A stretch of 64,000 nt of DNA from Pseudomonas asplenii (GTDB taxonomy: Bacteria > Pseudomonadota > Gammaproteobacteria > Pseudomonadales > Pseudomonadaceae), in assembly GCF_900105475.1 (NCBI RefSeq), contig NZ_LT629777.1, forward strand, positions 5,332,001 through 5,396,000, written 5' to 3'. Position 1 is the stretch's first letter. Each line of letters begins with the position of its first letter. Under the pieces are notes generated by a model that did no database searches, was not told the origin of the DNA, and worked only from the letters and a program-made list of their open reading frames with translations. Below, in pieces: positions 1-64,000 of the stretch. A program made the position numbers and the translations under genes.

Positions 1-2
1 TG

Positions 3-347
3 CCCTGGCCAGCCGCCCCTCGGGACATGGTGCTGCACGTGCACAGCGAACAGACCGACGACGGCAACCTGATTCGCCACCTGGAGGCAACCCCCGACTA
101 CCTGCCACCCGTGCCGGGCCTGATCCGTGTGCGCCAGTTGAACGGCCTGTGGAAGATGCTACCCAAGGGCGACGGCGTGACCGAAGTGACCTACCAGTTA
201 CAGGCCGAGCCGGCGGGCGACATTCCCTCCTGGCTGGCCAATCAGTTCGTGGTCGATGCGCCGATGGTCAGCCTCAAGACGTTGCGGGCGGTTGCCGAAC
301 GACAAGGTATACGCCCCGCCGCAACCAACGACGCAGCCCTGCCCTGA
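3..347 (+). CDS. START domain-containing protein, 3' part only
   Basis: The reading frame is open from the left window edge, so only the C-terminal ~114 residues are present. The visible part contains a PW(P)-x5-RDMVLH segment and a hydrophobic strand/helix pattern ending SWLANQFVVDAPMVSLKTLR, typical of the end of a START (StAR-related lipid transfer) domain as found in soluble pseudomonad proteins of about 200 residues. START domains bind lipids or other hydrophobic ligands; the ligand of this protein is unknown. Its TGA stop (345-347) directly abuts the stop codon of the convergent HNH nuclease gene with no bases between, which marks the left edge of the inserted-looking ATPase/HNH unit. 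The N-terminus, including any signal peptide, lies outside the window. Confidence 0.8.
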   Translation, partial: PWPAAPRDMVLHVHSEQTDDGNLIRHLEATPDYLPPVPGLIRVRQLNGLWKMLPKGDGVTEVTYQLQAEPAGDIPSWLANQFVVDAPMVSLKTLRAVAERQGIRPAATNDAALP

Positions 348-1382
348 TCAACTCGACAGGCGTACCTTGAAACCCTCGATCCACTCCCGGACCATGACCG
401 AATAAGGTGCTTCGGGACGGGCCATGGCTTTCATCTGCCCGAGGATCTGCTCCTGGAGAAAACGCAGGCGCTTGGCAATACGGCGGTCGCGCACCCGGTT
501 CTCCTGCTCGGGTTCTTCGGCAACCGGGTCAGTTGGGCCGGGGTCCAGGTCCTGGGCCATCAGGCCCATTTCCACCGACAACATTTCCAGAAACTCCAGC
601 TGGCGCAGCACACGGGTGCGTTCCTGCACCAACCCGAGCCGGTTCAAACCATAGACATGGATCGACACCGCGCCCCTGAGGCTCAGTTTGTCGGCCAGGG
701 CCTGCTCGATGACCTCTCGCAGTTCCGGCCGGACCCCTGCCACCCCTGTGGCCAGGTCCAGACCGCCACTATCATGGGACTTGGGCAGCACCAGACCGAT
801 CAGATTACCGCTGTCGACATGAAAGCTCAGGTGTTCCTGCGGCGAATCCCGGCACGGGTCCAATAACAGCGCCTGTTCCGCAGCAAAGTCGAGAACACCG
901 ACTGCCGCTCGCTCGCCCAGGATCGGAAAACTGTCCTGCTTGCCGGTCTGCATCACCCGAGAGCGACTGAGTTCACGCCCCTCGTTCACCAGGCTGACCA
1001 GACTTGTCGTGGGCGCGTGAGTCACCTGCCCGCTGCGCCGGTTGCAGTGAATGCAACTGGGCAGCAGATTGTCCCAGTCCATGGCGATCCACCAGTAACC
1101 AGGATGGTCCGGGTCCTCGTAAACGCTGCCCTTGGGCCGGTAGTGCTCGATATCCACCGGGGCAGTGCCGTAGTAGAAGCTCTCGCAGTAGGCGCATTTG
1201 CCGTGGAACAGCTCATTTAGCTGCTTCTTGACACTGTCGGACTTATAGACGGCAAAGGCTGGCAGCTTGCCTTTCGGCACGTCGAAATATGCCTGAAGTT
1301 TCTGCAACTCTTTTATTGCCGGTGAATTTTTTCCCGACATTGCATCCGGAACGATCACACTCTTGCGATTGACGGCGCGCAT
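348..1382 (-). CDS. HNH endonuclease, PtuB / TIGR02646-like
   Basis: A 344-residue protein with an intact HNH nuclease core: first zinc knuckle CAYCE (63-67), catalytic stretch DIEHYRPKG (77-85, His80), then W-x-NLLPSCIHCN (103-114), supplying the second Cys pair and the catalytic Asn. Further on lie LLLDPC (172-177) and a late LNR-x2-LVQERTR helix. This pattern is known from HNH proteins partnered with ATPases in Septu (PtuB) and in retron defence systems. It is the second gene after the ATPase; the ATPase stop and this ATG are separated by one codon in the same frame, so they are surely co-transcribed. No reverse transcriptase or retron RNA is visible nearby. DNA cleavage under ATPase control is inferred from the family. 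The target is unknown. Confidence 0.8.
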   Translation of the reverse strand: MRAVNRKSVIVPDAMSGKNSPAIKELQKLQAYFDVPKGKLPAFAVYKSDSVKKQLNELFHGKCAYCESFYYGTAPVDIEHYRPKGSVYEDPDHPGYWWIAMDWDNLLPSCIHCNRRSGQVTHAPTTSLVSLVNEGRELSRSRVMQTGKQDSFPILGERAAVGVLDFAAEQALLLDPCRDSPQEHLSFHVDSGNLIGLVLPKSHDSGGLDLATGVAGVRPELREVIEQALADKLSLRGAVSIHVYGLNRLGLVQERTRVLRQLEFLEMLSVEMGLMAQDLDPGPTDPVAEEPEQENRVRDRRIAKRLRFLQEQILGQMKAMARPEAPYSVMVREWIEGFKVRLSS

Positions 1383-1385
1383 GAT

Positions 1386-3704
1386 TCAGAGCCCGTTCAA
1401 AATATCAAGAATGTCCTGCTTGGCTTTGCTCCGAAGCTGCGAGAGTTTTTGTGCCGAGGCCAGCCGCCGATTATCCAGATACTCGACAACCGCTTCCTGT
1501 ACCAGCCTCTGAACCTCAGTGGAACCAACCGGCAAAGCGCTACTGATATCGCGTTCAAGTCCATGCAATGCATCCTGTTCTACCTGCGTCAACTGCTCAC
1601 CTTTTTCGCGTGCGCTCAACAGGTCTGCGAATTTTGCCAACTCTCGCTCGGTGTCAGGCTGGTCAGTGGAAGATAGATTGAAGAAATCCGAGGTCAGCAG
1701 TTGCTCAATGGTCAGCTGAGCGACATTCGGAAGCTCGGTGATTCGTTCCACATAGACAGGAAATTCACTCAACGCCTTGTCATGACAAGCAATGCGCTGC
1801 ATGACCACCACCTCCCCGTTATGCATGCCACGCAGACAAAGAGGATCATGTGTAGTGGCGATAAACGTCACCTTAGGCAAGGCTTTTCGCAAGGCCTGCA
1901 TAATCTGAATTTTCCAACGAGGGTGCAAATGTGCTTCGACTTCATCAATCAGCACCACAGCTGAGGCAGAAACCAGAGTCTGAAAATACATGTTGGATTT
2001 TTTATTCATCAACCCTTGCATGACATCACAGACCATCGCTAGGACGGCACGATAACCCGATGAAGCCAGACTCAATGGTGTCCTGCTTTTCCGCTCCGTT
2101 CCCGCCAGTTTACTCACTAGAAAGCACTGCTGAGAACTAAAGTCACGATCCATGACATCAAATTCCGCTTCAATCGACAGAATTTCACGCAGCGCCCGGA
2201 CGACCATACGAAACTCGGGCTCTCTCAGCCCGAGCAACCACTTTTCCGGATTAGACAAAAGCACATGAGACTTGAATAGATTAATGATTGGCCTGACTTC
2301 GGCCGGAGGGAGGTCCTCCTCCTGATACTGCCGAAACGCGCCATAGGCAAATACACTGGGAAGGTGTTCTTCACCGCCAACCCGATAACGTCCCGAGGAA
2401 ATACCCAGGGTCCGGGTCGTGGAGTCCCGAAAAGACAACTTGATAAACGCGGGCGCCACTTTTTCAGGAAGTGAGCTTCCCAACAACTCAGGATTCAAGG
2501 GCAGTGCATGGACATCGAGTGCCAACTCATTTCGGGCCGGCTTCGAACACATTGCGAGCGCAACAGCCTCGAGAATGGAGCTTTTCCCTGCGGCATTCTC
2601 TCCGAGAATGAGCAAGGCGGGGGTCGTCCCCTCCGACAACTGCTCAGGGTTTTCAGGCATGTCGATGACAAGCCTCTCTATACTCTTGAAATTTCTGAGT
2701 TCAATAGACTTCAGTTGCCGAGTGCGATATTCCGGCTCAGGAAAGCGTGGAAGATTTGTCACATCCACAACAGGCTTATACTTATTCAAAGCCGTAAACA
2801 ACCGATTATTCGTAGTCCCCGGCTGAAAAAATGTCTCCACAGCCAAATTCCCGAGTGAGCGTGCTTGTTCCTGTTCAAGATATATAAGCCAGACCCCGCC
2901 GAATTCGATGTGAGGAAAATTGAATATTAGATCAGACTGTTCATAAGCGCTTCCATGTGATTTTGTAGCTTCATATCGTTGCAAATACCCCTTGAGCACC
3001 TCCCCTCTTTTCCTCACCAAGTTAGGGCGATTGAGCTTGAAATTCTGTATGGTTTCCCTGGCATGTTCTGAAATCGGTATCAGCTCACCTGACAAGTCAA
3101 CCTCAAAGTGTTTTGAAAAATTTACTGAGGCGCAAGGATCCAGCAACAAGTTCTCTTCTTCTGGCGGATACGCTCCCCACTGCCCACTACCACTCTTGAC
3201 ATAAAAGTCAAATTCGTTGCGTGTTGGAACTGGCGCACGCCTACCGATCACAGGAAAATAATCACTTCGATCAGGAATGCAGTCAGTACAGATTGAATAT
3301 ATATTCTCCCACGCATTTTCCAGCCAGGAATAATACAAATGCGCGTTGTCGTGGTTTTCAACAGGGATTGCGTTTGAGGCGGGACGAAACCTATAAGGAA
3401 CCGTCGTACACACGCTTTCGCAAAAGGCACATTTTCTATTAAAAAGCTCCTCTAGGCACTTTTTCACCGAGAGATACGTCAGCTGAATTCCAAGCGCCGG
3501 CAGGTTGCTTTGTAATATTTTTTCATCAGTATTGGAGAAAAACTCCAAGAGCCGAGCCCTGGCTAACTTGGCTTCTTCGCTTTTCAGATGGAGCGGCGGG
3601 GGAACAGCACCTCGGTCAAATTTCTGCAAAACTCTTCTCCCTGAGAGTCGGAAAGCCAGATGGCATTCTCTCGAAAAATCAGAAACTTTAAACGGCGCGT
3701 CCAT
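1386..3704 (-). CDS. AAA/ABC-type ATPase with N-terminal degenerate HNH-like domain (PtuA-like)
   Basis: About 772 residues from the start chosen here. The N-terminal third is a second HNH-like module: CAFCE (92-96), CTDC (139-142), LLLDPC (186-191) and an LNRPNLVRKR helix, matching the downstream HNH protein block by block. However, the IEHYRPKG stretch is replaced by PYRFRPAS and the final Asn by Ile, so the catalytic His and Asn are missing while all four zinc-type Cys remain. The C-terminal part is an OLD/PtuA-like ATPase: IELRNFKSIE entry strand, Walker A GENAAGKS (368-375), signature-like LSLASSGYRA (about 544), Walker B VVLIDEVEAHLHPRW (about 583-597), and switch TTHDP. The open frame extends up to 3815, but that extension is a translated REP element, so ATG at 3704 is preferred although its ribosome site is weak. 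Base composition is visibly AT-richer than the neighbours. Confidence 0.72.
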   Translation of the reverse strand: MDAPFKVSDFSRECHLAFRLSGRRVLQKFDRGAVPPPLHLKSEEAKLARARLLEFFSNTDEKILQSNLPALGIQLTYLSVKKCLEELFNRKCAFCESVCTTVPYRFRPASNAIPVENHDNAHLYYSWLENAWENIYSICTDCIPDRSDYFPVIGRRAPVPTRNEFDFYVKSGSGQWGAYPPEEENLLLDPCASVNFSKHFEVDLSGELIPISEHARETIQNFKLNRPNLVRKRGEVLKGYLQRYEATKSHGSAYEQSDLIFNFPHIEFGGVWLIYLEQEQARSLGNLAVETFFQPGTTNNRLFTALNKYKPVVDVTNLPRFPEPEYRTRQLKSIELRNFKSIERLVIDMPENPEQLSEGTTPALLILGENAAGKSSILEAVALAMCSKPARNELALDVHALPLNPELLGSSLPEKVAPAFIKLSFRDSTTRTLGISSGRYRVGGEEHLPSVFAYGAFRQYQEEDLPPAEVRPIINLFKSHVLLSNPEKWLLGLREPEFRMVVRALREILSIEAEFDVMDRDFSSQQCFLVSKLAGTERKSRTPLSLASSGYRAVLAMVCDVMQGLMNKKSNMYFQTLVSASAVVLIDEVEAHLHPRWKIQIMQALRKALPKVTFIATTHDPLCLRGMHNGEVVVMQRIACHDKALSEFPVYVERITELPNVAQLTIEQLLTSDFFNLSSTDQPDTERELAKFADLLSAREKGEQLTQVEQDALHGLERDISSALPVGSTEVQRLVQEAVVEYLDNRRLASAQKLSQLRSKAKQDILDILNGL

Positions 3705-3746
3705 AAAAGTAGAGTTGTTTTTCGTCTCCAGTTCTTGCGCAACTGT

Positions 3747-3782
3747 CCGGGCGCTATCGCCAGCAAGCCAGCTCCCACAGAA
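3747..3782. repeat. REP element upstream of the ATPase gene
   Basis: On the minus strand this reads CTGTGGGAGCTGGCTTGC followed by TGGCGATAGCGCCCGG, the standard Pseudomonas REP core. It lies about 45-80 bp before the preferred ATPase start, inside the maximal open frame. The same core occurs at 8046-8072. Confidence 0.8.
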
Positions 3783-3831
3783 GGTAGCGGCGCCTACGAT
3801 ATCCAGGTCAGCCAAAAACTCTGCTTTGGCT

Positions 3832-3990
3832 TGTAACCTGGCTTTTTATCTTGCTTTTAATCTACCCGCCCCGCCCAGCAGGCTGAGTGGAGGTGCTGTT
3901 TCGAAAGTCGTCCGGCAGGGATGCCGGGCGAGCCGTGTAAGGCCATGGATGGCCCGTCACGGCGTGCTCTTCCAATTCCAACAGGCCGAC
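3832..3990. repeat. Pseudomonas intergenic repeat with GCCATGGATGGC core
   Basis: The stretch starts in a T-rich CTGGCTTTTTATCTTGCTTT run and continues to GGCAGGGATGCCGGGCGAGC, TAAGGCCATGGATGGCCC and GTCACGGCG. From memory this layout (T-rich lead, Cys/Gly-rich middle, near-palindromic GCCATGGATGGC) resembles a long repeated unit scattered between genes in fluorescens-group genomes. Together with the REP it fills most of the gap between the ATPase gene and the flavin reductase gene. I see no credible gene from 3816 to 4272; the short open frames there follow the repeat. Confidence 0.5.
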
Positions 3991-4211
3991 TTAGTCAACC
4001 AATCCCAACCGCCCCGCCTTCACCCGCGCCTGACGTATGGTATTCCAACAATTCCTCAAGACTGATCCGTACTGTACAAAGGCAATTGATCCGTCATTCA
4101 GCCCAGAAAAAATCCCAGTAAAATCAACTGAAATCCCCGTGATAAATGGTTATCCCCCCACTAATGAACGTTTGTCGGGGCACCCAAAAAGCTCTTGCAA
4201 AGGCCAATTTA

Positions 4212-4221
4212 CGGTATACCA
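4212..4221. promoter_or_regulatory. Candidate operator CGGTATACCA upstream of flavin reductase
   Basis: A GGTATACC palindrome 52 bp before the flavin reductase start. It matches, with one outer mismatch, the perfect palindrome TGGTATACCA at 6819-6828. The inner GTATAC fits the GT-N2-AC core of FadR-type GntR operators. No GntR gene is in the window. Confidence 0.45.
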
Positions 4222-4272
4222 TCAGACAATATTCAAACAAAAAATCCGCTCATTGCGGCCGAGGTTTCTCCA

Positions 4273-4758
4273 ATGATCGATGCAACCCTCTACAAGCAAG
4301 TCATGGGCTCGTTCCCGTCCGGCGTCACGGTGATCACCACTCTGGACGACGACGGCCAGATTGTCGGCCTGACCGCCAGTGCCTTCAGCTCGCTGTCGAT
4401 GGAACCGGCGCTGGTGCTGTTCTGCCCCAACTACAGCTCCGACTCGTACCCGCACCTGATCAAGAGCAAGCGCTTCGCCATCCATGTGCTGTCCGAGGCC
4501 CAGCAGAACGAAGCCTACGCCTTTGCCCGCAAGGGCAAGGATAAAGCGCAGGGCATCGAGTGGACGTTGAGCGAGTTGGGCAATCCGCTGTTGGCCAACG
4601 CCACGGCGATCATCGAATGCGAGCTGTGGCGCGAATATGAGGGCGGCGACCATGCGATCATGGTCGGCGCGGTGAAAAACCTGATCGTGCCGCAACGCGA
4701 GAACGGCCCGCTGGTGTACTGCCACGGCAAGATGGGCGCCCTGCCCGCCGTGGCCTGA
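4273..4758 (+). CDS. Flavin reductase-like protein (FMN-binding split barrel)
   Basis: A 161-residue protein beginning MIDATLYKQVMGSFPSG. It shows the family sequence GSFPSGVTVITT near the N-terminus, then GLTASAFSSLSMEPALVLFC (flavin-binding split barrel), HVLSEAQQ, and the closing GAVKNL and PLVYCHGKMGAL. Such proteins use NAD(P)H to supply reduced FMN or FAD to a separate monooxygenase. The likely client is the luciferase-like monooxygenase at 6962, because both promoters carry the same GGTATACC palindrome. The start has a GAGG ribosome site 8 bp upstream; a longer frame from 4195 is not supported. It is convergent with the chemoreceptor gene at 4803. Confidence 0.85.
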   Translation: MIDATLYKQVMGSFPSGVTVITTLDDDGQIVGLTASAFSSLSMEPALVLFCPNYSSDSYPHLIKSKRFAIHVLSEAQQNEAYAFARKGKDKAQGIEWTLSELGNPLLANATAIIECELWREYEGGDHAIMVGAVKNLIVPQRENGPLVYCHGKMGALPAVA

Positions 4759-4802
4759 TCGAACTGCGCGGCAGTGCCTGCTGGCACCGCCGCGTTCCCA
4801 CC

Positions 4803-6749
4803 TCAGGTCCGGAAGCGTCGGACCCACTGATTCAACGTCTCGGACAACTGCGTCAGGTTTCTCGCATCCTGGCTGCTGGAGTCCGCCAGGTCCGCCACCA
4901 ACTGCGCGTCGCCGTGAATCTGGCTGATATGCCGATTGATGTCCTCGGCCACCTGGTGCTGCTCTTCAGCCGCCGTGGCGATCTGGGTGTTCATGTCACG
5001 AATCACGTCCACCGACTCGCGGATCAGCTCGAAACTGGCCCGCGCCTCATTGATCGACACCACGGTTTCCTGGGAAACCTCCAGGCTGGCATGCATCTGC
5101 TTGCCCATCTGTTGGGTACGACGCGCCAGGGTGCCCAGCAGGTTGTCGATTTCGCCGGTGGAATCAGCCGTGCGCTTGGCCAGCGCGCGCACCTCGTCGG
5201 CGACGACGGCAAAACCCCGACCCTGCTCGCCAGCACGAGCCGCCTCGATCGCCGCGTTGAGCGCCAGCAGGTTGGTCTGTTCGGCAATCGAGCGGATGGT
5301 GCCGAGAATCGACTGGATGTCGTTGCTGTCCTGTGTCAGTTGCTGCATCGCCTCGGCAGACAGGCCAATCTCCTGACTCAACCGGTCGACCTTGTTCACT
5401 GCCGCCTCGATCTGCTTCTGCCCACTGTGGGCCTGGCGCTGACCATTGTCCGCCGCGTCGGCAGCCTGATTGCAGGAACGGGCGACCTCGTTGGAGGTGG
5501 CAACCATTTCGTGGAAGGCGGTCGAGACCATGTCCACCGCTTCGCGCTGACGCGCAGCGACCTCAGCCATCTCCTGGGAAACCTCGGTGGTGCTACCGGA
5601 GGTGGCGTGGATTTGCATCGCCGCCTCACCAATGCGCTGAATCAGACTGCGGATCGCCTCCAGGAACTGGTTGAACCAGCCTGCCAACTGCGCGGTTTCA
5701 TCCCGGCCACGCACCTCCAGCCGCGCGGTCAGGTCGCCGTCGCCCTGGGCGATGCCTTCCAGACCATTGGCCACCCCACGGATCGGCCGCACGATCAGGC
5801 CAGCAAAGAACGCCCCGGCAAAGGCGAACAGCACCGCACAGACCACGGCGATGGCGGCGATGATCCAGGTCAGACGCGTCACCCCGGCCATCACCTCGCT
5901 CTCGCGTACCAGACCGACGAAACGCCAGCCCAGGGCCTCGGAAGGCTGGATATTGGCGATGTAGCGCTCGCCGGCCAACTCGACGTCAACCAGGCCCTTG
6001 CCGGCCTTGGCAAGGACCGCATACCCATCCCCCAACTGGCCGAGGTTCTTGAAGTTGTGCTCGGGCTGCTGCGGGTCCACCAGCACCTTGTCGCTGCCCT
6101 CGGTGAGCATCAGATAACCGCTGTCGCCCAGTCGGATCTGCTTGACCAGATCGGTCAATTGCTTGAGCGAAACGTCGATATTCACCACACCGCCCTGCTC
6201 GCCCAGACGATTGGCGAAACTGCGCACGGTGCTGACCAACACGACGTTATCTGCGGCCCAGTAATAAGCGCCGGTACGCAGAGTCTTGCCGGGCTGAGCC
6301 ATGGCCGTCTGATACCAGGGGCGGCTGCGCGGATCATAGCTGTTGAGTTTGGGATCGCCCGGCCAGAATACATAACCGCCCTCACGGGTACCGAGCGACA
6401 GATAGCTGTAGGCCGAATGACTCTTGGCCAGTTGAGCGAACAGGCGAAACACCTGTTGGTCCTGCTCGCCCATGGCGACCTTCGGTGCATCGGCATCCAG
6501 GTAGCGCTTGAGCTGCCCATCGATATTCTGCAGTTGGGGCGCGTCGGCGAGGAACTCGACGTTCTGGGTGATACCCTCGAAGAACAGTTGCATGGCGTTC
6601 TCGACCTGGCGGATTTCCCGACCACTGCTGTCCAGAAACGCCTCGCGGGCCTCGTGGCGCAGGTTGAGAATGACCAGAAGCGCCACGAGGATGACCGGCA
6701 AAGCGGCAATTGCAGCGAATGCCAGGGTCAGTTTTTGTTTTATGTTCAT
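4803..6749 (-). CDS. Methyl-accepting chemotaxis protein with dCache sensor
   Basis: A 648-residue chemoreceptor in the usual order: short cytoplasmic start and membrane helix (about 8-29), periplasmic double-Cache domain (about 35-275; RSRPWYQTAM and a second-lobe GYLMLTEG are visible), second membrane helix (about 281-303), HAMP linker, then the cytoplasmic signalling domain with hairpin tip [20 protein letters not shown] and [18 protein letters not shown]. It will sense a small extracellular ligand and signal to CheA/CheW. It is flanked by the flavin reductase gene (convergent) and the LLM monooxygenase gene (divergent, sharing the promoter region with the TGGTATACCA operator), so the ligand may be the substrate of that monooxygenase pair. 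That link is inferred. Confidence 0.92.
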   Translation of the reverse strand: MNIKQKLTLAFAAIAALPVILVALLVILNLRHEAREAFLDSSGREIRQVENAMQLFFEGITQNVEFLADAPQLQNIDGQLKRYLDADAPKVAMGEQDQQVFRLFAQLAKSHSAYSYLSLGTREGGYVFWPGDPKLNSYDPRSRPWYQTAMAQPGKTLRTGAYYWAADNVVLVSTVRSFANRLGEQGGVVNIDVSLKQLTDLVKQIRLGDSGYLMLTEGSDKVLVDPQQPEHNFKNLGQLGDGYAVLAKAGKGLVDVELAGERYIANIQPSEALGWRFVGLVRESEVMAGVTRLTWIIAAIAVVCAVLFAFAGAFFAGLIVRPIRGVANGLEGIAQGDGDLTARLEVRGRDETAQLAGWFNQFLEAIRSLIQRIGEAAMQIHATSGSTTEVSQEMAEVAARQREAVDMVSTAFHEMVATSNEVARSCNQAADAADNGQRQAHSGQKQIEAAVNKVDRLSQEIGLSAEAMQQLTQDSNDIQSILGTIRSIAEQTNLLALNAAIEAARAGEQGRGFAVVADEVRALAKRTADSTGEIDNLLGTLARRTQQMGKQMHASLEVSQETVVSINEARASFELIRESVDVIRDMNTQIATAAEEQHQVAEDINRHISQIHGDAQLVADLADSSSQDARNLTQLSETLNQWVRRFRT

Positions 6750-6818
6750 CTAGCTCGCCTTCCTTGTCAGGTGAGTGCGATTTGTCGGAGAGAAAGGTTT
6801 TGCAGATATTCCATATTA

Positions 6819-6828
6819 TGGTATACCA
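6819..6828. promoter_or_regulatory. Perfect palindrome TGGTATACCA between chemoreceptor and LLM genes
   Basis: A ten-base perfect palindrome 70 bp before the minus-strand chemoreceptor start and 134 bp before the plus-strand LLM monooxygenase start. It is nearly identical to the site at 4212-4221 and fits a FadR-type GntR operator core (GT-N2-AC). Confidence 0.5.
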
Positions 6829-6961
6829 ACACCTTATCGAGAGGCCAATAATGTTCTGCCCGACTCGAACCGCTTGAACATATCCGGCAGCGCGCCGCGC
6901 TCCATCCAGGCAACAGGCCCGCAGTCGACAGGCCGACTACAAGAGACCCGAGGTAAGCGTC

Positions 6962-8005
6962 ATGAAATTTTCCCTGTTCGTACACATGGAACGCTGGGAC
7001 GAAAGCGTCAGCCACCGCCAGTTGTTCGAAGACCTCACCGAACTGACGCTGATGGCCGAAACCGGTGGTTTCAGCACCGTCTGGATCGGCGAACATCACG
7101 CGATGGAATACACCATCTCGCCAAGCCCGATGCCATTGCTGGCCTACCTCGCGGCTCGTACCACCACCATTCACCTGGGCGCCGGGACCATCATTGCGCC
7201 GTTCTGGCACCCGCTGCGGGTCGCAGGTGAGTGCGCCCTGCTCGACGTGATCAGCAACGGCCGGATGGAAGTCGGTCTGGCACGCGGTGCCTATCAGGTC
7301 GAGTTCGACCGTATGGCGGGCGGCATGCCGGCCTCTTCCGGCGGCCTGGCGCTGCGGGAGATGGTTCCGGTGGTCCGCGCCCTGTGGCAGGGCGACTATG
7401 CCCACGATGGCGAGATCTGGAAGTTCCCCACCTCCACCAGCGTGCCCAAGCCGATACAGAAACCCAACCCGCCGATGTGGATCGCCGCCCGCGACCCGGA
7501 CTCGCACAACTTCGCCGTGGCCAACGGCTGCAACGTCATGGTCACGCCGCTGATGAAGGGTGATGAAGAAGTCCTGGACCTGAAGAACAAATTCCAGGCC
7601 GCCCTGGATAACAACCCCGGCGTGCCACGTCCGCAACTGATGGTGTTGCGCCACACCCACGTGCACGCCGAGGACGATCCCGAAGGCTGGAAAGTCGGCG
7701 CCACGGCGATCAACCGGTTCTACCGGACCTTCGACGCCTGGTTCGGCAACAAGCAGGTGCCGCAGAACGGTTTCCTGGCACCGAGCCCGGAAGAGAAGTT
7801 CGCCGAACGTCCGGAGTTCGAACTGGAGAATATCCGCAAGAACACCATGATCGGCACACCGCAAGAGATCATCAGCCGCATCCGCTACTACCAGGAACTG
7901 GGCGTCGACGAGTTCAGTTTCTGGTGTGACAACGGCCTGTCGCACGCCGAGAAAAAGAAGTCGCTGGAACTGTTCATCCAGCACGTCGTACCAGCGTTCC
8001 GCTGA
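6962..8005 (+). CDS. LLM-class (luciferase-like) flavin-dependent monooxygenase
   Basis: A 347-residue protein of the bacterial luciferase-like family. The TIM-barrel start (MKFSLFVHMER), TVWIGEHHAMEY and the LGAGTIIAPFWHPLRVAGE strand/loop are typical, followed by ISNGRMEVGLARGAY and the closing EIISRIRYYQELGVDEFSFW. These enzymes take FMNH2 from a partner reductase and oxygenate an aldehyde, ketone, amine or sulfonate. GAGG sits 8 bp before the ATG. The probable reductase partner is encoded at 4273, beyond a chemoreceptor gene; the shared palindrome supports joint regulation. The substrate cannot be told from the sequence. It is followed by an inverted REP pair. Confidence 0.88.
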   Translation: MKFSLFVHMERWDESVSHRQLFEDLTELTLMAETGGFSTVWIGEHHAMEYTISPSPMPLLAYLAARTTTIHLGAGTIIAPFWHPLRVAGECALLDVISNGRMEVGLARGAYQVEFDRMAGGMPASSGGLALREMVPVVRALWQGDYAHDGEIWKFPTSTSVPKPIQKPNPPMWIAARDPDSHNFAVANGCNVMVTPLMKGDEEVLDLKNKFQAALDNNPGVPRPQLMVLRHTHVHAEDDPEGWKVGATAINRFYRTFDAWFGNKQVPQNGFLAPSPEEKFAERPEFELENIRKNTMIGTPQEIISRIRYYQELGVDEFSFWCDNGLSHAEKKKSLELFIQHVVPAFR

Positions 8006-8045
8006 GCACGCTGTAAACCCCACCTGCCGGCCTCCACAACCCCCT

Positions 8046-8126
8046 TGTGGGAGCCGGCTTGCTGGCGATAGCGATCTCCGGCCCTGTTCGTCGGAACACC
8101 GCCAGCAGCAAGCCGGCTGCGACAGG
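8046..8126. repeat. Inverted REP pair (BIME-like)
   Basis: Two REP cores face each other: TTGTGGGAGCCGGCTTGCTG at 8046 onward, and GCCAGCAGCAAGCCGGCTGC at 8101 onward. The pair can fold into a long hairpin just after the LLM monooxygenase gene and may help end or protect its transcript. Confidence 0.8.
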
Positions 8127-8284
8127 GACCGGGTAAATCCAATACCTTCCCAGCCAACCTGCTGCGCTATGTCACACCGCCCACCACCACGCAGGTGCTA
8201 TATTTCCGTCACTCCGCCAGCACCTTGAGAGCTGTTTTCAAGGCGCTGCCGATCTATTGGCCACAGACGACGGTGACGCATTCC

Positions 8285-9187
8285 ATGAGCAATTCCCTTC
8301 CCCTCGCCCGCGATATCGACGGCAAAGCCATTGCCGCTCGGGTACTCGAAGAAGTCCGCGTGGATGTCGCGGCCCTGGCCGGGCAAGGTATCGTACCGTC
8401 CCTCGCGGTACTGCTGGTCGGTGACGATCCGGCCAGTCATGTCTACGTACGCAACAAGCTGCTGCGCGCCCAGGAAGCCGGTATCCGCTCCCTGGAACAT
8501 CGCCTGCCGGCCACCACCAGCCAGGCCGACGTCCTGCACCTGATTGCCGAACTCAACGCCGACCCTGCCGTGAACGGCATCCTGGTGCAATTGCCACTGC
8601 CGGCCCACATCGAGGAACAGGCGGTCATCCACGCCATCGACCCGATCAAGGACGTGGATGGTTTTCACCGTGAAAACGTGGGTGGGCTGGTCCAGGGCGC
8701 CGAAGTGCTGACTCCCTGTACACCCAGCGGCTGCATGCGGTTGCTGGAGGAGACCTGCGGTGACCTGAGCGGGTTGCACGCCGTGGTCATCGGTCGTTCG
8801 AACATCGTCGGCAAACCGATGGCGACCCTGTTGCTGCGGGCCCACTGCTCGGTCAGCGTGGTCCACTCGCGCAGCATCGACGCAGCAGCCTTGTGCCGTC
8901 TGGCCGATATCGTCGTGGTCGCCGTCGGCCGTGCGCAAATGATCGACGCCAGCTGGTTGAAACCGGGAGCGGTGGTCATCGATGTCGGCATCAACCGCAT
9001 CGATACCGAGGCCGGCCCGCGCCTGGTGGGCGATGTCGACTACGCCAGTGCCCGCACCGTGGCCAGCGCCATCACCCCGGTACCGGGCGGTGTCGGGCCG
9101 ATGACCATTGCCTATCTGCTGAAGAACACCGTGAGCGCTACCCACCTGCAACGCGCCCACCAGCCCCTCGCCGCAGTCGCGAGCTGA
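8285..9187 (+). CDS. folD: Bifunctional methylenetetrahydrofolate dehydrogenase/cyclohydrolase FolD
   Basis: A 300-residue FolD. It interconverts 5,10-methylene-, methenyl- and 10-formyl-tetrahydrofolate with NADP. Visible signatures are [20 protein letters not shown] with the following K (the catalytic Lys motif YVRNK), [20 protein letters not shown], the Rossmann motif [15 protein letters not shown], and [18 protein letters not shown]. The first ATG of the open frame (8195) is too early; [16 protein letters not shown] matches normal FolD N-termini. The protein has a slightly long C-terminal tail. Pseudomonads commonly carry two folD genes, and this one stands alone among catabolic genes, so it may be the second copy; this cannot be confirmed here. 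Confidence 0.93.
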
Positions 9188-9194
9188 TCCTGCG

Positions 9195-9443
9195 CTAAAG
9201 CGCGCCGGCGAAGGCTCGGCGCCCGGCCTGCATCTCAGTGCGCAGTTCGCCGATGAAGTTGGCGGCCGAACGGACGCTGGTGAAACTGCTGGCGGCGACG
9301 CCATTGAGCTGCAGGTCCACGCGCCCGGACACTGGGTCGAAGATCTTGATCATCAGTGCACCGTTGCCGTTGACGGTACAGGTGCAGGACAACGGCAGAA
9401 AGCCGGACTCAATGATCTGACACAGTTCACGTTCTGCAAGCAT
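9195..9443 (-). CDS. DUF1652 family small protein
   Basis: An 82-residue protein starting MLAERELCQIIESGFLPLSC, which matches the pseudomonad DUF1652 family as I know it. The pattern CTCTVNGNGALMIKIFDPVSG is part of the same domain. AGGGA lies 8 bp before this ATG, whereas the longer frame from 9500 has no ribosome site. The function of the family is unknown. It is convergent with folD, leaving only 7 bases between the stops. Confidence 0.75.
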   Translation of the reverse strand: MLAERELCQIIESGFLPLSCTCTVNGNGALMIKIFDPVSGRVDLQLNGVAASSFTSVRSAANFIGELRTEMQAGRRAFAGAL

Positions 9444-9592
9444 GGTGGTTATCCCTGAAAGCGAGTTCGAGGCAGCTCTTGCCGAATGAGCGTAGACCAA
9501 CTATTGCTACATGCAGGCGGCCTGACGACTAGGGACTGTCCCTGCGCCAGCACTGTCAGAAAATGTGAAGGCCGTCACGCTATCCTCCCGGA

Positions 9593-10699
9593 TCAGGGCT
9601 TCGCCGGCAGGGCTACCAGGGCAAACGCCTTGCGCAGGCGGGCCATTTCCTCATCCTTGCCGACGGTGATACGTATCCAGTTCGGCCAGTTTTCCCAGAT
9701 TCGCGCCACGTGTACGCCCTGCTGCGCCAGGGCCTGAGCAATCGCCCTGGCCGGACGCCGCAGATCGACCATGAAGAAGTTGCCCTGGGCGGCGGTACAG
9801 GTGAATCCGCGATCGCGGAACCAGGCGATGCTCTCATCGCGGATCCGGGCGTTGGTCTGCTTGCGCTCCGCAAGCAGCGCACGATCCTCGAGGCTGGCAA
9901 TCGCGCCGAGCAACGACGAGGTGGCAGCAACATTCTGCTCACCCAGCACGTTCAGCTTCTCCAGCAATGCGGGCTGGCCGACGGCATACCCCAGACGCGC
10001 GCCCGCCATGCCATAGATTTTGGAAAACGTGCGCAGCACCAGCAGGTCGGGGTGATCCTTGACCAGGGGCACGCAACTGGGCGCATCGCAATAATGGATG
10101 TACGCCTCATCGACCACCACCCGTGCACCGGCAGGTTTTTCTTTCAAGACGCGCTCGATCTGCGCCAGCGTCGTGAGCGTACCGGTCGGGTTATTCGGAT
10201 TGCAGAGGTAGATCGCCCCCAGGTCAGGGTCCACCGCAAGCATCGCGCCAATGTCATGGGCATGCCCGCTATCGAGCGGTACTTCATGCACGACCGCCCC
10301 GTGTGCCTGGGCCGCCAGGCGCGGAACCTCGTACGACGGCGTCGCCATCACCAGGCTGCGGCTGCCGGTGAAGGCCACGACTGCCTGCTGCAACGCGACT
10401 TTGGAGCCGGCGTAGATCTCGATGTGTTCCTCGGGAATCGACAGTTGCCGCGCCAGCAGCGCCGCCAGTTGGTACTGGTACTTGTAGGGGTAGCGTCCGG
10501 ACAGGGCGATGCCCTGTTCCATTGCCTGCCGCGCCGCCGCCGAAGGTCCCCAGGGACTCTCGTTGAAATTGAGATAGACCTCTCGGGAAGATGCCCTCGA
10601 GGCGCCGGGAACGGTCGCCGAAAATGCCCGTCCCGAATGACTCAACAACGGCAGTGCTGCCATCAGCCCCACCACCGAACGACGCGTCATAGCCACCAT
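9593..10699 (-). CDS. PLP-dependent aminotransferase (HisC-like) with twin-arginine-type signal peptide
   Basis: A fold-type I aminotransferase of about 368 residues. It shows LNFNESPWGPS, CNPNNPTGTL, VVVDEAYIHY, the PLP lysine in RTFSKIYGMAGARLGY, and a C-terminal WIRITVG with the substrate-carboxylate Arg. These match histidinol-phosphate aminotransferase relatives. Unusually, the N-terminus reads MTRRSVVGLMAALPLLSHSGRAFSA, a twin Arg, hydrophobic stretch and A-x-A-like cleavage site, which predicts export as a folded, cofactor-loaded enzyme. ATG at 10699 or 10690 follows AGGGAG/GGGA; the open frame continues to 10765 without support. It stands alone, divergent from aer. Substrate unknown; not a plausible histidine-biosynthesis enzyme if periplasmic. 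Confidence 0.83.
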   Translation of the reverse strand: MVAMTRRSVVGLMAALPLLSHSGRAFSATVPGASRASSREVYLNFNESPWGPSAAARQAMEQGIALSGRYPYKYQYQLAALLARQLSIPEEHIEIYAGSKVALQQAVVAFTGSRSLVMATPSYEVPRLAAQAHGAVVHEVPLDSGHAHDIGAMLAVDPDLGAIYLCNPNNPTGTLTTLAQIERVLKEKPAGARVVVDEAYIHYCDAPSCVPLVKDHPDLLVLRTFSKIYGMAGARLGYAVGQPALLEKLNVLGEQNVAATSSLLGAIASLEDRALLAERKQTNARIRDESIAWFRDRGFTCTAAQGNFFMVDLRRPARAIAQALAQQGVHVARIWENWPNWIRITVGKDEEMARLRKAFALVALPAKP

Positions 10700-10878
10700 T
10701 TTCCCGATCTCCCTTGATCGCCAGCCCAGATGAATCCCGGGCTGCAGGTAAAAGTCTGTTCTCAAGGAAACGAAGCGGGAAAAGTAAGATTTATCAGTAA
10801 TCGTGTACCGGAAAAACTACAGATGATGGCTTTTTGAAGCATCTCGTCCGACTGGCGTACACTTTCACACTCTTGGGC

Positions 10879-10928
10879 TAAAATTTTATCCGGTTCGCCC
10901 TAAACCTTTTCATAGAGTCGGCAGATAG
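10879..10928 (+). promoter_or_regulatory. Possible sigma-28 (FliA) promoter for aer
   Basis: TAAAATTT at 10879 resembles the FliA -35 (TAAAGTTT). A second TAAA (10901) followed 16 bases later by GCAGATAG (10921) gives a 6/8 match to the -10 GCCGATAA. Aer genes are usually in the flagellar regulon. Neither pair matches fully. Confidence 0.3.
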
Positions 10929-10954
10929 CTTTGTATGGAAAAGGAGTCGTCGGA

Positions 10955-12520
10955 ATGAGAAACAACCAGCCTGTTACGCAGCGTGAAGTCTCGCTAGGCC
11001 CGCAACAAAAGCTTATCTCGACGACAGACGCTCGAGGCATGATCACTTACTGTAATGACGCGTTTGTGGAGATCAGCGGCTTCGAGCGAGCCGATCTGAT
11101 CGGAGCCCCACAGAATATTGTCCGTCATCCCGATGTCCCACCTGCCGTATTCGGGCATATGTGGAGTGCCCTCAAACAAGGGCGCCCCTGGATGGGGATC
11201 GTCAAGAACCGCTCCAAAAATGGCGACCACTACTGGGTCAACGCCTACGTGACGCCGGTATTCGAGGGCAATCAGGTGGTGGGCTACGAATCGGTTCGGG
11301 TCAAGCCGACGGCCGAGCAGGTTCAACGCGCCGAATCACTGTACCGGCGCCTCAGCCAGGGCAAGCCGGCCGTTCCGCGCCAGGACAGCTGGCTGCCGAT
11401 GTTGCTCGATTACCTGCCGTACCTGGCGCTGGGCCTGGTGGCCACCACGAGTGGCCTGTTCCTCAGCGCACCGCTGGCGATCGCCGTGACAGTGGGCATC
11501 TCGCTGCCGATCGCGCTGCTGTCCTCACGCTGGCAACAGCAAGGAACCCTGCGGCTGTTGCAACTGGTTGAACCCTCCACCAGCGACTCGTTGCTGGCGA
11601 AAATGTACAGCGATGCGCGAGGCCCCCAAGGGCGCCTGGAAACTGCGCTGGTCAGCCAGAACTCCCGCCTGAAAACCTGCCTCACGCGCCTGCAGGACAC
11701 CGCCGAGCAGGTCAGCGAACTGGCTGGGCAGTCCGACCTGCTGGCCACCGACAGTTCCAAGGGACTTGAACGCCAACGCCTGGAGACCGAACAGGTGTCC
11801 GCCGCGGTCAACCAGATGGCGGCGACCACCCTGGAAGTGGCCAGCCACGTCCAGCGCACGGCGGATGCCAGCCAGCAAGCCAACCTGCTCACCAGCCGGG
11901 GACGCGATGTGGCCCGGGATACGCGCCAGGCCATCGAGCGCCTCTCGGCTGTCGTCGGCGAAACCGGCATGACAGTGGCGCAACTGGCCAAGGACAGCGA
12001 CGAAATCGGCACCGTGGTCGACGTGATCAAGGGCATCGCCGACCAGACCAACCTGCTGGCACTCAATGCCGCTATCGAAGCGGCACGCGCTGGAGACATG
12101 GGACGCGGTTTCGCGGTGGTGGCCGATGAAGTTCGGCAACTGGCACAGCGAACGTCGCAATCCACCAACCAGATCCATGAGCTGATCACCAAACTGCAGA
12201 CCTCGTCCAGCAATGCCGTGCAAACCATGGAGAACGGCAACCGCCAGGCCGAAGAAGGGGTCGCCTGGGTGCTCGAAGCGGACAAGGCCCTGGTGGGCAT
12301 CAGCGAAGCCGTGGCCCACATCACCGACATGACCTCGCAGATCGCCACCGCCACGGAACAGCAGACGGCGGTCGCCGAAGAAATCAGCCGCAATATCAGC
12401 ACCATCGCCCAGTTGGCGGACCAGTCCTCGGAACAGGCCACCCTCTCCACGGAACTGAGCAAGGACCTGACCCGAACCGCCTCCACGCAATATTCGCTGG
12501 TCGAGCGCTTCAACCGCTAG
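10955..12520 (+). CDS. aer: Aerotaxis receptor Aer (PAS-MCP)
   Basis: A 521-residue chemoreceptor without a periplasmic sensor. The N-terminal PAS domain (about 20-120) shows [20 protein letters not shown] and [17 protein letters not shown], the FAD-binding Aer pattern, with a following [15 protein letters not shown] hydrophobic hairpin (about 155-195) anchors it to the membrane, followed by the signalling domain with [20 protein letters not shown] and [20 protein letters not shown]. Aer senses redox or oxygen status through FAD and drives energy taxis. AAGGAG lies 9 bp before the ATG at 10955; the TTG at 10931 is an in-frame artefact. Convergent with the TonB receptor gene, with a hairpin between. 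Confidence 0.92.
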
Positions 12521-12527
12521 CCAACTT

Positions 12528-12582
12528 GCGGCCCGCAAGCCACAAGCCCGGTCGAGTACCGAGCGTGTGCCTTGCGGGCCGC
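12528..12582. terminator. Inverted repeat between aer and the TonB receptor gene
   Basis: GCGGCCCGCAAG (12528-12539) pairs perfectly with CTTGCGGGCCGC (12571-12582), forming a 12-bp stem around a 31-base loop between two convergent stops. No long T run follows on either side, so it is a structural terminator candidate only. Confidence 0.5.
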
Positions 12583-12590
12583 AGGCTCGC

Positions 12591-14720
12591 TTAGAAGGTA
12601 TACGCCACGCCTGCCTGTACCGTGCGCGGTGCACCGGGGTAGGCATAGGCGTTGAAGGCCCCCTCGTCATACCCCTTGTTGAAGATGTTCTTCACGTCCA
12701 GGTTCAGGCGCACGTGTTCGTTGACCTTGTAGAAGCTCAGCAGGTCGACCACCGTGTACTCATCCATGTTGTAGGTGACGGTCTCGGTCTGGCCACGACG
12801 GTCATCCACATACTTGACGCCCATGCCCAGCCCCAGGCCCTTGGCGAAGCCGTCCTGGAACTCATAGGTGTTGAGCAGGCTGAAGCTGTTGCGCGGGATG
12901 TTGGCCAGGCGCGTGCCGGTTGGCAGGCGATTGTCCTTGGTCACCTCGGCATCGACGTAGGCGTAACCACCGATCATGCGCCACTCGGGAGTGATGTTGC
13001 CGGTGACGTTGATGTCCAGGCCACGGCTGCGGACCTCGCCGGCGGCCAGGTTAGAGTTGGGGTTGACCGGGTCCAGCGTCAGCACGTTCTCCTTGACGAT
13101 ATGGTAGATCGCCGCATCGACGCTGAGCTGCCGTTCAAGGGCTTCCCACTTCAGACCCAGCTCGTAAGACTTGCCTTTTTCCGGCTCGAAACCGCCACCG
13201 GCAGCCGGTGTACCGCTGTTGGGTTTGAACGAGCGCGCGGTGTTGGCATAGACCGCGAGGGTGTCGGTCAGGTCATAGATCAACCCGAAACGCGGGGTCA
13301 CCCCATTTTCCGCCTTGGTGAAATCGCCGGCATTATTGAGCTTGTTGTCGTAGTCATGCTCGAAGCGCTCGAAACGCAAACCGGCCAGCGCCTTGAGTCG
13401 CTCGGTCAGCGCAACCTGGTCCTGGATGAAGAACGCCCAGGTCTGCAGGTTTTCCTTGTCCCAGGTGGTGGTACGGGTCAGGGCTGGACGTGGCTGCCCC
13501 AGTACCGGGTTGTAGATGTCGATCGGATAGGTACCGACTGCAGTTGAAGAACGCTGGATGATCGAATTGTAGTCGTAGTTCTCGTACTCGACGCCCGTCA
13601 GCAAGGTGTGGCTGAAGGCTCCGGTATCGAAATGCCCGGTCAGGTTGAGTTGCCAGTCGCGGTCGGTCCACTCCAACTTGCGATAGTTGAAGTTACGCTG
13701 AAGGGTACGCCCATCGGCAGGCGCGCCGTTCGCCTCCACCGCATTACCCTGGATCGAGCCGTCGAGGAACTGGAAACCGCCACCGAGCGTCCAGTTGTCG
13801 TTCAGCAGGTGCTCGAAACGGAACTGGGCCATGTTGTTGTCGTTGTGCAGCAGATTGTCGCTGCCCTTCTCCCAAATATAGGTATCGCGCGAGGCGCTGC
13901 CGGTCTGGGTGTTATAGCGAGTGAGGCCACGGTCCAGTGGGTGATTGTTGCGCATGAAGTCGCCTTCGAAGACGATCTTCGTGCTGTCATTGACCTGCCA
14001 GCTGACGACTGGCGCCACGTCATAACGCTCGCTCTGCACGTCGTCGCGGAAGCTGCCGCCGCCCTCACCCAACACGTTCAAGCGATACGCCAGGCTGCCG
14101 TCCTGGCTCAGCGGGCCGGTTGCGTCCAGCGTGGCGCGGTGCATGCCCTGATCATCGAACTGGCTGCCCAGGGTAACCTTGGACTCCGGCAGTGGCTGCT
14201 TGCTGACCACGTTGAAGGTACCGCCAGGATCGCCGCGGCCATACAGGCTGGTGGCCGGGCCACGCAATACTTCCAGACGCTCGACAGTGTTTGCGTCCGG
14301 GGCGTTGGGGTAACCACGGTTGATCGGGAAGCCATTACGATAGAACTCACCCGTGGTGAAGCCCCGTACGGTGAAGGTGGTCAGCCCCTGCCCGCCAAAG
14401 TTGTTGGCACGACCGACGCCGCCGGCATAGTCGAGAGCGTCTTGCAGGCGAGTGGCCCCGGTGTCTTCCAGCACATCCTTGGGGACCACGCTGACCGATT
14501 GTGGCGTTTCGTGCAGCGCGGTATCGGTGCGCGTCGCGCTGGCCGAACGGTTGGCCTTGTAACCCTGCACCGGGCCATCGGCGCGTTCGTAATCACTGGC
14601 GTCGGCGTTGATGTTCACGGCTTCCAGCTGGACGGTACCTGGGGCAGCCGGTGGTTCCGAGGCCCAGACAAGTGAAGGAGCAGCGTGGAGCAGACACAGC
14701 GAGACGATCGTGCGGCGCAT
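12591..14720 (-). CDS. TonB-dependent siderophore receptor
   Basis: About 709 residues. A signal peptide (MRRTIVSLCLLHAAPSLVWA) is followed directly by the plug domain, with ETPQSVSVVPKDVLEDTGAT, LQDALDYAGGV, FTVRGF and VERLEVLRGPATSLYGRGDP-GG as in ferric-siderophore receptors. The 22-strand barrel ends in VQAGVAYTF with the terminal Phe recognised by the BAM complex. There is no N-terminal secretin/TonB signalling domain, so it should not signal through a sigma/anti-sigma pair. ATG at 14720 is chosen over the upstream 14744 because it starts the signal peptide. A Fur-like box lies 61 bp upstream. Which siderophore it takes is unknown; no siderophore synthesis genes are in the window. Confidence 0.92.
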   Translation of the reverse strand: MRRTIVSLCLLHAAPSLVWASEPPAAPGTVQLEAVNINADASDYERADGPVQGYKANRSASATRTDTALHETPQSVSVVPKDVLEDTGATRLQDALDYAGGVGRANNFGGQGLTTFTVRGFTTGEFYRNGFPINRGYPNAPDANTVERLEVLRGPATSLYGRGDPGGTFNVVSKQPLPESKVTLGSQFDDQGMHRATLDATGPLSQDGSLAYRLNVLGEGGGSFRDDVQSERYDVAPVVSWQVNDSTKIVFEGDFMRNNHPLDRGLTRYNTQTGSASRDTYIWEKGSDNLLHNDNNMAQFRFEHLLNDNWTLGGGFQFLDGSIQGNAVEANGAPADGRTLQRNFNYRKLEWTDRDWQLNLTGHFDTGAFSHTLLTGVEYENYDYNSIIQRSSTAVGTYPIDIYNPVLGQPRPALTRTTTWDKENLQTWAFFIQDQVALTERLKALAGLRFERFEHDYDNKLNNAGDFTKAENGVTPRFGLIYDLTDTLAVYANTARSFKPNSGTPAAGGGFEPEKGKSYELGLKWEALERQLSVDAAIYHIVKENVLTLDPVNPNSNLAAGEVRSRGLDINVTGNITPEWRMIGGYAYVDAEVTKDNRLPTGTRLANIPRNSFSLLNTYEFQDGFAKGLGLGMGVKYVDDRRGQTETVTYNMDEYTVVDLLSFYKVNEHVRLNLDVKNIFNKGYDEGAFNAYAYPGAPRTVQAGVAYTF

Positions 14721-14780
14721 CGATTTCAGTTCCAAAAAAAGCAAAAGCGAGAGGGATTAAAATGCGCGGCGATATTATCT

Positions 14781-14799
14781 GCTAACGATTCGCATTTTC
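14781..14799 (-). promoter_or_regulatory. Fur box upstream of the TonB receptor
   Basis: On the minus strand GAAAATGCGAATCGTTAGC matches 14 of 19 positions of the consensus GATAATGATAATCATTATC, in the ATGCGAATCGTT form common in pseudomonad Fur sites. It lies 61 bp before the receptor start. A separate TGTAC-ATTC-GTACA palindrome at 14810-14823 is further upstream. Confidence 0.7.
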
Positions 14800-14928
14800 A
14801 ATAGAATTATGTACATTCGTACACTCGCCCTGTGTGGCGCTGACGGTGAACCCATTGATCCGGCCTGGTCATGGCCAGCCAGGCGCGACAAAGCCAACAG
14901 GCCATTCGTCGTAGGGGCTATTTCTCGA

Positions 14929-15624
14929 TCAGAGTGAGGACTCGATGTCCTGCGCGGAACGCAAGTGCAGATAGACCGTGTTCCTGGAAACCCCCAGATC
15001 CCGGGCGACCTGGATGACGGCTCCCTTGAGCTTGAACATGCCCTGCTCGTGAAGCAGGTTGATCACCGCCTTGTTGTAGCCGCTGGACGATAACGCCATC
15101 GTTTCGGCGACTTTTTTGCGCGCCGTGTTGAGCGCAAGGCTTAGCGTTTCATTCACATCGGCCCCAAAGTTCTCCGCAAGCACTTCGGTCGCACCAGTCG
15201 GTGACTGCATGAAACTGCCAAGTATTTCGTGCAGCGGCGTGTTCAGGTGGAAGTTGATGCACAACAACCCGATCGGCGTGCCCTGCTCGCCAAGAATAAC
15301 CAGGGTGGTTGACTTGAGCGGCTCACCATTGCGGTTTCTACAGAAGTAGTTCATCGCGCTGCTGTGCTGCGACTCATTGATCTGGGCCAACATACGCAAC
15401 GCCAGATCGGTGATCGGCGCCCCCGCTTGCCGGCCGGTCAGATGCCCATTGATGATCTTGATCACCGAGGCATCCAGATTGTCCAGGCGGTGAAGGACGA
15501 ACTCGAAACCCGCCCCCAGGTACGCGGCCAGACCATCCAGCAGCGTTGCGTGGGACTGGAGAATGGCCTGGTCAGCAGACGAGAGCTTCACCAGGTCGGG
15601 CTTGGATTTTGCTCTTTTGAGCAT
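14929..15624 (-). CDS. YheO/DauR-like transcriptional regulator (PAS-like plus HTH)
   Basis: A 231-residue regulator of the YheO family. The N-terminal YheO PAS-like domain (about 25-140) shows VLHRLDNLDASVIKIINGHLTGR, AMNYFCRNRNGEPLKSTTLVI and GLLCINF. The C-terminal helix-turn-helix (about 185-228) shows VINLLHEQGMFKLKGAVIQV and LGVSRNTVYLHLR. The family includes DauR, which controls D-arginine use. It is the last gene of a probable minus-strand unit: APC permease, RidA, regulator. It probably responds to the amino acid or amine imported by that permease. The ligand is not predictable. Confidence 0.85.
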   Translation of the reverse strand: MLKRAKSKPDLVKLSSADQAILQSHATLLDGLAAYLGAGFEFVLHRLDNLDASVIKIINGHLTGRQAGAPITDLALRMLAQINESQHSSAMNYFCRNRNGEPLKSTTLVILGEQGTPIGLLCINFHLNTPLHEILGSFMQSPTGATEVLAENFGADVNETLSLALNTARKKVAETMALSSSGYNKAVINLLHEQGMFKLKGAVIQVARDLGVSRNTVYLHLRSAQDIESSL

Positions 15625-15665
15625 CTGGAATGCCTGCGGTATGACCAGGTATGGGACTCAGGGCG

Positions 15666-16040
15666 TCACGCCGAGACGGCAATCGCCTCGATCTCCACCA
15701 GCACGCCCTTGGGCAGCGCCTTGACCGCGACGCAGGAGCGTGCCGGCTTGGACAGGAAAAACTGCTCATAGACCTCGTTGAAGGCAGCGAAATCCGCCAT
15801 GTCATGCAGGAAGCACGTGGTCTTGAGCACCTGCTCGAAACCAACTCCAGCCTCCGTCAGAACAGCCTCGAGGTTTTTGATGGTCTGCAGTGTCTGCTCG
15901 CGGATCCCGCCTTCCACCACTTGCCCATTGGCAGGATTCAGCGGGATCTGGCCGGAGGTGAAAATGAGGTTGCCGAAGGCCTTGGCCTGAGAATACGGTC
16001 CGATCGCTGCGGGGGCATTTGCAGTGGTGATGGTTTTCAT
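15666..16040 (-). CDS. RidA family reactive-imine deaminase
   Basis: A 124-residue YjgF/YER057c/UK114 protein. It contains IGPYSQAKAFGNLIFTSGQI, REQTLQTIKNLEAVLTEAG, KTTCFLHDMADFAAFNEVY and the C-terminal PARSCVAVKALPKGVLVEIE with the Arg (R of PARS) and Glu that bind the carboxylate and water. RidA proteins hydrolyse enamine/imine products of PLP or FAD enzymes to 2-oxoacids and ammonia. GGAG lies 7 bp before the chosen ATG (16040); the frame to 16073 is longer. It sits between an APC permease and a YheO-type regulator, which fits amino-acid catabolism. A second RidA gene is at 32322. Confidence 0.9.
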   Translation of the reverse strand: MKTITTANAPAAIGPYSQAKAFGNLIFTSGQIPLNPANGQVVEGGIREQTLQTIKNLEAVLTEAGVGFEQVLKTTCFLHDMADFAAFNEVYEQFFLSKPARSCVAVKALPKGVLVEIEAIAVSA

Positions 16041-16196
16041 ACAGAGACTCCGATAGCCATTGATAGTCCCCACGACGGGGCAAGTGCCGATGCTAGAATG
16101 AACAAATGTTCACTCGCAATACTTTTCTTCACCAGCGCTACCCACGCCAGTTTCAGCCACCTGCCGCAAGGCAGAGCCCTCGCCCATACCGCCGCC

Positions 16197-17645
16197 TCAA
16201 GCCGCTGAGTGGCCCAACGCACGGAAACTCAAGGGTGCCGTACTGCGCAGACGCGCCGCCAGCATGATACCGATGAATGCCGCCAGCGGAATAATCGAGC
16301 ACAGCAGGATCGACAGCTCTCGGCTGGCGCCCGTCAGCACATCGAAATGCACCAGCGCCATCAACCAGATAGTCGCCAATGCCAGTCCGGAAAAAGCCGG
16401 TAGCACAAAGCACTTGAGCTTACTGGTCATCAGTTGGGGATTGGTCCTGAAATAGCAGATCACCGCCAGCGACGTCAGCGCCATCAGCAGGATCAGGCAC
16501 AGGGTCGCCAGGTTGGAGAACCAGGCAAACAACTGCATGACCGGGTCTGCGCCCAGCAACGCGAACGTCGACACGATCAGTGCAGCAATCAGGCTTTGCA
16601 GACCGGAGCCGAAGTGCGGACTCTGATGCCGCGCATGGGTGGTGCCAAGACGTTTCGGAATCAGGCCATCACGGCCAATCGCGAAGAAATAACGCGCCGC
16701 CGCATTGTGAAACGCCAGCAGCCCGGCGAACAGACTCAAGGTGAACAGCAGCCGGATCAGATCAGTCAGGCCGCTGCCCACATACTGATCCGACAGCGAG
16801 TACAAAAACGTGGTCGGATCCTGCATGCCTTGCAACCTGGAGACGATGTCGTCACTGCCCGCGCCGATCACCATCGCCCACACCGACAAGGTATAGAAAC
16901 CGCCGATCAGCAACACCGAGGCGTAAGTGGCCAACGGGATGGTGCGTTTGGGATTCTTGGCTTCTTCACCATACAACGTGGTGGCCTCGAAACCGATGAA
17001 GGCAGCAAAACAGAACAGCAACCCGATCGAAGGATTGCCCTGGCTGACCTGGGCCGGGGTAAACGAGCTGAGATTCACACCGTGGGCACCACCATGACCG
17101 ATGATCGCCACATCGAGAACCAGCACCACGGCATATTCCGCAATCACCACCACCGACAGCAGGCGCGCGGACAAGTCGATATTGCGATAGCCCAGAAAAG
17201 CAATCAGCCCCAGCGTGGCGAGCGAGCAGCACCACCACGGCACCTGGACGCCCAGCATTGCCTCCAGATTGCCGGCGAATATTGCGCCAAAAAGCCCGTA
17301 CATACCGGCCTGAAGGACGTTATACGCCACCATCGCCAACATCCCTGCCGCCCCGCCCGCCAGGCCACCCAGTCCGCGGGAAATAAATGCATAGAAGCCA
17401 CCGGCATGCACCACATGCCGGGCCATGGTGGTGTAACCCGCCGCAAAACACAGCAGCACCACCAGGGCGGCTGCCAGCAATGCGGGCATGCCAGCCCCAT
17501 TGCCCAGCATAATGCCGATAGGGAATCCACCGGCCAGTACGCTGAGCGGACTGGCGGCGGACACAACGAAGAAGATGATCATGGCGGCACCCAGGGTGCC
17601 TCGACGCAGTTCAGTGGCGGAACTGTCGCAGCTTGATACGCTCAT
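16197..17645 (-). CDS. APC-superfamily amino acid/amine permease (copy 1)
   Basis: A 482-residue inner-membrane transporter with about 12 hydrophobic helices. The first helix carries FFVVSAASPLSVLAGGFPIG with the broken-helix Gly pattern of APC transporters, then LGGLAGGAAGMLAMVAYNV and a conserved FIGFEATTLYGEEAKNPKRT loop. It is closely similar throughout to the 482-residue permease at 50890, and their 5' leaders also match. It probably imports an amino acid or amine by proton or sodium symport. Downstream genes encode RidA and a YheO regulator; upstream on the same strand is iacG, about 200 bp away. It could serve IAA precursors such as tryptophan or tryptamine, but nothing in the sequence proves this. 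Confidence 0.88.
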   Translation of the reverse strand: MSVSSCDSSATELRRGTLGAAMIIFFVVSAASPLSVLAGGFPIGIMLGNGAGMPALLAAALVVLLCFAAGYTTMARHVVHAGGFYAFISRGLGGLAGGAAGMLAMVAYNVLQAGMYGLFGAIFAGNLEAMLGVQVPWWCCSLATLGLIAFLGYRNIDLSARLLSVVVIAEYAVVLVLDVAIIGHGGAHGVNLSSFTPAQVSQGNPSIGLLFCFAAFIGFEATTLYGEEAKNPKRTIPLATYASVLLIGGFYTLSVWAMVIGAGSDDIVSRLQGMQDPTTFLYSLSDQYVGSGLTDLIRLLFTLSLFAGLLAFHNAAARYFFAIGRDGLIPKRLGTTHARHQSPHFGSGLQSLIAALIVSTFALLGADPVMQLFAWFSNLATLCLILLMALTSLAVICYFRTNPQLMTSKLKCFVLPAFSGLALATIWLMALVHFDVLTGASRELSILLCSIIPLAAFIGIMLAARLRSTAPLSFRALGHSAA

Positions 17646-17771
17646 TTTATTTACCTTGTTTTATGAGGGCAGTCGTTGCGGAAAAAGCCACCTTGTCACG
17701 CAAGACCGGTGGCGAATTATTATGAGTGTTCAACTATTGCATGGGATGTTAGGCGCCGCTCACGGCAACAG

Positions 17772-17785
17772 CTATCCCATATTGG
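17772..17785. promoter_or_regulatory. CTATCCCATATTGG motif upstream of APC permease copy 1
   Basis: Located 127 bp before the permease start. It matches 12 of 14 bases of the CTATCCCAAATCGG motif found upstream of the paralogous permease (52464-52477). Possible activator site conserved with the promoter; weak evidence alone. Confidence 0.3.
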
Positions 17786-17851
17786 CCGGCTTTTATCTCG
17801 GTAATCCCTGCCGTGCGCCAACCTGGTTCAGGCAGCAAAAAAGCACGCGGT

Positions 17852-18349
17852 TCAGCAGGTTTTGGAGGCTTCACCCAGACGGTGATAGGCACGGTTGAAA
17901 TACACCAGGGCCTCGTCCGCATTACCCTGGCGAATGGTCTGGATCTCACAGTAGAAAATACTGTGGGAGCCCACTTCGTGAACCTGTGCGATACGGCAGT
18001 CGAAATTGACCAGCGCGTCGAGCATCACGGGCGCACCACTTTCCAGGGTGGTCCACTGCGTGACGGCAAAGCGCTCATCCATCGTCAGTACCCGATTCGC
18101 GAAAGCTCCGGACATCTCCTGATGATCGCCACACAGAATGTTCACGCACACTACGCCGTTGCGCTTGAAGTGTTCGTTGGAATGGGAAGCTCGATTCATG
18201 CACACCAACAGCGTGGGTGGTGAGTCTGTCACGCTGCAGACCGCCGACGCGGTAAAACCGAACCGACCTGCCACGCCATCGGTGGTGATGACCGTCACGG
18301 CACCGCCGAGCATGGCCATTGCATTACGAAAACTGCTTACGTCTACCAT
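17852..18349 (-). CDS. iacG: IacG, flavin reductase of IAA degradation
   Basis: A 165-residue split-barrel flavin reductase starting MVDVSSFRNAMAMLGGAVTV, with GRFGFTASAVCSVTDSPPTLLVC, FKRNGVVCVNIL and the C-terminal GSHSIFYCEI and YFNRAYHRL. In iac systems this protein supplies reduced flavin to the monooxygenase IacA. It is the last gene of iacABCDEFG, 11 bases after iacF. TAAGGGGAACGACC before ATG 18349 is a strong ribosome site; the longer frame lies inside iacF. The family fit is firm and the iac assignment rests on gene order and composition of the whole cluster. Confidence 0.9.
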   Translation of the reverse strand: MVDVSSFRNAMAMLGGAVTVITTDGVAGRFGFTASAVCSVTDSPPTLLVCMNRASHSNEHFKRNGVVCVNILCGDHQEMSGAFANRVLTMDERFAVTQWTTLESGAPVMLDALVNFDCRIAQVHEVGSHSIFYCEIQTIRQGNADEALVYFNRAYHRLGEASKTC

Positions 18350-18360
18350 GGTCGTTCCCC

Positions 18361-19320
18361 TTAGATATCCAGCACGAGTGTTTTGGATTTGGCGCGTGAG
18401 CAGCACACGAGAATCTGGTCATTGCCAGCTTTCTCTTCATCCGTGAGGTACACATCACGATGATCCGGCTCACCTTCAAGCACATCGCACAAGCAGGTGC
18501 CGCACACCCCCTGCTCACAGGACATCTCGATCTTGATTCCCGCTTGCGCCAGCGCGGCGAGAATGCTTTGCCCTTCTGCCACCTGCACGGTCTTGCCACT
18601 GCGCGCAGCCACCACGTCGAAGCTGGCACCGGAACTGTCTACCTCCACCTGGAAATACTCCTTATGGATGTGTTCCTCGGTATAACCCAGGTCACGCGCG
18701 CCCTGAATCACCCAGTCCATGAAACCGGCGGGACCGCAGGTATACAGGTGTGCTCCGGCCTCGCCGCGCCCCAGCACCTTGGCCAGGTCCAGCCTTTGCT
18801 CGGGCCCTTCATTGTCGAAGTGAGTGAACACCTTCGCGGCAAACGGCGAGTCGGCCAGCTCTGCCAGAAACGCACTGCGGCCACGTTCACGCCCGCAGTA
18901 ATGCAGCTCGAAGTCCTGGCCAGCGGCCTGCAGGGTGTGGGCCATGGCGATCATCGGTGTGATGCCGATACCGCCGCCGAGCAGGATCGATCGACGCGCC
19001 TCGGCGGCCAATGGGAACAGATTGCGCGGCGTGCTGATCTGTACTTCTCGGCCTTCATGCAGCGTGTCATGCACACCGACCGAACCGCCGCGAGACGCCG
19101 GATCCTTGAGGATCCCCAATCGGTAGACGCTCTGATCGGCGGGGTTGCTGCACAACGAGTATTGGCGCACCAGGCCCGGGCCGATATGCAGGTCCACATG
19201 GGCGCCGGCATCGAACATCGGCAACGGCGTACCGTCACGACGAATCAGATCCAGGACGACAACGCCGTCCCCTTGCAGCTCGCGCTTGCGCACGACTACG
19301 TCCAACAGTTGTTCAATCAT
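18361..19320 (-). CDS. iacF: IacF, PDR/VanB-type reductase (FMN, NAD, [2Fe-2S])
   Basis: About 319 residues. N-terminal flavin domain with VRQYSLCSNP, NAD domain with LLGGGIGITPMIAMAHTL and LYTCGPAGFMDWV, then a C-terminal plant-type ferredoxin with MSCEQGVCGTCLCDV and a distal ILVCCSRA Cys. This is the phthalate-dioxygenase-reductase layout. It should pass electrons from NAD(P)H to the Rieske oxygenase IacCD. ATG 19320 has GGAG 8 bp upstream; an ATG two codons earlier (19326) has too short spacing. It lies between iacE and iacG in the seven-gene unit. Confidence 0.92.
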   Translation of the reverse strand: MIEQLLDVVVRKRELQGDGVVVLDLIRRDGTPLPMFDAGAHVDLHIGPGLVRQYSLCSNPADQSVYRLGILKDPASRGGSVGVHDTLHEGREVQISTPRNLFPLAAEARRSILLGGGIGITPMIAMAHTLQAAGQDFELHYCGRERGRSAFLAELADSPFAAKVFTHFDNEGPEQRLDLAKVLGRGEAGAHLYTCGPAGFMDWVIQGARDLGYTEEHIHKEYFQVEVDSSGASFDVVAARSGKTVQVAEGQSILAALAQAGIKIEMSCEQGVCGTCLCDVLEGEPDHRDVYLTDEEKAGNDQILVCCSRAKSKTLVLDI

Positions 19321-19371
19321 GGTCATTACTCCATGGAGTTCGCAAAGGCCGCCGCAGCGGCCAGGTCACAG

Positions 19372-20112
19372 TCAGCGCATGAACAGGCCGCCATTCACGT
19401 CCCAGGTCGCCCCGGTGGTGAAATAGGCTTCGGGACGTGCCAACTGCACAATCAGATCACCGAGAAAATCCGCATCCCCCAAGCGCTGTACCGGGATATT
19501 CGCCAGCAGGCCCGGCAGGCGATCCGGCGGTACCGCGGCACGCACGGCGCTGGAGTCGATGGGGCCAGGAGCAATCGCGTTGACCGTTACTCCGCTGGCG
19601 GCAAACTCTTTGGCGAAGATCTTGGTCAGCGTGATAATCGCGCCCTTGCTCGCGGCGTAATGCGCCCCCGTGGCGGTACCGCCGTTCTGCCCGGCCAGAG
19701 AAGCCATATTGATAAGGCGCCCATAACCAGCCTGCGCCATGTGCGTGCCCAACACCTGACAGCCCAGGAACACGCTGCGCAGGTTGACCCCCACCACGGC
19801 GTCGAACTCCTCAGGGCTGATCTGCATCAGCGGCGTGGTCTTGGTTACCGCAGCGTTATTGACCACCACGTGCAGCGCGCCGAAGCGCTGCAGAACCTGG
19901 GCCAGGGCGCGCTCGAAATCTTCCTTGCGTCCGGCGTCCAGTTGCAGGGCCAGGGTGCGCATGCCATCGGGGTCCAATTGGGACGCACAAGCGGTTGCGG
20001 CCTCCAGTTTTATATCGGTGATGACTACCGAATAACCGGCCCGCAGCAGGCTGGCGCAAAAATGCTGGCCCAGCCCCTGCCCTGCGCCGGTCACCAATGC
20101 AATCTGGTTCAT
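19372..20112 (-). CDS. iacE: IacE, short-chain dehydrogenase/reductase
   Basis: A 246-residue classical SDR: cofactor motif TGAGQGLGQHF (8-18), NNAAV, catalytic region INMASLAGQNGGTATGAHYAASK (Ser, Tyr, Lys), and NAIAPGPIDSSAV. In IAA degradation IacE acts on an oxidised indole intermediate; the exact step is established knowledge for other strains, not seen here. AAGGGG sits 8 bp before the ATG. It follows iacD by 11 bases and precedes iacF by 51 bases, keeping the order C-D-E-F-G. Confidence 0.92.
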   Translation of the reverse strand: MNQIALVTGAGQGLGQHFCASLLRAGYSVVITDIKLEAATACASQLDPDGMRTLALQLDAGRKEDFERALAQVLQRFGALHVVVNNAAVTKTTPLMQISPEEFDAVVGVNLRSVFLGCQVLGTHMAQAGYGRLINMASLAGQNGGTATGAHYAASKGAIITLTKIFAKEFAASGVTVNAIAPGPIDSSAVRAAVPPDRLPGLLANIPVQRLGDADFLGDLIVQLARPEAYFTTGATWDVNGGLFMR

Positions 20113-20123
20113 GTCGGCGCCCC

Positions 20124-20600
20124 TTAAAGGATGTAGCCGATACCGGCGAGGGCATCGTCACTGTTGATAAGGCTGATCACCTTGCGCTGAATGCTGAAAC
20201 CACCCTCGGTACGCACCAGCTCGTAGGTCAGGTCGGCGCTGTAGAGTTTCAGGTTTTCCTTGCGGAACTCACGCACGTTCTGCGCACAGCGCACGGTGAC
20301 TTGCGTACCGTCATCACTGAGCACTCGAAAGCGTGATTGCGTGCGCACGGTCCGCGGCTGCGGGCTGGTCGAGATCGACTCGCCACCAATCAGACGTTGC
20401 ACCCGCAACTCACGCATATGGTGGTCGTCGTAGGCGTAGTTGAGCGTGTTCTCGAAATCGGTTTCCTTCGGGTTGATCGGGATGACGTAGGTGCCTTTGG
20501 CCGTCCACATCTTCAGCCAGCTGTCGTACTCGCCGTGATCAAGCATGTCGCCTTCCTGCCAGATGAAGGCGGTGACTTCTTGCAGTAATTGCAGGTTCAT
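20124..20600 (-). CDS. iacD: IacD, ring-hydroxylating dioxygenase small (beta) subunit
   Basis: A 158-residue NTF2-like beta subunit, starting MNLQLLQEVTAFIWQEGDML, with LKMWTAKGTYVIPI, DDHHMRELRVQRL and the C-terminal ADLTYELVRTEGGFSIQRKV. Beta subunits stabilise the alpha3-beta3 Rieske oxygenase. ATG 20600 has GTGGAGAACCCT in front, a good ribosome site, while the slightly longer frame would start at that GTG. It begins 15 bases after the iacC stop. Confidence 0.92.
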   Translation of the reverse strand: MNLQLLQEVTAFIWQEGDMLDHGEYDSWLKMWTAKGTYVIPINPKETDFENTLNYAYDDHHMRELRVQRLIGGESISTSPQPRTVRTQSRFRVLSDDGTQVTVRCAQNVREFRKENLKLYSADLTYELVRTEGGFSIQRKVISLINSDDALAGIGYIL

Positions 20601-20615
20601 AGGGTTCTCCACGGC

Positions 20616-21890
20616 TCAGGCCGACATCATCTTTTTCCACTGCTGATAGGCGGCGCGCATACCCGTCTCGGCACTGACATCAGATACCAGGCCGTCTTCA
20701 CTGGCACGCTCACCCGGCAAGCCGCGATTGAGCATGATCCACAGTTCCTCACCGGCATTGGCGCCCTTCTGCACACGCTCCCAGGCTTCGGAGTCATCCG
20801 GCGTGCCAAAGCCCATCGGCCCTTGAAAGTGCTCATGCAGACGCAGTCGGTAGCGGTTGGCGGCGGCTGGACCGCCGTCCATGGTGATGACCGAGTGATG
20901 AATCTCCGTCTCGGTGACCGAGATCGGTTGCAGCACACGGAAAAAGGCCATCGAACAGGCCACGTTCGGGAACAGGTTGAGGTTGAAACCGGTGCCGCCG
21001 ACGGCGCGCACGATACGGCGCACCTGCTGCTCTTCGATGCCTTCTTCACGCAGCTCGGCGGCCAATGCTTCAAAGCGTTCGGGGATCGGTTTGTCCAGCT
21101 CGGCTTCCAGGTCAACCAGGTCTGGAATCATCACCATCACGCTGTGGCCGTTGCCCAGGTCCTCGACATAACCCGGGCCTTTGACGAAGTCGAACAACGC
21201 CAGGGTCTGCTCGTCCACCGAGGACAGAAAGCTCTTATGCACCAGCGGGAAGTGATAGGCGTCGGTGGTGTTTTCCAGCTGGATCTTCCAGTTGCCCGGA
21301 AAGCGGAAGCGATGTTCGCCCGGCACCTTGATGCCATAGCCCGCGCCCTGTTTCATGAACAGGTCCATCCATTTTTTCGCCGGGCCCAGGTAGTCCACCA
21401 GCGGCTCGATATCGTCCTTGAAGGTGGCGAAAATCATGCCGGCGTAACTTTCGGTGCGCAGGCTGACCAACGGCAATTGCGCCTTGTCGATGCAATCGCC
21501 GTAGCTCTCCGGATGCGGAATGCCACGCAGTGAACCGTCCAGCGCGTAGCCCCAGCCGTGATACGGACAGACGAAACTGTTGGTCTTGCCCTTTTTGTGT
21601 TCACACACGGTTGCGCCACGGTGGCGGCAGCGATTGAGCAAGACGTGTACGTCTTTCTTGCGGTCGCGCACCACGATGACCGGTTGCTTGCCGACATAGG
21701 TGGTCTTGTAGCTGCCGTTGTCGGGGATCTCGCTTTCATGGGCGACCCAGATCCAGGTACTGTAGAAAATCTTTTCAAGCTCGGCATCGAACAACCGGGC
21801 ATCGGTGTACATCGAGGTGTGCACACGATCGGACTGCACCAGGTCGGCAGGATCAACGCTCAGGTTTACCGCGGGAATCAGCTTGTTCAT
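20616..21890 (-). CDS. iacC: IacC, Rieske ring-hydroxylating dioxygenase large (alpha) subunit
   Basis: A 424-residue Rieske oxygenase alpha subunit. The [2Fe-2S] ligands are C88-x-H90 (NRCRHRG) and C108-x2-H111 (CPYHGWGY). The mononuclear iron ligands are D210, H213 and H218 in ENTTDAYHFPLVHKS. It belongs to the benzoate/anthranilate-type group by layout. With IacD and reductase IacF it should dihydroxylate the oxindole-type intermediate on the way to catechol. The gene follows iacB by 12 bases. All catalytic residues are intact. Confidence 0.94.
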   Translation of the reverse strand: MNKLIPAVNLSVDPADLVQSDRVHTSMYTDARLFDAELEKIFYSTWIWVAHESEIPDNGSYKTTYVGKQPVIVVRDRKKDVHVLLNRCRHRGATVCEHKKGKTNSFVCPYHGWGYALDGSLRGIPHPESYGDCIDKAQLPLVSLRTESYAGMIFATFKDDIEPLVDYLGPAKKWMDLFMKQGAGYGIKVPGEHRFRFPGNWKIQLENTTDAYHFPLVHKSFLSSVDEQTLALFDFVKGPGYVEDLGNGHSVMVMIPDLVDLEAELDKPIPERFEALAAELREEGIEEQQVRRIVRAVGGTGFNLNLFPNVACSMAFFRVLQPISVTETEIHHSVITMDGGPAAANRYRLRLHEHFQGPMGFGTPDDSEAWERVQKGANAGEELWIMLNRGLPGERASEDGLVSDVSAETGMRAAYQQWKKMMSA

Positions 21891-21902
21891 GGTAGGTCAG
21901 CC

Positions 21903-22265
21903 TCAAGTACGCTGGATGATCAGCTCGCGCCCAACCCGGGCTTCGACCTTGGCGTAGCGCCACAACTTGTATGGCCCCTCACCGACCGGCGTGCTGCGAA
22001 ACAGGTTGCAGGCGGCATGCACGGTTTCGATATCCGGTACATCGGCCAGCAGATAGGTGGTCCACGGGAAGCCATCGGAGGGCCCGACCATGCTTTGGTC
22101 ATCGTCCATATTGCCCAGCACGTGCACGCCCGCCAGGTCATGAATACCGTTCCACATGGCGCTGAACGCGGCCCACACCTGCAGTTGCTCGTCACGGGGG
22201 GCGTCGAAGAAATTCTGGTTGATACCCATGCAAAACAGCACGCGAAGCATTTTCCTGGAAGTCAT
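21903..22265 (-). CDS. iacB: IacB, small protein of IAA degradation
   Basis: A 120-residue protein with the pattern MLRVLFCMGINQNFFDAPRD, VWAAFSAMWNGIHDLAGVHV, GFPWTTYLLADVPDIETVHA and a C-terminal LWRYAKVEARVGRELI. The ferredoxin-like strand-helix repeats resemble small dimeric alpha/beta-barrel proteins. Its place between iacA and iacC matches IacB, whose exact role in IAA breakdown is not settled as far as I know. The start is uncertain: ATG 22265 or 22250 (AGGAAA just before); a longer frame runs into iacA. Confidence 0.85.
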   Translation of the reverse strand: MTSRKMLRVLFCMGINQNFFDAPRDEQLQVWAAFSAMWNGIHDLAGVHVLGNMDDDQSMVGPSDGFPWTTYLLADVPDIETVHAACNLFRSTPVGEGPYKLWRYAKVEARVGRELIIQRT

Positions 22266-22281
22266 TTCAAGGTCTCGACGG

Positions 22282-23454
22282 TTAGAGGTAGCCAGGCAAG
22301 GGCTGTTTGCCGAAGAACATCGCTCCGGCGTTCTGATAGGTGATATCGCCCATGAAGGCATGCTGGGTGACGACTTGGGCATCGTTGACACAGCGTGCCA
22401 GCGGGCTGTCGTTGTACACACCGCTCATGCCCGACAGCATCTGCGCGGTACGGGCGACATCGGCGGCCACGCGGGTGGCATGGGTCGAAGACAGGCGCAG
22501 CAAGTTGGTTGCCTCCACAGGCACCGCATCACCGGCCAGCACGTAATCCCAGGCACGGTCGATGGACTCGTAGAAAAACGCACGGGCGGCGCGCAGGTCG
22601 GCTTCGGCGCGGGCCATATCGACCTGTGCCAGCGGACGGTCGGCAATCGCCGGGGCTCCGGTCACCGACACCCGCCCACTGGCCATGTCAGCCAACGCAT
22701 CCAGGGCCGCACGGGCCACGCCCAGGCCGACCACCGAGAGCACCTGGGTGGCGAATGACAGCGACGGGTAACGGAAAAACGGCTCGTCGAGGTTGGGCAG
22801 ACCGCCGCGTACAAAGGTCCACTCCTCGGCAACTCGCACGTTCTGCGCGACCAGGTCGTGACTGCCGGTCCCCAAGAGGCCGACGGTGTCCCAGGTTTCT
22901 TCGATGCGAATCGCACTGCGCGGCATCACCGCAATGCGTGGCAGGCCAAACGTGTCGCCGCTCTTGGGGGCGATGCCGACACCGACGACATCCGCCCCCA
23001 AAGACCCGCTGGAATACTTCCAACGGCCGCTGACCATGAAGCCTCCGCTGACCACTTCAGCAGGTTGCGGCGGAAAGATGCCACCGGCGAAGACCAGGTC
23101 AGGGCCATCGGCGTACAACTGGGCAATGCTGTCCAGGGGCAACGCCGCGAGGTAGACCGGGCTCATGCCGAAACTGGCCACCCAACCGGCCGAGCCATCG
23201 GCCTGGGAGATGCGTTCGATCAACCGGCAGAATTCGGCAGGCGAACACTCCAGCCCCCCAAAGCGTTTAGGCACCAGTGCCCGGTAAACGCCGTGCTGTT
23301 TGAAGGATTCGATCACATCCGGCGAGATGTGCCGCTGGCGATTGAACTCACCGGCTTGGGCACGGTTACGAATGTCGTCAAGCAACACGTCGAAATCGGG
23401 ACCACAGGCGAGCGGACTCGCGACTTGTGTCGCGCAGGCATTTAGCGCATGCAT
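22282..23454 (-). CDS. iacA: IacA, flavin-dependent IAA monooxygenase (acyl-CoA dehydrogenase fold)
   Basis: A 390-residue flavoprotein of the acyl-CoA dehydrogenase/HpaB-C-type monooxygenase group. It shows LVPKRFGGLECSPAEFCRLI, ADGSAGWVASFGM, VSGRWKYSSGS, TWDTVGLLGTGSHDL and the C-terminal helical domain with LSSTHATRVAADVARTAQML. In the iac pathway it carries out the first oxygenation of indole-3-acetate, with reduced flavin from IacG. GGAG lies 7 bp before the ATG. It is first in the iacABCDEFG unit and its promoter carries a 28-bp inverted-repeat operator (23671-23698). Confidence 0.93.
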   Translation of the reverse strand: MHALNACATQVASPLACGPDFDVLLDDIRNRAQAGEFNRQRHISPDVIESFKQHGVYRALVPKRFGGLECSPAEFCRLIERISQADGSAGWVASFGMSPVYLAALPLDSIAQLYADGPDLVFAGGIFPPQPAEVVSGGFMVSGRWKYSSGSLGADVVGVGIAPKSGDTFGLPRIAVMPRSAIRIEETWDTVGLLGTGSHDLVAQNVRVAEEWTFVRGGLPNLDEPFFRYPSLSFATQVLSVVGLGVARAALDALADMASGRVSVTGAPAIADRPLAQVDMARAEADLRAARAFFYESIDRAWDYVLAGDAVPVEATNLLRLSSTHATRVAADVARTAQMLSGMSGVYNDSPLARCVNDAQVVTQHAFMGDITYQNAGAMFFGKQPLPGYL

Positions 23455-23670
23455 ACATTTACTCCGTCGTCAGGAACGGTATGGGGCTTGGGCAGGATTC
23501 AGTGCCGGGCTCGGGTAGAGGAGCGGGCGGATCGCAAAGAAGTTGCGGGCGCAGTAGAGACGACTTCGGTTCGAAGAAGAGCCGCTACGCAAGCTGAGCA
23601 CACAGGATGGATCGGCATAGTGGTTACCTTTGTTTTTGTGGTTGCCGTGGCGATAAATCTGAGCGTATTT

Positions 23671-23698
23671 ACGTGAATAGTCAATGGAATATTCACGT
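23671..23698. promoter_or_regulatory. Candidate IacR operator upstream of iacA
   Basis: ACGTGAATA (23671-23679) and TATTCACGT (23690-23698) form a perfect 9-bp inverted repeat with half-sites offset by 19 bp. On the minus strand TTGACT (23684-23679) lies inside it as a possible -35 box for iacA. The same half-site and spacing occur at 27970-27996, and a single related site at 25670. Confidence 0.75.
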
Positions 23699-23852
23699 AT
23701 TAATCTTGAATTTATTCGCTGAAAAGCCCACAAAAAAACAAAGAAATACGATACAAATAATTGTTTTAATTGGATTTTTACTTTAATCCCATGAAACCAA
23801 AGCCTCATGAAAAATATTTTCAGATCAGCCATTTGACTGATTTTTTGACAGC

Positions 23853-23878
23853 GTGCACCCCGCTAGACCGGGGCGCAC
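23853..23878 (-). terminator. Stem-loop after iacI
   Basis: GTGCACCCCG (23853-23862) pairs with CGGGGCGCAC (23869-23878), one mismatch, with a 6-base loop, 40 bp beyond the iacI stop. No U-run follows on the minus strand, so factor-independent termination is uncertain. Confidence 0.4.
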
Positions 23879-23917
23879 GGCAGGTGATGGGCAGAAGGTG
23901 TCAGCGCTGGCGCAAGG

Positions 23918-24448
23918 TCATTGCCTGGGCGTCTCAGGCACTGGCAGGTCGTCTTCGCTGTTCCAGGCTTGCACAGGGCGCCCGAATAGATTTTCCGTCT
24001 GGAAATGCGCCATGCGCCAATGCCCGTCTTCCTCGGCAAAACGCACGGTCAGTCGCGCCGCGTTCAAGTGGGACGCGCCGCTGGCAAACGTCGATGTCTG
24101 CAACATCACCCAACTGCCCATCGCACAGTCCTCGCGAACCTCGATCAGCTCGCTGGTGAGGAAGTGCACATTGAGAGCAAAGTGCGCCGGTGACTTCATA
24201 TAGCCGGCAAACATCGCGGCAATGGCTTCACGGCCTCTGTAGCCGCCAAAACTCTTGGCGTATTTGGCGCCCTTGCCCTCCCACACGGCATCTCGGGTGA
24301 ACAGGCCGGCCAGTTCCTCCAACGGCGTGTGCGCATCCAACCCGTCACACAGCACCATGTAGCGATTCATGCAGGCACGGACGCGGTCCTGGGTTTCAAA
24401 ACGCTGCAAGCGCTGCTCAAGCATTGCCAGAGACAGTGACTCACTCAT
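23918..24448 (-). CDS. iacI: IacI, SnoaL/NTF2-like protein
   Basis: A 176-residue SnoaL-like (NTF2 fold) protein: RVRACMNRYMVLCDGLD, LAGLFTRDAVWEGKG, YRGREAIAAMFAGYMKSPAH, MGSWVMLQTSTFASG and ARLTVRFAEEDGHWRMAHFQ. IacI occurs in known iac clusters and its exact role is unclear to me; the fold is used by small isomerases, cyclases and hydratases. GGAG lies 6 bp before ATG 24448; the TTG two codons upstream is less likely. It follows iacH by 18 bases, forming a two-gene unit. Confidence 0.88.
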   Translation of the reverse strand: MSESLSLAMLEQRLQRFETQDRVRACMNRYMVLCDGLDAHTPLEELAGLFTRDAVWEGKGAKYAKSFGGYRGREAIAAMFAGYMKSPAHFALNVHFLTSELIEVREDCAMGSWVMLQTSTFASGASHLNAARLTVRFAEEDGHWRMAHFQTENLFGRPVQAWNSEDDLPVPETPRQ

Positions 24449-24466
24449 GTTCAACTCCTTGGCCGA

Positions 24467-25591
24467 TCAGCCGTCGTGTCTGGAATACAGGCGCTCGAGC
24501 AAGTGACCGGCGATCGCCAGCACCTGTTCGTCCACGCCCTTGGCACCCACCAGTTGCAGCCCCACCGGCAGCCCTTCGGCGCTGCCCAGGGGGATGCTCA
24601 AGGCCGGGTGACCGGACAGGTTGAAAGGCCGTACAAACCGAGTCATGCCCAGCACGGCTTGCGTATCGGCAGCATCGGCGAGCCTCAACGGGAAGTCCGG
24701 CATGGTCGGCAGCACCAGTACGTCGACTTGACGCAATGCTGCATCGACTTCGGCCGTGAACTGCTCGCGCACCAGTTCGGCGTTTGCCAACGCCTCGGCG
24801 GTGGTGGTTCCAGCGGCGGCCAGTCGGCTGGCGATATCAGCGCCCACCTGCCCGCTTTCCAGCAGGTGACCACAGGCGTCGAAGGTTTCACGATTGATCA
24901 CCACCATGCCGGCGGCATAAGCCGCGTCAAAACTCGGCAAACTGATGGAATGAGTGGGCAAGCCGCTACCCGCCACGGCCGCATCAATCACGCGTTGCAC
25001 TGCCGCACTGGCATCTACCGCCAATACGCCGAGCCGGGGTTGCTGCTGCACCGACACCGGCTGGAACGTGGCGTCGATGGCCTGCATCGCCGTGATCAGC
25101 ATGGGCAGGCTGGCGGCAAACGGTCCGACACAATCCAGGCTGCTGCGCGCGGGCATCACCCCACGGCGACTGACGCGACCGAAGGTCGGCTTGAAGCCGA
25201 ATACCCCGCAGCAGCACGCCGGGATACGCACCGAACCGCCGGTGTCGGTGCCAAGGGTAAAGTCCGCCAGGCCGGCAGCCACGGCAGCCGCTGAACCACT
25301 GGAAGAACCGCCGGGAATACGCCCGGGAAAGCGTGGGTTCGGTGCGGTACCGGTCCAGTGGTTGATACCAGTGGTACCGAACGCCAACTCGTGCAGGCTG
25401 GTCTTGGCCACCAGGTGGCAGCCCTTGTCCAACAACGCTTGTACCACCTCGGCATGGGCGCTGGCGGGCGGCGCGGTATTCAGCGCCTGACTCGACGCCC
25501 GGGTCACCAGGCCTGCCACGTCGATCGTGTCTTTCACCATCACGGTAGGCCCGTTGCCGCCAAGAGAAAACTGTTCAATCACAATGCTCAT
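24467..25591 (-). CDS. iacH: IacH, amidase-signature family hydrolase
   Basis: A 374-residue amidase-signature protein. The catalytic Lys is in MVKDTIDVAG, and the Ser cluster is in PGGSSSGSAAAVAAG with the downstream GTDTGGSVRIPAC. At 374 residues it is shorter than the usual 450-500, the reduction being in the C-terminal half. It is present in known iac clusters as a probable amidohydrolase of the pathway or of IAA conjugates. It is first in the minus-strand iacHI unit and divergent from iacR. Its promoter region contains an ACGTGAATT half-site overlapping a TTGACA hexamer. Confidence 0.88.
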   Translation of the reverse strand: MSIVIEQFSLGGNGPTVMVKDTIDVAGLVTRASSQALNTAPPASAHAEVVQALLDKGCHLVAKTSLHELAFGTTGINHWTGTAPNPRFPGRIPGGSSSGSAAAVAAGLADFTLGTDTGGSVRIPACCCGVFGFKPTFGRVSRRGVMPARSSLDCVGPFAASLPMLITAMQAIDATFQPVSVQQQPRLGVLAVDASAAVQRVIDAAVAGSGLPTHSISLPSFDAAYAAGMVVINRETFDACGHLLESGQVGADIASRLAAAGTTTAEALANAELVREQFTAEVDAALRQVDVLVLPTMPDFPLRLADAADTQAVLGMTRFVRPFNLSGHPALSIPLGSAEGLPVGLQLVGAKGVDEQVLAIAGHLLERLYSRHDG

Positions 25592-25669
25592 GCCATGTTT
25601 TTCCTTCAGTGCGAAATCCGGAGAGGGACGGCGGACACGCCGTTTGCCTTTTCACACTCACCGACTATT

Positions 25670-25683
25670 ACGTGAATTGTCAA
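25670..25683. promoter_or_regulatory. IacR-type half-site overlapping a TTGACA box before iacH
   Basis: ACGTGAATTGTCAA keeps 13 of the first 14 bases of the iacA operator (ACGTGAATAGTCAA), but the opposite half-site is missing. On the minus strand it contains a consensus TTGACA -35 box for iacH. An inverted AATTCACGA lies 74 bp away at 25744-25752, close to the iacR start. Confidence 0.55.
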
Positions 25684-25761
25684 TTAAATCCCATCGGCTT
25701 CCCTTGCTCACGCCCTCACCTCTTGCGCACCAATACCGTGCCCAATTCACGAGAAAAGTCT

Positions 25762-26271
25762 ATGATTACTCGCCTCTTCCGACATGAGCCCGCCATGACC
25801 TCTCCCAAACCCCATGCAAGCCGCTACGACCCCGGCAGTGAAGACTTTCACAAAGAAGAATTTCCCTTCTACTGGCTGGCCATGGTGCACGGCCGCTACA
25901 GCCAGTACATGGAAAAAGCCCTGAAAAAAATTGGCATGGATATCCCGCGCTGGCGCGTGTTGTTCATCCTCAAGGAAAACGGCCAGTCCAGTATTTCCGA
26001 GATTTCCACTCACGCCATCGCCAAGCTGTCGACCATCACCAAAACGGTGTACCGCATGAAGGAAGATGGCCTGGTCGACACCGCGCCATGCGAGGACGAT
26101 GGACGGGTTACCCAGGTGCGCATCACTGCCGAAGGCCGCGCTGCCATCGAGCGTATCCAGGTTGCGACCAGTGACGTGTTCAAGCGCAGCTTCACCGGCA
26201 TGACCGAAGCCCAGATCCAGCGCCTGAACCGCATGCTGGAAACGGTGTTCCACAACCTGGGCGAGCCTTAG
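25762..26271 (+). CDS. iacR: IacR, MarR family regulator of the iac genes
   Basis: A 169-residue MarR-type regulator. The winged helix is visible in WRVLFILKENGQSSISEIST, AIAKLSTITKTVYRMKEDGL and the wing DDGRVTQVRITAEGRAAIER. The N-terminal KEEFPFYWLAMVHGRYSQYM is the dimerisation helix. It is divergent from iacHI, as expected for IacR, which represses iac genes until IAA or a product is present. The start may be ATG 25762 or 25795; neither has a strong ribosome site, and an AATTCACGA site sits just before the first, suggesting autoregulation. Confidence 0.88.
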   Translation: MITRLFRHEPAMTSPKPHASRYDPGSEDFHKEEFPFYWLAMVHGRYSQYMEKALKKIGMDIPRWRVLFILKENGQSSISEISTHAIAKLSTITKTVYRMKEDGLVDTAPCEDDGRVTQVRITAEGRAAIERIQVATSDVFKRSFTGMTEAQIQRLNRMLETVFHNLGEP

Positions 26272-26422
26272 GGGCGATAGGCTGGTTGCTGTCAGGCATC
26301 TCCAAACTCCTGGCAAGCTCAAACAAGCACAAGAGTGGGCATCGGCTTCTAATGAAAGGGTCTATCGAGCGCGTCAGAACCTGAACAGGACTGGACGCGA
26401 CGAACCCTTCTGGAGCGCCAGC

Positions 26423-27907
26423 ATGCACATCGCCTTATTGCCCTCGGTCATCGCCTTCCTGGCCCGCGACCATGCCAACTTCATCGAGGGCGCAGCACAG
26501 CTCAGCGCGTCCGCAACGCGCATCGCCGTGGTCGACCCCAGTACCGGCGAGGCCGTAGCCCATCTGCGTGACGCCCTGCCCCATGACGTCGACCTGGCTG
26601 TCGCCAGCGCCGAGCAAGCGTTCAAAGGCGTGTGGGCACAGACCTCGCCCTATCAACGTGGCATCGCACTCAATCGCCTGGCCGACCTGATCGAGATCCA
26701 TGGCGAAGAACTGGCGCAACTGGAAACCGTGAGTTCCGGCAAATCGATCAACTTGTCACGTCATATCGAAGTCGGACAGAGCGCGGTCTTCCTGCGGTAT
26801 TTCGCCGGCTGGGCCACCAAGATCAGCGGCCAGACCCTGACGCCCTCGATGCCATCAACCAAGGGCGAGCAATACACCGCCTACACCCTGCGTGAACCGG
26901 TGGGCGTAGTGGCCGCTATCGTGCCGTGGAACTTCTCGCTGATGATCGGTGTGTGGAAGCTGGGTGCCGCATTGGCTACGGGCTGCACCGTGATACTCAA
27001 GCCCAGCGAATACACCCCGCTTTCGCTGTTGCGCCTGGCCGAACTGGCTATCGAGGCCGGCATTCCGGCCGGCGTCCTCAACGTGGTCAACGGGCGCGGT
27101 CAGGTAGGCCAGCAGTTGATCGAACACCCCGCCGTACGCAAGGTGTCATTTACCGGCTCGGTGCCCACCGGCATCGCCGTGGGCAAGGCCGCCATGGCTG
27201 CCAATTTGACCCGCGTGACCCTGGAGCTAGGGGGCAAGAACGCCGCCGCGCTGCTGGCCGATACCAACGTTGACGACGCCGTGGAACGCCTGGTGCAGTC
27301 TGCCTATGTGCATCAAGGCCAGGTCTGTGCGGCGCCCGAACGCTTGTTCGTACACCGCTCGCTTGTCGACGCCGTTACGCAAAAACTGGGCGCGGTGCTG
27401 TCACAGATGGTCATCGGTTCACCCTTGGACGAACATGCCCAATTCGGCCCGCTGGCCAACAAACCCCATTTCGAAAAAATCCTCGGCTTTTTCGAACGTG
27501 CCCGCCAACGCAGCCAGGTCATCTGCGGCGCACGGGCCGTCGACCGCGCCGGTTACTACGTGGAGCCGACACTGATCGTCGCCACGGGTAAAGACGACCC
27601 GCTGCTACACGAAGAAACCTTCGGTCCGGTGGTCTGCGTGTTGCCGTTCGACGATGAAGAAGAACTGATCGCGCTGATGAACGACAGTCCGTTCGGCTTG
27701 ACGGCCAGCCTCTGGACCAACGACCTGTCCAAGGCCCTGCGCCTGATTCCACGCATCGAGGCAGGTACCGTGTGGGTCAACATGCACACCTTCGTCGACC
27801 CTGCCGTACCGTTTGGCGGCTGCAAGGCCTCAGGGGTTGGCCGGGAATTCGGCAGTGCCTTCATCGACGACTACACCGAGCTGAAATCGGTGATGATCCG
27901 TTACTGA
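26423..27907 (+). CDS. NAD-dependent aldehyde dehydrogenase (FeaB-like)
   Basis: A 494-residue aldehyde dehydrogenase with PWNFSLMIGVWKLG, LELGGKNAA (catalytic Glu), HQGQVCAAPERLFV (catalytic Cys), EETFGPVV and the C-terminal PFGGCKASGVGRE. Overall layout fits the phenylacetaldehyde dehydrogenase (FeaB/PadA) type. Placed directly after iacR and before a FeaR-like AraC gene, it could oxidise indole-3-acetaldehyde to IAA, feeding the iac pathway. That is inference from position; phenylacetaldehyde is an equal possibility. GGAG lies 8 bp before the ATG. Confidence 0.88.
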   Translation: MHIALLPSVIAFLARDHANFIEGAAQLSASATRIAVVDPSTGEAVAHLRDALPHDVDLAVASAEQAFKGVWAQTSPYQRGIALNRLADLIEIHGEELAQLETVSSGKSINLSRHIEVGQSAVFLRYFAGWATKISGQTLTPSMPSTKGEQYTAYTLREPVGVVAAIVPWNFSLMIGVWKLGAALATGCTVILKPSEYTPLSLLRLAELAIEAGIPAGVLNVVNGRGQVGQQLIEHPAVRKVSFTGSVPTGIAVGKAAMAANLTRVTLELGGKNAAALLADTNVDDAVERLVQSAYVHQGQVCAAPERLFVHRSLVDAVTQKLGAVLSQMVIGSPLDEHAQFGPLANKPHFEKILGFFERARQRSQVICGARAVDRAGYYVEPTLIVATGKDDPLLHEETFGPVVCVLPFDDEEELIALMNDSPFGLTASLWTNDLSKALRLIPRIEAGTVWVNMHTFVDPAVPFGGCKASGVGREFGSAFIDDYTELKSVMIRY

Positions 27908-27969
27908 TTCGCCACGTTTGGCCTGATGTATGCAAAGGTCTGCTCGACCCTCAATCAACCCAAAAAATC

Positions 27970-27996
27970 ACGTGAATAGTGTATTAATTATTCACA
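27970..27996. promoter_or_regulatory. IacR-type operator upstream of the FeaR-like AraC gene
   Basis: ACGTGAATA (27970-27978) and TATTCACA (27989-27996) repeat the iacA operator with the same 19-bp offset between half-sites. It lies 21-47 bp before the AraC gene start, overlapping its likely -10 region (TATTAAT). Confidence 0.65.
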
Positions 27997-28016
27997 GCAG
28001 TGTGTACGGAGGTTGC

Positions 28017-29048
28017 ATGTTCGAGCAGGCTGATACCGGGCTTCACACCTGGTCGCAGAAAGTCGCGGCGGTGTGCGGTGCCTTCACGGCGAGCTTCGCC
28101 CATGACAACGCACTGTTCATTGGTGATATCCAGTTGCAGAACCTGGGCGGCACCGAGATCGCGCACATCCGCAGTAATGCCGGCTCCATCACCCGCCACA
28201 AAAGCGCGAGCGACCGCGCCGAAAACCGTTTCTGCTTTCTCGTGCTGCAGCAGTCCGGCGTCATGGAACTGCGCCTCGACAGCGAGAGAATCGAGCTGTG
28301 TGAAGGCGACATGGCCCTGCTGGATTGCGCACAGACCATCGAGATGTTGCCCAAGGGCCTGTTCCGTCATGTGTGCGTTCATTTGCCACGGAGCAAACTC
28401 AAGCCGGGCACCCGTTTTGGCAAAGTCTCCTGCGCCGGCATGAGTGGGCATTTGCTGCGCAGTCTGCTGTTGCAGGTGTCGCGAGGCGAGTTCGATCACT
28501 GGGCGGGTACGGAGGATGACGGTGCATTGGAAGACGCCCTGATCGCCCTGTTGCGCCCCGCACTCACGCGTACACAGAACCACAGCAGCGACCCTCTGCG
28601 GGTCCAGGCCGAACGAATGCTGCGGGCACAACTGGCATCGCCCCGGTTGAACCCGGCATGGCTGGCCGAGCAGATGGGCATCTCCAGCCGGCAGCTCTAT
28701 CGCCTGTTCGAGGGCGAACCGGTCTGTCGGTACATCCAGCGGCTACGCGTGGAGAAAGCAGCCCATGCCCTGGGCGATCCGGCACGTAGCCGCAGCTCGA
28801 TCACCGACATCGCCTTCGAGTGCGGCTACCAGGACGCGGCGCATTTTTCCCGGGTATTTCGCCAGCAATACCAGCAGTCTCCCCGCGACTATCGCCGTCT
28901 CAGGGCTGAAACGGCACGATGCGCTCAGGGGTTTTCACAGGAATCACCGGCGCACGATGGGCAATGCCATACGCCACCAGGCAACCCATCCCGCAGGTAC
29001 CCACCACAAGACACATGGGCCAGGGCGTGCCATCGGCCAGGTGACTGA
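28017..29048 (+). CDS. AraC family regulator, FeaR-like
   Basis: A 343-residue regulator. The N-terminal cupin-like ligand domain (about 40-170) shows IQLQNLGGTEIAHIRSN and CEGDMALLDCAQTIEM, as in AraC regulators of the FeaR/NphR type. The HTH domain (about 215-300) shows LNPAWLAEQMGISSRQLYRL and ITDIAFECGYQDAAHFSRVF with SPRDYR. The last 45 residues after the HTH are basic and low in pattern; they are read across the 3' end of the convergent MFS gene (149-bp overlap). GGAGG is 4-5 bp before ATG 28017. It probably controls the neighbouring aldehyde dehydrogenase and is itself under the IacR-type operator. Confidence 0.85.
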   Translation: MFEQADTGLHTWSQKVAAVCGAFTASFAHDNALFIGDIQLQNLGGTEIAHIRSNAGSITRHKSASDRAENRFCFLVLQQSGVMELRLDSERIELCEGDMALLDCAQTIEMLPKGLFRHVCVHLPRSKLKPGTRFGKVSCAGMSGHLLRSLLLQVSRGEFDHWAGTEDDGALEDALIALLRPALTRTQNHSSDPLRVQAERMLRAQLASPRLNPAWLAEQMGISSRQLYRLFEGEPVCRYIQRLRVEKAAHALGDPARSRSSITDIAFECGYQDAAHFSRVFRQQYQQSPRDYRRLRAETARCAQGFSQESPAHDGQCHTPPGNPSRRYPPQDTWARACHRPGD

Positions 29049-30117
29049 CCCACACGCTCGCCAGCGACCCGAAAGCGAACTGCACGGCGATCCCCAAGGC
29101 GACACTCGCCCCCGCCTGCGTCGGGAACAGACTCATCAGGCTCGCAGTGCAATTGGCACCCAACAGACCCGTAACCCCCATGTACAGCATCAGGCACAGC
29201 ACAATACTGCTCAGCCCGCCCCATTGCGTATAACCCGCCACCAGCAACGCCAGGCCGGCCACACCCGACAGCACAGCACCGATGCCCAACAGGCGTTGAG
29301 GCCCCAACCGCGTGACGCAACGGGCATTGATGAAACTCACAACGATGATGCTGAAAATGTTAAGGCCAAACAGCCAGCTGAACGTGCGTGGCGAAACACC
29401 GAAGTACTCCACATACACAAAGGGTGACGCCGTGATAAAGGCGAACACGCCACCCGATGCCAGTGCCATGCACAGCATCAACGCCACCGCCCGAGGTTGT
29501 TGGAGAATGTACGGATAGGCTGCGAACGCGCCCTTGAGAGAGCCGCCGCGCGCCTGCGGCGCCAGGCTCTCGCCCAGCCCCGTGGCGACCATCAACAGGC
29601 ATAGCGTACAGAGAATGAACAACACGGCGAAGATGGTGCGCCAGCCATCGATCAGTACCAGCCAGGTGCCAATCATCGGCGCGACCAATGTCGCCATCAT
29701 CGTCAACATATGCATCCAGGACATCACCTTGGCCGCCTGTGCCAGGCCAAACAGATCTCTGGCCACGGTCCGCGCCAGCACCAGTGCGCCGGCCCCACCC
29801 AGCGCCTGTAGAAATCGCCAGGCGATCAACTGTTCGATGCTTGCGGCAAACAGACAGCCCAAGGTTGCCAGGCCATAGAGCACGAGGCTGCCCAGCAACA
29901 ATGGACGACGCCCATAGCGGTCCGACAGTGGCCCATAGAACAACATGCCCAGGCACAAGCCGGCGAGGAAAGCGCTGATCGTATGTTGCACCTGAGCCGT
30001 ACTGCTCGACAGATCAACGGCGATCTGCGGCAGGCTGGGCAGATAGGTATCGATGGAAAACGGCACGAAGGCCGTCAGCGAAGCCAGCAGCGCAACCAGG
30101 CGGGCCGTGGGTTTCAT
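28900..30117 (-). CDS. Bcr/CflA-type MFS efflux transporter
   Basis: A 405-residue transporter with 12 predicted membrane helices. It shows PFSIDTYLPSLPQIAVDL, QHTISAFLAGLCLGMLFYGP, LSDRYGRRPLLLGS and FLQALGGAGALVLARTVARD, the Bcr/CflA drug:proton antiporter pattern. ATG 30117 overlaps the stop of the upstream hydrolase gene (ATGA), so they are translationally coupled; the open frame extends further but over that gene. It may export a toxic amine or pathway product. Its 3' end overlaps the AraC gene tail to tail by 149 bp. Confidence 0.9.
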   Translation of the reverse strand: MKPTARLVALLASLTAFVPFSIDTYLPSLPQIAVDLSSSTAQVQHTISAFLAGLCLGMLFYGPLSDRYGRRPLLLGSLVLYGLATLGCLFAASIEQLIAWRFLQALGGAGALVLARTVARDLFGLAQAAKVMSWMHMLTMMATLVAPMIGTWLVLIDGWRTIFAVLFILCTLCLLMVATGLGESLAPQARGGSLKGAFAAYPYILQQPRAVALMLCMALASGGVFAFITASPFVYVEYFGVSPRTFSWLFGLNIFSIIVVSFINARCVTRLGPQRLLGIGAVLSGVAGLALLVAGYTQWGGLSSIVLCLMLYMGVTGLLGANCTASLMSLFPTQAGASVALGIAVQFAFGSLASVWVSHLADGTPWPMCLVVGTCGMGCLVAYGIAHRAPVIPVKTPERIVPFQP

Positions 30118-30959
30118 GGTGCCGGTACGAGGCTTTTGAGAAAATCGGCAACCAGCGCGTTGAACACCGGGCCTTGATCGTCGTGAACATAGTGACTGGC
30201 ATCGGCGACTTCCACCGTCCGCACATGCGGGTTGCTGGCACTCATCGCTTGCAGTGTCGCGGGAGGCAGGAAGTCCGAGCGACCGCCGCGAATGAACAGG
30301 CTCGGGCAATCCAGCGCGCGCACCGCCGGCCACAAATCCGTCGGTTCGATACTCAGACGTGCCTCGGCAATACCCTGCTGGTCATGGCGCCAGGTAATCA
30401 TGCCATCGCGCTCTTGCATCGAATGCGCAAGCCGCGACGCCAGCCCCTCCTGCGACAACCCCGGACGCGAAGCCCGCCAGAACGCGCGCGCCTCGTCCCA
30501 GTTGTCGAACTGCAACGGCGTCTGGCTCATCTCGCGACGAATGCGCGCGGCACCATCGCCCTGGCTTGAGGAACCTGGACCAATGTCCTCGATCAACAAG
30601 CCCGTCAAGCGTCCCGGGTTTTGCCGTGCATACTCAAGGGCGTTGGCGCCGCCCAATGAATGCCCCAGCAACACAAAACGCGGCAAGCCCACATGGGCAA
30701 TCAGATCCTCAAGATCCTCGACATACGTTTGGGTGTGATAACTGGCAGGCTCGGCCCAGTCGCTCAGCCCCCGACCACGCTGGTCCAGGGCATAGATGCA
30801 ATAGCCCTCGCCCAGGGACTGCACCAGCGACTCCCAGGTCTGAGCATAAGCGCGCAAGCCGTGTAACAGCACCAGGGGCACACCGCTCGATTCACCCCAG
30901 CGCAAAAAGTGCAGGCGCAGCCCCGAACGGTTGGTAAAAAAACAGCTGTCATGAGGCAT
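30114..30959 (-). CDS. Alpha/beta hydrolase
   Basis: A 281-residue alpha/beta-fold hydrolase. It shows VLLHGLRAYAQTWESLVQSL, YALDQRGRGLSDW, the nucleophile elbow LLGHSLGGANA, FIRGGRSDFLP (acid) and VEVADASHYVHDD (His). The family includes esterases, C-C hydrolases and haloperoxidase-like enzymes. It is third or fourth in a minus-strand run: ornithine-cyclodeaminase-like, RidA, FAD oxidase, hydrolase, MFS. AAGGAGCATACCC precedes the ATG. The substrate is unknown; a role in amine or aromatic-amide breakdown is possible. Confidence 0.88.
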   Translation of the reverse strand: MPHDSCFFTNRSGLRLHFLRWGESSGVPLVLLHGLRAYAQTWESLVQSLGEGYCIYALDQRGRGLSDWAEPASYHTQTYVEDLEDLIAHVGLPRFVLLGHSLGGANALEYARQNPGRLTGLLIEDIGPGSSSQGDGAARIRREMSQTPLQFDNWDEARAFWRASRPGLSQEGLASRLAHSMQERDGMITWRHDQQGIAEARLSIEPTDLWPAVRALDCPSLFIRGGRSDFLPPATLQAMSASNPHVRTVEVADASHYVHDDQGPVFNALVADFLKSLVPAP

Positions 30960-30971
30960 GGGTATGCTCCT

Positions 30972-32264
30972 TCAGAAGCGGTCGAAGCGATAGGGACTTG
31001 GGTCGATGATCGGCGCATGCCCGCTGACCAGATCCGCCGCCAGATGACCCGCCGCTGGCGACGTGCCGAAACCATGCCCCGAAAAGCCGGTAGCCACCGT
31101 CAGCCCCGGAATCTGCGCGACCGGCCCGATGACCGGATTGGAATCGGGTGTAACGTCGATAGTGCCCGCCCAGGTCTGGGCGATCCGCGCCTGCTCAAAC
31201 ACCGGCCAGGCTGCCATGAGGTTGTTCATCGCATCGTTGTTGAGCCGTGGATTGGCGGCCGGATCTTGTACCCTGACCCGTTCGAAAGGGCTCACGCTGT
31301 CGGATCGCCAACGCCGGGCCAGTGCCAGATCGCTGATAAACGGCTTGCCCAGCGACACGTTCAATACGCTGCGCTGCGCGCGGAACTGCGGCATGTATTG
31401 CTTGGCCAGCAGCAAGTGATCGAGGGTCAGCAGAGCATCCAGTTTGCCGCGCTGGGTAATGATGAAACCGCCGTCCTTGTGCTTGCGAAATGAAAAATCC
31501 GGAGCGCCGACGGCGATCTCCGTCGGCCCTTCCATCGGGTGGGTACGAAGTACCGAGCAGGTCAAGGGCAAGGTCGGCAATGACACACCGAGGTTGCCCA
31601 GAAAACGCCGTGACCACATCCCTGCGGCCAGCAACACATGATCACAGCGAATTTCGCCTTTCTCCGTGACCACGCCACTGACCTTACCGGCGGACATCTG
31701 CAGCGTACGCACCGCGCACTGTTCGATAATCACCACGCCCATGGCCAGGGCGGCCTTGGCGATGGCGCTGCTGGCCAGCGTCGGTTCGGCACGTGCATCG
31801 GAAGGGGTGAAAATGCCCCCCGCCCAATCCCCCCGGCCACCGGGCACCAGCGCGTCAATCTCACGTTTGCTGAGCAGGCGTGAATCCAGCGACAGATGCT
31901 CCACCGACTTGAGCCAGCCCTCATGCATCGCCATCTGGGCCGAGGTACGGCCGACAAACATGATGCCTTCCTGGCGATAGCCGACATCGGCCCCGACCCG
32001 CTCAGGCATCTGTGCCCACAAACGGTCAGCCGCGAGGGCCAGCGGGATGTCGTCGGCGTGACGGCTGGTCTTGCGCACCCAACCCAGGTTGCGCGATGAC
32101 TGCTCGGCGGCGATACGACCCTTTTCCAGCACCACCACCGCGATGTTGCGCTCGGCCAAGGTCAGCGCTGCCGTGAGGCCGATGATTCCGCCGCCGATGA
32201 TGACGACCGAAGTCGCGCTGGGAAACTCAGTGGACGTTGTCACGGACGCTATAGTCGGTGCCAT
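30972..32264 (-). CDS. FAD-dependent oxidoreductase (DadA/glycine-oxidase-like)
   Basis: About 430 residues. The FAD motif VVIIGGGIIGLTAALTLAER (about 20-40) and the following VLEKGRIAAEQSSRNLGWVR are typical of D-amino-acid dehydrogenases and sarcosine/glycine oxidases. The C-terminal GLTVATGFSGHGFGTSPAAG closes the FAD site. It should oxidise an amine or amino acid to an imine. It lies between RidA and an alpha/beta hydrolase, which fits imine production followed by RidA hydrolysis. The ATG at 32264 is chosen; an in-frame TTG two codons earlier is unlikely. Confidence 0.88.
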   Translation of the reverse strand: MAPTIASVTTSTEFPSATSVVIIGGGIIGLTAALTLAERNIAVVVLEKGRIAAEQSSRNLGWVRKTSRHADDIPLALAADRLWAQMPERVGADVGYRQEGIMFVGRTSAQMAMHEGWLKSVEHLSLDSRLLSKREIDALVPGGRGDWAGGIFTPSDARAEPTLASSAIAKAALAMGVVIIEQCAVRTLQMSAGKVSGVVTEKGEIRCDHVLLAAGMWSRRFLGNLGVSLPTLPLTCSVLRTHPMEGPTEIAVGAPDFSFRKHKDGGFIITQRGKLDALLTLDHLLLAKQYMPQFRAQRSVLNVSLGKPFISDLALARRWRSDSVSPFERVRVQDPAANPRLNNDAMNNLMAAWPVFEQARIAQTWAGTIDVTPDSNPVIGPVAQIPGLTVATGFSGHGFGTSPAAGHLAADLVSGHAPIIDPSPYRFDRF

Positions 32265-32321
32265 GATCAAGACTCGGTAAGCGAATAAGGGCGGCCACGC
32301 CTGCGCGGGGCCGCATGACGA

Positions 32322-32744
32322 TTATTGCGACAGGCGAATGACTTCGACCTGCGCCTTCGACGCACCGCGATACGCAGTGACTTCCAACTCCACCTTGTAG
32401 ACCGTGGAGCCCAGGGGCGGACAGGTGACCGTACTGGCCGGATCGATGCCGCGGAATTTTTCGCCGATCAGGCTCATCACGGCCGGTACATCCTCGGGGT
32501 TCTGAATGAACACGCGCGAACACACCACATCCGCCAGGCTCGCATCGACCGCCTTCAGGGCCGACTCGATGTTGGCAAATACCTGGTGCGTCTGCTCGAG
32601 GATATCTTCCGCAATCAGCTTGGTCTGAGGGTTGCGGCCTGCGGTGTTGGACACATGGATCCAGTTGTCCACGACCACCAGACGCGAATAGCTGCCCTTC
32701 TCTTCAAACGGCGAACCGGTCTTGAGTTTGATGATTTTTGTCAT
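32322..32744 (-). CDS. RidA-like protein (second copy)
   Basis: A 140-residue RidA-family protein, diverged from the one at 15666: SYSRLVVVDNWIHVSNTAGR, LEQTHQVFANIESALKAVDA, CSRVFIQNPEDVPAVMSLIG and PASTVTCPPLGSTVYKVELE. The Arg of the canonical PARS motif is replaced (PASTVT), so the active site differs from classical RidA. It starts 34 bases after the ornithine-cyclodeaminase-like gene, with GAGG before the ATG. It probably acts on an imine from the FAD oxidase next to it. Confidence 0.87.
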   Translation of the reverse strand: MTKIIKLKTGSPFEEKGSYSRLVVVDNWIHVSNTAGRNPQTKLIAEDILEQTHQVFANIESALKAVDASLADVVCSRVFIQNPEDVPAVMSLIGEKFRGIDPASTVTCPPLGSTVYKVELEVTAYRGASKAQVEVIRLSQ

Positions 32745-32778
32745 GTCGAAAGCCTCACAAGAGAATGGGTTGGATGGT

Positions 32779-33918
32779 TTAACGCAGCACCGGGGTTTCC
32801 CAAAGGTTCAAGGTCACGCCGATGCCTTTTTCGATGGCGTTTCGGTACACGACCGTGCCCCAGGCCACATCTTCCACGGGCATCCCACCCACCGACATGA
32901 TGATGATTTCTTCATCGCTCTGACGACCTGGCGCGGCCCCGGCGATGATCTTGCCAATGTCCTCGACGTCTTCGAGGCGCATCTTGCCTTCGGCGATCAT
33001 GTCCATGAAGCGCACACCAATCACTGGCACGCAGTGATGCGCAGGCTTGGGCAACTCTTCAAACCAGGCCTGGTAGAGACCGGTGTTATCCAGCACCTTG
33101 CGCACATCAGGCTGTTCCATTTCAGCGTCGAGCGAGCAGGACGCCGGCATCGCGAGAAAGGCCCCTGGCTTGACCCACTCGTGCCGCACGATTGGGTAGT
33201 TCGAGGGATCACCCACCTCTCCGGAGCTACAATAAGTAACAAGGTCAGAGTCGCGGACCACCTCTTCAAGGGTATCGACCACTTTTATCGTGGTGATCTG
33301 TGGGTAGGTTTCCCGGACCCATGCGATAAAGTTGTCGAGGCTCTTCTGCCCACGGCCCTTGATCTTCAATGTGTCGATGTGCGGGCAAACCGCGATGAAT
33401 GCCGCCAGCGTGGTCTTGCCCATCACCCCCGGACCGAGCAGGCCGACGACTTTCGAGTCCTTGCGTGCCAAATGACGCGCGCCGACCCCGGGAATTGCAC
33501 CGGTGCGATACGCCGACAACAGGTTGGCCGACATGTGAGCCAGGGGTGCGCCGGTGTCGGGATCGTTGAGGGTGAACATCAGGATCGAACGCGGCAGACC
33601 CTTTTCTCGGTTGGCGATATTGGAGCCGTACCACTTGACGCCGGCGGTGCAAAAACTGCCGCCCAGGTAGGCTGGCATGGCCATCATGCGTCGATCCGCC
33701 GTGGGTTTTGGCATGTTCGGGAACGGCGAATCCTGCGGAAAAACAACCATCGCGCCGTGGGAGTCATTGTTCGGGCCGGCCATGCGGTAGTCACCGGCAT
33801 ACAGCAAGCCGAACATCTCTTCCATGGTGTTCACGCACGCCAGCATATCGGTCACGCCCGCGCGGATCATGTCCTGCTCGGAGAGGTAGATGAAGTCGAT
33901 TTTTGTATTTGTAGACAT
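32779..33918 (-). CDS. Ornithine cyclodeaminase / mu-crystallin family protein (annotated elsewhere as tyramine oxidase subunit B)
   Basis: About 379 residues from MSTNTKIDFIYLSEQDMIRA. The family pattern is MMAMPAYLGGSFCTAGVKWY, LLSAYRTGAIPGVGARHLAR and the NAD motif VVGLLGPGVMGKTTLAAF. Family members are ketimine reductases, ornithine cyclodeaminases or alanine dehydrogenases. From memory, proteins of this subgroup carry the name tyramine oxidase subunit B in public annotation; I cannot verify a tyramine role. It is first in a unit with RidA, an FAD oxidase, a hydrolase and an MFS pump, and divergent from an AraC regulator. The open frame runs on to 34140, across the promoter region. Confidence 0.85.
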   Translation of the reverse strand: MSTNTKIDFIYLSEQDMIRAGVTDMLACVNTMEEMFGLLYAGDYRMAGPNNDSHGAMVVFPQDSPFPNMPKPTADRRMMAMPAYLGGSFCTAGVKWYGSNIANREKGLPRSILMFTLNDPDTGAPLAHMSANLLSAYRTGAIPGVGARHLARKDSKVVGLLGPGVMGKTTLAAFIAVCPHIDTLKIKGRGQKSLDNFIAWVRETYPQITTIKVVDTLEEVVRDSDLVTYCSSGEVGDPSNYPIVRHEWVKPGAFLAMPASCSLDAEMEQPDVRKVLDNTGLYQAWFEELPKPAHHCVPVIGVRFMDMIAEGKMRLEDVEDIGKIIAGAAPGRQSDEEIIIMSVGGMPVEDVAWGTVVYRNAIEKGIGVTLNLWETPVLR

Positions 33919-34104
33919 AGTTATTCTCGGGCTGAAGGTGATATCGCTGCGATAGGCGCAGCTCCACGCTGTCGACGTCGAGTATCGGGCGGCGGTTTTC
34001 GGCGGTATTGTAAATTTCGGACAGATCAGGGGGTTCGGCACAACGATAGTTGGCGCGATTAATGCGTGAAAATTCCCGTATTGCGACCTTCCCTTGGTGC
34101 CACC

Positions 34105-34932
34105 ATGATCAAACAGAACATGCCGACTCGCCGCCAGCACACGGCGAACGAACAGCCCTGGTTCGTGTTGAACTCGTCACGTTATTCGGTGATGCCCTCG
34201 ACGCACCCGGCGATCTCGCATTTCTATGCCTTCGATGTGGCTCAATCGGCCAATCTGCTGGCTGTTCCGGACGGCTGCGTGGACATTGTTTTCGACTGCG
34301 ATGCCACCCGCCCCAGTGCCCGGATCTGTGGTACGCCGTTGACCGCCCAGGCCGTCGAATTGCACCAGCACCATCACTACTTCGGTGTGCGTTTTTCACC
34401 GGGGGTCGTTCCCGGCTTCATCAACGTCCTGGCCGAAGAATTGACCGAGCGGGAACTCGACCTGCTGGAAGTCTCGGGGTTTGCCCAACGCCTCTTCGAA
34501 AGCATCGTTCAGGCACCCCTGTTGGGCGATCAAATACGCCTGTTCAACGACTATGTGGCGCCGCGCCTGATGGGCAAAACCTCCCGACTCACGACCATGA
34601 TGATTCAGCAGGCCTTGCAGCATCGCGGGGATATTCGCATCCAGCAACTCGAAGAACTGAGCGGCTACACAAGCCGCACCTTGCACCGCCAGTTCAGCCA
34701 GGACACCGGTATGTCACCCAAGACTTTTTTCCGGATCATCCGCTGCCAGGCCGCCCTGGAAACTCTCAACACCCAGTATGATGTGTCGTTTTCACAACTG
34801 GCCCTCGACCTGGGTTTTTCCGATCAGTCGCACTTCCTGCGCGACTTCAAGAAACTGGTCAGCACCACGCCCTGTGACTACCAACGCAAGATATTGCAGA
34901 ACGCCTATACCGACCGGATCAGCTACGCCTGA
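34105..34932 (+). CDS. AraC family regulator
   Basis: About 275 residues. The N-terminal part with ANLLAVPDGCVDIVFDCDAT, HHYFGVRFSPGVVPGFINV and LTERELDLLE resembles the DUF6597-like domain of some AraC regulators. The C-terminal HTH shows IQQLEELSGYTSRTLHRQFS and LALDLGFSDQSHFLRDFKKL with TPCDYQ. It is divergent from the ornithine-cyclodeaminase-like gene across about 190 bp and is the natural regulator of that unit. The ORF can begin at GTG 34066, but ATG 34105 seems more likely; neither has a strong ribosome site. Confidence 0.88.
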   Translation: MIKQNMPTRRQHTANEQPWFVLNSSRYSVMPSTHPAISHFYAFDVAQSANLLAVPDGCVDIVFDCDATRPSARICGTPLTAQAVELHQHHHYFGVRFSPGVVPGFINVLAEELTERELDLLEVSGFAQRLFESIVQAPLLGDQIRLFNDYVAPRLMGKTSRLTTMMIQQALQHRGDIRIQQLEELSGYTSRTLHRQFSQDTGMSPKTFFRIIRCQAALETLNTQYDVSFSQLALDLGFSDQSHFLRDFKKLVSTTPCDYQRKILQNAYTDRISYA

Positions 34933-34990
34933 CATCACCGTTCGAAAATAAAATCCTGCCTCCATCATTTCTCCATAAAACCTCCCATGA

Positions 34991-35020
34991 AAGTGCATGT
35001 TCGTGGTGCACAGTGCACTT
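34991..35020. promoter_or_regulatory. GTGCA-rich inverted repeat before the two-component genes
   Basis: AAGTGCA (34991-34997) and TGCACTT (35014-35020) are inverted, with a further GTGCAC between them. It lies 70-99 bp before the response regulator start and is a possible binding site for that regulator. Confidence 0.4.
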
Positions 35021-35089
35021 CGTCGGCCCGTGGAAATTCGCCATACTGCGATGACCGCATAGCACACGGCCCCCTTGATCGAGCAGACC

Positions 35090-35836
35090 ATGACTGAATC
35101 GCACCTTGCATCGGCACCCCAGGACCTCGCGGAGCAACATCAGGCGTTGGTTCTGATTGCCGAGGACGAACCTGAAATTGCCGACATCCTGAGCGCCTAT
35201 CTCAAGCGCAGCGGCTTCCAGACGGCCCATGCCCTGGATGGGCGGCGTGCCCTTGAACTGCATCAATCGCTCAAGCCCGACCTGGTGCTACTCGATGTCC
35301 TGATGCCGAAACTGGATGGCTGGATGGTGTTGGCCGAGATCCGGCATCGGGGCAATACCCCCGTGATCATGCTGACCGCGCAGGATCAGGACATGGACAA
35401 GTTGATGGGACTTCGTATCGGCGCCGACGACTACATTGTCAAACCGTTCAACCCGGCCGAAGTCGTCGCCAGAACCCAGGCGGTACTGCGTCGCTCGATC
35501 GCGCAGGGCTACGGCAGCCGCCAGAGCGTGCTGCGTGTCAATGCCTTTGAAATCGACATCGACAACCATGAAGTCAGCGTGCAGATCGGTGCACGCAAGC
35601 ACCCCCTCAGCCTGACGGTGACGGAATTCAGGTTGCTGGCGCAGTTGGCCAAAGCCCCCAAACGCGTATTCAGCCGCGCCGAGCTATTGGCCCTCTGCTC
35701 TCCTGAAAGTGACAGCCTTGAACGCACGGTCGACAGCCATATCAGCAAGTTGCGTAGAAAAATCGAAGACCTGGGCCTGGAGGGGATCCCGGCCAGCATC
35801 AGGGGAGTCGGCTACCGATTCGGGAGTGGCACATGA
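35090..35836 (+). CDS. OmpR-family response regulator (BaeR-like)
   Basis: A 248-residue regulator. Receiver domain: VLIAEDEPEIADILSAYL with the acidic pocket, phospho-acceptor Asp in DLVLLDVLMPKLDGW, and the switch Lys in YIVKPFNPAEVVAR. C-terminal winged helix: LTVTEFRLLAQLAKAPKRVF and LERTVDSHISKLRRKIEDL with GVGYRF. It overlaps the histidine kinase gene by 4 bases (ATGA), so the two form a coupled pair of the BaeSR/AdeRS type that usually controls efflux or envelope stress. No efflux operon is adjacent, so the targets are elsewhere or unknown. Confidence 0.93.
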   Translation: MTESHLASAPQDLAEQHQALVLIAEDEPEIADILSAYLKRSGFQTAHALDGRRALELHQSLKPDLVLLDVLMPKLDGWMVLAEIRHRGNTPVIMLTAQDQDMDKLMGLRIGADDYIVKPFNPAEVVARTQAVLRRSIAQGYGSRQSVLRVNAFEIDIDNHEVSVQIGARKHPLSLTVTEFRLLAQLAKAPKRVFSRAELLALCSPESDSLERTVDSHISKLRRKIEDLGLEGIPASIRGVGYRFGSGT

Positions 35837-36909
35837 AAGTCGCCAATAGCCTGAGCCGGCAGATCATTCTGTCGATGTCAGCCGTGGTGATGTGCGTGAT
35901 TGCACTCGCGCTCGTCGGGTCCTACGTGTTTTACGCGTTGCTCTGGATGTTCTGGCCACCGACGGACATTGACATGGACGAGTGGCTGCCCAGCGGCATG
36001 GAATGGGCCTGGATGGGGCTGATCACCTGCATCAGCCTGGCGGTCGGTGCCGTCGTGGCGATCAAATTGTCTCGCCGTATTCTCATGCCCTTGAACTCTG
36101 TCGCCGCCAGCCTTCGTCGCCTGGCCGATGGTGACCTCGATGCTCGTGCGATGGCTTCCGATCGTTCCCTGGCAGAAGCGACCTTGTTAGTGGATGACTT
36201 CAACAGCATGGCTACACGCTTGAAACGCATGGCCGAAGAGCAGTCTTTCTGGAACGCCGCCATCGCCCATGAACTGCGCACCCCGCTGACCATCTTGCGC
36301 GGCCGGCTGCAGGGGTTGGCCGAAGGTGTCTTCACACCGGACCAGGCCCAGTTCTACAGCCTGCTGAGCCAGGTGGAAGGGCTGACGCGCCTGATCGAAG
36401 ACCTGCGGGTCGTAGGCTTGGCAGACAATGGTTATCTCGAAGTGGATATCCGAAAGGCCGACCTGGCCGAGGAGATTGAGGCTGACGCGGCCCTGTTCGA
36501 ACCGGAACTGCTTGCCAGTGGGTTCGCGCTCCATCTGGACCTGCTCAAGCGCCCTCTGCAGTGTGACCCGGCCAGAATCCGCCAAGCCTTGCTGGCCATG
36601 CTGGAAAACCTTAGACAGCATGCCACCCCGGGAAATGTCAGCGTACGCCTGAGCAGCCAACATGGCCTGAATGTCTTGAGCGTCGCCGACGAAGGACCGG
36701 GGATCGATGAAGACTTTGCAACACATATCTTTGAACCGTTCCAACGCGGGGAAAGCTCTCGCTCCCGTGCTCAGGGAGGCAGCGGCCTGGGGCTTGCCGT
36801 CGTGCGCGCCATTGCCCTGGCCCATGCGGGTACCGTGACCTGCCGGAATCTGGAAAACGGTGGCACCGAATTCGAACTGAGCTGGCCCGAACAACAGGTA
36901 GCCATCTGA
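35833..36909 (+). CDS. Sensor histidine kinase (BaeS-like)
   Basis: A 358-residue membrane kinase. Two transmembrane helices (about 12-36 and 55-77) flank a very short periplasmic loop of about 20 residues, then a HAMP domain, the H-box AAIAHELRTPLTILRGRLQG, an N-box with ENLRQHATPG, G1 VADEGPGID and G2 GGSGLGLAVVRAIALAH. The short loop suggests sensing within the membrane or by a partner. It overlaps the response regulator stop by 4 bases. Two small genes follow on the same strand. Confidence 0.92.
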   Translation: MKVANSLSRQIILSMSAVVMCVIALALVGSYVFYALLWMFWPPTDIDMDEWLPSGMEWAWMGLITCISLAVGAVVAIKLSRRILMPLNSVAASLRRLADGDLDARAMASDRSLAEATLLVDDFNSMATRLKRMAEEQSFWNAAIAHELRTPLTILRGRLQGLAEGVFTPDQAQFYSLLSQVEGLTRLIEDLRVVGLADNGYLEVDIRKADLAEEIEADAALFEPELLASGFALHLDLLKRPLQCDPARIRQALLAMLENLRQHATPGNVSVRLSSQHGLNVLSVADEGPGIDEDFATHIFEPFQRGESSRSRAQGGSGLGLAVVRAIALAHAGTVTCRNLENGGTEFELSWPEQQVAI

Positions 36910-36932
36910 ATCCAACGCCCCCAGGTGAAAAC

Positions 36933-37142
36933 ATGTGGCTCTCCCTGTTCAGAGTTAATCGCCTTCAACACTATCGCCACTTTGCCTTGCTCGACACACA
37001 CGGACGCTGTATCGCTTTCAAGAGCTGCGAAGGGATTCCACAAAACGGCAAATGGGTGCAAGTCAACGAAATCAATCTGGTCTGGCTGAACCGAGCGCTG
37101 CCTGCACGCGCCTTGGCCAAGTCAATCACTCAACCCTTGTAG
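36933..37142 (+). CDS. Small hypothetical protein
   Basis: 69 residues: MWLSLFRVNRLQHYRHFALL then DTHGRCIAFKSCEGIPQNGKWVQV. No known domain recognised. A good ribosome site (AGGTGA, 5-6 bp before the ATG), and a position 23 bases after the kinase stop on the same strand, support a real gene. It has no signal peptide or membrane helix. Function unknown. Confidence 0.6.
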   Translation: MWLSLFRVNRLQHYRHFALLDTHGRCIAFKSCEGIPQNGKWVQVNEINLVWLNRALPARALAKSITQPL

Positions 37143-37162
37143 TTCACCCATGGATTGCATGT

Positions 37163-37540
37163 ATGCCTATTAATTATCGCGATCAAAACTTTGTTGATTT
37201 AGTGCTGCTGGAAGAGTCGGTAACGCTCTATAAGGACAAACTCAGACGGTTGCAGCGGTTCTGGATTCCCCTGCAAGAACGGACGCCTCATCTTGTATTA
37301 TCGCTATGGATCATTGGCGTTACCGCGTCGCTGTTCACCCAGTCCTATTACCACTGGTTATTTACGGCTCCGCTCATTTGCCTGTTGATCATCATCGAGA
37401 TCATTATCGAAGAAGTGCAAATCGACCTGTTGGTGATGACCGAGGAGACGCGTTATTTGCTCGACGTTACCCGCAATCTTTATCTCGGAACACTGAATTC
37501 AACCCCCTACACGTTACGCAAGCCAGGCCTTCCCTACTGA
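37163..37540 (+). CDS. Small membrane protein, hypothetical
   Basis: 125 residues from MPINYRDQNFVDLVLLEESV. A charged N-terminal segment with a basic helix (LYKDKLRRLQRFW) precedes two close hydrophobic helices, LVLSLWIIGVTASLF and WLFTAPLICLLIIIEIIIEE, and then a soluble tail with EETRYLLDVTRNLYLGTLN. No family is recognised. It lies 20 bases after the preceding small gene and may belong to the two-component unit. The start is uncertain. Confidence 0.55.
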   Translation: MPINYRDQNFVDLVLLEESVTLYKDKLRRLQRFWIPLQERTPHLVLSLWIIGVTASLFTQSYYHWLFTAPLICLLIIIEIIIEEVQIDLLVMTEETRYLLDVTRNLYLGTLNSTPYTLRKPGLPY

Positions 37541-37569
37541 TCGAGCACAACCACAAGTGCCCCCGGTAG

Positions 37570-38511
37570 TCAGACCTGCGCCCGCCGGGTTTCGGACGGT
37601 GACTCGCCAAACAACTCCCGGTAATGCGCAGCAAAGTGGCTCAGATGGAAGAAGCCCATGGCCACGGCCACCTCTCCGACGTTTTGGCTGCTGGCGGGGG
37701 TGGCGATCAAGCGTCGACGCACGGCATTGAGGCGCAGGTTTCGCAGGTACTCGACCGGACGCATGTCGGTCACCGCCTGGAAACTGTTCTGCAGCGTGCG
37801 CCGGCTCACCCGCAGGTGTTCACACAGATCGAGAATGCTCAGTGGTGCATCGCCGCTGGCGTCAATCAACTCCTGGCAACGCTTGACCAGATAAGCACTC
37901 ACGGCAAAGTTGCCACGACGGCAACGCACCTCGTCGGTAGCGTTGCTGAACAAATCGAGGAAAGCCGTGAGCAGTTCGTCCTCGAGCATTTTTTCAGCGG
38001 TTCGAGTGATAGCATCCGCATGTTCCAAAAGGTGACGAAACAGCGGGTAGATACGCTGGCGTATGCGCAGCAGTAACGCGTCATCCACACACAGTTGAGA
38101 ACGGGTGGTCAGGCGCTTGAGCTGATCGACGGACAATTCGAAAGCGGCCAGTTTGGCGAAACGTACCGTGTCGACGTTAAGGGCAAAAAAGTGCGTGCCC
38201 TCGGGAGCATGCAACACAAACTCCTCGCCATCGCGCAACAGCACGATGCTGTGTGTCCCCACTTGCTGCCCCTGTACCACGGGCGCACTGCCCAACGACA
38301 TGGCCGCGCACAGTCGCCCTTGGGGCGCGTGACCGCGCTGCACTACACGTTTGTCCAATACTTCCTGGAAGATTTGAAAACGGTCGGCAGACAACTGGCG
38401 CAGTTCACTGGTCAGGCAACCCCGGCCAAGTTGGTCATACACTTGCCGCCAACCCTGGATGGAGCCGGCGTGTTGTTGAGAGTCATTGAAGGTTCGAACT
38501 TCAGCAAGCAT
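37570..38511 (-). CDS. AraC family regulator (EutR-like N-terminus)
   Basis: A 313-residue regulator from MLAEVRTFNDSQQHAGSIQG, with GAGGA 9 bp upstream. The N-terminal ligand domain includes LTSELRQLSADRFQIFQEVL, RVVQRGHAPQGRLCAAMSLG and LLRDGEEFVLHAPEGTHF. The HTH domain shows ILDLCEHLRVSRRTLQNSFQ, and EVAVAMGFFHLSHFAAHYRE with the FHLSHFAAHY variant seen in EutR-type AraC proteins. A paralogue with the same layout is at 54718. It is the last gene beyond the MhpD-like hydratase (77-bp gap) and probably activates that aromatic operon. Confidence 0.88.
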   Translation of the reverse strand: MLAEVRTFNDSQQHAGSIQGWRQVYDQLGRGCLTSELRQLSADRFQIFQEVLDKRVVQRGHAPQGRLCAAMSLGSAPVVQGQQVGTHSIVLLRDGEEFVLHAPEGTHFFALNVDTVRFAKLAAFELSVDQLKRLTTRSQLCVDDALLLRIRQRIYPLFRHLLEHADAITRTAEKMLEDELLTAFLDLFSNATDEVRCRRGNFAVSAYLVKRCQELIDASGDAPLSILDLCEHLRVSRRTLQNSFQAVTDMRPVEYLRNLRLNAVRRRLIATPASSQNVGEVAVAMGFFHLSHFAAHYRELFGESPSETRRAQV

Positions 38512-38588
38512 GGTCGTCGTTCCTCGGTAGCCCCCGTTGTTGTTATCGGCCGGAAAGGGAATCAAGTCATCCATGACGATAGCCAGGT

Positions 38589-39368
38589 TCACACGGGGGC
38601 GCTGTCCGCAGTGAAAACCAAAGCCAGTTCCGTGCCAAACATCTGCAGACGATACGTCGAAGGCTCGATATCGATCGGCGCCAACAGCGCCCCGGACAAC
38701 ACCACCTGCCCGGCCTCCACGGGTTGACCGTCAGCCAGCAGACGGCGAATCAACCAGCACAGATTGGCCAACGGGTTGTCCTCACGCCCCAGGGTGTTGC
38801 CCTCACCGCAGAGCACGCCTGCACACTCCAGGCGGTACGCCACATTGGCGTGCTCCACGGGATCGAAAGCAGTGCGCGGGCCGAGGCAATAAAGACCCGC
38901 CGCCGCGTTATCGGCCAGAAAGGCCCCCACGCCGAAGGTCCAGCCCTGCCAACGGCAATCGGCAATTTCAAAAGCCGGCGCCACTTCCCCGATGGCGGCC
39001 AGAATGTCCGCATCCTGGTAGTCACCCGGCGCCAGGCTGCGCCCCAGCACGATCGCCACTTCGATCTCAAGCTTGGGCTGGATCAACCGAGACAGCGCCA
39101 CCGCCGTGTTCGGCCGGACACTCATGTGCTCAGTGAGGCCGCCATACACCGGCTCGTCGAGCCCCAGACGCTTTTGCGCGGCACGGCTGGCGAAAGCGAT
39201 CTTCCAGCCACTGCGTTGTTCGCCTGCGGCCAGGTACCTGTCCAGCGCCTGGCGTTGCAGCGCATACCCGGCAAGCACGTCCAGTGCCTCAGGTACCAGC
39301 GGCGCAATGGCTTGCGCCGTGCGCGCGGCATGCTGCAACCGATTCAATACCTCCCTGGTGTCACTCAT
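38589..39368 (-). CDS. 2-keto-4-pentenoate hydratase family (MhpD-like)
   Basis: 259 residues of the fumarylacetoacetase-like hydratase superfamily. It shows GWKIAFASRAAQKRLGLDEP, YGGLTEHM, PKLEIEVAIVLGRSL (metal-binding Glu), AIGEVAPAFEIADCRW and VVLSGALLAPIDIEPST. These enzymes hydrate 2-oxo-pent-4-enoate or decarboxylate and hydrate related dienoates after extradiol ring cleavage. Its ATG overlaps the stop of the upstream hydroxylase gene by 4 bases, so they are translationally coupled. No matching aldolase (MhpE) gene is nearby. Confidence 0.87.
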   Translation of the reverse strand: MSDTREVLNRLQHAARTAQAIAPLVPEALDVLAGYALQRQALDRYLAAGEQRSGWKIAFASRAAQKRLGLDEPVYGGLTEHMSVRPNTAVALSRLIQPKLEIEVAIVLGRSLAPGDYQDADILAAIGEVAPAFEIADCRWQGWTFGVGAFLADNAAAGLYCLGPRTAFDPVEHANVAYRLECAGVLCGEGNTLGREDNPLANLCWLIRRLLADGQPVEAGQVVLSGALLAPIDIEPSTYRLQMFGTELALVFTADSAPV

Positions 39369-40972
39369 GACAGTTGCTCCGCCAATTTGCGCAGTACACC
39401 TTCAAGCCGCTCGGGTGTGGTAATAGCGGCGACGAACCGGTCTGGACGCACCACGACGATGCAATCGCGCACTTTGGAGAACCACTCGCCCAGGCGATTA
39501 TCCACGTCCTCCACGCTGAGGGCGTCCGTGGCCGTCAAGGGTTGATGACGGCCAACGCCACTGCGCGAGCGATTGACCTGAATGAAGCGCATGTCCCAAC
39601 GTGCCCAAAAAGACACCGTGTCTTCGCTCAGTTGTTCACGTGGGTTGACCCGGTACCCAAGTACCGCATAGGAATTGCCGAGCACCTCATCCAGGCGCCG
39701 ACGCTGCCCTTGAGCGTCTTCGATATACGGTTGCACAAACAGCTGGCCGACCAGGTCGTCCTCGCGCAGTTCGGCACGCTCGTGATGAACCAGGCCCCTG
39801 GTGATGGTGGCCTTGGGTTTGAATTTGAACTCCAGCAAGTGCGAGCGCAGGTTGTCGACGGTGTTCACCGCCTGGAACAACCAGTCACGCACGCCGGCCA
39901 TCAATGGGTTGGTCAGCCCCAATACGGCGCCCATGTTGTCGGCCAGGGCCACCAGCTCGGTGGCGTGCCCGCGGCGCTCCTGGTCGTAGCTGGCAAGGAT
40001 CGCGTGGGAAGCGCGACCCTGGATGATTGCCGCCAGCTTCCAGGCCACATTGGCAACGTCGCGCAGCCCGGAGTTGAGCCCCTGCCCGGCCCAGGGCGGC
40101 GATATATGCGCGGCATCGCCCACCAGTGCCACACGCCCTTGGACAAACCGTGCAGCGACGCGTGAGTGGTGGGTATAGGCCCGTATACGGATGATGTTCA
40201 ACTGATCGACCGCATCGCCGATATGCCCACGGATCAGGTCGCGGATGGTGCCCTCCTCGCACATCTTCGCCTCATCTTCGCCCTCCATCAGCATGAACTC
40301 CCAGCGCCGCTGCTGGTACGGCAGGTAGATGCACACGAAGGGCCGCTGAGGGTCGGCATGCAGTGCGGTGTAGGGGGCATCCAAGGTGTCATTGGCGGTA
40401 TCGACCACCACCCATTTGCGCGGATGAGTCAGACCCAGCAGCTCGATACCGAGGGCTTTCCTTACCGTGGAGCGCCCGCCATCGGCACCGATGACATAGT
40501 CGGCGCGCAGTTGATAGACCTCGCCCCGGGCATCACGCACCTGCAAGCTCACCCCCTCGCCATCCTGCTCCAGTTCGAGCATTTCATGGCCTTGGCGCAA
40601 GGTGACACTGCTGCGCTGTACCAGGGTTTCGCGCAGCGTGCCTTCAAGCAACTGCTGCATGAAGATATTGCGCATTGGCCAACCGTAATGGGCGGTGCTC
40701 GGTTTGACCTCGGCAAAACAGACACCGCGCGCGTTGTAATAGCGCAGCGGCACATCGCAGATCATGTCACGCGCGGCCAGTTCGGCGATGCCGATACCCT
40801 GCAGCACACGCAGCGCCTCATCATCCATGCCCACCGCGCGCGGGTAAGGCAGTATGCAGTCGGCAAGTTCAAGGACGACGCAGTCGACACCGTACATCCC
40901 CATATAGTGCGCGGCTGTGATTCCGTTCGGCCCGCCGCCGACAATGACAACCTGGGTCTTCTCCTGCTTCAT
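39365..40972 (-). CDS. FAD-dependent aromatic hydroxylase (MhpA-like)
   Basis: A 535-residue class A flavoprotein monooxygenase. It shows the FAD motif VVIVGGGPNGITAAHYMGMY, the DG motif in YVIGADGGRSTVRKALGI, and GRVALVGDAAHISPPWAGQG-x-NSGLRD as in 3-(3-hydroxyphenyl)propionate and 4-hydroxybenzoate hydroxylases. The C-terminal thioredoxin-like part is present. It should hydroxylate a phenolic substrate with NAD(P)H to give a diol for ring cleavage. Coupled to the hydratase gene by a 4-base overlap. Confidence 0.9.
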   Translation of the reverse strand: MKQEKTQVVIVGGGPNGITAAHYMGMYGVDCVVLELADCILPYPRAVGMDDEALRVLQGIGIAELAARDMICDVPLRYYNARGVCFAEVKPSTAHYGWPMRNIFMQQLLEGTLRETLVQRSSVTLRQGHEMLELEQDGEGVSLQVRDARGEVYQLRADYVIGADGGRSTVRKALGIELLGLTHPRKWVVVDTANDTLDAPYTALHADPQRPFVCIYLPYQQRRWEFMLMEGEDEAKMCEEGTIRDLIRGHIGDAVDQLNIIRIRAYTHHSRVAARFVQGRVALVGDAAHISPPWAGQGLNSGLRDVANVAWKLAAIIQGRASHAILASYDQERRGHATELVALADNMGAVLGLTNPLMAGVRDWLFQAVNTVDNLRSHLLEFKFKPKATITRGLVHHERAELREDDLVGQLFVQPYIEDAQGQRRRLDEVLGNSYAVLGYRVNPREQLSEDTVSFWARWDMRFIQVNRSRSGVGRHQPLTATDALSVEDVDNRLGEWFSKVRDCIVVVRPDRFVAAITTPERLEGVLRKLAEQLS

Positions 40973-41034
40973 CGCTATTCACCGCTTTCTTGTTGTGGTT
41001 TCAATCACGCATCGCCGAAGCCGCACGCCTGTAA

Positions 41035-41637
41035 TCAGTGCAGCCCGTCCAGCCCTTTGACATCTTCAGCCTGCAGACCGCCCAGCCTTGCATGCAAGCG
41101 ACCACGGGTGGCGAAAGCCCAGATCACGATCACTTCATCCGGCGCAGGACCATCACCGAACATCAGCGACAGGCTGTCGTAGTGGGAACGCACATACAGG
41201 GCATCCTTGTGGGCCAGCGGTACATCAATGGTTGAACCCGGGCCGCCGCGCTTGCCGGTGGAAGGCACCCAGGACTTGCCGCCACCGAGCGCCAGGCGTA
41301 CCGGATCGGCGGCCGGGTTGGTCAGGAATGCGTTGCCATGTTCGTACTCGCCCTGGCTGCCCACCAGGCACGCCTTGCCATAGCTGACAATGTCACGGGA
41401 GGCGGCCAGCGCCTGGATACGACGACCGAACTCTTCACCCAACAGTGGCGAGGGCTCGACCAGTTCAGCCAGCGATTCGCTGTAGCGACCGGCATAGGGG
41501 TTGGCGATCACCGCAGCGACCGCGTATTTGAACAGCGGCTCGCCATCGGCCAACTGGCCGCTTTCGTTGGCCAGGGTTTCTTCGACAAAGCTGTACCATT
41601 TGCGGATGTGATAGGTAGCAAAATTCGCGATTTTCAT
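41035..41637 (-). CDS. DUF1185 / AA_synth family protein
   Basis: A 200-residue protein from MKIANFATYHIRKWYSFVEE. The family pattern is clear: AVAAVIANPYAGRYSESLAE, IVSYGKACLVGSQGEYEHGN, LALGGGKSWVPSTGKRGGPG, IDVPLAHKDALYVRSHYD and a final RLGGL. The family name (amino acid synthesis) has little support; it is seen in catabolic operons and may act on an amide or lactone. The ribosome site TGAGGCAACCCTG overlaps the stop of the VOC gene upstream. The longer open frame to 41784 covers that gene and is rejected. Confidence 0.85.
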   Translation of the reverse strand: MKIANFATYHIRKWYSFVEETLANESGQLADGEPLFKYAVAAVIANPYAGRYSESLAELVEPSPLLGEEFGRRIQALAASRDIVSYGKACLVGSQGEYEHGNAFLTNPAADPVRLALGGGKSWVPSTGKRGGPGSTIDVPLAHKDALYVRSHYDSLSLMFGDGPAPDEVIVIWAFATRGRLHARLGGLQAEDVKGLDGLH

Positions 41638-41647
41638 CAGGGTTGCC

Positions 41648-42097
41648 TCAAAGTGGGTCCAGTTTGAAATGTCGGCTCGGCGCACCAGCGGCCTTGAACC
41701 GGGCCTTACCGAGCGCATCGTCGTGTTCGGTTTCGAGGAAAAATTCCATGCGATTGCCGTCAGGGTCGTTGAAGTACACGCCATGGCCGATCTCGTGATC
41801 GGTGATCTTCACCACCTCGACGCCCTTGCCCAGCAACATGCCGTAGAGCTGACGCAGGGTGGTCATATCGCCGGCGATTTCCAGCCCATAGTGTTGCAGC
41901 CCAAGTCCGCCCTGATGGGCGCCAGGGTCTGCACGAATCAAGGCGATGTCGTGGTGCTTGCCGCCAAACGCCATCATCACCCAGCTCTCGCCTCGGGCAC
42001 TTTCGTGCATGCCCAGGATGTCGGCGTACCAGCGCGCCGACACGTCAGGATCAGTGACCCAGAGCGATAAATGGGTACGCAGGATCTCGACCTTCAT
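41648..42097 (-). CDS. VOC family protein, possible extradiol ring-cleavage dioxygenase
   Basis: A 149-residue single-module vicinal-oxygen-chelate protein. Metal-ligand candidates are His9 (RTHLSLWV), the His in LGLQHYGLEI and Glu in DGNRMEFFLE. Single-domain extradiol dioxygenases, glyoxalases and other VOC enzymes have this layout. Its place between a hydroxylase and hydratase gene suggests ring cleavage of a catechol-type product, although it is half the size of two-module extradiol enzymes. GAGG is 9 bp before the ATG. Confidence 0.85.
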   Translation of the reverse strand: MKVEILRTHLSLWVTDPDVSARWYADILGMHESARGESWVMMAFGGKHHDIALIRADPGAHQGGLGLQHYGLEIAGDMTTLRQLYGMLLGKGVEVVKITDHEIGHGVYFNDPDGNRMEFFLETEHDDALGKARFKAAGAPSRHFKLDPL

Positions 42098-42108
42098 GGC
42101 GATATACC

Positions 42109-43149
42109 TCAGGGCTGTTTGACGATGGATTGATGCCCGGCCTTGATCTGCGCCACGGCAGGTGTCCAGAGCACATCGGCGATCTCACTGAACTCGCGCC
42201 AATGCTTGTGCCAGCCATCACCGCCATTGTCGGACGTGAACAGGTGCCCATACTTGGTCCCCGCCACGATCTGTCGCGGGTTAGCCGGGTTGAAGGCAAT
42301 CGCCCAGACACAGGAGTTGGGCTGCTGCGGCAGGGGCAGCACGGTCCAACTGAGCGCGGCATCCCGGGACACCAGGATCTTGCTGGTGGTGCCGGGCGTG
42401 CCATCGGAAATACTCAGGTACAGCTCGTTCTGCGTACCCAACGGCGCGTTCATGGCACGCAGGTAGTACAGACCGAAAGCTTCGCGGCCGATGATGCCGG
42501 TCCAGGTCAGCCCCTCATCCAGGCTGCGATAGACCGCATTGACGCAGACCACCACGATGACCTTCGCACCGTGATTGGGCAGTACCACGATGTTGTGGAT
42601 GTCCGAGTTGTAGTCCCACAACAACCGGTCGTCGACGCGAGTCCAATGGTCGCCGCCGTCGCGGGAATGGAACAACCCGCCCTCCTCAAGGCCGAACCAC
42701 AGCTGGTTGCGGTCGCCAGGATCATAGGCGAAAGCCAGCAGGCGCGGACGACTGACGCCTTCGCAGAACTCCGGGATTTCCACCGGCGCGCGATCCCAGC
42801 CAAGGCCACCATCCAGGGTCCGCCATAACACGGCGCGCGAAGGCGCACCGGTGCCGACGAATATCCGTTGGGCGTCCTGAGGGTCGACGGCGACTTTCCA
42901 CACCGTCTGCCCATTGAACGGCGAATCGACCCGCTGCCAATGGCCACCGGTGTCATGGCTGACGCACAAGCCTACGTCCGTACCGGCATAGATCACCTCG
43001 GGCGCGTCAGGATGAAAGCTCAGGGATCGGGTGATTGCATCGAACTCAAGGTCCTGTCCCAAGCCCAGGCGATGCCAGCTACGGCCATCGTCGGCACTGC
43101 GGATCACCGCTTGCCCGACGGTGGCCACCAGAAAGGTTCCGTCACTCAT
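42109..43149 (-). CDS. BNR/sialidase-like beta-propeller protein, cytosolic
   Basis: About 346 residues with repeated Asp-box motifs: SADDGRSWHRLG, SHDTGGHWQRVD, TLDGGLGWDR, SRDGGDHWTRVD, SLDEGLTWTG, SRDAALSWTV and TSDNGGDGWHKH, spaced as blades of a beta propeller. There is no signal peptide or membrane helix, so unlike most sialidase-type or photosynthesis-assembly (Ycf48) relatives it appears cytosolic. It is encoded inside the aromatic operon between SDR and VOC genes. Its role there is unknown; it could be a lactonase-like enzyme or a scaffold. ATG 43149 with GGAG 8 bp upstream is preferred to the GTG at 43152. Confidence 0.8.
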   Translation of the reverse strand: MSDGTFLVATVGQAVIRSADDGRSWHRLGLGQDLEFDAITRSLSFHPDAPEVIYAGTDVGLCVSHDTGGHWQRVDSPFNGQTVWKVAVDPQDAQRIFVGTGAPSRAVLWRTLDGGLGWDRAPVEIPEFCEGVSRPRLLAFAYDPGDRNQLWFGLEEGGLFHSRDGGDHWTRVDDRLLWDYNSDIHNIVVLPNHGAKVIVVVCVNAVYRSLDEGLTWTGIIGREAFGLYYLRAMNAPLGTQNELYLSISDGTPGTTSKILVSRDAALSWTVLPLPQQPNSCVWAIAFNPANPRQIVAGTKYGHLFTSDNGGDGWHKHWREFSEIADVLWTPAVAQIKAGHQSIVKQP

Positions 43150-43161
43150 CACTGATGCTCC

Positions 43162-43956
43162 TCAGATATAGATGCCACGGGTCAAACCGCCATCGATGCC
43201 GATGGATTCACCGGTCACCGCACCCGCCTTGGGCGACGCCAGGAAACCAATCAGCCAGCCCATTTCAATCGGTGCGAGGGTCCGGCGAATCGGTGTGGAA
43301 TCGATGTAGGCATGCTCGACCTGTTCTGCGGTCTTGCCCTGCTTGAGCGCTTCGCGTTCGTACAGTTCCTGGATATGCGGGGTGTCGACGACGCCTGGGT
43401 GAATCAGGTTGACCGTGATCCCCGAAGGCCCCAACTGGTCGGAGAGGGTTTTGGTCATGTGGGCGATCGCCAGATTGCGCATCCCCGAGAGCACTTTGCT
43501 GCTGCGCCCGGTGAGCCCGCCGATATTGATGATCCGACCAAAGCCGGTGGCTTTCATGTGCGGGGTCACGGCCTTGGCGCAGCGGAAGTAGCCGATCACC
43601 TTGGTGTTGAGGTCCGACAGCAACTCATCGTCGCCAGCGTGCTCGATATCATTGCGTACGACACCAGACGGCGCCGCCGCGCCATTGACCAGAATGTCGA
43701 TACGGCCAAAATGCTTGTAGGCGGCCTCGACCATCTCCGATACCGCCGACATGTCATTGGTGTCGCAGAACAGCGGCAGCACTTCATTGCCGGTCTGTGC
43801 GCTGATCTCTTCGGCAGCCAACTGCAGGAACGACATGCGACGTGCACAGATCACCACCTTGCAGCCTTCTTCAGACAGAAAACGCGCCACTTCCTTGCCG
43901 ATGCCCATGCCGCCACCGGTGACAATGGCCACGCGGCCTTTCAATTCCAGATCCAT
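43162..43956 (-). CDS. Short-chain dehydrogenase/reductase
   Basis: 264 residues, classical SDR: IVTGGGMGIGKEVARFLSEE, LVNGAAAPSGV, INIGGLTGRSSKV with Ser replaced by Gly in the usual NISS stretch, GMRNLAIAHMTKTLSDQLGP, and VNLIHPGVVDTPHIQ. The catalytic Tyr-x3-Lys is not evident: the expected YxxxK position reads GMRNLAI, as in divergent SDRs. It may therefore be a non-oxidoreductase or use different chemistry. GAGG precedes the ATG. It sits between aldehyde dehydrogenase and BNR genes. Confidence 0.85.
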   Translation of the reverse strand: MDLELKGRVAIVTGGGMGIGKEVARFLSEEGCKVVICARRMSFLQLAAEEISAQTGNEVLPLFCDTNDMSAVSEMVEAAYKHFGRIDILVNGAAAPSGVVRNDIEHAGDDELLSDLNTKVIGYFRCAKAVTPHMKATGFGRIINIGGLTGRSSKVLSGMRNLAIAHMTKTLSDQLGPSGITVNLIHPGVVDTPHIQELYEREALKQGKTAEQVEHAYIDSTPIRRTLAPIEMGWLIGFLASPKAGAVTGESIGIDGGLTRGIYI

Positions 43957-43983
43957 AGCAATTACCTCGTGTGATTATTCAGT

Positions 43984-45474
43984 TCAGGCCAGATCGACAA
44001 ACACGCTTTTGGTCTCGGTGTAGGCATCGATCACGTTTTTCCCCATTTCCCGGCCCCAGCCGGATTGCTTGTAGCCACCGAACGGTGAGGCTGCATCGAC
44101 CACGTTCCAGCAGTTGATCCACACCGAGCCCGCCTTGAGCTGAGCCGCCACGCGGTGCGCCGAACGCAGGTCACGGGTCCACAGGCCGGCCGCCAGGCCA
44201 TAGGGCGAATCGTTGGCACGCAGCACCAGGTCATCGATTTCGCTCCAGCACATGACGGTCAGCACCGGGCCGAAAATCTCTTCGCGGGCGACGCAGGCAC
44301 GCTCGGCGCGATCAAGAAACACGCTGGGCGCAATGAAGTGGCCGCGCTCCAGGTGGGCGGGACGCCCGCCACCGCAGATCAGCTCGGCGCCCTCTTCCTG
44401 GCCTCGTTGCAGGTAACCCTTGACGGTGTTCAATTGGCGACCCGAGACCAACGGCCCCATGCTGCTGGCCGGATCCAGACCGTTACCCAGGACATGAGCG
44501 GCGGCATGACGCTCCAGCTCCTCCAGCACCTGATCCAGCACACTGGCGTGGACGTATAACCGCGAGGCTGCGGTGCATACCTGGCCCTGGTTGTAGAAAA
44601 TGCCGTCGGCGGCGCCCTTGGCCGCGCGCACGATATCGGCGTCCGGCAGGATGATGTTCGGCGACTTGCCGCCCAGCTCCAGCGAGACCTTTTTCATGTT
44701 GCTGGTGGCCGCTTGCGCGATCAGCCGACCGACCTGGGTCGAGCCGGTAAAGGCAATCTTGTCGACATCGGGATGCTGAGCCAGCGGCGCGCCCGTCTCG
44801 GCCCCCAGACCGGTCACCAGGTTGACCACCCCGGCCGGGAATCCGGCGGTCTCGATCAACTGCACCAGTCGAATCGCAACCAGCGGCGTCTGCTCGGCGG
44901 GTTTGAGCACCGCCACACAACCGGTCGCCAACGCCGGGCCGAGCTTCCACACGCACATGTTCAACGGGAAGTTCCACGGCACGATCAGCGCACACACACC
45001 CACCGGCTCACGCAACGTGTAGTTGAGCATCGGGGCACCGCTGGCCGGCGATACGGGCAGCGTGCTGCCTTCGATTTTGGTCGGCCAGCCGGCGAAGTAA
45101 CGCAGGATGGTTGCCGCACTGGCCGCCTCACCACGCGCGGCGGCGATAGGCTTGCCGTTCTCCAGGGTGATCAACTGCGCCAGCTCCTCGCGGTGCTGAT
45201 CCAGCAGGTCCGCCAAGCGGAACAGCAACAGGCCACGCTGGGCGGGAGACTGCAGCGCCCAGGCGCCGTTGAACGCCGAGCGCGCGGCGGCAACAGCCGC
45301 ATCCACATCGCGCGCATCGCCCTGGGCGACTTCGGTCAGGGTTTCTTCTGTCGCCGGGTTCTCCACGGCAAACCGCCGGCCTGTGGCAGCATCCTGCCAA
45401 CTGCCGCCGATAAACAGGCGGCCCGGTCGAGACAAAAAGGCCTGGACAGCCGGCAGCACGTCAAACTGTTTCAT
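43984..45474 (-). CDS. Aldehyde dehydrogenase of the aromatic operon
   Basis: A 496-residue enzyme with PWNFPLNMCVWKLG, LELGGKSPN, NQGQVCTAASRLYV (catalytic Cys), EIFGPVL and PFGGYKQSGWGREMGK, in the phenylacetaldehyde/benzaldehyde-type ALDH class. It follows the TPP decarboxylase gene by 11 bases, suggesting it oxidises the aldehyde made by that decarboxylase, as MdlD follows MdlC in mandelate degradation. Two ATGs lie in tandem (45477, 45474); spacing from AAGGAG favours 45474. Confidence 0.9.
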   Translation of the reverse strand: MKQFDVLPAVQAFLSRPGRLFIGGSWQDAATGRRFAVENPATEETLTEVAQGDARDVDAAVAAARSAFNGAWALQSPAQRGLLLFRLADLLDQHREELAQLITLENGKPIAAARGEAASAATILRYFAGWPTKIEGSTLPVSPASGAPMLNYTLREPVGVCALIVPWNFPLNMCVWKLGPALATGCVAVLKPAEQTPLVAIRLVQLIETAGFPAGVVNLVTGLGAETGAPLAQHPDVDKIAFTGSTQVGRLIAQAATSNMKKVSLELGGKSPNIILPDADIVRAAKGAADGIFYNQGQVCTAASRLYVHASVLDQVLEELERHAAAHVLGNGLDPASSMGPLVSGRQLNTVKGYLQRGQEEGAELICGGGRPAHLERGHFIAPSVFLDRAERACVAREEIFGPVLTVMCWSEIDDLVLRANDSPYGLAAGLWTRDLRSAHRVAAQLKAGSVWINCWNVVDAASPFGGYKQSGWGREMGKNVIDAYTETKSVFVDLA

Positions 45475-45485
45475 CATCGACTCCT

Positions 45486-47027
45486 TCACAGCGCCATTTC
45501 GATCAGGCAAGGACCACCGTCGGCACTGGCGTTGGCCAGCGCCCGGTGCAGTTCGGCATTGGTATTGACCGTGCAGGCCGGCACGCCATAGCCTTTGGCC
45601 AGAGCCTTCCAGTCAATGCGCGGGCTATCGAGCACCGTCAGGCGCAGGGCCTGCGGATCCATTTCGGTCATGCCGAAACGCCGCAGTTCGTTCTGCAAAA
45701 TGGCGTAGCGATGGTTGGCGGCAATCAGGATCACCACCGGCAACTGCTCGCGGGCGATGCTCCACAGGGTTTGGATGGTGTACTGGGCGCTGCCGTCGGA
45801 TTGCAGGCAGAACACGCGATTGCCCCGCTGCGCCAAGGCGGCGCCGAACCCCACCGGAATACCCTGACCAATCGCGCCACCGGTATTGGTCAATACCCGA
45901 TGCCGCGCGGCGCGGGCGGAGGCGGTGAAAAATGGATAACCGCAAGTGCCGCCTTCGACCGAGACAATGCTGTCGTGCGGCAGTGACGCAGCCAACACTT
46001 GCCCGATGGACTGCGGTGTGAGTTCGCCATGCCCGGGCGGCAGCTCGATACCCTGCGGGGTCGGCACATGGGCAGGCGCACCCAAGGCATCGGCCAGCGC
46101 GGTCAACGCACCGGCAATATCGTCACCGACATCGGCCAGCGCCAACAGACGCTCACGCTCGGCGAGACGCGACGGTATGCCTTCGTAACCGAAATAACTG
46201 ATGGGCTCCGGCACGCCCGCGCAGACGACCAGGTCGTACTGTTCGAGAATTTCAATCGCCACTTCCGGGAAATACGGCAGGCGATCCAGGTCCGGCAAAC
46301 CGCCGCCACGGTAGCTGAGCCGTGGAAAGGTCTCGGCAAACAAACGCACGCCAGGCAGTTGGGCCAAACGACCCGCTGCCTCCAGGCCCGCGACCGACAA
46401 ACCCTCATCGCCGACGATGAACACCAGGCGCTGGCCGTCACGCAGTGCCTGTGCCACGACCTCGACCCGATCACCGGCAAACCGGCGAACCGGCGCGCGC
46501 AACGCTGCGAACACGCCGTTGTGCGCCACGGCCTGGGCTTGCAGGTCCATGGGCAGGATCAAACTGGCGATTTGCCCTTTGGCCTGCCACGCCGCGCGCA
46601 CCGCTTCCTGCAAATCCTCACCGATACCCGACGCCGTGCGCGAGGTGCGCACCCAGCCGGAGACAGTACCGGCCAGGGCCTGGATGTCACTGGCCAATGG
46701 CGGATCGTAGTTGACATGCCATGAGGCGTGATCGCCGATGACATTGACGATGGGGGTATTGGCACGACGCGCGTTGTGCAGGTTGGCGATGCCATTGGCA
46801 AAGCCTGGGCCCAGGTGGGTGAGGGTCATCGCCGGTTTGCCAGCGATCCGGCCATAGCCATCGGCAGCGCCGGTGCATACCCCTTCAAACAGCGACAACA
46901 CCGGCTTGAGAGACGGTGCGCTGGCCATGGCCGCCACCAGAGGAATCTCGGTGGTCCCGGGGTTGGCGAAGCAGTACTCGATACCGCTTGCCGCTGCCGC
47001 ATTCACTATCAGTTGCGCACCATTCAT
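45486..47027 (-). CDS. Thiamine diphosphate-dependent decarboxylase (benzoylformate decarboxylase/ALS-like)
   Basis: A 513-residue TPP enzyme beginning MNGAQLIVNAAAASGIEYCF, with catalytic Glu in SLFEGVCTGAADGYGR, HLGPGFANGIANLHNARRA, and the C-terminal TPP site LQSDGSAQYTIQTLW to AANHRYAIL. Relatives are named acetolactate synthase-like or benzoylformate decarboxylase. First gene of an eight-gene minus-strand run, followed at once by an aldehyde dehydrogenase; decarboxylation of an aryl 2-oxoacid is the simplest reading. AGAGGGCTGAAA precedes ATG 47027; the longer frame to 47093 covers the promoter. Confidence 0.88.
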   Translation of the reverse strand: MNGAQLIVNAAAASGIEYCFANPGTTEIPLVAAMASAPSLKPVLSLFEGVCTGAADGYGRIAGKPAMTLTHLGPGFANGIANLHNARRANTPIVNVIGDHASWHVNYDPPLASDIQALAGTVSGWVRTSRTASGIGEDLQEAVRAAWQAKGQIASLILPMDLQAQAVAHNGVFAALRAPVRRFAGDRVEVVAQALRDGQRLVFIVGDEGLSVAGLEAAGRLAQLPGVRLFAETFPRLSYRGGGLPDLDRLPYFPEVAIEILEQYDLVVCAGVPEPISYFGYEGIPSRLAERERLLALADVGDDIAGALTALADALGAPAHVPTPQGIELPPGHGELTPQSIGQVLAASLPHDSIVSVEGGTCGYPFFTASARAARHRVLTNTGGAIGQGIPVGFGAALAQRGNRVFCLQSDGSAQYTIQTLWSIAREQLPVVILIAANHRYAILQNELRRFGMTEMDPQALRLTVLDSPRIDWKALAKGYGVPACTVNTNAELHRALANASADGGPCLIEMAL

Positions 47028-47111
47028 TTTCAGCCCTCTTGCTTGAGCATTTGCAGTGATGAGATTTATCACACACAAAAAACCAATCAACAAGCATTTT
47101 ATTTATATTTG

Positions 47112-47126
47112 TCTCAAATATTGAGA
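47112..47126. promoter_or_regulatory. Palindrome TCTCAA-ATA-TTGAGA between TPP enzyme and IclR genes
   Basis: A perfect 6-bp inverted repeat with a 3-base centre, in an AT-rich divergent promoter region, 85 bp before the TPP gene and 150 bp before the IclR gene. Its size fits IclR operators (13-15 bp). Confidence 0.55.
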
Positions 47127-47275
47127 TTAATACGGTTTTTATTGCTCATAAAATCGACTCGATATTGCGTTTTTCTCTCACTGCGGTAGTGTTGCGCCAG
47201 CGCTTGGCACTCGCGCGGATTGCCTGATCAACACCGCTACGCAACAAACACCCTTCCCTTTCTTTTAGGAACACA

Positions 47276-48034
47276 ATGAGCAGCCTGAGCAAATTGCTGA
47301 GTGTCCTGGACCTGTTCGGTCCACAGACGTTGAAGATCGACCCCGACACCATTGCCGAACGCATGGGCCTGTCACGGGCGACCGTGTACCGCTACGTCAA
47401 GGACTTGTGTGACAGCGGCCTGCTGACTCGCGTGGACGCTGGCAGTTACGGCCTGGGGCCGCGTGTCATCGAGCTGGACTGGATGATGCGTCAGTACGAT
47501 CCGATCCTCCTCGCCGGGCGCGAGTTGATGCACGAACTGTCCGCACAGACGGGCCTGGCGGTGTTTGCCAGCGTGTTTTATGACGGGCGCATCATCAACA
47601 CCTACATTGCCGAACCCACCGACACCTATCACTTCGCGTTCGGGCGCGGGCAACCGTTACCGTTCTTTCGAGGGGCACAATCGAAGGTGTTGATCGCCTT
47701 TCAGAAAGGCCGCCGCCTGCAACGCCTGTTCGACGAGCACATGGCCAACGACCCCGACAGCCCGTATGACTGGGCAGGCTTCTCCAGGGCCGCAAAAAAG
47801 ATCCGCAAGGACGGCTACTGCCTGACCCACGACGAACTCAACCTGGGCCTGACCGGCATCGCCGCCCCCATCATCCAGGCCGACATCGACGAAGTGGTCG
47901 GCAGCCTGTCGGCCGTCGGCAACACCCAAAGTTTCAAGCTGCTGCGCCAGGAAACCGTTGTCGAAATGGTGATGGATACGACACGACGGATAGCCGAAAA
48001 CATGCGCAATCCGCCGCCCTCTGCTGCCCTCTAG
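47276..48034 (+). CDS. IclR family regulator
   Basis: 252 residues. The N-terminal winged helix shows LLSVLDLFGPQTLKIDPDTI, MGLSRATVYRYVKDLCDSGL; the C-terminal GAF-like effector domain shows LMHELSAQTGLAVFASVFYD, YHFAFGRGQPLPFFRGAQSK and GLTGIAAPIIQAD. Divergent from the eight-gene aromatic operon, so probably its ligand-dependent regulator, in addition to the AraC protein at the far end. AGGA lies 6 bp before the ATG. Confidence 0.9.
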   Translation: MSSLSKLLSVLDLFGPQTLKIDPDTIAERMGLSRATVYRYVKDLCDSGLLTRVDAGSYGLGPRVIELDWMMRQYDPILLAGRELMHELSAQTGLAVFASVFYDGRIINTYIAEPTDTYHFAFGRGQPLPFFRGAQSKVLIAFQKGRRLQRLFDEHMANDPDSPYDWAGFSRAAKKIRKDGYCLTHDELNLGLTGIAAPIIQADIDEVVGSLSAVGNTQSFKLLRQETVVEMVMDTTRRIAENMRNPPPSAAL

Positions 48035-48041
48035 CCGATGA

Positions 48042-49367
48042 TCAGAACGGCACGGCCACCGTCAACTGGCTGTACAGGTTGGTGCCATTGCCGCCGACTT
48101 GATTGCCACCTGTGGTCGAGTCCTGCTTGGGTTTGTAGAGCCCCACCAAGGGCGTGATGATCAAGTGCGGGTTGACCGCCCACTCGGCGTACACATCCAG
48201 CTCGTTGCCGTTGAGGTTCAGCGCATTGCTTTTACGTACCGTGGCGTAATCGAAGTACAGCGCACCCAGGGTCAGGTTTTCCAACGGAGTTGCCTTCAGC
48301 CCGACGTGCTGGATGCTGGTATTGGTGTTGAACGGCCCGGCGTAGTTGCCGGCCACCTCACCCTGGAACCAGGTGCCGTAGCCCATGCTCAAGCCGGTGA
48401 ACAGCGCATCCCACTTCTGCGAATAGCGGGTATAGCGATAGGTCACCTTCGGCGCCCAGGGGGTGTCGGCGAAAGTGTAGCCCGCTTCACCGTACCAGGC
48501 TTTCTCGGGGCCCGTGTCTTTGTCCTGCCAGGCATACTCGAACGCCAGGCTGACGTTCTTGATCCCCGCATCGCCCTCACCGCGCACGCTGTAGACGTTC
48601 ATGCCCTTGCGCTGACGCTGAAAGTCGCTGGCCCACTGATCGTTCACGTCGATGCCATGTATCCAGGTCAACCCGATCGTACCCGGCTGGGTGGTGTAAT
48701 CCAGGGTACCGGCTGCCAGTTCGGTTTCAGCCTGGACACGGTTGTCGGACTTGAGCCACAACAGGCTGCCATGCAGGCCATCCTGACCGCCCAGGCGCAA
48801 TACCGCAGTTTGATCGAACGCATGCCGGGCTGCCAGATAATAGGCGCCCCCACGGTTCATGGTTCCATTGGCCGGGCCCTTGCCCAGGTTAAGACCATCA
48901 TCGTTGATCAGGAACCCTCGACCCACCTTGACGACTTGGCGGCCGCCGGAAATATCGACCCCGTCCTTGCCCAGCGCGGGAAACAGATCACCGGAACGCC
49001 AGCCCAGGTAGGCGTCTTCTATCTTTGTTGTGCGCTCGGTGCCGAGGGAATTGCCACCGGGATCGCCATCACCCCAGGTGGCAGAACTGACCAGGGCAAA
49101 TGCCCCGTACGCGGTGCCATTGCCGCCCAAGGCCTGGTCGCCGCTCAAGCCATATTTGATATAACCCTCACGCCAGCTGGAACCACCTGAGGTGCCATCG
49201 TAGTTCTTGCGACTGTTGAACTGGCCGTACACAGCCGTCATGTCCGCGTTGAGATGACGACTTTCATCACTGTACAGCTCATAGGCGTGCGCCTGATGGG
49301 TAGCGCCAAGCGCCAATGTGCACACAAGCGTGCACCCGAATACGGGGTTACCGGATGGATATCGCAT
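48042..49367 (-). CDS. Outer-membrane channel protein (porin-like)
   Basis: 441 residues with an N-terminal signal peptide (MRYPSGNPVFGCTLVCTLAL ending in HQAHA), then alternating beta strands of a barrel, for example YIKYGLSGDQALGGNGTAYG and YAEWAVNPHLIITPLVGLY, and a C-terminal LYSQLTVAVPF ending in Phe. It resembles substrate-specific outer-membrane channels encoded with catabolic genes. The previous gene on this strand, an aldehyde dehydrogenase, ends 3 bases upstream, so they share a transcript. GGAGCTTGAACC precedes the ATG. The substrate is unknown. Confidence 0.82.
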   Translation of the reverse strand: MRYPSGNPVFGCTLVCTLALGATHQAHAYELYSDESRHLNADMTAVYGQFNSRKNYDGTSGGSSWREGYIKYGLSGDQALGGNGTAYGAFALVSSATWGDGDPGGNSLGTERTTKIEDAYLGWRSGDLFPALGKDGVDISGGRQVVKVGRGFLINDDGLNLGKGPANGTMNRGGAYYLAARHAFDQTAVLRLGGQDGLHGSLLWLKSDNRVQAETELAAGTLDYTTQPGTIGLTWIHGIDVNDQWASDFQRQRKGMNVYSVRGEGDAGIKNVSLAFEYAWQDKDTGPEKAWYGEAGYTFADTPWAPKVTYRYTRYSQKWDALFTGLSMGYGTWFQGEVAGNYAGPFNTNTSIQHVGLKATPLENLTLGALYFDYATVRKSNALNLNGNELDVYAEWAVNPHLIITPLVGLYKPKQDSTTGGNQVGGNGTNLYSQLTVAVPF

Positions 49368-49370
49368 GGT

Positions 49371-50801
49371 TCAAGCTCCTTGTTCAGCATCACGTTTACA
49401 CACGAACAACAGTTGCTGGCCGGTGAATTCCAGTAGCCCCTCCAGACCGAACTCGACGCCGAACCCCGACATCTTGCTGCCACCAAACGGTGTGTTCGGC
49501 TGGATCTGCGCGTGGCAGTTGACCCAGGCAACGCCGCTCTCCAGGCGACTGGCCAAGGCCTGCGCCTGCTCGACATCCGGCCCCCAGACGGAGCCGCCCA
49601 GGCCCATGTCACCGGCATTGGCACGCTGCAGTACATCCTCGACATCCTGGTAAGCGATCAAGGGCAAGACGGGCCCGAACTGCTCCTCGTCGACCAGACG
49701 ATGTCCGTCGGTCACGTCCGCGACCAGCGTGGGCGGATAGAAAAATCCGGGGTGCTGCAAGCGCGTACCACCGCACAGCACCCGCGCACCGTTGGCCCGT
49801 GCGTCGGCGACCAATGCCTCCACAAGTTCCAGTTGTTCAAGGTTCTGCACCGGCCCGAAGGTGACACCCGCCTCAAGACCATCACCCACCACCTGCCGCG
49901 CCGCAATGCGCGTCAACGCATCGGCAAAGGCCTGGTACTGCGACTCATGGATGTACAGGCGCTTGAGAGCCGCGCAGGTCTGGCCCATGTTCAGGAAGGC
50001 GGCCTGGAAAATATCTTCAGCTACCGAGTCAACGGGTGTGCCCGGCAATACGATTGCCGCGTCGTTGCCACCCAACTCCAGGGTCAGGCGCTTGAGATTG
50101 CCGGCGGCGCCACGCATTACACTTTGTCCGGTGGCGGTGGAGCCGGTGAAGACAATCTTCTGGATGCCGGTGTGTGCGGTGATCGCACTGCCGAAACCCT
50201 GCTCCCCCGTCACGCAGTTGATCACGCCGTGAGGCACATGGCGGGCAATGATTGCCACCAGGCCCAAGGTGCTCAACGGCGTCAGGCTCGACGGTTTGCT
50301 GATCACGCAGTTGCCGGCACGCAGCGCCGGCATGATGTGCCAGACGGCAATCATGAACGGCCAGTTCCACGGGGTGATCGACGCCACGACCCCCAAGGGT
50401 TTGCGATGCAGTTCGACCCGTTGGGTCGGGGTTTCTTCCACCAGTTCCACGGGAATCTCTTGCGCGGCTGCATAACGGGTCCAGGCGGCGGCCCCCATGA
50501 CCTCGGAAAACGCCAACTCCAGCGGTTTGCCCTGCTCCAGTACAATCAACCGAGCCAGCGAGTCAGCTTCACGCTCGATATCTACCGCGATTGCCAGCAA
50601 ACGCTCACAGCGGTCAGGGTGAGTGCTGTGCCGCCAGCTTTTGAATGCGGCCTGCGCAGCCTCCACCGCCTGGTCGAGTTGTCCCAGGGAGCCCGCCGGG
50701 CATTGGGCAAATGCCGCACCGGTGGCCGGATTGATGACGTCAAACTGCCCCTGTTCACCGGCGACCTGAGCCCCGTTGATGAGCATCTTGTAATTATTCA
50801 T
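49371..50801 (-). CDS. Aldehyde dehydrogenase (succinate-semialdehyde/aminoaldehyde type)
   Basis: 476 residues from MNNYKMLINGAQVAGEQGQF, with TPWNWPFMIAVWHIMPALRA, LELGGNDAAIVLPG, NMGQTCAALKRLYI (catalytic Cys), EEQFGPVLPLI and PFGGSKMSGFGVEFG. AAGGAAGG is 6 bp before ATG 50801; the longer frame is rejected. It follows the APC permease gene after 88 bases and precedes the porin gene. It likely oxidises an aldehyde from an imported amine. Confidence 0.9.
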   Translation of the reverse strand: MNNYKMLINGAQVAGEQGQFDVINPATGAAFAQCPAGSLGQLDQAVEAAQAAFKSWRHSTHPDRCERLLAIAVDIEREADSLARLIVLEQGKPLELAFSEVMGAAAWTRYAAAQEIPVELVEETPTQRVELHRKPLGVVASITPWNWPFMIAVWHIMPALRAGNCVISKPSSLTPLSTLGLVAIIARHVPHGVINCVTGEQGFGSAITAHTGIQKIVFTGSTATGQSVMRGAAGNLKRLTLELGGNDAAIVLPGTPVDSVAEDIFQAAFLNMGQTCAALKRLYIHESQYQAFADALTRIAARQVVGDGLEAGVTFGPVQNLEQLELVEALVADARANGARVLCGGTRLQHPGFFYPPTLVADVTDGHRLVDEEQFGPVLPLIAYQDVEDVLQRANAGDMGLGGSVWGPDVEQAQALASRLESGVAWVNCHAQIQPNTPFGGSKMSGFGVEFGLEGLLEFTGQQLLFVCKRDAEQGA

Positions 50802-50889
50802 TTGCAACCTTCCTTTCACACGCTGACGAGCCAGGCCGAGGAACGGCTGACCGCTATTGTCCAGAGAATCGGGGGTATCGAGGATTGCC

Positions 50890-52338
50890 TCAGAGCTTGT
50901 GGCTGCCCAAGGCGAGAAAGCGTTGTGGCGAGATTTTTCGCAGGCGCGCAGCGAGCACAACGCCGATGATCAGGGCCACGGGAATAATGGCGCAGAGACT
51001 ATAGGACAACAGTTGGCTGGCACCGGTCAGCACATCGAAATGCACCACGGCCAGCACTAATACGAGCACCAACGCCAGGCACGAAAACCCTGGCAGGATG
51101 CGCCCGCGCCAGAGCCCTACGCCCAGCTCGGGATGACGGTAGAAGTAGGCGCACACCGCAACCGAGGTCAGCGCCATCAGCAAGATGACGCAGAGTGTGG
51201 CAAGGTTGGAGAGCCAGGCGAACAATTGCAGAATCGGGTCGGCATCCATCGCCGCGAAAAACAGTACCACCACCGCTGCAATCAGGCTCTGCAACGCCGA
51301 CCCCATATGCGGGCTCTGATGCACTCGGTGAGTGGTGCCCAACAGACTGTGCAACAAACCGTCACGGCCAACGGCATAGAAATAACGCGCGGCGGCGTTG
51401 TGAAACGCCAGCAGCCCGGCATAGGTACTGACCATGAACAGCACACGGATAATCTGCGTCAGATGCGGGCCGACAAAGTGGTCAGACATGCCATAGATAA
51501 ACGTGGTCGGGTCTTGCAGGGCCTGGAGCATCGGTACGATCTTGTCCGCGCCCACGCCAACGATCATCGACCACACCGACAGCGCATAGAACCCACCAAT
51601 CAACAGCACCGAGCAGTAAGTGGCAATCGGGATAGTGCGCTGCGGATCCTTGGCCTCCTCGCCATAAATGGTCGTGGCTTCGAAGCCGATGAAGGCCGCA
51701 AAGCAGAACAGCAGGCCGATCGACGGAGTGCCACTGAATACGTGGCTACGATCAAAGGCGTCAAGGTTGATGCCACTGTCACCGCCGGATTTGAGAATGG
51801 CAATATCCAGGATCAGAATCGCCAGGTACTCGGCAATCACCACCACCGAGAGCACCCGCGCGGACAGATCGATCTTGCGATAACCGAGTATCGCAATGCT
51901 TGCCATTGCCATCAGCGAGTAAGACCACCAGGGCAGCACCAGCCCGAACACACTTGCCATGGTGCCACTGACGACTCCGCCGAACATACCGTACAGCGCG
52001 ACCTGGAGAATGTTATAGGCAAACATCGCCAACACTCCGGCAGCACCACCGGCCAGGCCGCCCAGACCACTGGCAGTGAACGCATAAAAGCCGCCGGCGT
52101 TGGTCAGGTGGCGGGACATGGTGGTGTAACCCACCGAAAACGCCAACAGCACCGCCAGGGCCAGGAGCAGCAAGGCCGGAGTCCCGGCACCGTTGCCCAG
52201 CATGATGCCGATCGGAAAACCACCGGCAATCACACTCAGCGGGCTCGCCGCCGACACCACGAAGAAGATGATGAAGCCCACACCCAGGGCGCCACGCTTG
52301 AGCTCCGTGGAGCCGTTGACCGGAATAGATACACTCAT
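50890..52338 (-). CDS. APC-superfamily amino acid/amine permease (copy 2)
   Basis: 482 residues, a close paralogue of the permease at 16197: FFVVSAASPLSVIAGGFPIG is almost identical, as are LGGLAGGAAGVLAMFAYNIL and FIGFEATTIYGEEAKDPQRT. About 12 membrane helices. It starts a minus-strand unit of permease, aldehyde dehydrogenase and porin. Its leader (TTTATTAACCTTATTGTATG) also resembles that of copy 1. Upstream lies a long inverted repeat that may be an AraC site. It probably imports the amine or amino acid processed by the aminotransferase/ALDH genes at 55910-58784. Confidence 0.9.
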   Translation of the reverse strand: MSVSIPVNGSTELKRGALGVGFIIFFVVSAASPLSVIAGGFPIGIMLGNGAGTPALLLLALAVLLAFSVGYTTMSRHLTNAGGFYAFTASGLGGLAGGAAGVLAMFAYNILQVALYGMFGGVVSGTMASVFGLVLPWWSYSLMAMASIAILGYRKIDLSARVLSVVVIAEYLAILILDIAILKSGGDSGINLDAFDRSHVFSGTPSIGLLFCFAAFIGFEATTIYGEEAKDPQRTIPIATYCSVLLIGGFYALSVWSMIVGVGADKIVPMLQALQDPTTFIYGMSDHFVGPHLTQIIRVLFMVSTYAGLLAFHNAAARYFYAVGRDGLLHSLLGTTHRVHQSPHMGSALQSLIAAVVVLFFAAMDADPILQLFAWLSNLATLCVILLMALTSVAVCAYFYRHPELGVGLWRGRILPGFSCLALVLVLVLAVVHFDVLTGASQLLSYSLCAIIPVALIIGVVLAARLRKISPQRFLALGSHKL

Positions 52339-52681
52339 TTTATTAACCTTATTGTATGAGGCAGTCGCTTTAGGGGTGGCCCGAAAAACTCCATCGGTGC
52401 CGGTTAGCGTTTTGTTTTAGTTGCGCGCTGAATTTGATGCTATGCCCGCCCCCAATCCCCTCGCTATCCCAAATCGGTAACATTCGAAGCGCCGCCCCAA
52501 AACAGTTCAACCCGCCGCTGACAACCCGAAAGCTGTTGCCGATTCGGGATAGTCGCCGCCCGCCCCCTGCCCGCATGCTAACGTCGCCCGCGCTCTACCC
52601 CGGATGCCGGCAAACACAATAAGAGCGAGGGCTCGGTCCGCCCCCCAGCGTCGCCAAATCCCTCAGTAGGAAGCCCCAGCC
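52339..52681. other. Divergent promoter region between permease copy 2 and chemoreceptor
   Basis: 343 bases with no convincing gene. It contains the permease leader, two inverted copies of a 19-bp motif (52464-52482 and 52534-52552), and the chemoreceptor ribosome site (TAGGAAGCCCCAGCC). Confidence 0.7.
52464..52552. promoter_or_regulatory. Inverted pair of a 19-bp motif CTATCCCRAATCGGYAACA
   Basis: CTATCCCAAATCGGTAACA (52464-52482, plus strand) and CTATCCCGAATCGGCAACA (52552-52534, minus strand) agree at 17 of 19 bases. A third match, CCCGAATCGGC on the minus strand, occurs at 55833-55846 beside the AraC gene. It is a candidate operator for the EutR-like AraC regulator at 54718. Confidence 0.6.
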
Positions 52682-54733
52682 ATGCGTCTCACTCACCTCA
52701 CCATTCAATGGCGAATCACCCTGCTGAGCGGGCTCTGCCTGTTGGCGGTGGTGGGCGCACTCATAGGCGCCAGCGTGTACCAGAATCAGACCAGTGCAAC
52801 GCTGCTCAAAGAGCAAAGCAGCCAGTTGCTCGGGCAGGCGGCGTTAGAGCGCTTGCAAGCTCAGGCCGTCGCACATGGCCAACAGGTGGAGCGTTTTTTC
52901 AACGAAACCGCGTTGTATGGCGAAGGGTTCGCGCAGCAGGTGCTCCAACTGCGCAGTCAAACGCTCAATGGGCGCCTCACGGTCGAGCAATTACGTGAAA
53001 CACTGATCAGCGCGGCCCGTGAAACACTGAAAAACCGTGAAAAAGTCCTGGGGCTGTACGTCATCATGCTGCCCGATGCACTGGCCGGTGCCGACGCCGA
53101 GTGGCACGACCAACGCGCCCTGGCGGGGAATGAAACGGGCCGATTTGCGCTGTATTGGTCACAGAGCCAGCCCGGGCGGTTGGTACAGGAGGTACTGACC
53201 GAGGCACAAATCAGCACCAACACCGCACCGCCCGGCAGCCCAGCGGCAAACCTCTGGTACACCTGCCCCCAAGCGCAAAAACGGACCTGTGTGGTAGAGC
53301 CCTACACCAGCGAAGTGGAAGGTCAAAACGTCCTGATGAGCAGCATTTCTGTACCCCTGATCGTCAACGGCAAGGCAATCGGCGTGGTTGGCATGGACGT
53401 CAGCCTCAATACCTTGCAAAAACTGGCTGCCAACCTCGGCCAGGACCTGTATCAGGGCAACAGTGAAGTGACCATTCTGTCGGCCTCGGGCCAAGTGGCA
53501 GGACGCAGTGGTGAGGTCACGGGAGACACTTACGATATACGCCAGGCCGTGCAAACCGTGACGGGCGATCCCCCCTGGCAACTGGTGATCAAGGTCCCGC
53601 AAGCCTTGGTGCAAGCCCCGGCGCGACACATGCAAAGCGAACTGGACGACAAGCGCCGTGAGTCCAACTGGCTCAACCTCGGCCTTGGCATCGTTGCCAG
53701 CAGCCTGGGCATGTTGCTGATCTGGCTGGCCGCTTATGGCGTGACACGCCCCCTGCTCAGGATGGCCGGGCTGCTCGATGCCATCGTCGAGGGCGACGGT
53801 GACCTTACCCAACGTCTGCCCGCCGGACATCACGACGAACTGGGTCAGCTATCCGATGGGTTCAACCGTTTCCTGGACAAGTTGCAGCCCATCATCCGCA
53901 ACATTCAAGCCGCGTCCCTGGATACCCGCCACAGCGCCGATACGTCGTCGGCGATTGCCCGGGAAATCAGCGCGGGCATGCAGCGCCAGTATCATGAGGT
54001 GGAACTGGCGGCTACCGCACTGCACGAAATGAGCGCCAGTGCCCAGGAAGTCGCCCGCCACTCCCACAGCGCCGCAGATGCCGCGACCGCCGCAGAAAGC
54101 GCAAGCCGATCAGGCCAGTCCGTGTTTTCCGCGGTCGAGCGCAGTATTGTGAGCCTGGATGAACGTTTGGAAAGCACCCTCAAACACGTCAACGCACTCG
54201 CCGATAGCAGTACCCAGATCGGTCAGGTACTGGACGTCATCAGCAGCATCGCACAGCAAACCAACCTGCTGGCCTTGAATGCGGCCATCGAAGCGGCCAG
54301 GGCTGGCGAGCAAGGACGCGGTTTCGCGGTAGTGGCCGATGAAGTCCGACACCTGGCCAGCAACACCCAGCATTCGGTCGAACAGGTGCGCAGCGTGATC
54401 GAGACCCTGCAACAGCTGAGCCTTGAGGTGGTACAAGGTACCCAACTGAGCCGCGAGCAAGCCGGCGGCAGCGTGATTCAGGTACAACAGACCCGGGTGG
54501 CACTGGAGAGTATTTCCAAGGCCGTGGACATGATCGAACAGATGAATCAGCAGATCGCCAGCGCGGCCCTGGAGCAGAGCAGCGTCGTGGAAGACATCAG
54601 CCATCGGGTCAGTGACATTCGCGGTATCAGTGAAACCCTCACCCACCGGATGAACGATGCGTCAAAGGCCAGTGACGCACTGCATCAAATGGCCAATCAC
54701 CAAGAGCAACTGGTCGGTCATTTCCGGGTGTAA
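52682..54733 (+). CDS. Methyl-accepting chemotaxis protein with dCache-like sensor
   Basis: 683 residues. Membrane helix (about 15-36), a long periplasmic region (about 40-320) with [44 protein letters not shown] of a double-Cache domain, second membrane helix (about 335-357), HAMP, and signalling domain with [20 protein letters not shown] and [20 protein letters not shown]. It is divergent from the permease gene and overlaps the convergent AraC gene by 16 bp. It probably senses the compound used by the surrounding permease, aminotransferase and ALDH genes. Confidence 0.92.
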
Positions 54734-55707
54734 GGGACAAGCGCGGCAGTGCAGCCGGCGAGGGTCGCGCGGGCAGTATGAGACGGCAATTCCGCAAACA
54801 GAGCCTGGTACTGCGCCGCAAAATGGCTCAGGTGATAGAAGCCCCACTGGGCAGCGGCATCACCGATCGAGAGGTCGGCTGCACGGGTGGACATCAAGGT
54901 CCGCCGTACGCCGTTGAGCCTTACGGAGCGCAAGTAATTGAGCGGGGTCATCTCGGCCACCGAGTGAAAGCTGTTCTGTATCGTGCGTCGACTCACCTGG
55001 AGTCGCTGGCACAACTCGGTCACGCTGGGCACGTTGATCATTTGCGCAGTCGCCATGCGGTGGCATTTTTCGACGATGAAACTGCGCGTGGAGCTGGGAA
55101 TGCGCTGCTGCTTGTCACAGGCCGGATCGGTCATCAGTTGCAACAGCTCGCCGAGCATGGCCTGCTCCAGCGCCAACTCCCGATCTGGCGTACTGTCGAG
55201 ATCTTCCTGCGTCAGGGCCTGGGAGAACAACGCGAGCAATCGGCTCCGAGCCTGCGTGAAGCGCTGGGGAGAAACCCGGATCACCGGCTGGCGCAGCAAC
55301 AGCTTGAGTTCCTTCGCCGACGCCGTTCGCTCCAGCGCCTGCTCGAACAATTCACGCTCGAAGGTGATGGACAGCAGCTCCATCCCCATCGGCATGTGGA
55401 ACATGAACTCCTCGCCACCGTGAAGAAAGAACAGGCTGCTGTCATCCACCTCTCGCCCCTGCATTCGAATCGAACCCGGAACGTTGATCGGTACGGCAAA
55501 GCACATCTTGCCCTGAGGTGATACGCCGTGCTGCACGACACGCTGGTTGATCCGTTCGAGAAACAAGTGACTATCGGCCGTCGTCAGTTGCATGAGCGAA
55601 CTCTCGGCCGAGCCGGCGGTTAACTGGCTGTAGTCCTGACTCCACTGCTGGACGGTGGCCGCATGAACATGGATGTCATGAAAATGGCTGATCGTCTGGT
55701 TTCTCAT
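54718..55707 (-). CDS. AraC family regulator (EutR-like)
   Basis: 329 residues from [20 protein letters not shown], with GAGG 13 bp upstream; the longer frame to 55830 lacks support. The N-terminal domain shows [35 protein letters not shown] and [20 protein letters not shown], the same layout as the regulator at 37570. The HTH shows [20 protein letters not shown], and [20 protein letters not shown]. It probably controls the permease, the chemoreceptor and the divergent aminotransferase operon, through the CCCGAATCGGC motif. Its stop overlaps the chemoreceptor gene. Confidence 0.88.
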
Positions 55708-55832
55708 GGGGTCGCAAGCCTCGGCCAATATTCCTGTGTTCAGATCGCCCTCGCGTTTGATATTCGCACATAGCACAAGTCCTGCAAGCTGTTTGTGGAA
55801 TCGACCTGGCGCTGGAATGTACGTGCTCATGT

Positions 55833-55846
55833 GCCGATTCGGGTTA
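55833..55846. promoter_or_regulatory. GCCGATTCGGGTTA motif between AraC and aminotransferase genes
   Basis: It matches 13 of 14 bases of one copy of the motif near the permease (GCCGATTCGGGATA at 52538-52551). It lies 64 bp before the aminotransferase start and 126 bp before the AraC start. Confidence 0.5.
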
Positions 55847-55909
55847 CCGGCCCGGAACCTGCCCCGCAGATGATCGGCCTACCTGAATCAACATTCCAGA
55901 GAGACCGTC

Positions 55910-57286
55910 ATGAGTGAATCCACCCTTGAATCCCTGCACTTCGCGGATGCTCCGCGGATTATCTCCAGCACCCTTCCCGGCCCCAAGACCAGTGCAGCCC
56001 TGGCGCTGTCGGCGAATACCGAGTCGATGGCACGCGGCGGCGGACGCATGCCGGTGGCCATGGACCGGGCGTTCGGCGCAACCTTCATAGACCCGGACGG
56101 CAACACCTACATCGACCTGTCCGCCGGCGTCGGTGTCAGCAGCGTGGGCCGGTGTCACCCGAAAGTGGTGCAGGCCATCCGCGACCAATCCGAAGTGCTG
56201 ATGCACGCCCTGGAAATCAACAGCACCCGACGCACCGAGCTGGCCGCCAAACTCTCCGAAATCGCCCCCGACGGCTTGCGTGGCGACTGCATCACCTTCT
56301 TCACCCAAAGCGGCAGCGATGCGCTGGAGGCCGCGATCAAATTCGCCAAGCGCATCACCGGGCGGCACCAGATCATCGCTTTCCATGGTGGCTACCACGG
56401 TGTCTGGAATGCCTCGGGCGCTCTGACCACAGGCACGGCCTACCGTAAAGGCTATGGCGCCCAGATGGGCGGAGTGATTCATGCACCCTACCCTTATGCC
56501 TACCGCTTCCCCTTCGATACCACCCATAAAAGCGCCGAACAAATCGCCGGCGACTACGTGGACTACCTCCTGAACACGCCCTACACCGCCGCCGACGATG
56601 TGGCTGCGGTGATCGTGGAGCCGGTGCAGGGCGAAGGTGGCTACGTCCCTCCCTCACCGGAATTCCTCCAGCTTCTGCGCAAGGCCTGTGATCGCAGCGG
56701 GACGTTGCTGATTGTCGATGAAGTGCAGTCCGGCGCGGGCCGCACCGGCAAGATGTGGGCCGTCGAGCACTCCGGTGTGAAGCCCGACATGCTGACCTTC
56801 GGCAAGGGTATCGGCAGCGACCTGCCGATGGCGGGCCTGATCATGCGCTCGGACCTCGCGGCCAGGATTCCTGACGGATCGATGCCCAATACCTTCGCCG
56901 CCAACTCACTGTCCGCCGCGGTGGCGCTGACCAACATCGGCATCCTCCAGGATCCGGAACTCGACCTGCTCAATCGCGCGCACACGCTGGGGCAGGAGGC
57001 GCAGACCTACATCCGGGGTTTCAACAGCCCGTTTGTGGGTGAGGTACGTGGCCGCGGCCTGATGATCGGTATCGAACTGGTCGAGGACCCAAACACCAAG
57101 GCACCGCTGGAACCGCACAAGATCGGCCAGCTCATGGGTTATCTGCTGAACCACGGGGTGCTGATGATTCCGTGCGGCCGCTACAGCAACGTCATGCGTG
57201 TCATGCCCTCGTTGACGATCTCGCGCTCGCTGTTCTTCCGGGCACTGGACATCTTCCGTGATGCCCTGGCCTCCCTCGAGGCCTGA
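55910..57286 (+). CDS. Class III PLP aminotransferase (GABA aminotransferase-like)
   Basis: 458 residues. It shows FIDPDGNTYIDLSAGVGVSS, FFTQSGSDALEAAIKFAKRI, FHGGYHGVWNASGALT, VIVEPVQGEGGYV, LIVDEVQSGAGRTGKMW and the PLP Lys in MLTFGKGIGSDLPMAGLIMR. Class III enzymes transfer the amino group of omega-amino acids or diamines. The next gene is an aldehyde dehydrogenase, so the likely sequence is amine to aldehyde to acid, as for GABA, putrescine, beta-alanine or similar. AGAGAGACC precedes the ATG. Confidence 0.9.
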   Translation: MSESTLESLHFADAPRIISSTLPGPKTSAALALSANTESMARGGGRMPVAMDRAFGATFIDPDGNTYIDLSAGVGVSSVGRCHPKVVQAIRDQSEVLMHALEINSTRRTELAAKLSEIAPDGLRGDCITFFTQSGSDALEAAIKFAKRITGRHQIIAFHGGYHGVWNASGALTTGTAYRKGYGAQMGGVIHAPYPYAYRFPFDTTHKSAEQIAGDYVDYLLNTPYTAADDVAAVIVEPVQGEGGYVPPSPEFLQLLRKACDRSGTLLIVDEVQSGAGRTGKMWAVEHSGVKPDMLTFGKGIGSDLPMAGLIMRSDLAARIPDGSMPNTFAANSLSAAVALTNIGILQDPELDLLNRAHTLGQEAQTYIRGFNSPFVGEVRGRGLMIGIELVEDPNTKAPLEPHKIGQLMGYLLNHGVLMIPCGRYSNVMRVMPSLTISRSLFFRALDIFRDALASLEA

Positions 57287-57329
57287 GCCGGGTATATCCG
57301 AGCACTCTCCATCACCCATGGATCCTAAA

Positions 57330-58784
57330 ATGACTCAGCACTTGAATCACTTCATCGAAGGCGCATCCTGCGAATCCTCCGACGGTCATCGCATCGAGCT
57401 CGTCAACCCCGTGACAGAACAGGTGTACGGCAGCTCCGCGCGCGGCACGGCTGCGGACGTGGACCGAGCCGTGAGCGCAGCGCTCGCTCAACTGGAGCGT
57501 GGCGCCTGGCGCCAGCTCGATGGTGCCCAACGCGGTCGCCTGCTGTTGAAACTGGCTGACCTGGTCGAACGTGATGCCGAGTACCTGGCCGATCTGGACG
57601 CCGACACCATCGGCCGCTCACCGCTCGAACCACGTCGAATGGACCTGCCCAACGTGCTCGCCAACCTGCGCGCTGCAGCCGGCTGGGCCAACCAGCTTGA
57701 AGGACGCACCATTCCCAGTGGCGGCTACTTCGGCACCCCGACCCTCTCCTACACGGTGCGCGAGCCCGTGGGCGTGGTCGGTGCCATCGTTCCCTGGAAC
57801 TCACCACTGATGATTACCGTCTGGAAGCTTGCGGCTTTGCTGGCTGCTGGTTGCACCGTGGTCATCAAGCCCTCGGAAGAAACACCACAGTCGGCCTTGC
57901 ACCTGGCCGCACTGGCTAAGGAAGCGGGTTTCCCGGACGGCGTGATCAACGTGGTCACCGGCTACGGCACGGAGGTCGGCCGGGCTTTGTGCGAGCATCC
58001 GCACATCGCCAAGATCAGCTTCACCGGCAGCCCCGAAGCCGGGCGTGAGATCCAGCGTACCGCCGGAGTGCTGTTCAAGCACGTCTCACTGGAACTGGGC
58101 GGCAAGAGTCCACAGATCGTCTTCGACGATGCCTCCTTCGACGATGCACTGCGCGGCTGCTCGCTCGGTCTGTTCGCCAACCAGGGCCAGATTTGTGCCG
58201 CCGGCTCACGCATTCTCGTACAACGCCACATCGCAGAGCGTTTCGCCGCAGCACTTGCCGATGCGGCACGCGCCGTCAAGGTCGGCGACCCTCGCCAACC
58301 CGGCGTACAGATGGGGCCGGTGGCCAAGAAAGCGCAGTTCGATCGAGTCAATCGTTATATTCAACTGGGTATCGACCAAGGCGCCTCGCTACTGGCCGGT
58401 GGCGTATCGTCCCCTGAGCAGGGCTGGTTTGTCCGGCCGACGATCTTCGCCAATGCACGCAACGATATGGCGATTGCCCGGGATGAAATCTTCGGACCGG
58501 TCGGCACGCTGATCACGTTTGACAGCGAAGAGGAAGCGATCGCTCTGGCCAACGACTCCAGCTATGGCCTGGCGGCCACGGTATGGACCACTGACCTGGT
58601 GCGAGCGCACCGCGTCGCGGCGGCGATGAAGGTCGGTGCCGTCGGTATCAACTGCTGGAGTCCGCTGGACGCCAACCTGCCCTGGGGCGGCGTCAAGACC
58701 AGTGGTATTGGCCGTGAAGGCGGATTCGGCGGCGCACTGGCCTACACCGAGGAGAAGGTTGTCACGGTATTGGTGCCCACCTGA
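57330..58784 (+). CDS. Aldehyde dehydrogenase downstream of the aminotransferase
   Basis: 484 residues with PWNSPLMITVWKLAALLAAG, LELGGKSPQIVFDD, NQGQICAAGSR (catalytic Cys), EIFGPVGTLITF and PWGGVKTSGIGREGGFGG. It starts 43 bases after the aminotransferase stop; ATG 57330 has GGAT 7 bp upstream, and ATG 57318 is the alternative. It should oxidise the aldehyde produced by the aminotransferase. Confidence 0.9.
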   Translation: MTQHLNHFIEGASCESSDGHRIELVNPVTEQVYGSSARGTAADVDRAVSAALAQLERGAWRQLDGAQRGRLLLKLADLVERDAEYLADLDADTIGRSPLEPRRMDLPNVLANLRAAAGWANQLEGRTIPSGGYFGTPTLSYTVREPVGVVGAIVPWNSPLMITVWKLAALLAAGCTVVIKPSEETPQSALHLAALAKEAGFPDGVINVVTGYGTEVGRALCEHPHIAKISFTGSPEAGREIQRTAGVLFKHVSLELGGKSPQIVFDDASFDDALRGCSLGLFANQGQICAAGSRILVQRHIAERFAAALADAARAVKVGDPRQPGVQMGPVAKKAQFDRVNRYIQLGIDQGASLLAGGVSSPEQGWFVRPTIFANARNDMAIARDEIFGPVGTLITFDSEEEAIALANDSSYGLAATVWTTDLVRAHRVAAAMKVGAVGINCWSPLDANLPWGGVKTSGIGREGGFGGALAYTEEKVVTVLVPT

Positions 58785-58875
58785 GAACCACCCGAGCCCT
58801 GACACTCCCCCCTCAACGCCTGGTGCCATAGAGGGGGGCATCCCTGATGCCCTGATGATCAAAAGAGAGACTCCG

Positions 58876-59439
58876 ATGAGCTCCACAAATCAAAAAACCA
58901 TTGATCGGTATCCGACGTCCCTGCGGCTTTTGCATTGGGCACGTGCCGTGCTGATTGCAGGTCTGCTCTGGGTGGGCTGGCATATGACCGGACTGAATGA
59001 TGAAGTGGCGAGCAAATACACGCTTTATTACCCTTGGCACAAATCCTTCGGCGTGTTGACGTTTCTGCTCGTCCTGGCGCAGATCGCCCTGCGCTGGCGA
59101 ACCCCGATCCTGCCCAAGCCGCCACTCACGCTGGCCGCACATGAGCGATTTTTTTCGCAACTGGTGCAGCGTGCCATGTATGTGCTGATCGTGATCGTGC
59201 CGTTGATGGGCTACTCGATGTCGAGTACCTACACCCTGAGTGATGGGGTGTTCTTTTTCGGGGTGAACCTGCCGGAGCTTCTGGCGAAAAATGACGATTG
59301 GTTCGTCGTCTTCCAGTGGCTGCACAAAGTCTGTGCCTACACCCTGCTGGTACTGATCCTGGTGCATATCACGGGTGCCCTCAAGCACCGCTTTTTCGAC
59401 AAGGACCCTCGCAACGATGTGCTTCGCCGCATGCTTTGA
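58876..59439 (+). CDS. Cytochrome b561-type membrane protein
   Basis: 187 residues with four membrane helices. Haem-ligand His candidates are in SLRLLHWARAVL, YYPWHKSFGVL, FQWLHKVCAYTLL and LVHITGALKH, the bacterial CybB pattern. It shuttles electrons between quinone and a periplasmic partner or superoxide. It follows the ALDH gene by 91 bases and may be co-transcribed; the link to amine oxidation is speculative. GAGAG lies 8 bp before the ATG. Confidence 0.88.
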   Translation: MSSTNQKTIDRYPTSLRLLHWARAVLIAGLLWVGWHMTGLNDEVASKYTLYYPWHKSFGVLTFLLVLAQIALRWRTPILPKPPLTLAAHERFFSQLVQRAMYVLIVIVPLMGYSMSSTYTLSDGVFFFGVNLPELLAKNDDWFVVFQWLHKVCAYTLLVLILVHITGALKHRFFDKDPRNDVLRRML

Positions 59440-59450
59440 CCTGACCGCCT

Positions 59451-59477
59451 GGCTTGCTCCCTGAACAGGAGCAAGCC
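59451..59477. terminator. Hairpin between cytochrome b561 and catA
   Basis: GGCTTGCTCC (59451-59460) pairs perfectly with GGAGCAAGCC (59468-59477) around a 7-base loop, between convergent stops. A short T-rich tail (TTGT) follows on the plus strand. Confidence 0.6.
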
Positions 59478-59498
59478 TTGTCATGACCCCCGGATTGC

Positions 59499-60434
59499 TC
59501 AGGCATCCTGTAACGCACGTGGACGATGGCTACGCGCTTCGGCCTCCGGCGCCTTGGCGGCCTGCAAGTGGAAGTCGAACGCCAGCTCGGCAAAACGTTC
59601 GCCTTGCACGCCACGGTCACGCGCCGCCGCCGCATCCTCGACAAAACGCAGATCACCGATCAGCCCGTCACGGGTGGCATAGGCAAAGTCATCCCACAGG
59701 TACTGGTCACCGGCAAAGTTGATCTGCGTGGTCAAGTGACGGTGCCCCGGCGCCGAGATAAAGAAGTGCACGTGCGCCGGGCGCTGACCGTGGCGGCCGA
59801 GCTGATTCAGGCACTCCTGGGTCGGCCCGCGAGGGTCGCAGCCATAACCCGACGGCACGATGGAGCGCGCACGGTAACGGCCCTCGGCATCCGTGACGAT
59901 ACGTCGGCGCAGATTGTACTCGGACTGGGTCGAGTCGAAGTACGAGTAGGTACCCTGGGTATTGGCGTGCCAGACATCGACAACGGCACCGGCCAGCGGC
60001 TTGCCGTCGGCATCGAACACCTGGCCCTGGAGGAACATGACCTCGCCCGGGGAGACACCATCGTCCATGCGCGCTTCGCCTTGCGTCAGCGGCGCACCGG
60101 CCACATACAACGGGCCTTCGATCGTACGCGGGGTGCCGCCGGTCAGGCCGGCTTCAGTGTCTTTGGCGTCCTGCAGCAGATCGAGGAAATGCTCGATGCC
60201 CAGGCCCGCCGCCAGCAGGCCGGCCTCGTTACGGCCACCCAGGCGATTGAGGTAGTCGACTGCATGCCAGAACTCATCCTCGGTGATTTCCAGGTCTTCG
60301 ATCAGCCGCGCGGTGTCCTGCAACACGCGCAGGATGATCTGCTTGAAGCGCGGGTTGCCTTCGGCATGGTTCAGCCCCGCCACTTCCTTGAAGAACGATT
60401 GAATCTCGGCAGTTTGGGAAATTTTCACGGTCAT
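59499..60434 (-). CDS. catA: Catechol 1,2-dioxygenase
   Basis: 311 residues starting MTVKISQTAEIQSFFKEVAG, the normal CatA length and start. Non-haem Fe(III) ligands are Tyr163 (GTYSYF), Tyr197 (PSGYGCDP), His221 and His223 (RPAHVHFF). It opens catechol between the hydroxyls to cis,cis-muconate. It is the third gene of catBCA, 44 bases after catC. GAGG precedes tandem ATGs; the second (60434) is preferred. The longer open frame overlaps catC. Catechol is the expected end product of the iac genes at 17.8-26.3 kb. Confidence 0.96.
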   Translation of the reverse strand: MTVKISQTAEIQSFFKEVAGLNHAEGNPRFKQIILRVLQDTARLIEDLEITEDEFWHAVDYLNRLGGRNEAGLLAAGLGIEHFLDLLQDAKDTEAGLTGGTPRTIEGPLYVAGAPLTQGEARMDDGVSPGEVMFLQGQVFDADGKPLAGAVVDVWHANTQGTYSYFDSTQSEYNLRRRIVTDAEGRYRARSIVPSGYGCDPRGPTQECLNQLGRHGQRPAHVHFFISAPGHRHLTTQINFAGDQYLWDDFAYATRDGLIGDLRFVEDAAAARDRGVQGERFAELAFDFHLQAAKAPEAEARSHRPRALQDA

Positions 60435-60478
60435 CATGCTTACCTCATATTTGTTTTTGTCGAGTACACGGGTGCAAA

Positions 60479-60769
60479 TCAGCGGTCGTCGCTGTGAATC
60501 GAGGAAGGATGTCGGCACAGGCCGTTCACCTCGATGTCCATGTAAGGAAACAGCGGCAACTGCATCAAGGTATCGTGCAGCGCCTCGACGCTGGGCACAT
60601 CGAACACACTGTAATTGGCGTAATGCCCGGCAATGCGCCACAGGTGGCGCCAAGTCCCCTCGCGCTGCAGGCGCTGGGCCAGTTCCTTTTCATCGGCCTT
60701 GAGGCGAGTGGCCTTGGCCGGCTCCATGTCGAGCGGCAGTTTTACGGTCATCTTCACGTGGAACAGCAT
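60479..60769 (-). CDS. catC: Muconolactone delta-isomerase
   Basis: 96 residues: MLFHVKMTVKLPLDMEPAKA, EKELAQRLQREGTWRHLWRI, YSVFDVPSVEALHDTLMQLP and LFPYMDIEVNGLCRHPSSIH are the full CatC pattern. It converts (+)-muconolactone to 3-oxoadipate enol-lactone as a homodecamer. AGGAGTCCACCC precedes the ATG. It lies 29 bases after catB and 44 before catA in the operon. Confidence 0.96.
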   Translation of the reverse strand: MLFHVKMTVKLPLDMEPAKATRLKADEKELAQRLQREGTWRHLWRIAGHYANYSVFDVPSVEALHDTLMQLPLFPYMDIEVNGLCRHPSSIHSDDR

Positions 60770-60798
60770 GGGTGGACTCCTTGCTTTCGATACAGTTT

Positions 60799-61920
60799 TC
60801 AGCGGCGGGCGAAGCGCTCCAGGCGCTGCTCGTCCAGGGTCAGGCCAAGGCCCGGGGTACGTGGAATATGCAGATGGAAGTCGTGATAGCGTGGCGGCTC
60901 GTTGACGATTTCTTCGGTCAACAGCAATGGGCCGAATAGCTCGGTGCCCCAGGTCAATTGGCGCAGGGTGAGAAAGGCATGGGCCGAGGCCAGGGTACCG
61001 ATGGAGCCTTCGAGCATCGTGCCGCCATATAAGGCGATACCGGCGGCTTCAGCGATGTGCGCGGTACGCAGCACAGCGCGCGGTCCGCCGTTCTTGGCTA
61101 TTTTCAAGGCGAAAATGCTCGCAGCGCCATCGGCGGCCAGGCTGAAGGCGTCTTCGACGCTTTCGATCGATTCGTCGGCCATGATCGGCGCGGGACTGCG
61201 TTGGGTAAGGCGCACCTGACCGCTGCGGTTGATGCGCGAGATAGGCTGCTCGATGAGGTCGATACCGTTGTCGCCAAGCACCTGGCAGGCGCGGATAGCC
61301 TGGGACTCGTCCCAGTACTGGTTCACATCGACCCGCACGCTGGCGCTGTCGCCCAGCTCGCGCTTGATCGCCACCACATGCTTGAGGTCTTGCTCTACCG
61401 GGTTGGCACCGATCTTCAGCTTGAATACCCGGTGACGGCGGATTTCCAGCATATGCTGGGCTTCGGCGATGTCACGGGCGGTATTACCGCTGGCCAGGGT
61501 CCAGGCGACCTCGAGGCTGTCACGCACCCGCCCACCCAGCAGCTCACTGACCGGCAGCCCCAGGCGCTTGCCCTGGGCGTCGAGCAAGGCCGTCTCGATA
61601 CCCGACTTGGCAAAGGTGTTGCCCTTGGCCAGTTTGTCCAGCTTGAGCATGGCGGCGTTGATATTGTCTGCCGGCAGGCCGATCAACGCTGGCGCCAGGT
61701 GCTTGTCGATATTGGCCTTGATCCCCTCTGGGCTTTCGTAGCCATAGGCCAGGCCGCCGATGGTGGTGGCCTCACCGATGCCGACCACGCCATCGCTGCA
61801 GCGCACGCGCAATACCACAAGGGTTTGCTGCTGCATGGTGTGCATGGCCAATTTGTGCGGACGGATGGTCGGCAGATCGACGATAATTGCGTTTATGTCT
61901 TCAATCAGTGCGTTGGTCAT
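60799..61920 (-). CDS. catB: Muconate cycloisomerase
   Basis: 373 residues of the enolase superfamily. Catalytic Lys169 (KLKIG), metal ligands Asp198, Glu224 and Asp249, and Lys273 (FALKIAKNGG) fall at the same positions as in the characterised Pseudomonas putida enzyme. It converts cis,cis-muconate to (+)-muconolactone with Mn2+. First gene of catBCA, divergent from catR with a palindrome between. ATG 61920 is chosen; an in-frame GTG three codons earlier is less likely. Confidence 0.96.
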   Translation of the reverse strand: MTNALIEDINAIIVDLPTIRPHKLAMHTMQQQTLVVLRVRCSDGVVGIGEATTIGGLAYGYESPEGIKANIDKHLAPALIGLPADNINAAMLKLDKLAKGNTFAKSGIETALLDAQGKRLGLPVSELLGGRVRDSLEVAWTLASGNTARDIAEAQHMLEIRRHRVFKLKIGANPVEQDLKHVVAIKRELGDSASVRVDVNQYWDESQAIRACQVLGDNGIDLIEQPISRINRSGQVRLTQRSPAPIMADESIESVEDAFSLAADGAASIFALKIAKNGGPRAVLRTAHIAEAAGIALYGGTMLEGSIGTLASAHAFLTLRQLTWGTELFGPLLLTEEIVNEPPRYHDFHLHIPRTPGLGLTLDEQRLERFARR

Positions 61921-61975
61921 TGGTGCCACGTCTCGTCAGGCAGGGCTGCAAGTCACAGACCCCACTATGCATTTA

Positions 61976-61989
61976 CTTGATTAATCAAG
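61976..61989. promoter_or_regulatory. Palindrome CTTGATTAATCAAG in the catB-catR gap, candidate CatR site
   Basis: A perfect 14-bp palindrome containing a T-N11-A LysR-type core, 56 bp before catB and 66 bp before catR. CatR is expected to bind here, repressing its own gene and activating catBCA with cis,cis-muconate. Confidence 0.65.
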
Positions 61990-62054
61990 CATTGCGCGAG
62001 ACGCTAGCACTCGTCCAATATCATATGAATCTTCCACCATACCCTGGAGGTCTG

Positions 62055-62954
62055 ATGGAGCTTCGCCACCTGCGTTACTTCAAGGTCCTGGCCGAAACCC
62101 TCAACTTTACCCGCGCCGCGCACCTGCTACATATGGCTCAGCCGCCGCTGAGCCGGCAGATCAGCCAGCTCGAAGAGCAGCTCGGCACCCTGCTGGTGGT
62201 ACGCGAACGTCCGCTGCGGCTGACCGAGGCGGGTCGGTTCTTCTATGAGCAGACCTGCACCGTGCTGCAGCAGTTGGAGAGCATCAGCGACAATACTCGC
62301 CGCATCGGTCAGGGTCAGCGCCAATGGCTGGGCATCGGCTTTGCCCCCTCCACCCTGTACACCGTGCTACCGGATCTGATCCGCGAGCTGCGTCAGGATA
62401 GCGAGCTGGAGCTGGGCTTGAGCGAGATGATCACCCTGCAGCAGGTGGAGGCGCTTAAATGCGGACGCATTGATATCGGCTTCGGGCGCATTCGCATCGA
62501 TGACCCGGCCATTCACCAGCAGGTGTTGTGCGAAGACCCGCTGGTTGCCGTACTGCCCAAGGGGCATTCGCTGGCGGGTAATCCGCTCAGCCTCGCGCAA
62601 CTGGCTGGCGAGGCGTTCATTCTCTACCCGGCTAATCCTCGGCCCAGTTATGCCGACCATGTAATGGCCCTCTTCGCTCACCACGGCATGAGCATTCGCG
62701 TCAGCCAGTGGGCCAACGAGCTGCAAACCGCCATAGGGCTGGTGGCGGTCGGAGTGGGAGTGACCCTGGTACCGGCGTCGGTTCAACAGCAGCACCGCAC
62801 CGATATAGAGTACGTCAGCCTGCTCGACCGCAATGCGGTCAGCCCGATTATCCTCAGTCGGCGCAAAGGCGATGTGAGCCCGATCGTACAGCGCTGCCTG
62901 GCATTGATTTACGCGCAGGCCATTACAGATGGAACCGGCCCACTTCCTGTTTGA
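62055..62954 (+). CDS. catR: CatR, LysR-type activator of catBCA
   Basis: 299 residues beginning [20 protein letters not shown]. The HTH is in [20 protein letters not shown], and the effector domain is typical of the CatR/BenM group ([40 protein letters not shown]). It responds to cis,cis-muconate. GGAGG is 4 bp before ATG 62055. The 3' end overlaps the convergent chemoreceptor gene by 32 bp. Confidence 0.94.
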
Positions 62955-64000
62955 GTCCTAGCGCCAACTGATTCAGATCACTGCTGGTACGCATCAGGTC
63001 TTGCACGGACAGATTGTTCTGCTCGGCCATCTGTGCCGATCGTTCGACATTACGTGCGACGTCCTGACTGGCCACTGTCTGCTCACGCAAGGCCAGCGAA
63101 ATCTGTTCGACGACCACGAGTACCTGGCCAGAGCTTTCACTGATTTCGGTAATCGCCTTGCCAGCCGATTCCGCCATTTCCACTCCCTGGCTGACCTCCA
63201 TCACACCGCTGCGCATACTCTCCACCGTCTCGCGGACACCGGTCTGGATCTTGTCGATCATGCTGGCAATTTCCTTGGTCGATTTGCCAGTGTTCTGCGC
63301 CAGCAACCGTACCTCATCGGCCACTACGGCAAAGCCGCGGCCTTGCTCACCGGCCCGAGCAGCCTCAATGGCAGCGTTGAGGGCAAGGAGATTGGTTTGA
63401 TCGGCAATGCCCTGAATGACGCTGATGATGGTCGATATCTGCTCGGAATGCTGGCCCAACTCGGACACTTTGCTGGACGCATGCTGCACGGTCTTCGCAA
63501 TACCGTTCATGCTGGTCAGTGTGTTCTGGATAACGGTGGACCCATCCAGCGATTGCTGACCAGAGCGCTGAGCGAGTCCACCGGCTTCGCCCGCGTTATT
63601 GGATACATGGTTGATACTGACCGTCAGTTCTTCAACCGTGGCCGCCATCGCGGATGCTGAGTTTGATTGTTCACTTACCGCGCCGGACAGCTGCTGCGAA
63701 GCCCCGGAGATCTGCTGCACGGACTCAACCAATTGAGTGGCGGCTTGATTGATCTGCTGGATCATTTCCCGTAGGCGAGTTTGCATACGATCGAATGCCT
63801 TGGGCAGTTCATCGCTGCTGCTGGTATCAATCACGGTGTCCAGTCGACCTTCGGCAACTGCCGTCGCCGCGTCTATCGCCAATTGCAGGCGGGCGCGAGT
63901 GGTACGGCCTAAACCATAGGCCAGGATGATTGCCAAAAAGGCAGCGGTCAAACCACCGACCACCAGAATCATAATCGCGTGATCCTTGGCGTCGTTCATC
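62923..64000 (-). CDS. Methyl-accepting chemotaxis protein, 5' end outside the window
   Basis: The visible 358 residues begin at the second membrane helix ([20 protein letters not shown]), followed by HAMP, then the signalling domain with [20 protein letters not shown] and [20 protein letters not shown], ending in [11 protein letters not shown]. The first helix and periplasmic sensor must lie beyond the right edge; the Met at 63999 is internal. Its position beside cat genes suggests aromatic-acid or catechol-pathway taxis, as for PcaY-like receptors, but the sensor is not visible. Confidence 0.9.

What the first reader, a model, noticed from the sequence alone, without database searches (positions are those of the whole stretch)
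348..3704. Defence-like pair: an ATPase fused to a catalytically dead HNH domain plus a separate live HNH nuclease
Both proteins carry the same HNH scaffold (CA-F/Y-CE knuckle, second Cys pair, LLLDPC, LNR-x2-LV helix). The free copy keeps His80 in IEHYRPKG and the final Asn. The ATPase-fused copy keeps all four Cys but reads PYRFRPAS and CTDCI, so it has lost the catalytic residues. This suggests a pseudo-nuclease used as a docking or sensing module that pairs with the active nuclease, a variation on Septu PtuAB that I do not recognise as described. AT-richer composition and insertion directly against a START-domain gene fit a mobile defence module.
Basis: partly seen in the sequence, partly recalled or inferred. 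Interest (0 to 1): 0.75.

Follow-up and report, generated by a model that had tools for sequence, protein, structure and literature searches.

The report
Dead nuclease copy as phage sensor
A bacterial gene pair that matches the Septu anti-phage family carries the same nuclease twice, once intact and once fused to its partner ATPase with catalytic residues lost; related bacteria appear to exchange the fused dead copy, which is predicted to act as the sensing part of the system.

The parts
348..1382 (-). ptuB: intact HNH nuclease, 344 aa (H80 at 1143-1145, N105 at 1068-1070, N114 at 1041-1043; Cys 63/66/110/113)
   Evidence: PADLOC PDLC00329 PtuB 452.8 bits over its whole length; C,C,H,N,C,C,N in 80 of 81 aligned PtuBs (80 loci and the window), the other cut by a contig end; AlphaFold pLDDT 91.4; best PDB match 9nnb_J E 3.2e-5
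1386..3629 (-). ptuA: ABC-type ATPase with N-terminal pseudo-PtuB, 747 aa from TTG 3629 (reader: ATG 3704, 772 aa); 3 nt upstream of ptuB
   Evidence: PADLOC PDLC00291 PtuA 931.9 bits, profile positions 2-772 of 773; start codon inferred from homologue starts and an AGGGAG site 7 nt upstream
2856..3629 (-). pseudo-PtuB domain (residues 26-283 of the 772-aa frame)
3390..3392 (-). Arg105 in YRFRP at the place of the catalytic His (H80 of PtuB)
   Evidence: Arg in 67 of 80 readable rows (79 loci and the window)
3420..3431 (-). first Cys pair C92/C95 of the pseudo-PtuB (CAFCE)
   Evidence: Cys kept in 207 of 207 fused domains
3279..3290 (-). second Cys pair C139/C142 (CTDC), followed by Ile143 where PtuB has Asn114
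2727..2855 (-). linker between pseudo-PtuB and ATPase, the most variable stretch (mean pairwise identity 14% in 79 sequences)
   Evidence: low pLDDT at 287-319
1389..2726 (-). ABC-type ATPase part (residues 327-772)
   Evidence: PF13304 2.6e-14, PF13175 3.9e-13; PDB sequence relatives are PtuA chains
2577..2606 (-). Walker A, LGENAAGKSS
   Evidence: sequence; L-G-E-N..GK invariant in the alignments
1920..1958 (-). Walker B, VVLIDEVEAHLHP
   Evidence: sequence; D-E and H.HP invariant in the alignments
1..347 (+). 3' part of a START-domain gene (starts outside the window) that flanks the insertion site
   Evidence: PF01852
4273..4758 (+). flavin reductase gene, the other flank of the site
   Evidence: PF01613; synteny in relatives with and without ptuBA

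Best explanation
This is a two-gene Septu-type locus in which the ATPase PtuA carries at its N-terminus a complete second copy of the nuclease PtuB that has lost the catalytic His and final Asn, and this pseudo-nuclease likely works as an exchangeable sensing or regulatory module of the ATPase, which would switch on the intact free PtuB. Shown by computation: the domain is a PtuB paralogue by profile and predicted fold; the free copy is intact wherever readable while the fused copy is repeatedly degenerate; the fused domain is constrained, yet in Pseudomonas differs strongly between loci with similar PtuB. Inferred: the 5' half of ptuA is exchanged by recombination; the pseudo-PtuB contacts a phage-derived or infection-derived signal (or an altered nucleic acid) through its fold and its Arg-containing former active site; this changes the ATP-dependent state of the PtuA oligomer; and PtuB, probably bound to the ATPase part, is released or activated to cut tRNA or DNA and stop the infection.
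Against: No function was tested. The mosaic could reflect a recombination hotspot only; of six pairs looked at, only L007/L008 has similar sequence on both sides of the divergent stretch, and L007/L010 shows no drop. The variable half includes the ATPase N-lobe, not the pseudo-PtuB alone. The HNH core of the fused domain (49.7% mean identity) is better conserved than its surroundings, which would also fit a docking surface, and PtuB outside its HNH part is itself only 40.8%. Short segments give noisier distances, which lowers r by itself. In three of eleven roughly independent pairs the fused domain has no silent excess over PtuB (L040/L052, L028/L073, L069/L077). 34 of 207 fused domains keep His and final N/H, so in part of the family it may still cut. 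Foldseek TM-scores are modest (0.34-0.38 by query length). No covariation analysis and no complex model were made.
Confidence: 0.5

Rival explanations
1. One reading: the pseudo-PtuB pairs with the free PtuB (pseudo-heterodimer), holding it inactive or positioning it on the ATPase.
For: The domain is a PtuB paralogue with a PtuB gene next to it in 80 of 80 loci; its HNH core is its best conserved part; solved complexes have fewer PtuB than PtuA (4:2 and 2-1 in PDB titles), so spare PtuB-like sites could be filled in cis.
Against: Loci with nearly the same PtuB carry very different fused domains (L007/L008: PtuB 95%, fused segments 61-76%; L057/L033: PtuB 91%, fused 35-58%), and fused-domain distances track PtuB distances less well than ATPase distances do.
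Confidence: 0.2
2. The pseudo-PtuB is a substrate-holding module: it keeps the HNH fold, with Arg in place of His, and presents tRNA or DNA to the active PtuB.
For: The zinc Cys are fully kept, with Arg at the His column in 103 of 207; known PtuAB act on tRNA-Tyr (retron-Eco7, PMC11555353; Septu EcB88, PMC13096335) or nicked DNA (ATCC 25922, as reported in PMC11555353); passages read.
Against: A constant host substrate would not predict strong divergence or swapping of the domain; Arg is not the rule outside this clade (6 of 111 in the set).
Confidence: 0.2
3. The fused domain is still a nuclease, using the WxN Asn and other residues, so the system has two cutting subunits.
For: 34 of 207 fused domains keep His and the final N/H, including L144 with an intact free PtuB; the WxN Asn is invariant.
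Against: In the window's own type 102 of 115 readable proteins have neither residue; H75 or N91 substitutions of PtuB abolished defence in Septu EcB88 (PMC13096335, passages read).
Confidence: 0.06
4. The fused copy is a decaying relic without function.
For: Repeated changes at the catalytic positions and fast divergence.
Against: Zn Cys and WxN 207 of 207; dN/dS 0.09-0.35 where computable; the domain is present in all 79 of 80 loci whose contig reaches it, though these loci were found with the long protein.
Confidence: 0.04

Closest known systems
Septu type I (PtuA ATPase + PtuB HNH), PADLOC PtuA1/PtuB1
   Same: Both genes match PADLOC PtuA/PtuB models over nearly their whole length (PDLC00291 931.9 bits, PDLC00329 452.8 bits); Walker A/B and PtuB H/N/N present; order ptuA-ptuB
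   Different: PtuA chains in the PDB are 456-552 aa and match the window protein only in the ATPase part. Here PtuA has an extra N-terminal pseudo-PtuB. PADLOC holds three long models that span it (PDLC00288, 00291, 00292) under the same name, described only as 'AAA ATPase domain'.
Retron type I-A (Ec78/Eco7, Ec83), also called Septu type II
   Same: The same ATPase and HNH effector pair; chains of these complexes are the closest structures to the fused domain
   Different: No reverse transcriptase nearby: the RVT_1 matches of the genome are over 1 Mb away. A Priestia plasmid relative does have an RT gene beside it (L205).
ptuXYZ operons (PMC11980606, passages read)
   Same: PtuA-like ATPase in a multigene defence-like operon
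   Different: Uses a DUF262 protein and a PIN-YoeB RNase; no PtuB and no fused HNH is mentioned in the passages read

Membership tests
Septu type I | PtuA: ABC-type ATPase of the PtuA family with Walker A and B | tested here: met
   PDLC00291 931.9 bits; LGENAAGKSS and DEVEAHLHP present
Septu type I | PtuB: HNH nuclease of the PtuB family with catalytic His and Asn | tested here: met
   PDLC00329 452.8 bits; H80, N105, N114. NCBIfam TIGR02646 and NF041761 score below their cut-offs (40.4 against 52.15; 35.5 against 150), and Pfam HNH is below cut-off too (14.2 against 21.4)
Septu type I | ptuA and ptuB adjacent in one operon | tested here: met
   3 nt apart in the window; PtuB-like ORF next to PtuA on the same strand in 80 of 80 genome loci
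Septu type I | Anti-phage activity | not testable with these tools
   No experiment on this pair or a long-PtuA relative seen in the papers searched
Septu type I | PtuA-PtuB complex of defined stoichiometry | not testable with these tools
   Only single chains can be modelled here
Retron type I-A (Septu type II) | Reverse transcriptase gene and msr-msd next to ptuAB | tested here: not met
   Ten flanking genes examined, none an RT; RVT_1 matches lie at 1.68, 2.44 and 4.15 Mb, the locus at 5.33 Mb. msr-msd RNA was not searched for
Pseudoenzyme (dead paralogue of an active enzyme) | Fold retained with catalytic residues lost | tested here: met
Pseudoenzyme (dead paralogue of an active enzyme) | No catalytic activity | not testable with these tools
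   Needs biochemistry
Defence-island member | Other defence genes nearby | tested here: inconclusive
   Window neighbours: 1 of 9 matches a PADLOC model, and that one (PDLC01078, oxidoreductase) is a luciferase-like monooxygenase. Some plasmid relatives lie near genes with defence-type labels, others do not; enrichment was not measured against a control

The most novel reading that the evidence does not exclude
Septu repeatedly turned a fused copy of its own effector nuclease into an immune receptor: the dead PtuB on PtuA is the recognition domain, traded between strains as an allelic cassette that resets what the defence detects, much as plant NLRs carry integrated decoy domains or type I restriction enzymes swap specificity subunits; some branches add a phospholipase as a third, second-strike gene.
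Probability: 0.28. Interest if true: 0.82.

Novelty: new variant of a known kind. Interest (0 to 1): 0.62.

Why it matters
How Septu senses infection when no retron msDNA is present is, as far as I know (recalled, not searched), an open question. A dead, constrained, fast-diverging paralogue of the effector built into the ATPase gives a concrete candidate for the sensor and a natural experiment: relatives with nearly identical PtuB and ATPase C-lobe but different fused domains (L007/L008, L006/L008). It is also a clean case of repeated pseudo-enzyme formation, with at least 21 changes at one catalytic column while the four Cys never change in 207 domains.

Tried and rejected
Viral collections: the first scan with P0001 found nothing. 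The alignment scan found 10 loci, matching part of the ATPase; none of them showed a PtuB match, and three showed no match at all, in the ORF search. INPHARED phages gave 6 partial ATPase matches covering 12-23% of the query. A phage origin is therefore not supported. A search of 369 class-level genomes with the intact-type L144 protein found nothing at E<=1e-70; the tool warns that such an empty answer shows nothing. Whether intact fused copies regularly coexist with an intact PtuB therefore rests on one locus (L144). Promoter and terminator scans found fewer sites than shuffles. A retron reading was rejected because no RT is nearby. I considered an effector-decoy reading (dead PtuB as bait for phage anti-Septu proteins). 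It is not excluded, but the fused domain does not track PtuB closely, as a mimic should, so I fold it into the broader sensor model. Literature: ten searches listed no paper on a fused dead HNH in PtuA as far as titles, abstract starts and the passages I opened show; most listed papers were not opened. Only the CC0/CC BY/CC BY-SA part of PMC is held, and three papers I asked for (PMC12318543, PMC12240667, doi 10.1093/nar/gkaa726) are not held, so absence from print is not shown.
Full report
What is there. PtuB ends exactly against the stop codon of a convergent START-domain gene. Homologues of PtuA shown start with MQxF(D/E)R. In the window that motif begins at a TTG (3629) with AGGGAG seven nt upstream, so the true start is probably there and PtuA is 747 aa. 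Residue numbers below follow the 772-aa frame. GC falls to 0.49-0.53 over 1-4 kb.

Family. PADLOC gives PtuB PDLC00329 452.8 bits and PtuA PDLC00291 931.9 bits, both over nearly the whole profile. The long-PtuA models PDLC00288, 00291 and 00292 already contain the N-terminal region, and all three also hit PtuB with their N-terminal parts. NCBIfam PtuA and PtuB models built for retron Ec78 score below cut-off. PDB sequence matches are PtuA chains, in the ATPase part only; PtuB itself has no PDB match by sequence. So the pair is Septu by current models, of a long-PtuA kind.

Asymmetric decay. The genome-contig scan kept the best 80 of 402 confirmed loci. All 80 have a PtuB-like ORF next to the long PtuA. 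In the alignment of 80 loci plus the window, PtuB is C,C,H,N,C,C,N in 80 of 81; the other (L022) is cut by a contig end. The fused domain is readable in 80 of 81 (L081 is cut). It keeps the four Cys and the WxN Asn in all 80, has Arg at the His column in 67, His in 5, Gln 4, Leu 3, Tyr 1, and never keeps both His and the final N/H. In 23 further pairs (9 genome loci; 14 plasmid loci; not dereplicated) the free PtuB is intact in 23 and the fused copy in 1 (L144). A 15th plasmid locus, L207, has a short PtuA without the domain.

Across 207 dereplicated fused domains (from 329 sources; 15 without a usable domain and 107 redundant ones were dropped) the Cys and WxN are invariant, His is kept in 72, the final N/H in 59, both in 34. 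At least 21 and 25 changes of state are needed on a quick tree built without those two columns; such counts cannot tell gain from loss. Against a simple story: many L144-like relatives are intact (51 of 111 readable proteins keep both), and three metagenomic relatives of the window's type (P0103, P0107, P0119) do as well. A tree of 60 fused, free and short-Septu PtuB domains puts 23 of 27 fused domains in one clade (98/92) and all 25 free partners together (82/76), with parallel subgroups. Four fused domains (L147-L150) fall elsewhere, five short-Septu rows are long branches, and the root is uncertain, so one or a few fusion events are both possible.

Constraint and exchange. Over 79 sequences (window plus 78 loci; L022 and L081 left out), mean pairwise identity is 29%, 50% and 34% for the three fused-domain segments, 14% for the linker, 40% and 58% for the ATPase lobes, 43% for the C-terminus and 46.5% for PtuB (65% in its HNH part, 41% in the rest). 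For 27 of the 32 pairs with PtuB identity of at least 80%, dN/dS of the fused domain lies between 0.09 and 0.35 (not computable in five saturated pairs), so it is under purifying selection. Mean silent difference is higher there (0.49) than in PtuB (0.36), mostly from Pseudomonas pairs. Among eleven pairs picked as roughly independent, three (L040/L052, L028/L073, L069/L077) show no silent excess.

Sliding identity over six Pseudomonas loci shows why. L007 against L008 is 93-97% upstream of ptuA, 53-78% over the fused domain and ATPase N-lobe, then 88-94% through the C-lobe and most of ptuB. L008 and L011 are 97-100% in that stretch but 82-94% in ptuB. Three other pairs show the same drop but have unrelated upstream sequence, and L007/L010 shows no drop. 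I read this mosaic as recombination replacing the 5' half of ptuA (inference). Fused-domain distances correlate with PtuB distances at r 0.61-0.68, below the ATPase N-lobe, C-lobe and C-terminus (0.84, 0.74, 0.82); short segments lower r by themselves. On balance this speaks against a tight, specific docking interface with PtuB.

Site and mobility. Several Pseudomonas loci share the flanks: START gene on one side, flavin reductase or its neighbours on the other. L033 is 89.5% identical to the window over 4036-8029 and 76% over 1-2081, while 2082-4035, which holds the first half of ptuA, has no DNA match. L193 has the same flanks with a permease-like ORF (my reading) and no ptuBA; L192 has START followed by FolD with only short ORFs between. 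L194 has a P-type-ATPase-like ORF (my reading) between START and ptuB. In 149 Pseudomonas genomes, 28 of the 30 START loci returned were of the window's type (63% identity or more, own genome included), and 6 of these had PtuB directly next to START within the fetched stretch (own genome included). In 398 Pseudomonas genomes 29, own included, have a long-PtuA match of at least 138 bits (next best 63.5). In 398 phylum-wide genomes 5, own included, pass 1e-60. Among fetched plasmid relatives, L154, L155 and L197 are on plasmids typed conjugative, L153 and L198 mobilizable, and one is in Bacillota (L205, Priestia).

Mechanism. PtuAB of retron-Eco7 depletes tRNA-Tyr, while that of retron-Eco4 likely does not act on tRNA; Septu EcB88 cleaves tRNA-Tyr, and its Walker and H75/N91 mutants lose defence (abstract and passages of PMC11555353 and PMC13096335). 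The E. coli ATCC 25922 PtuAB is reported to act on nicked DNA (stated in PMC11555353). In Ec83, msDNA holds PtuAB inactive until infection (a review sentence, PMC12948488). A stand-alone Septu has no msDNA, so another part must sense. A constrained, dead, fast-diverging paralogue fused to the ATPase is a natural candidate. I commit to sensing or regulation by the pseudo-PtuB with PtuB as the cutter; every step after the domain's identity is inferred.

Third gene. In 10 of 74 loci with at least 900 nt downstream (6 of 80 were too short), an ORF with patatin-type motifs starts within -36 to +45 nt of the ptuB end, and in one (L076) a Tle1-like ORF. Pfam confirms Patatin for the three of the ten that I tested and Tle1-like for L076. 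PADLOC has no model for these four. Of 12 plasmid records with a relative of the L040 patatin, 10 have it directly next to a window-type PtuB, some of them near-duplicate records; the two exceptions are the least similar (40.0% and 36.5% identity). The window itself has no such gene.

Noticed in passing
L013, L040, L043, L052, L061, L063, L066, L068, L071, L074; plasmid loci L199-L202: A patatin-like phospholipase gene follows ptuB directly (10 of 74 loci; Pfam tested on three). Its plasmid relatives sit next to this PtuB in 10 of 12 records: possibly a three-gene Septu variant.
   Followed up: partly
L076:11261-12406: A Tle1-like phospholipase gene (PF09994) starts 10 nt after ptuB; a DUF2235 gene lies on the opposite strand next to the pair in L198.
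   Followed up: no
L194:4877-8290: A P-type-ATPase-like ORF (my reading) sits between START and ptuB, and a START-3'-end-like peptide reappears beside ptuB, as if the site had taken a second insert.
   Followed up: no
L161:3407-3892 (about 8.6-8.1 kb left of window 1): A second flavin reductase gene closely resembling the one at window 4273-4758 lies on the other side of the locus.
   Followed up: no
L205:7943-8956: On a Priestia megaterium plasmid a gene annotated as retron St85 family reverse transcriptase lies beside a long PtuA (Arg at the His column) and PtuB pair.
   Followed up: no
G491 (L148 and C32:18321-19532): One Pseudomonas genome carries two different long-PtuA matches on two contigs.
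   Followed up: no
P0206: A long-PtuA fragment named Medicago truncatula is probably bacterial contamination of a plant record.
   Followed up: no
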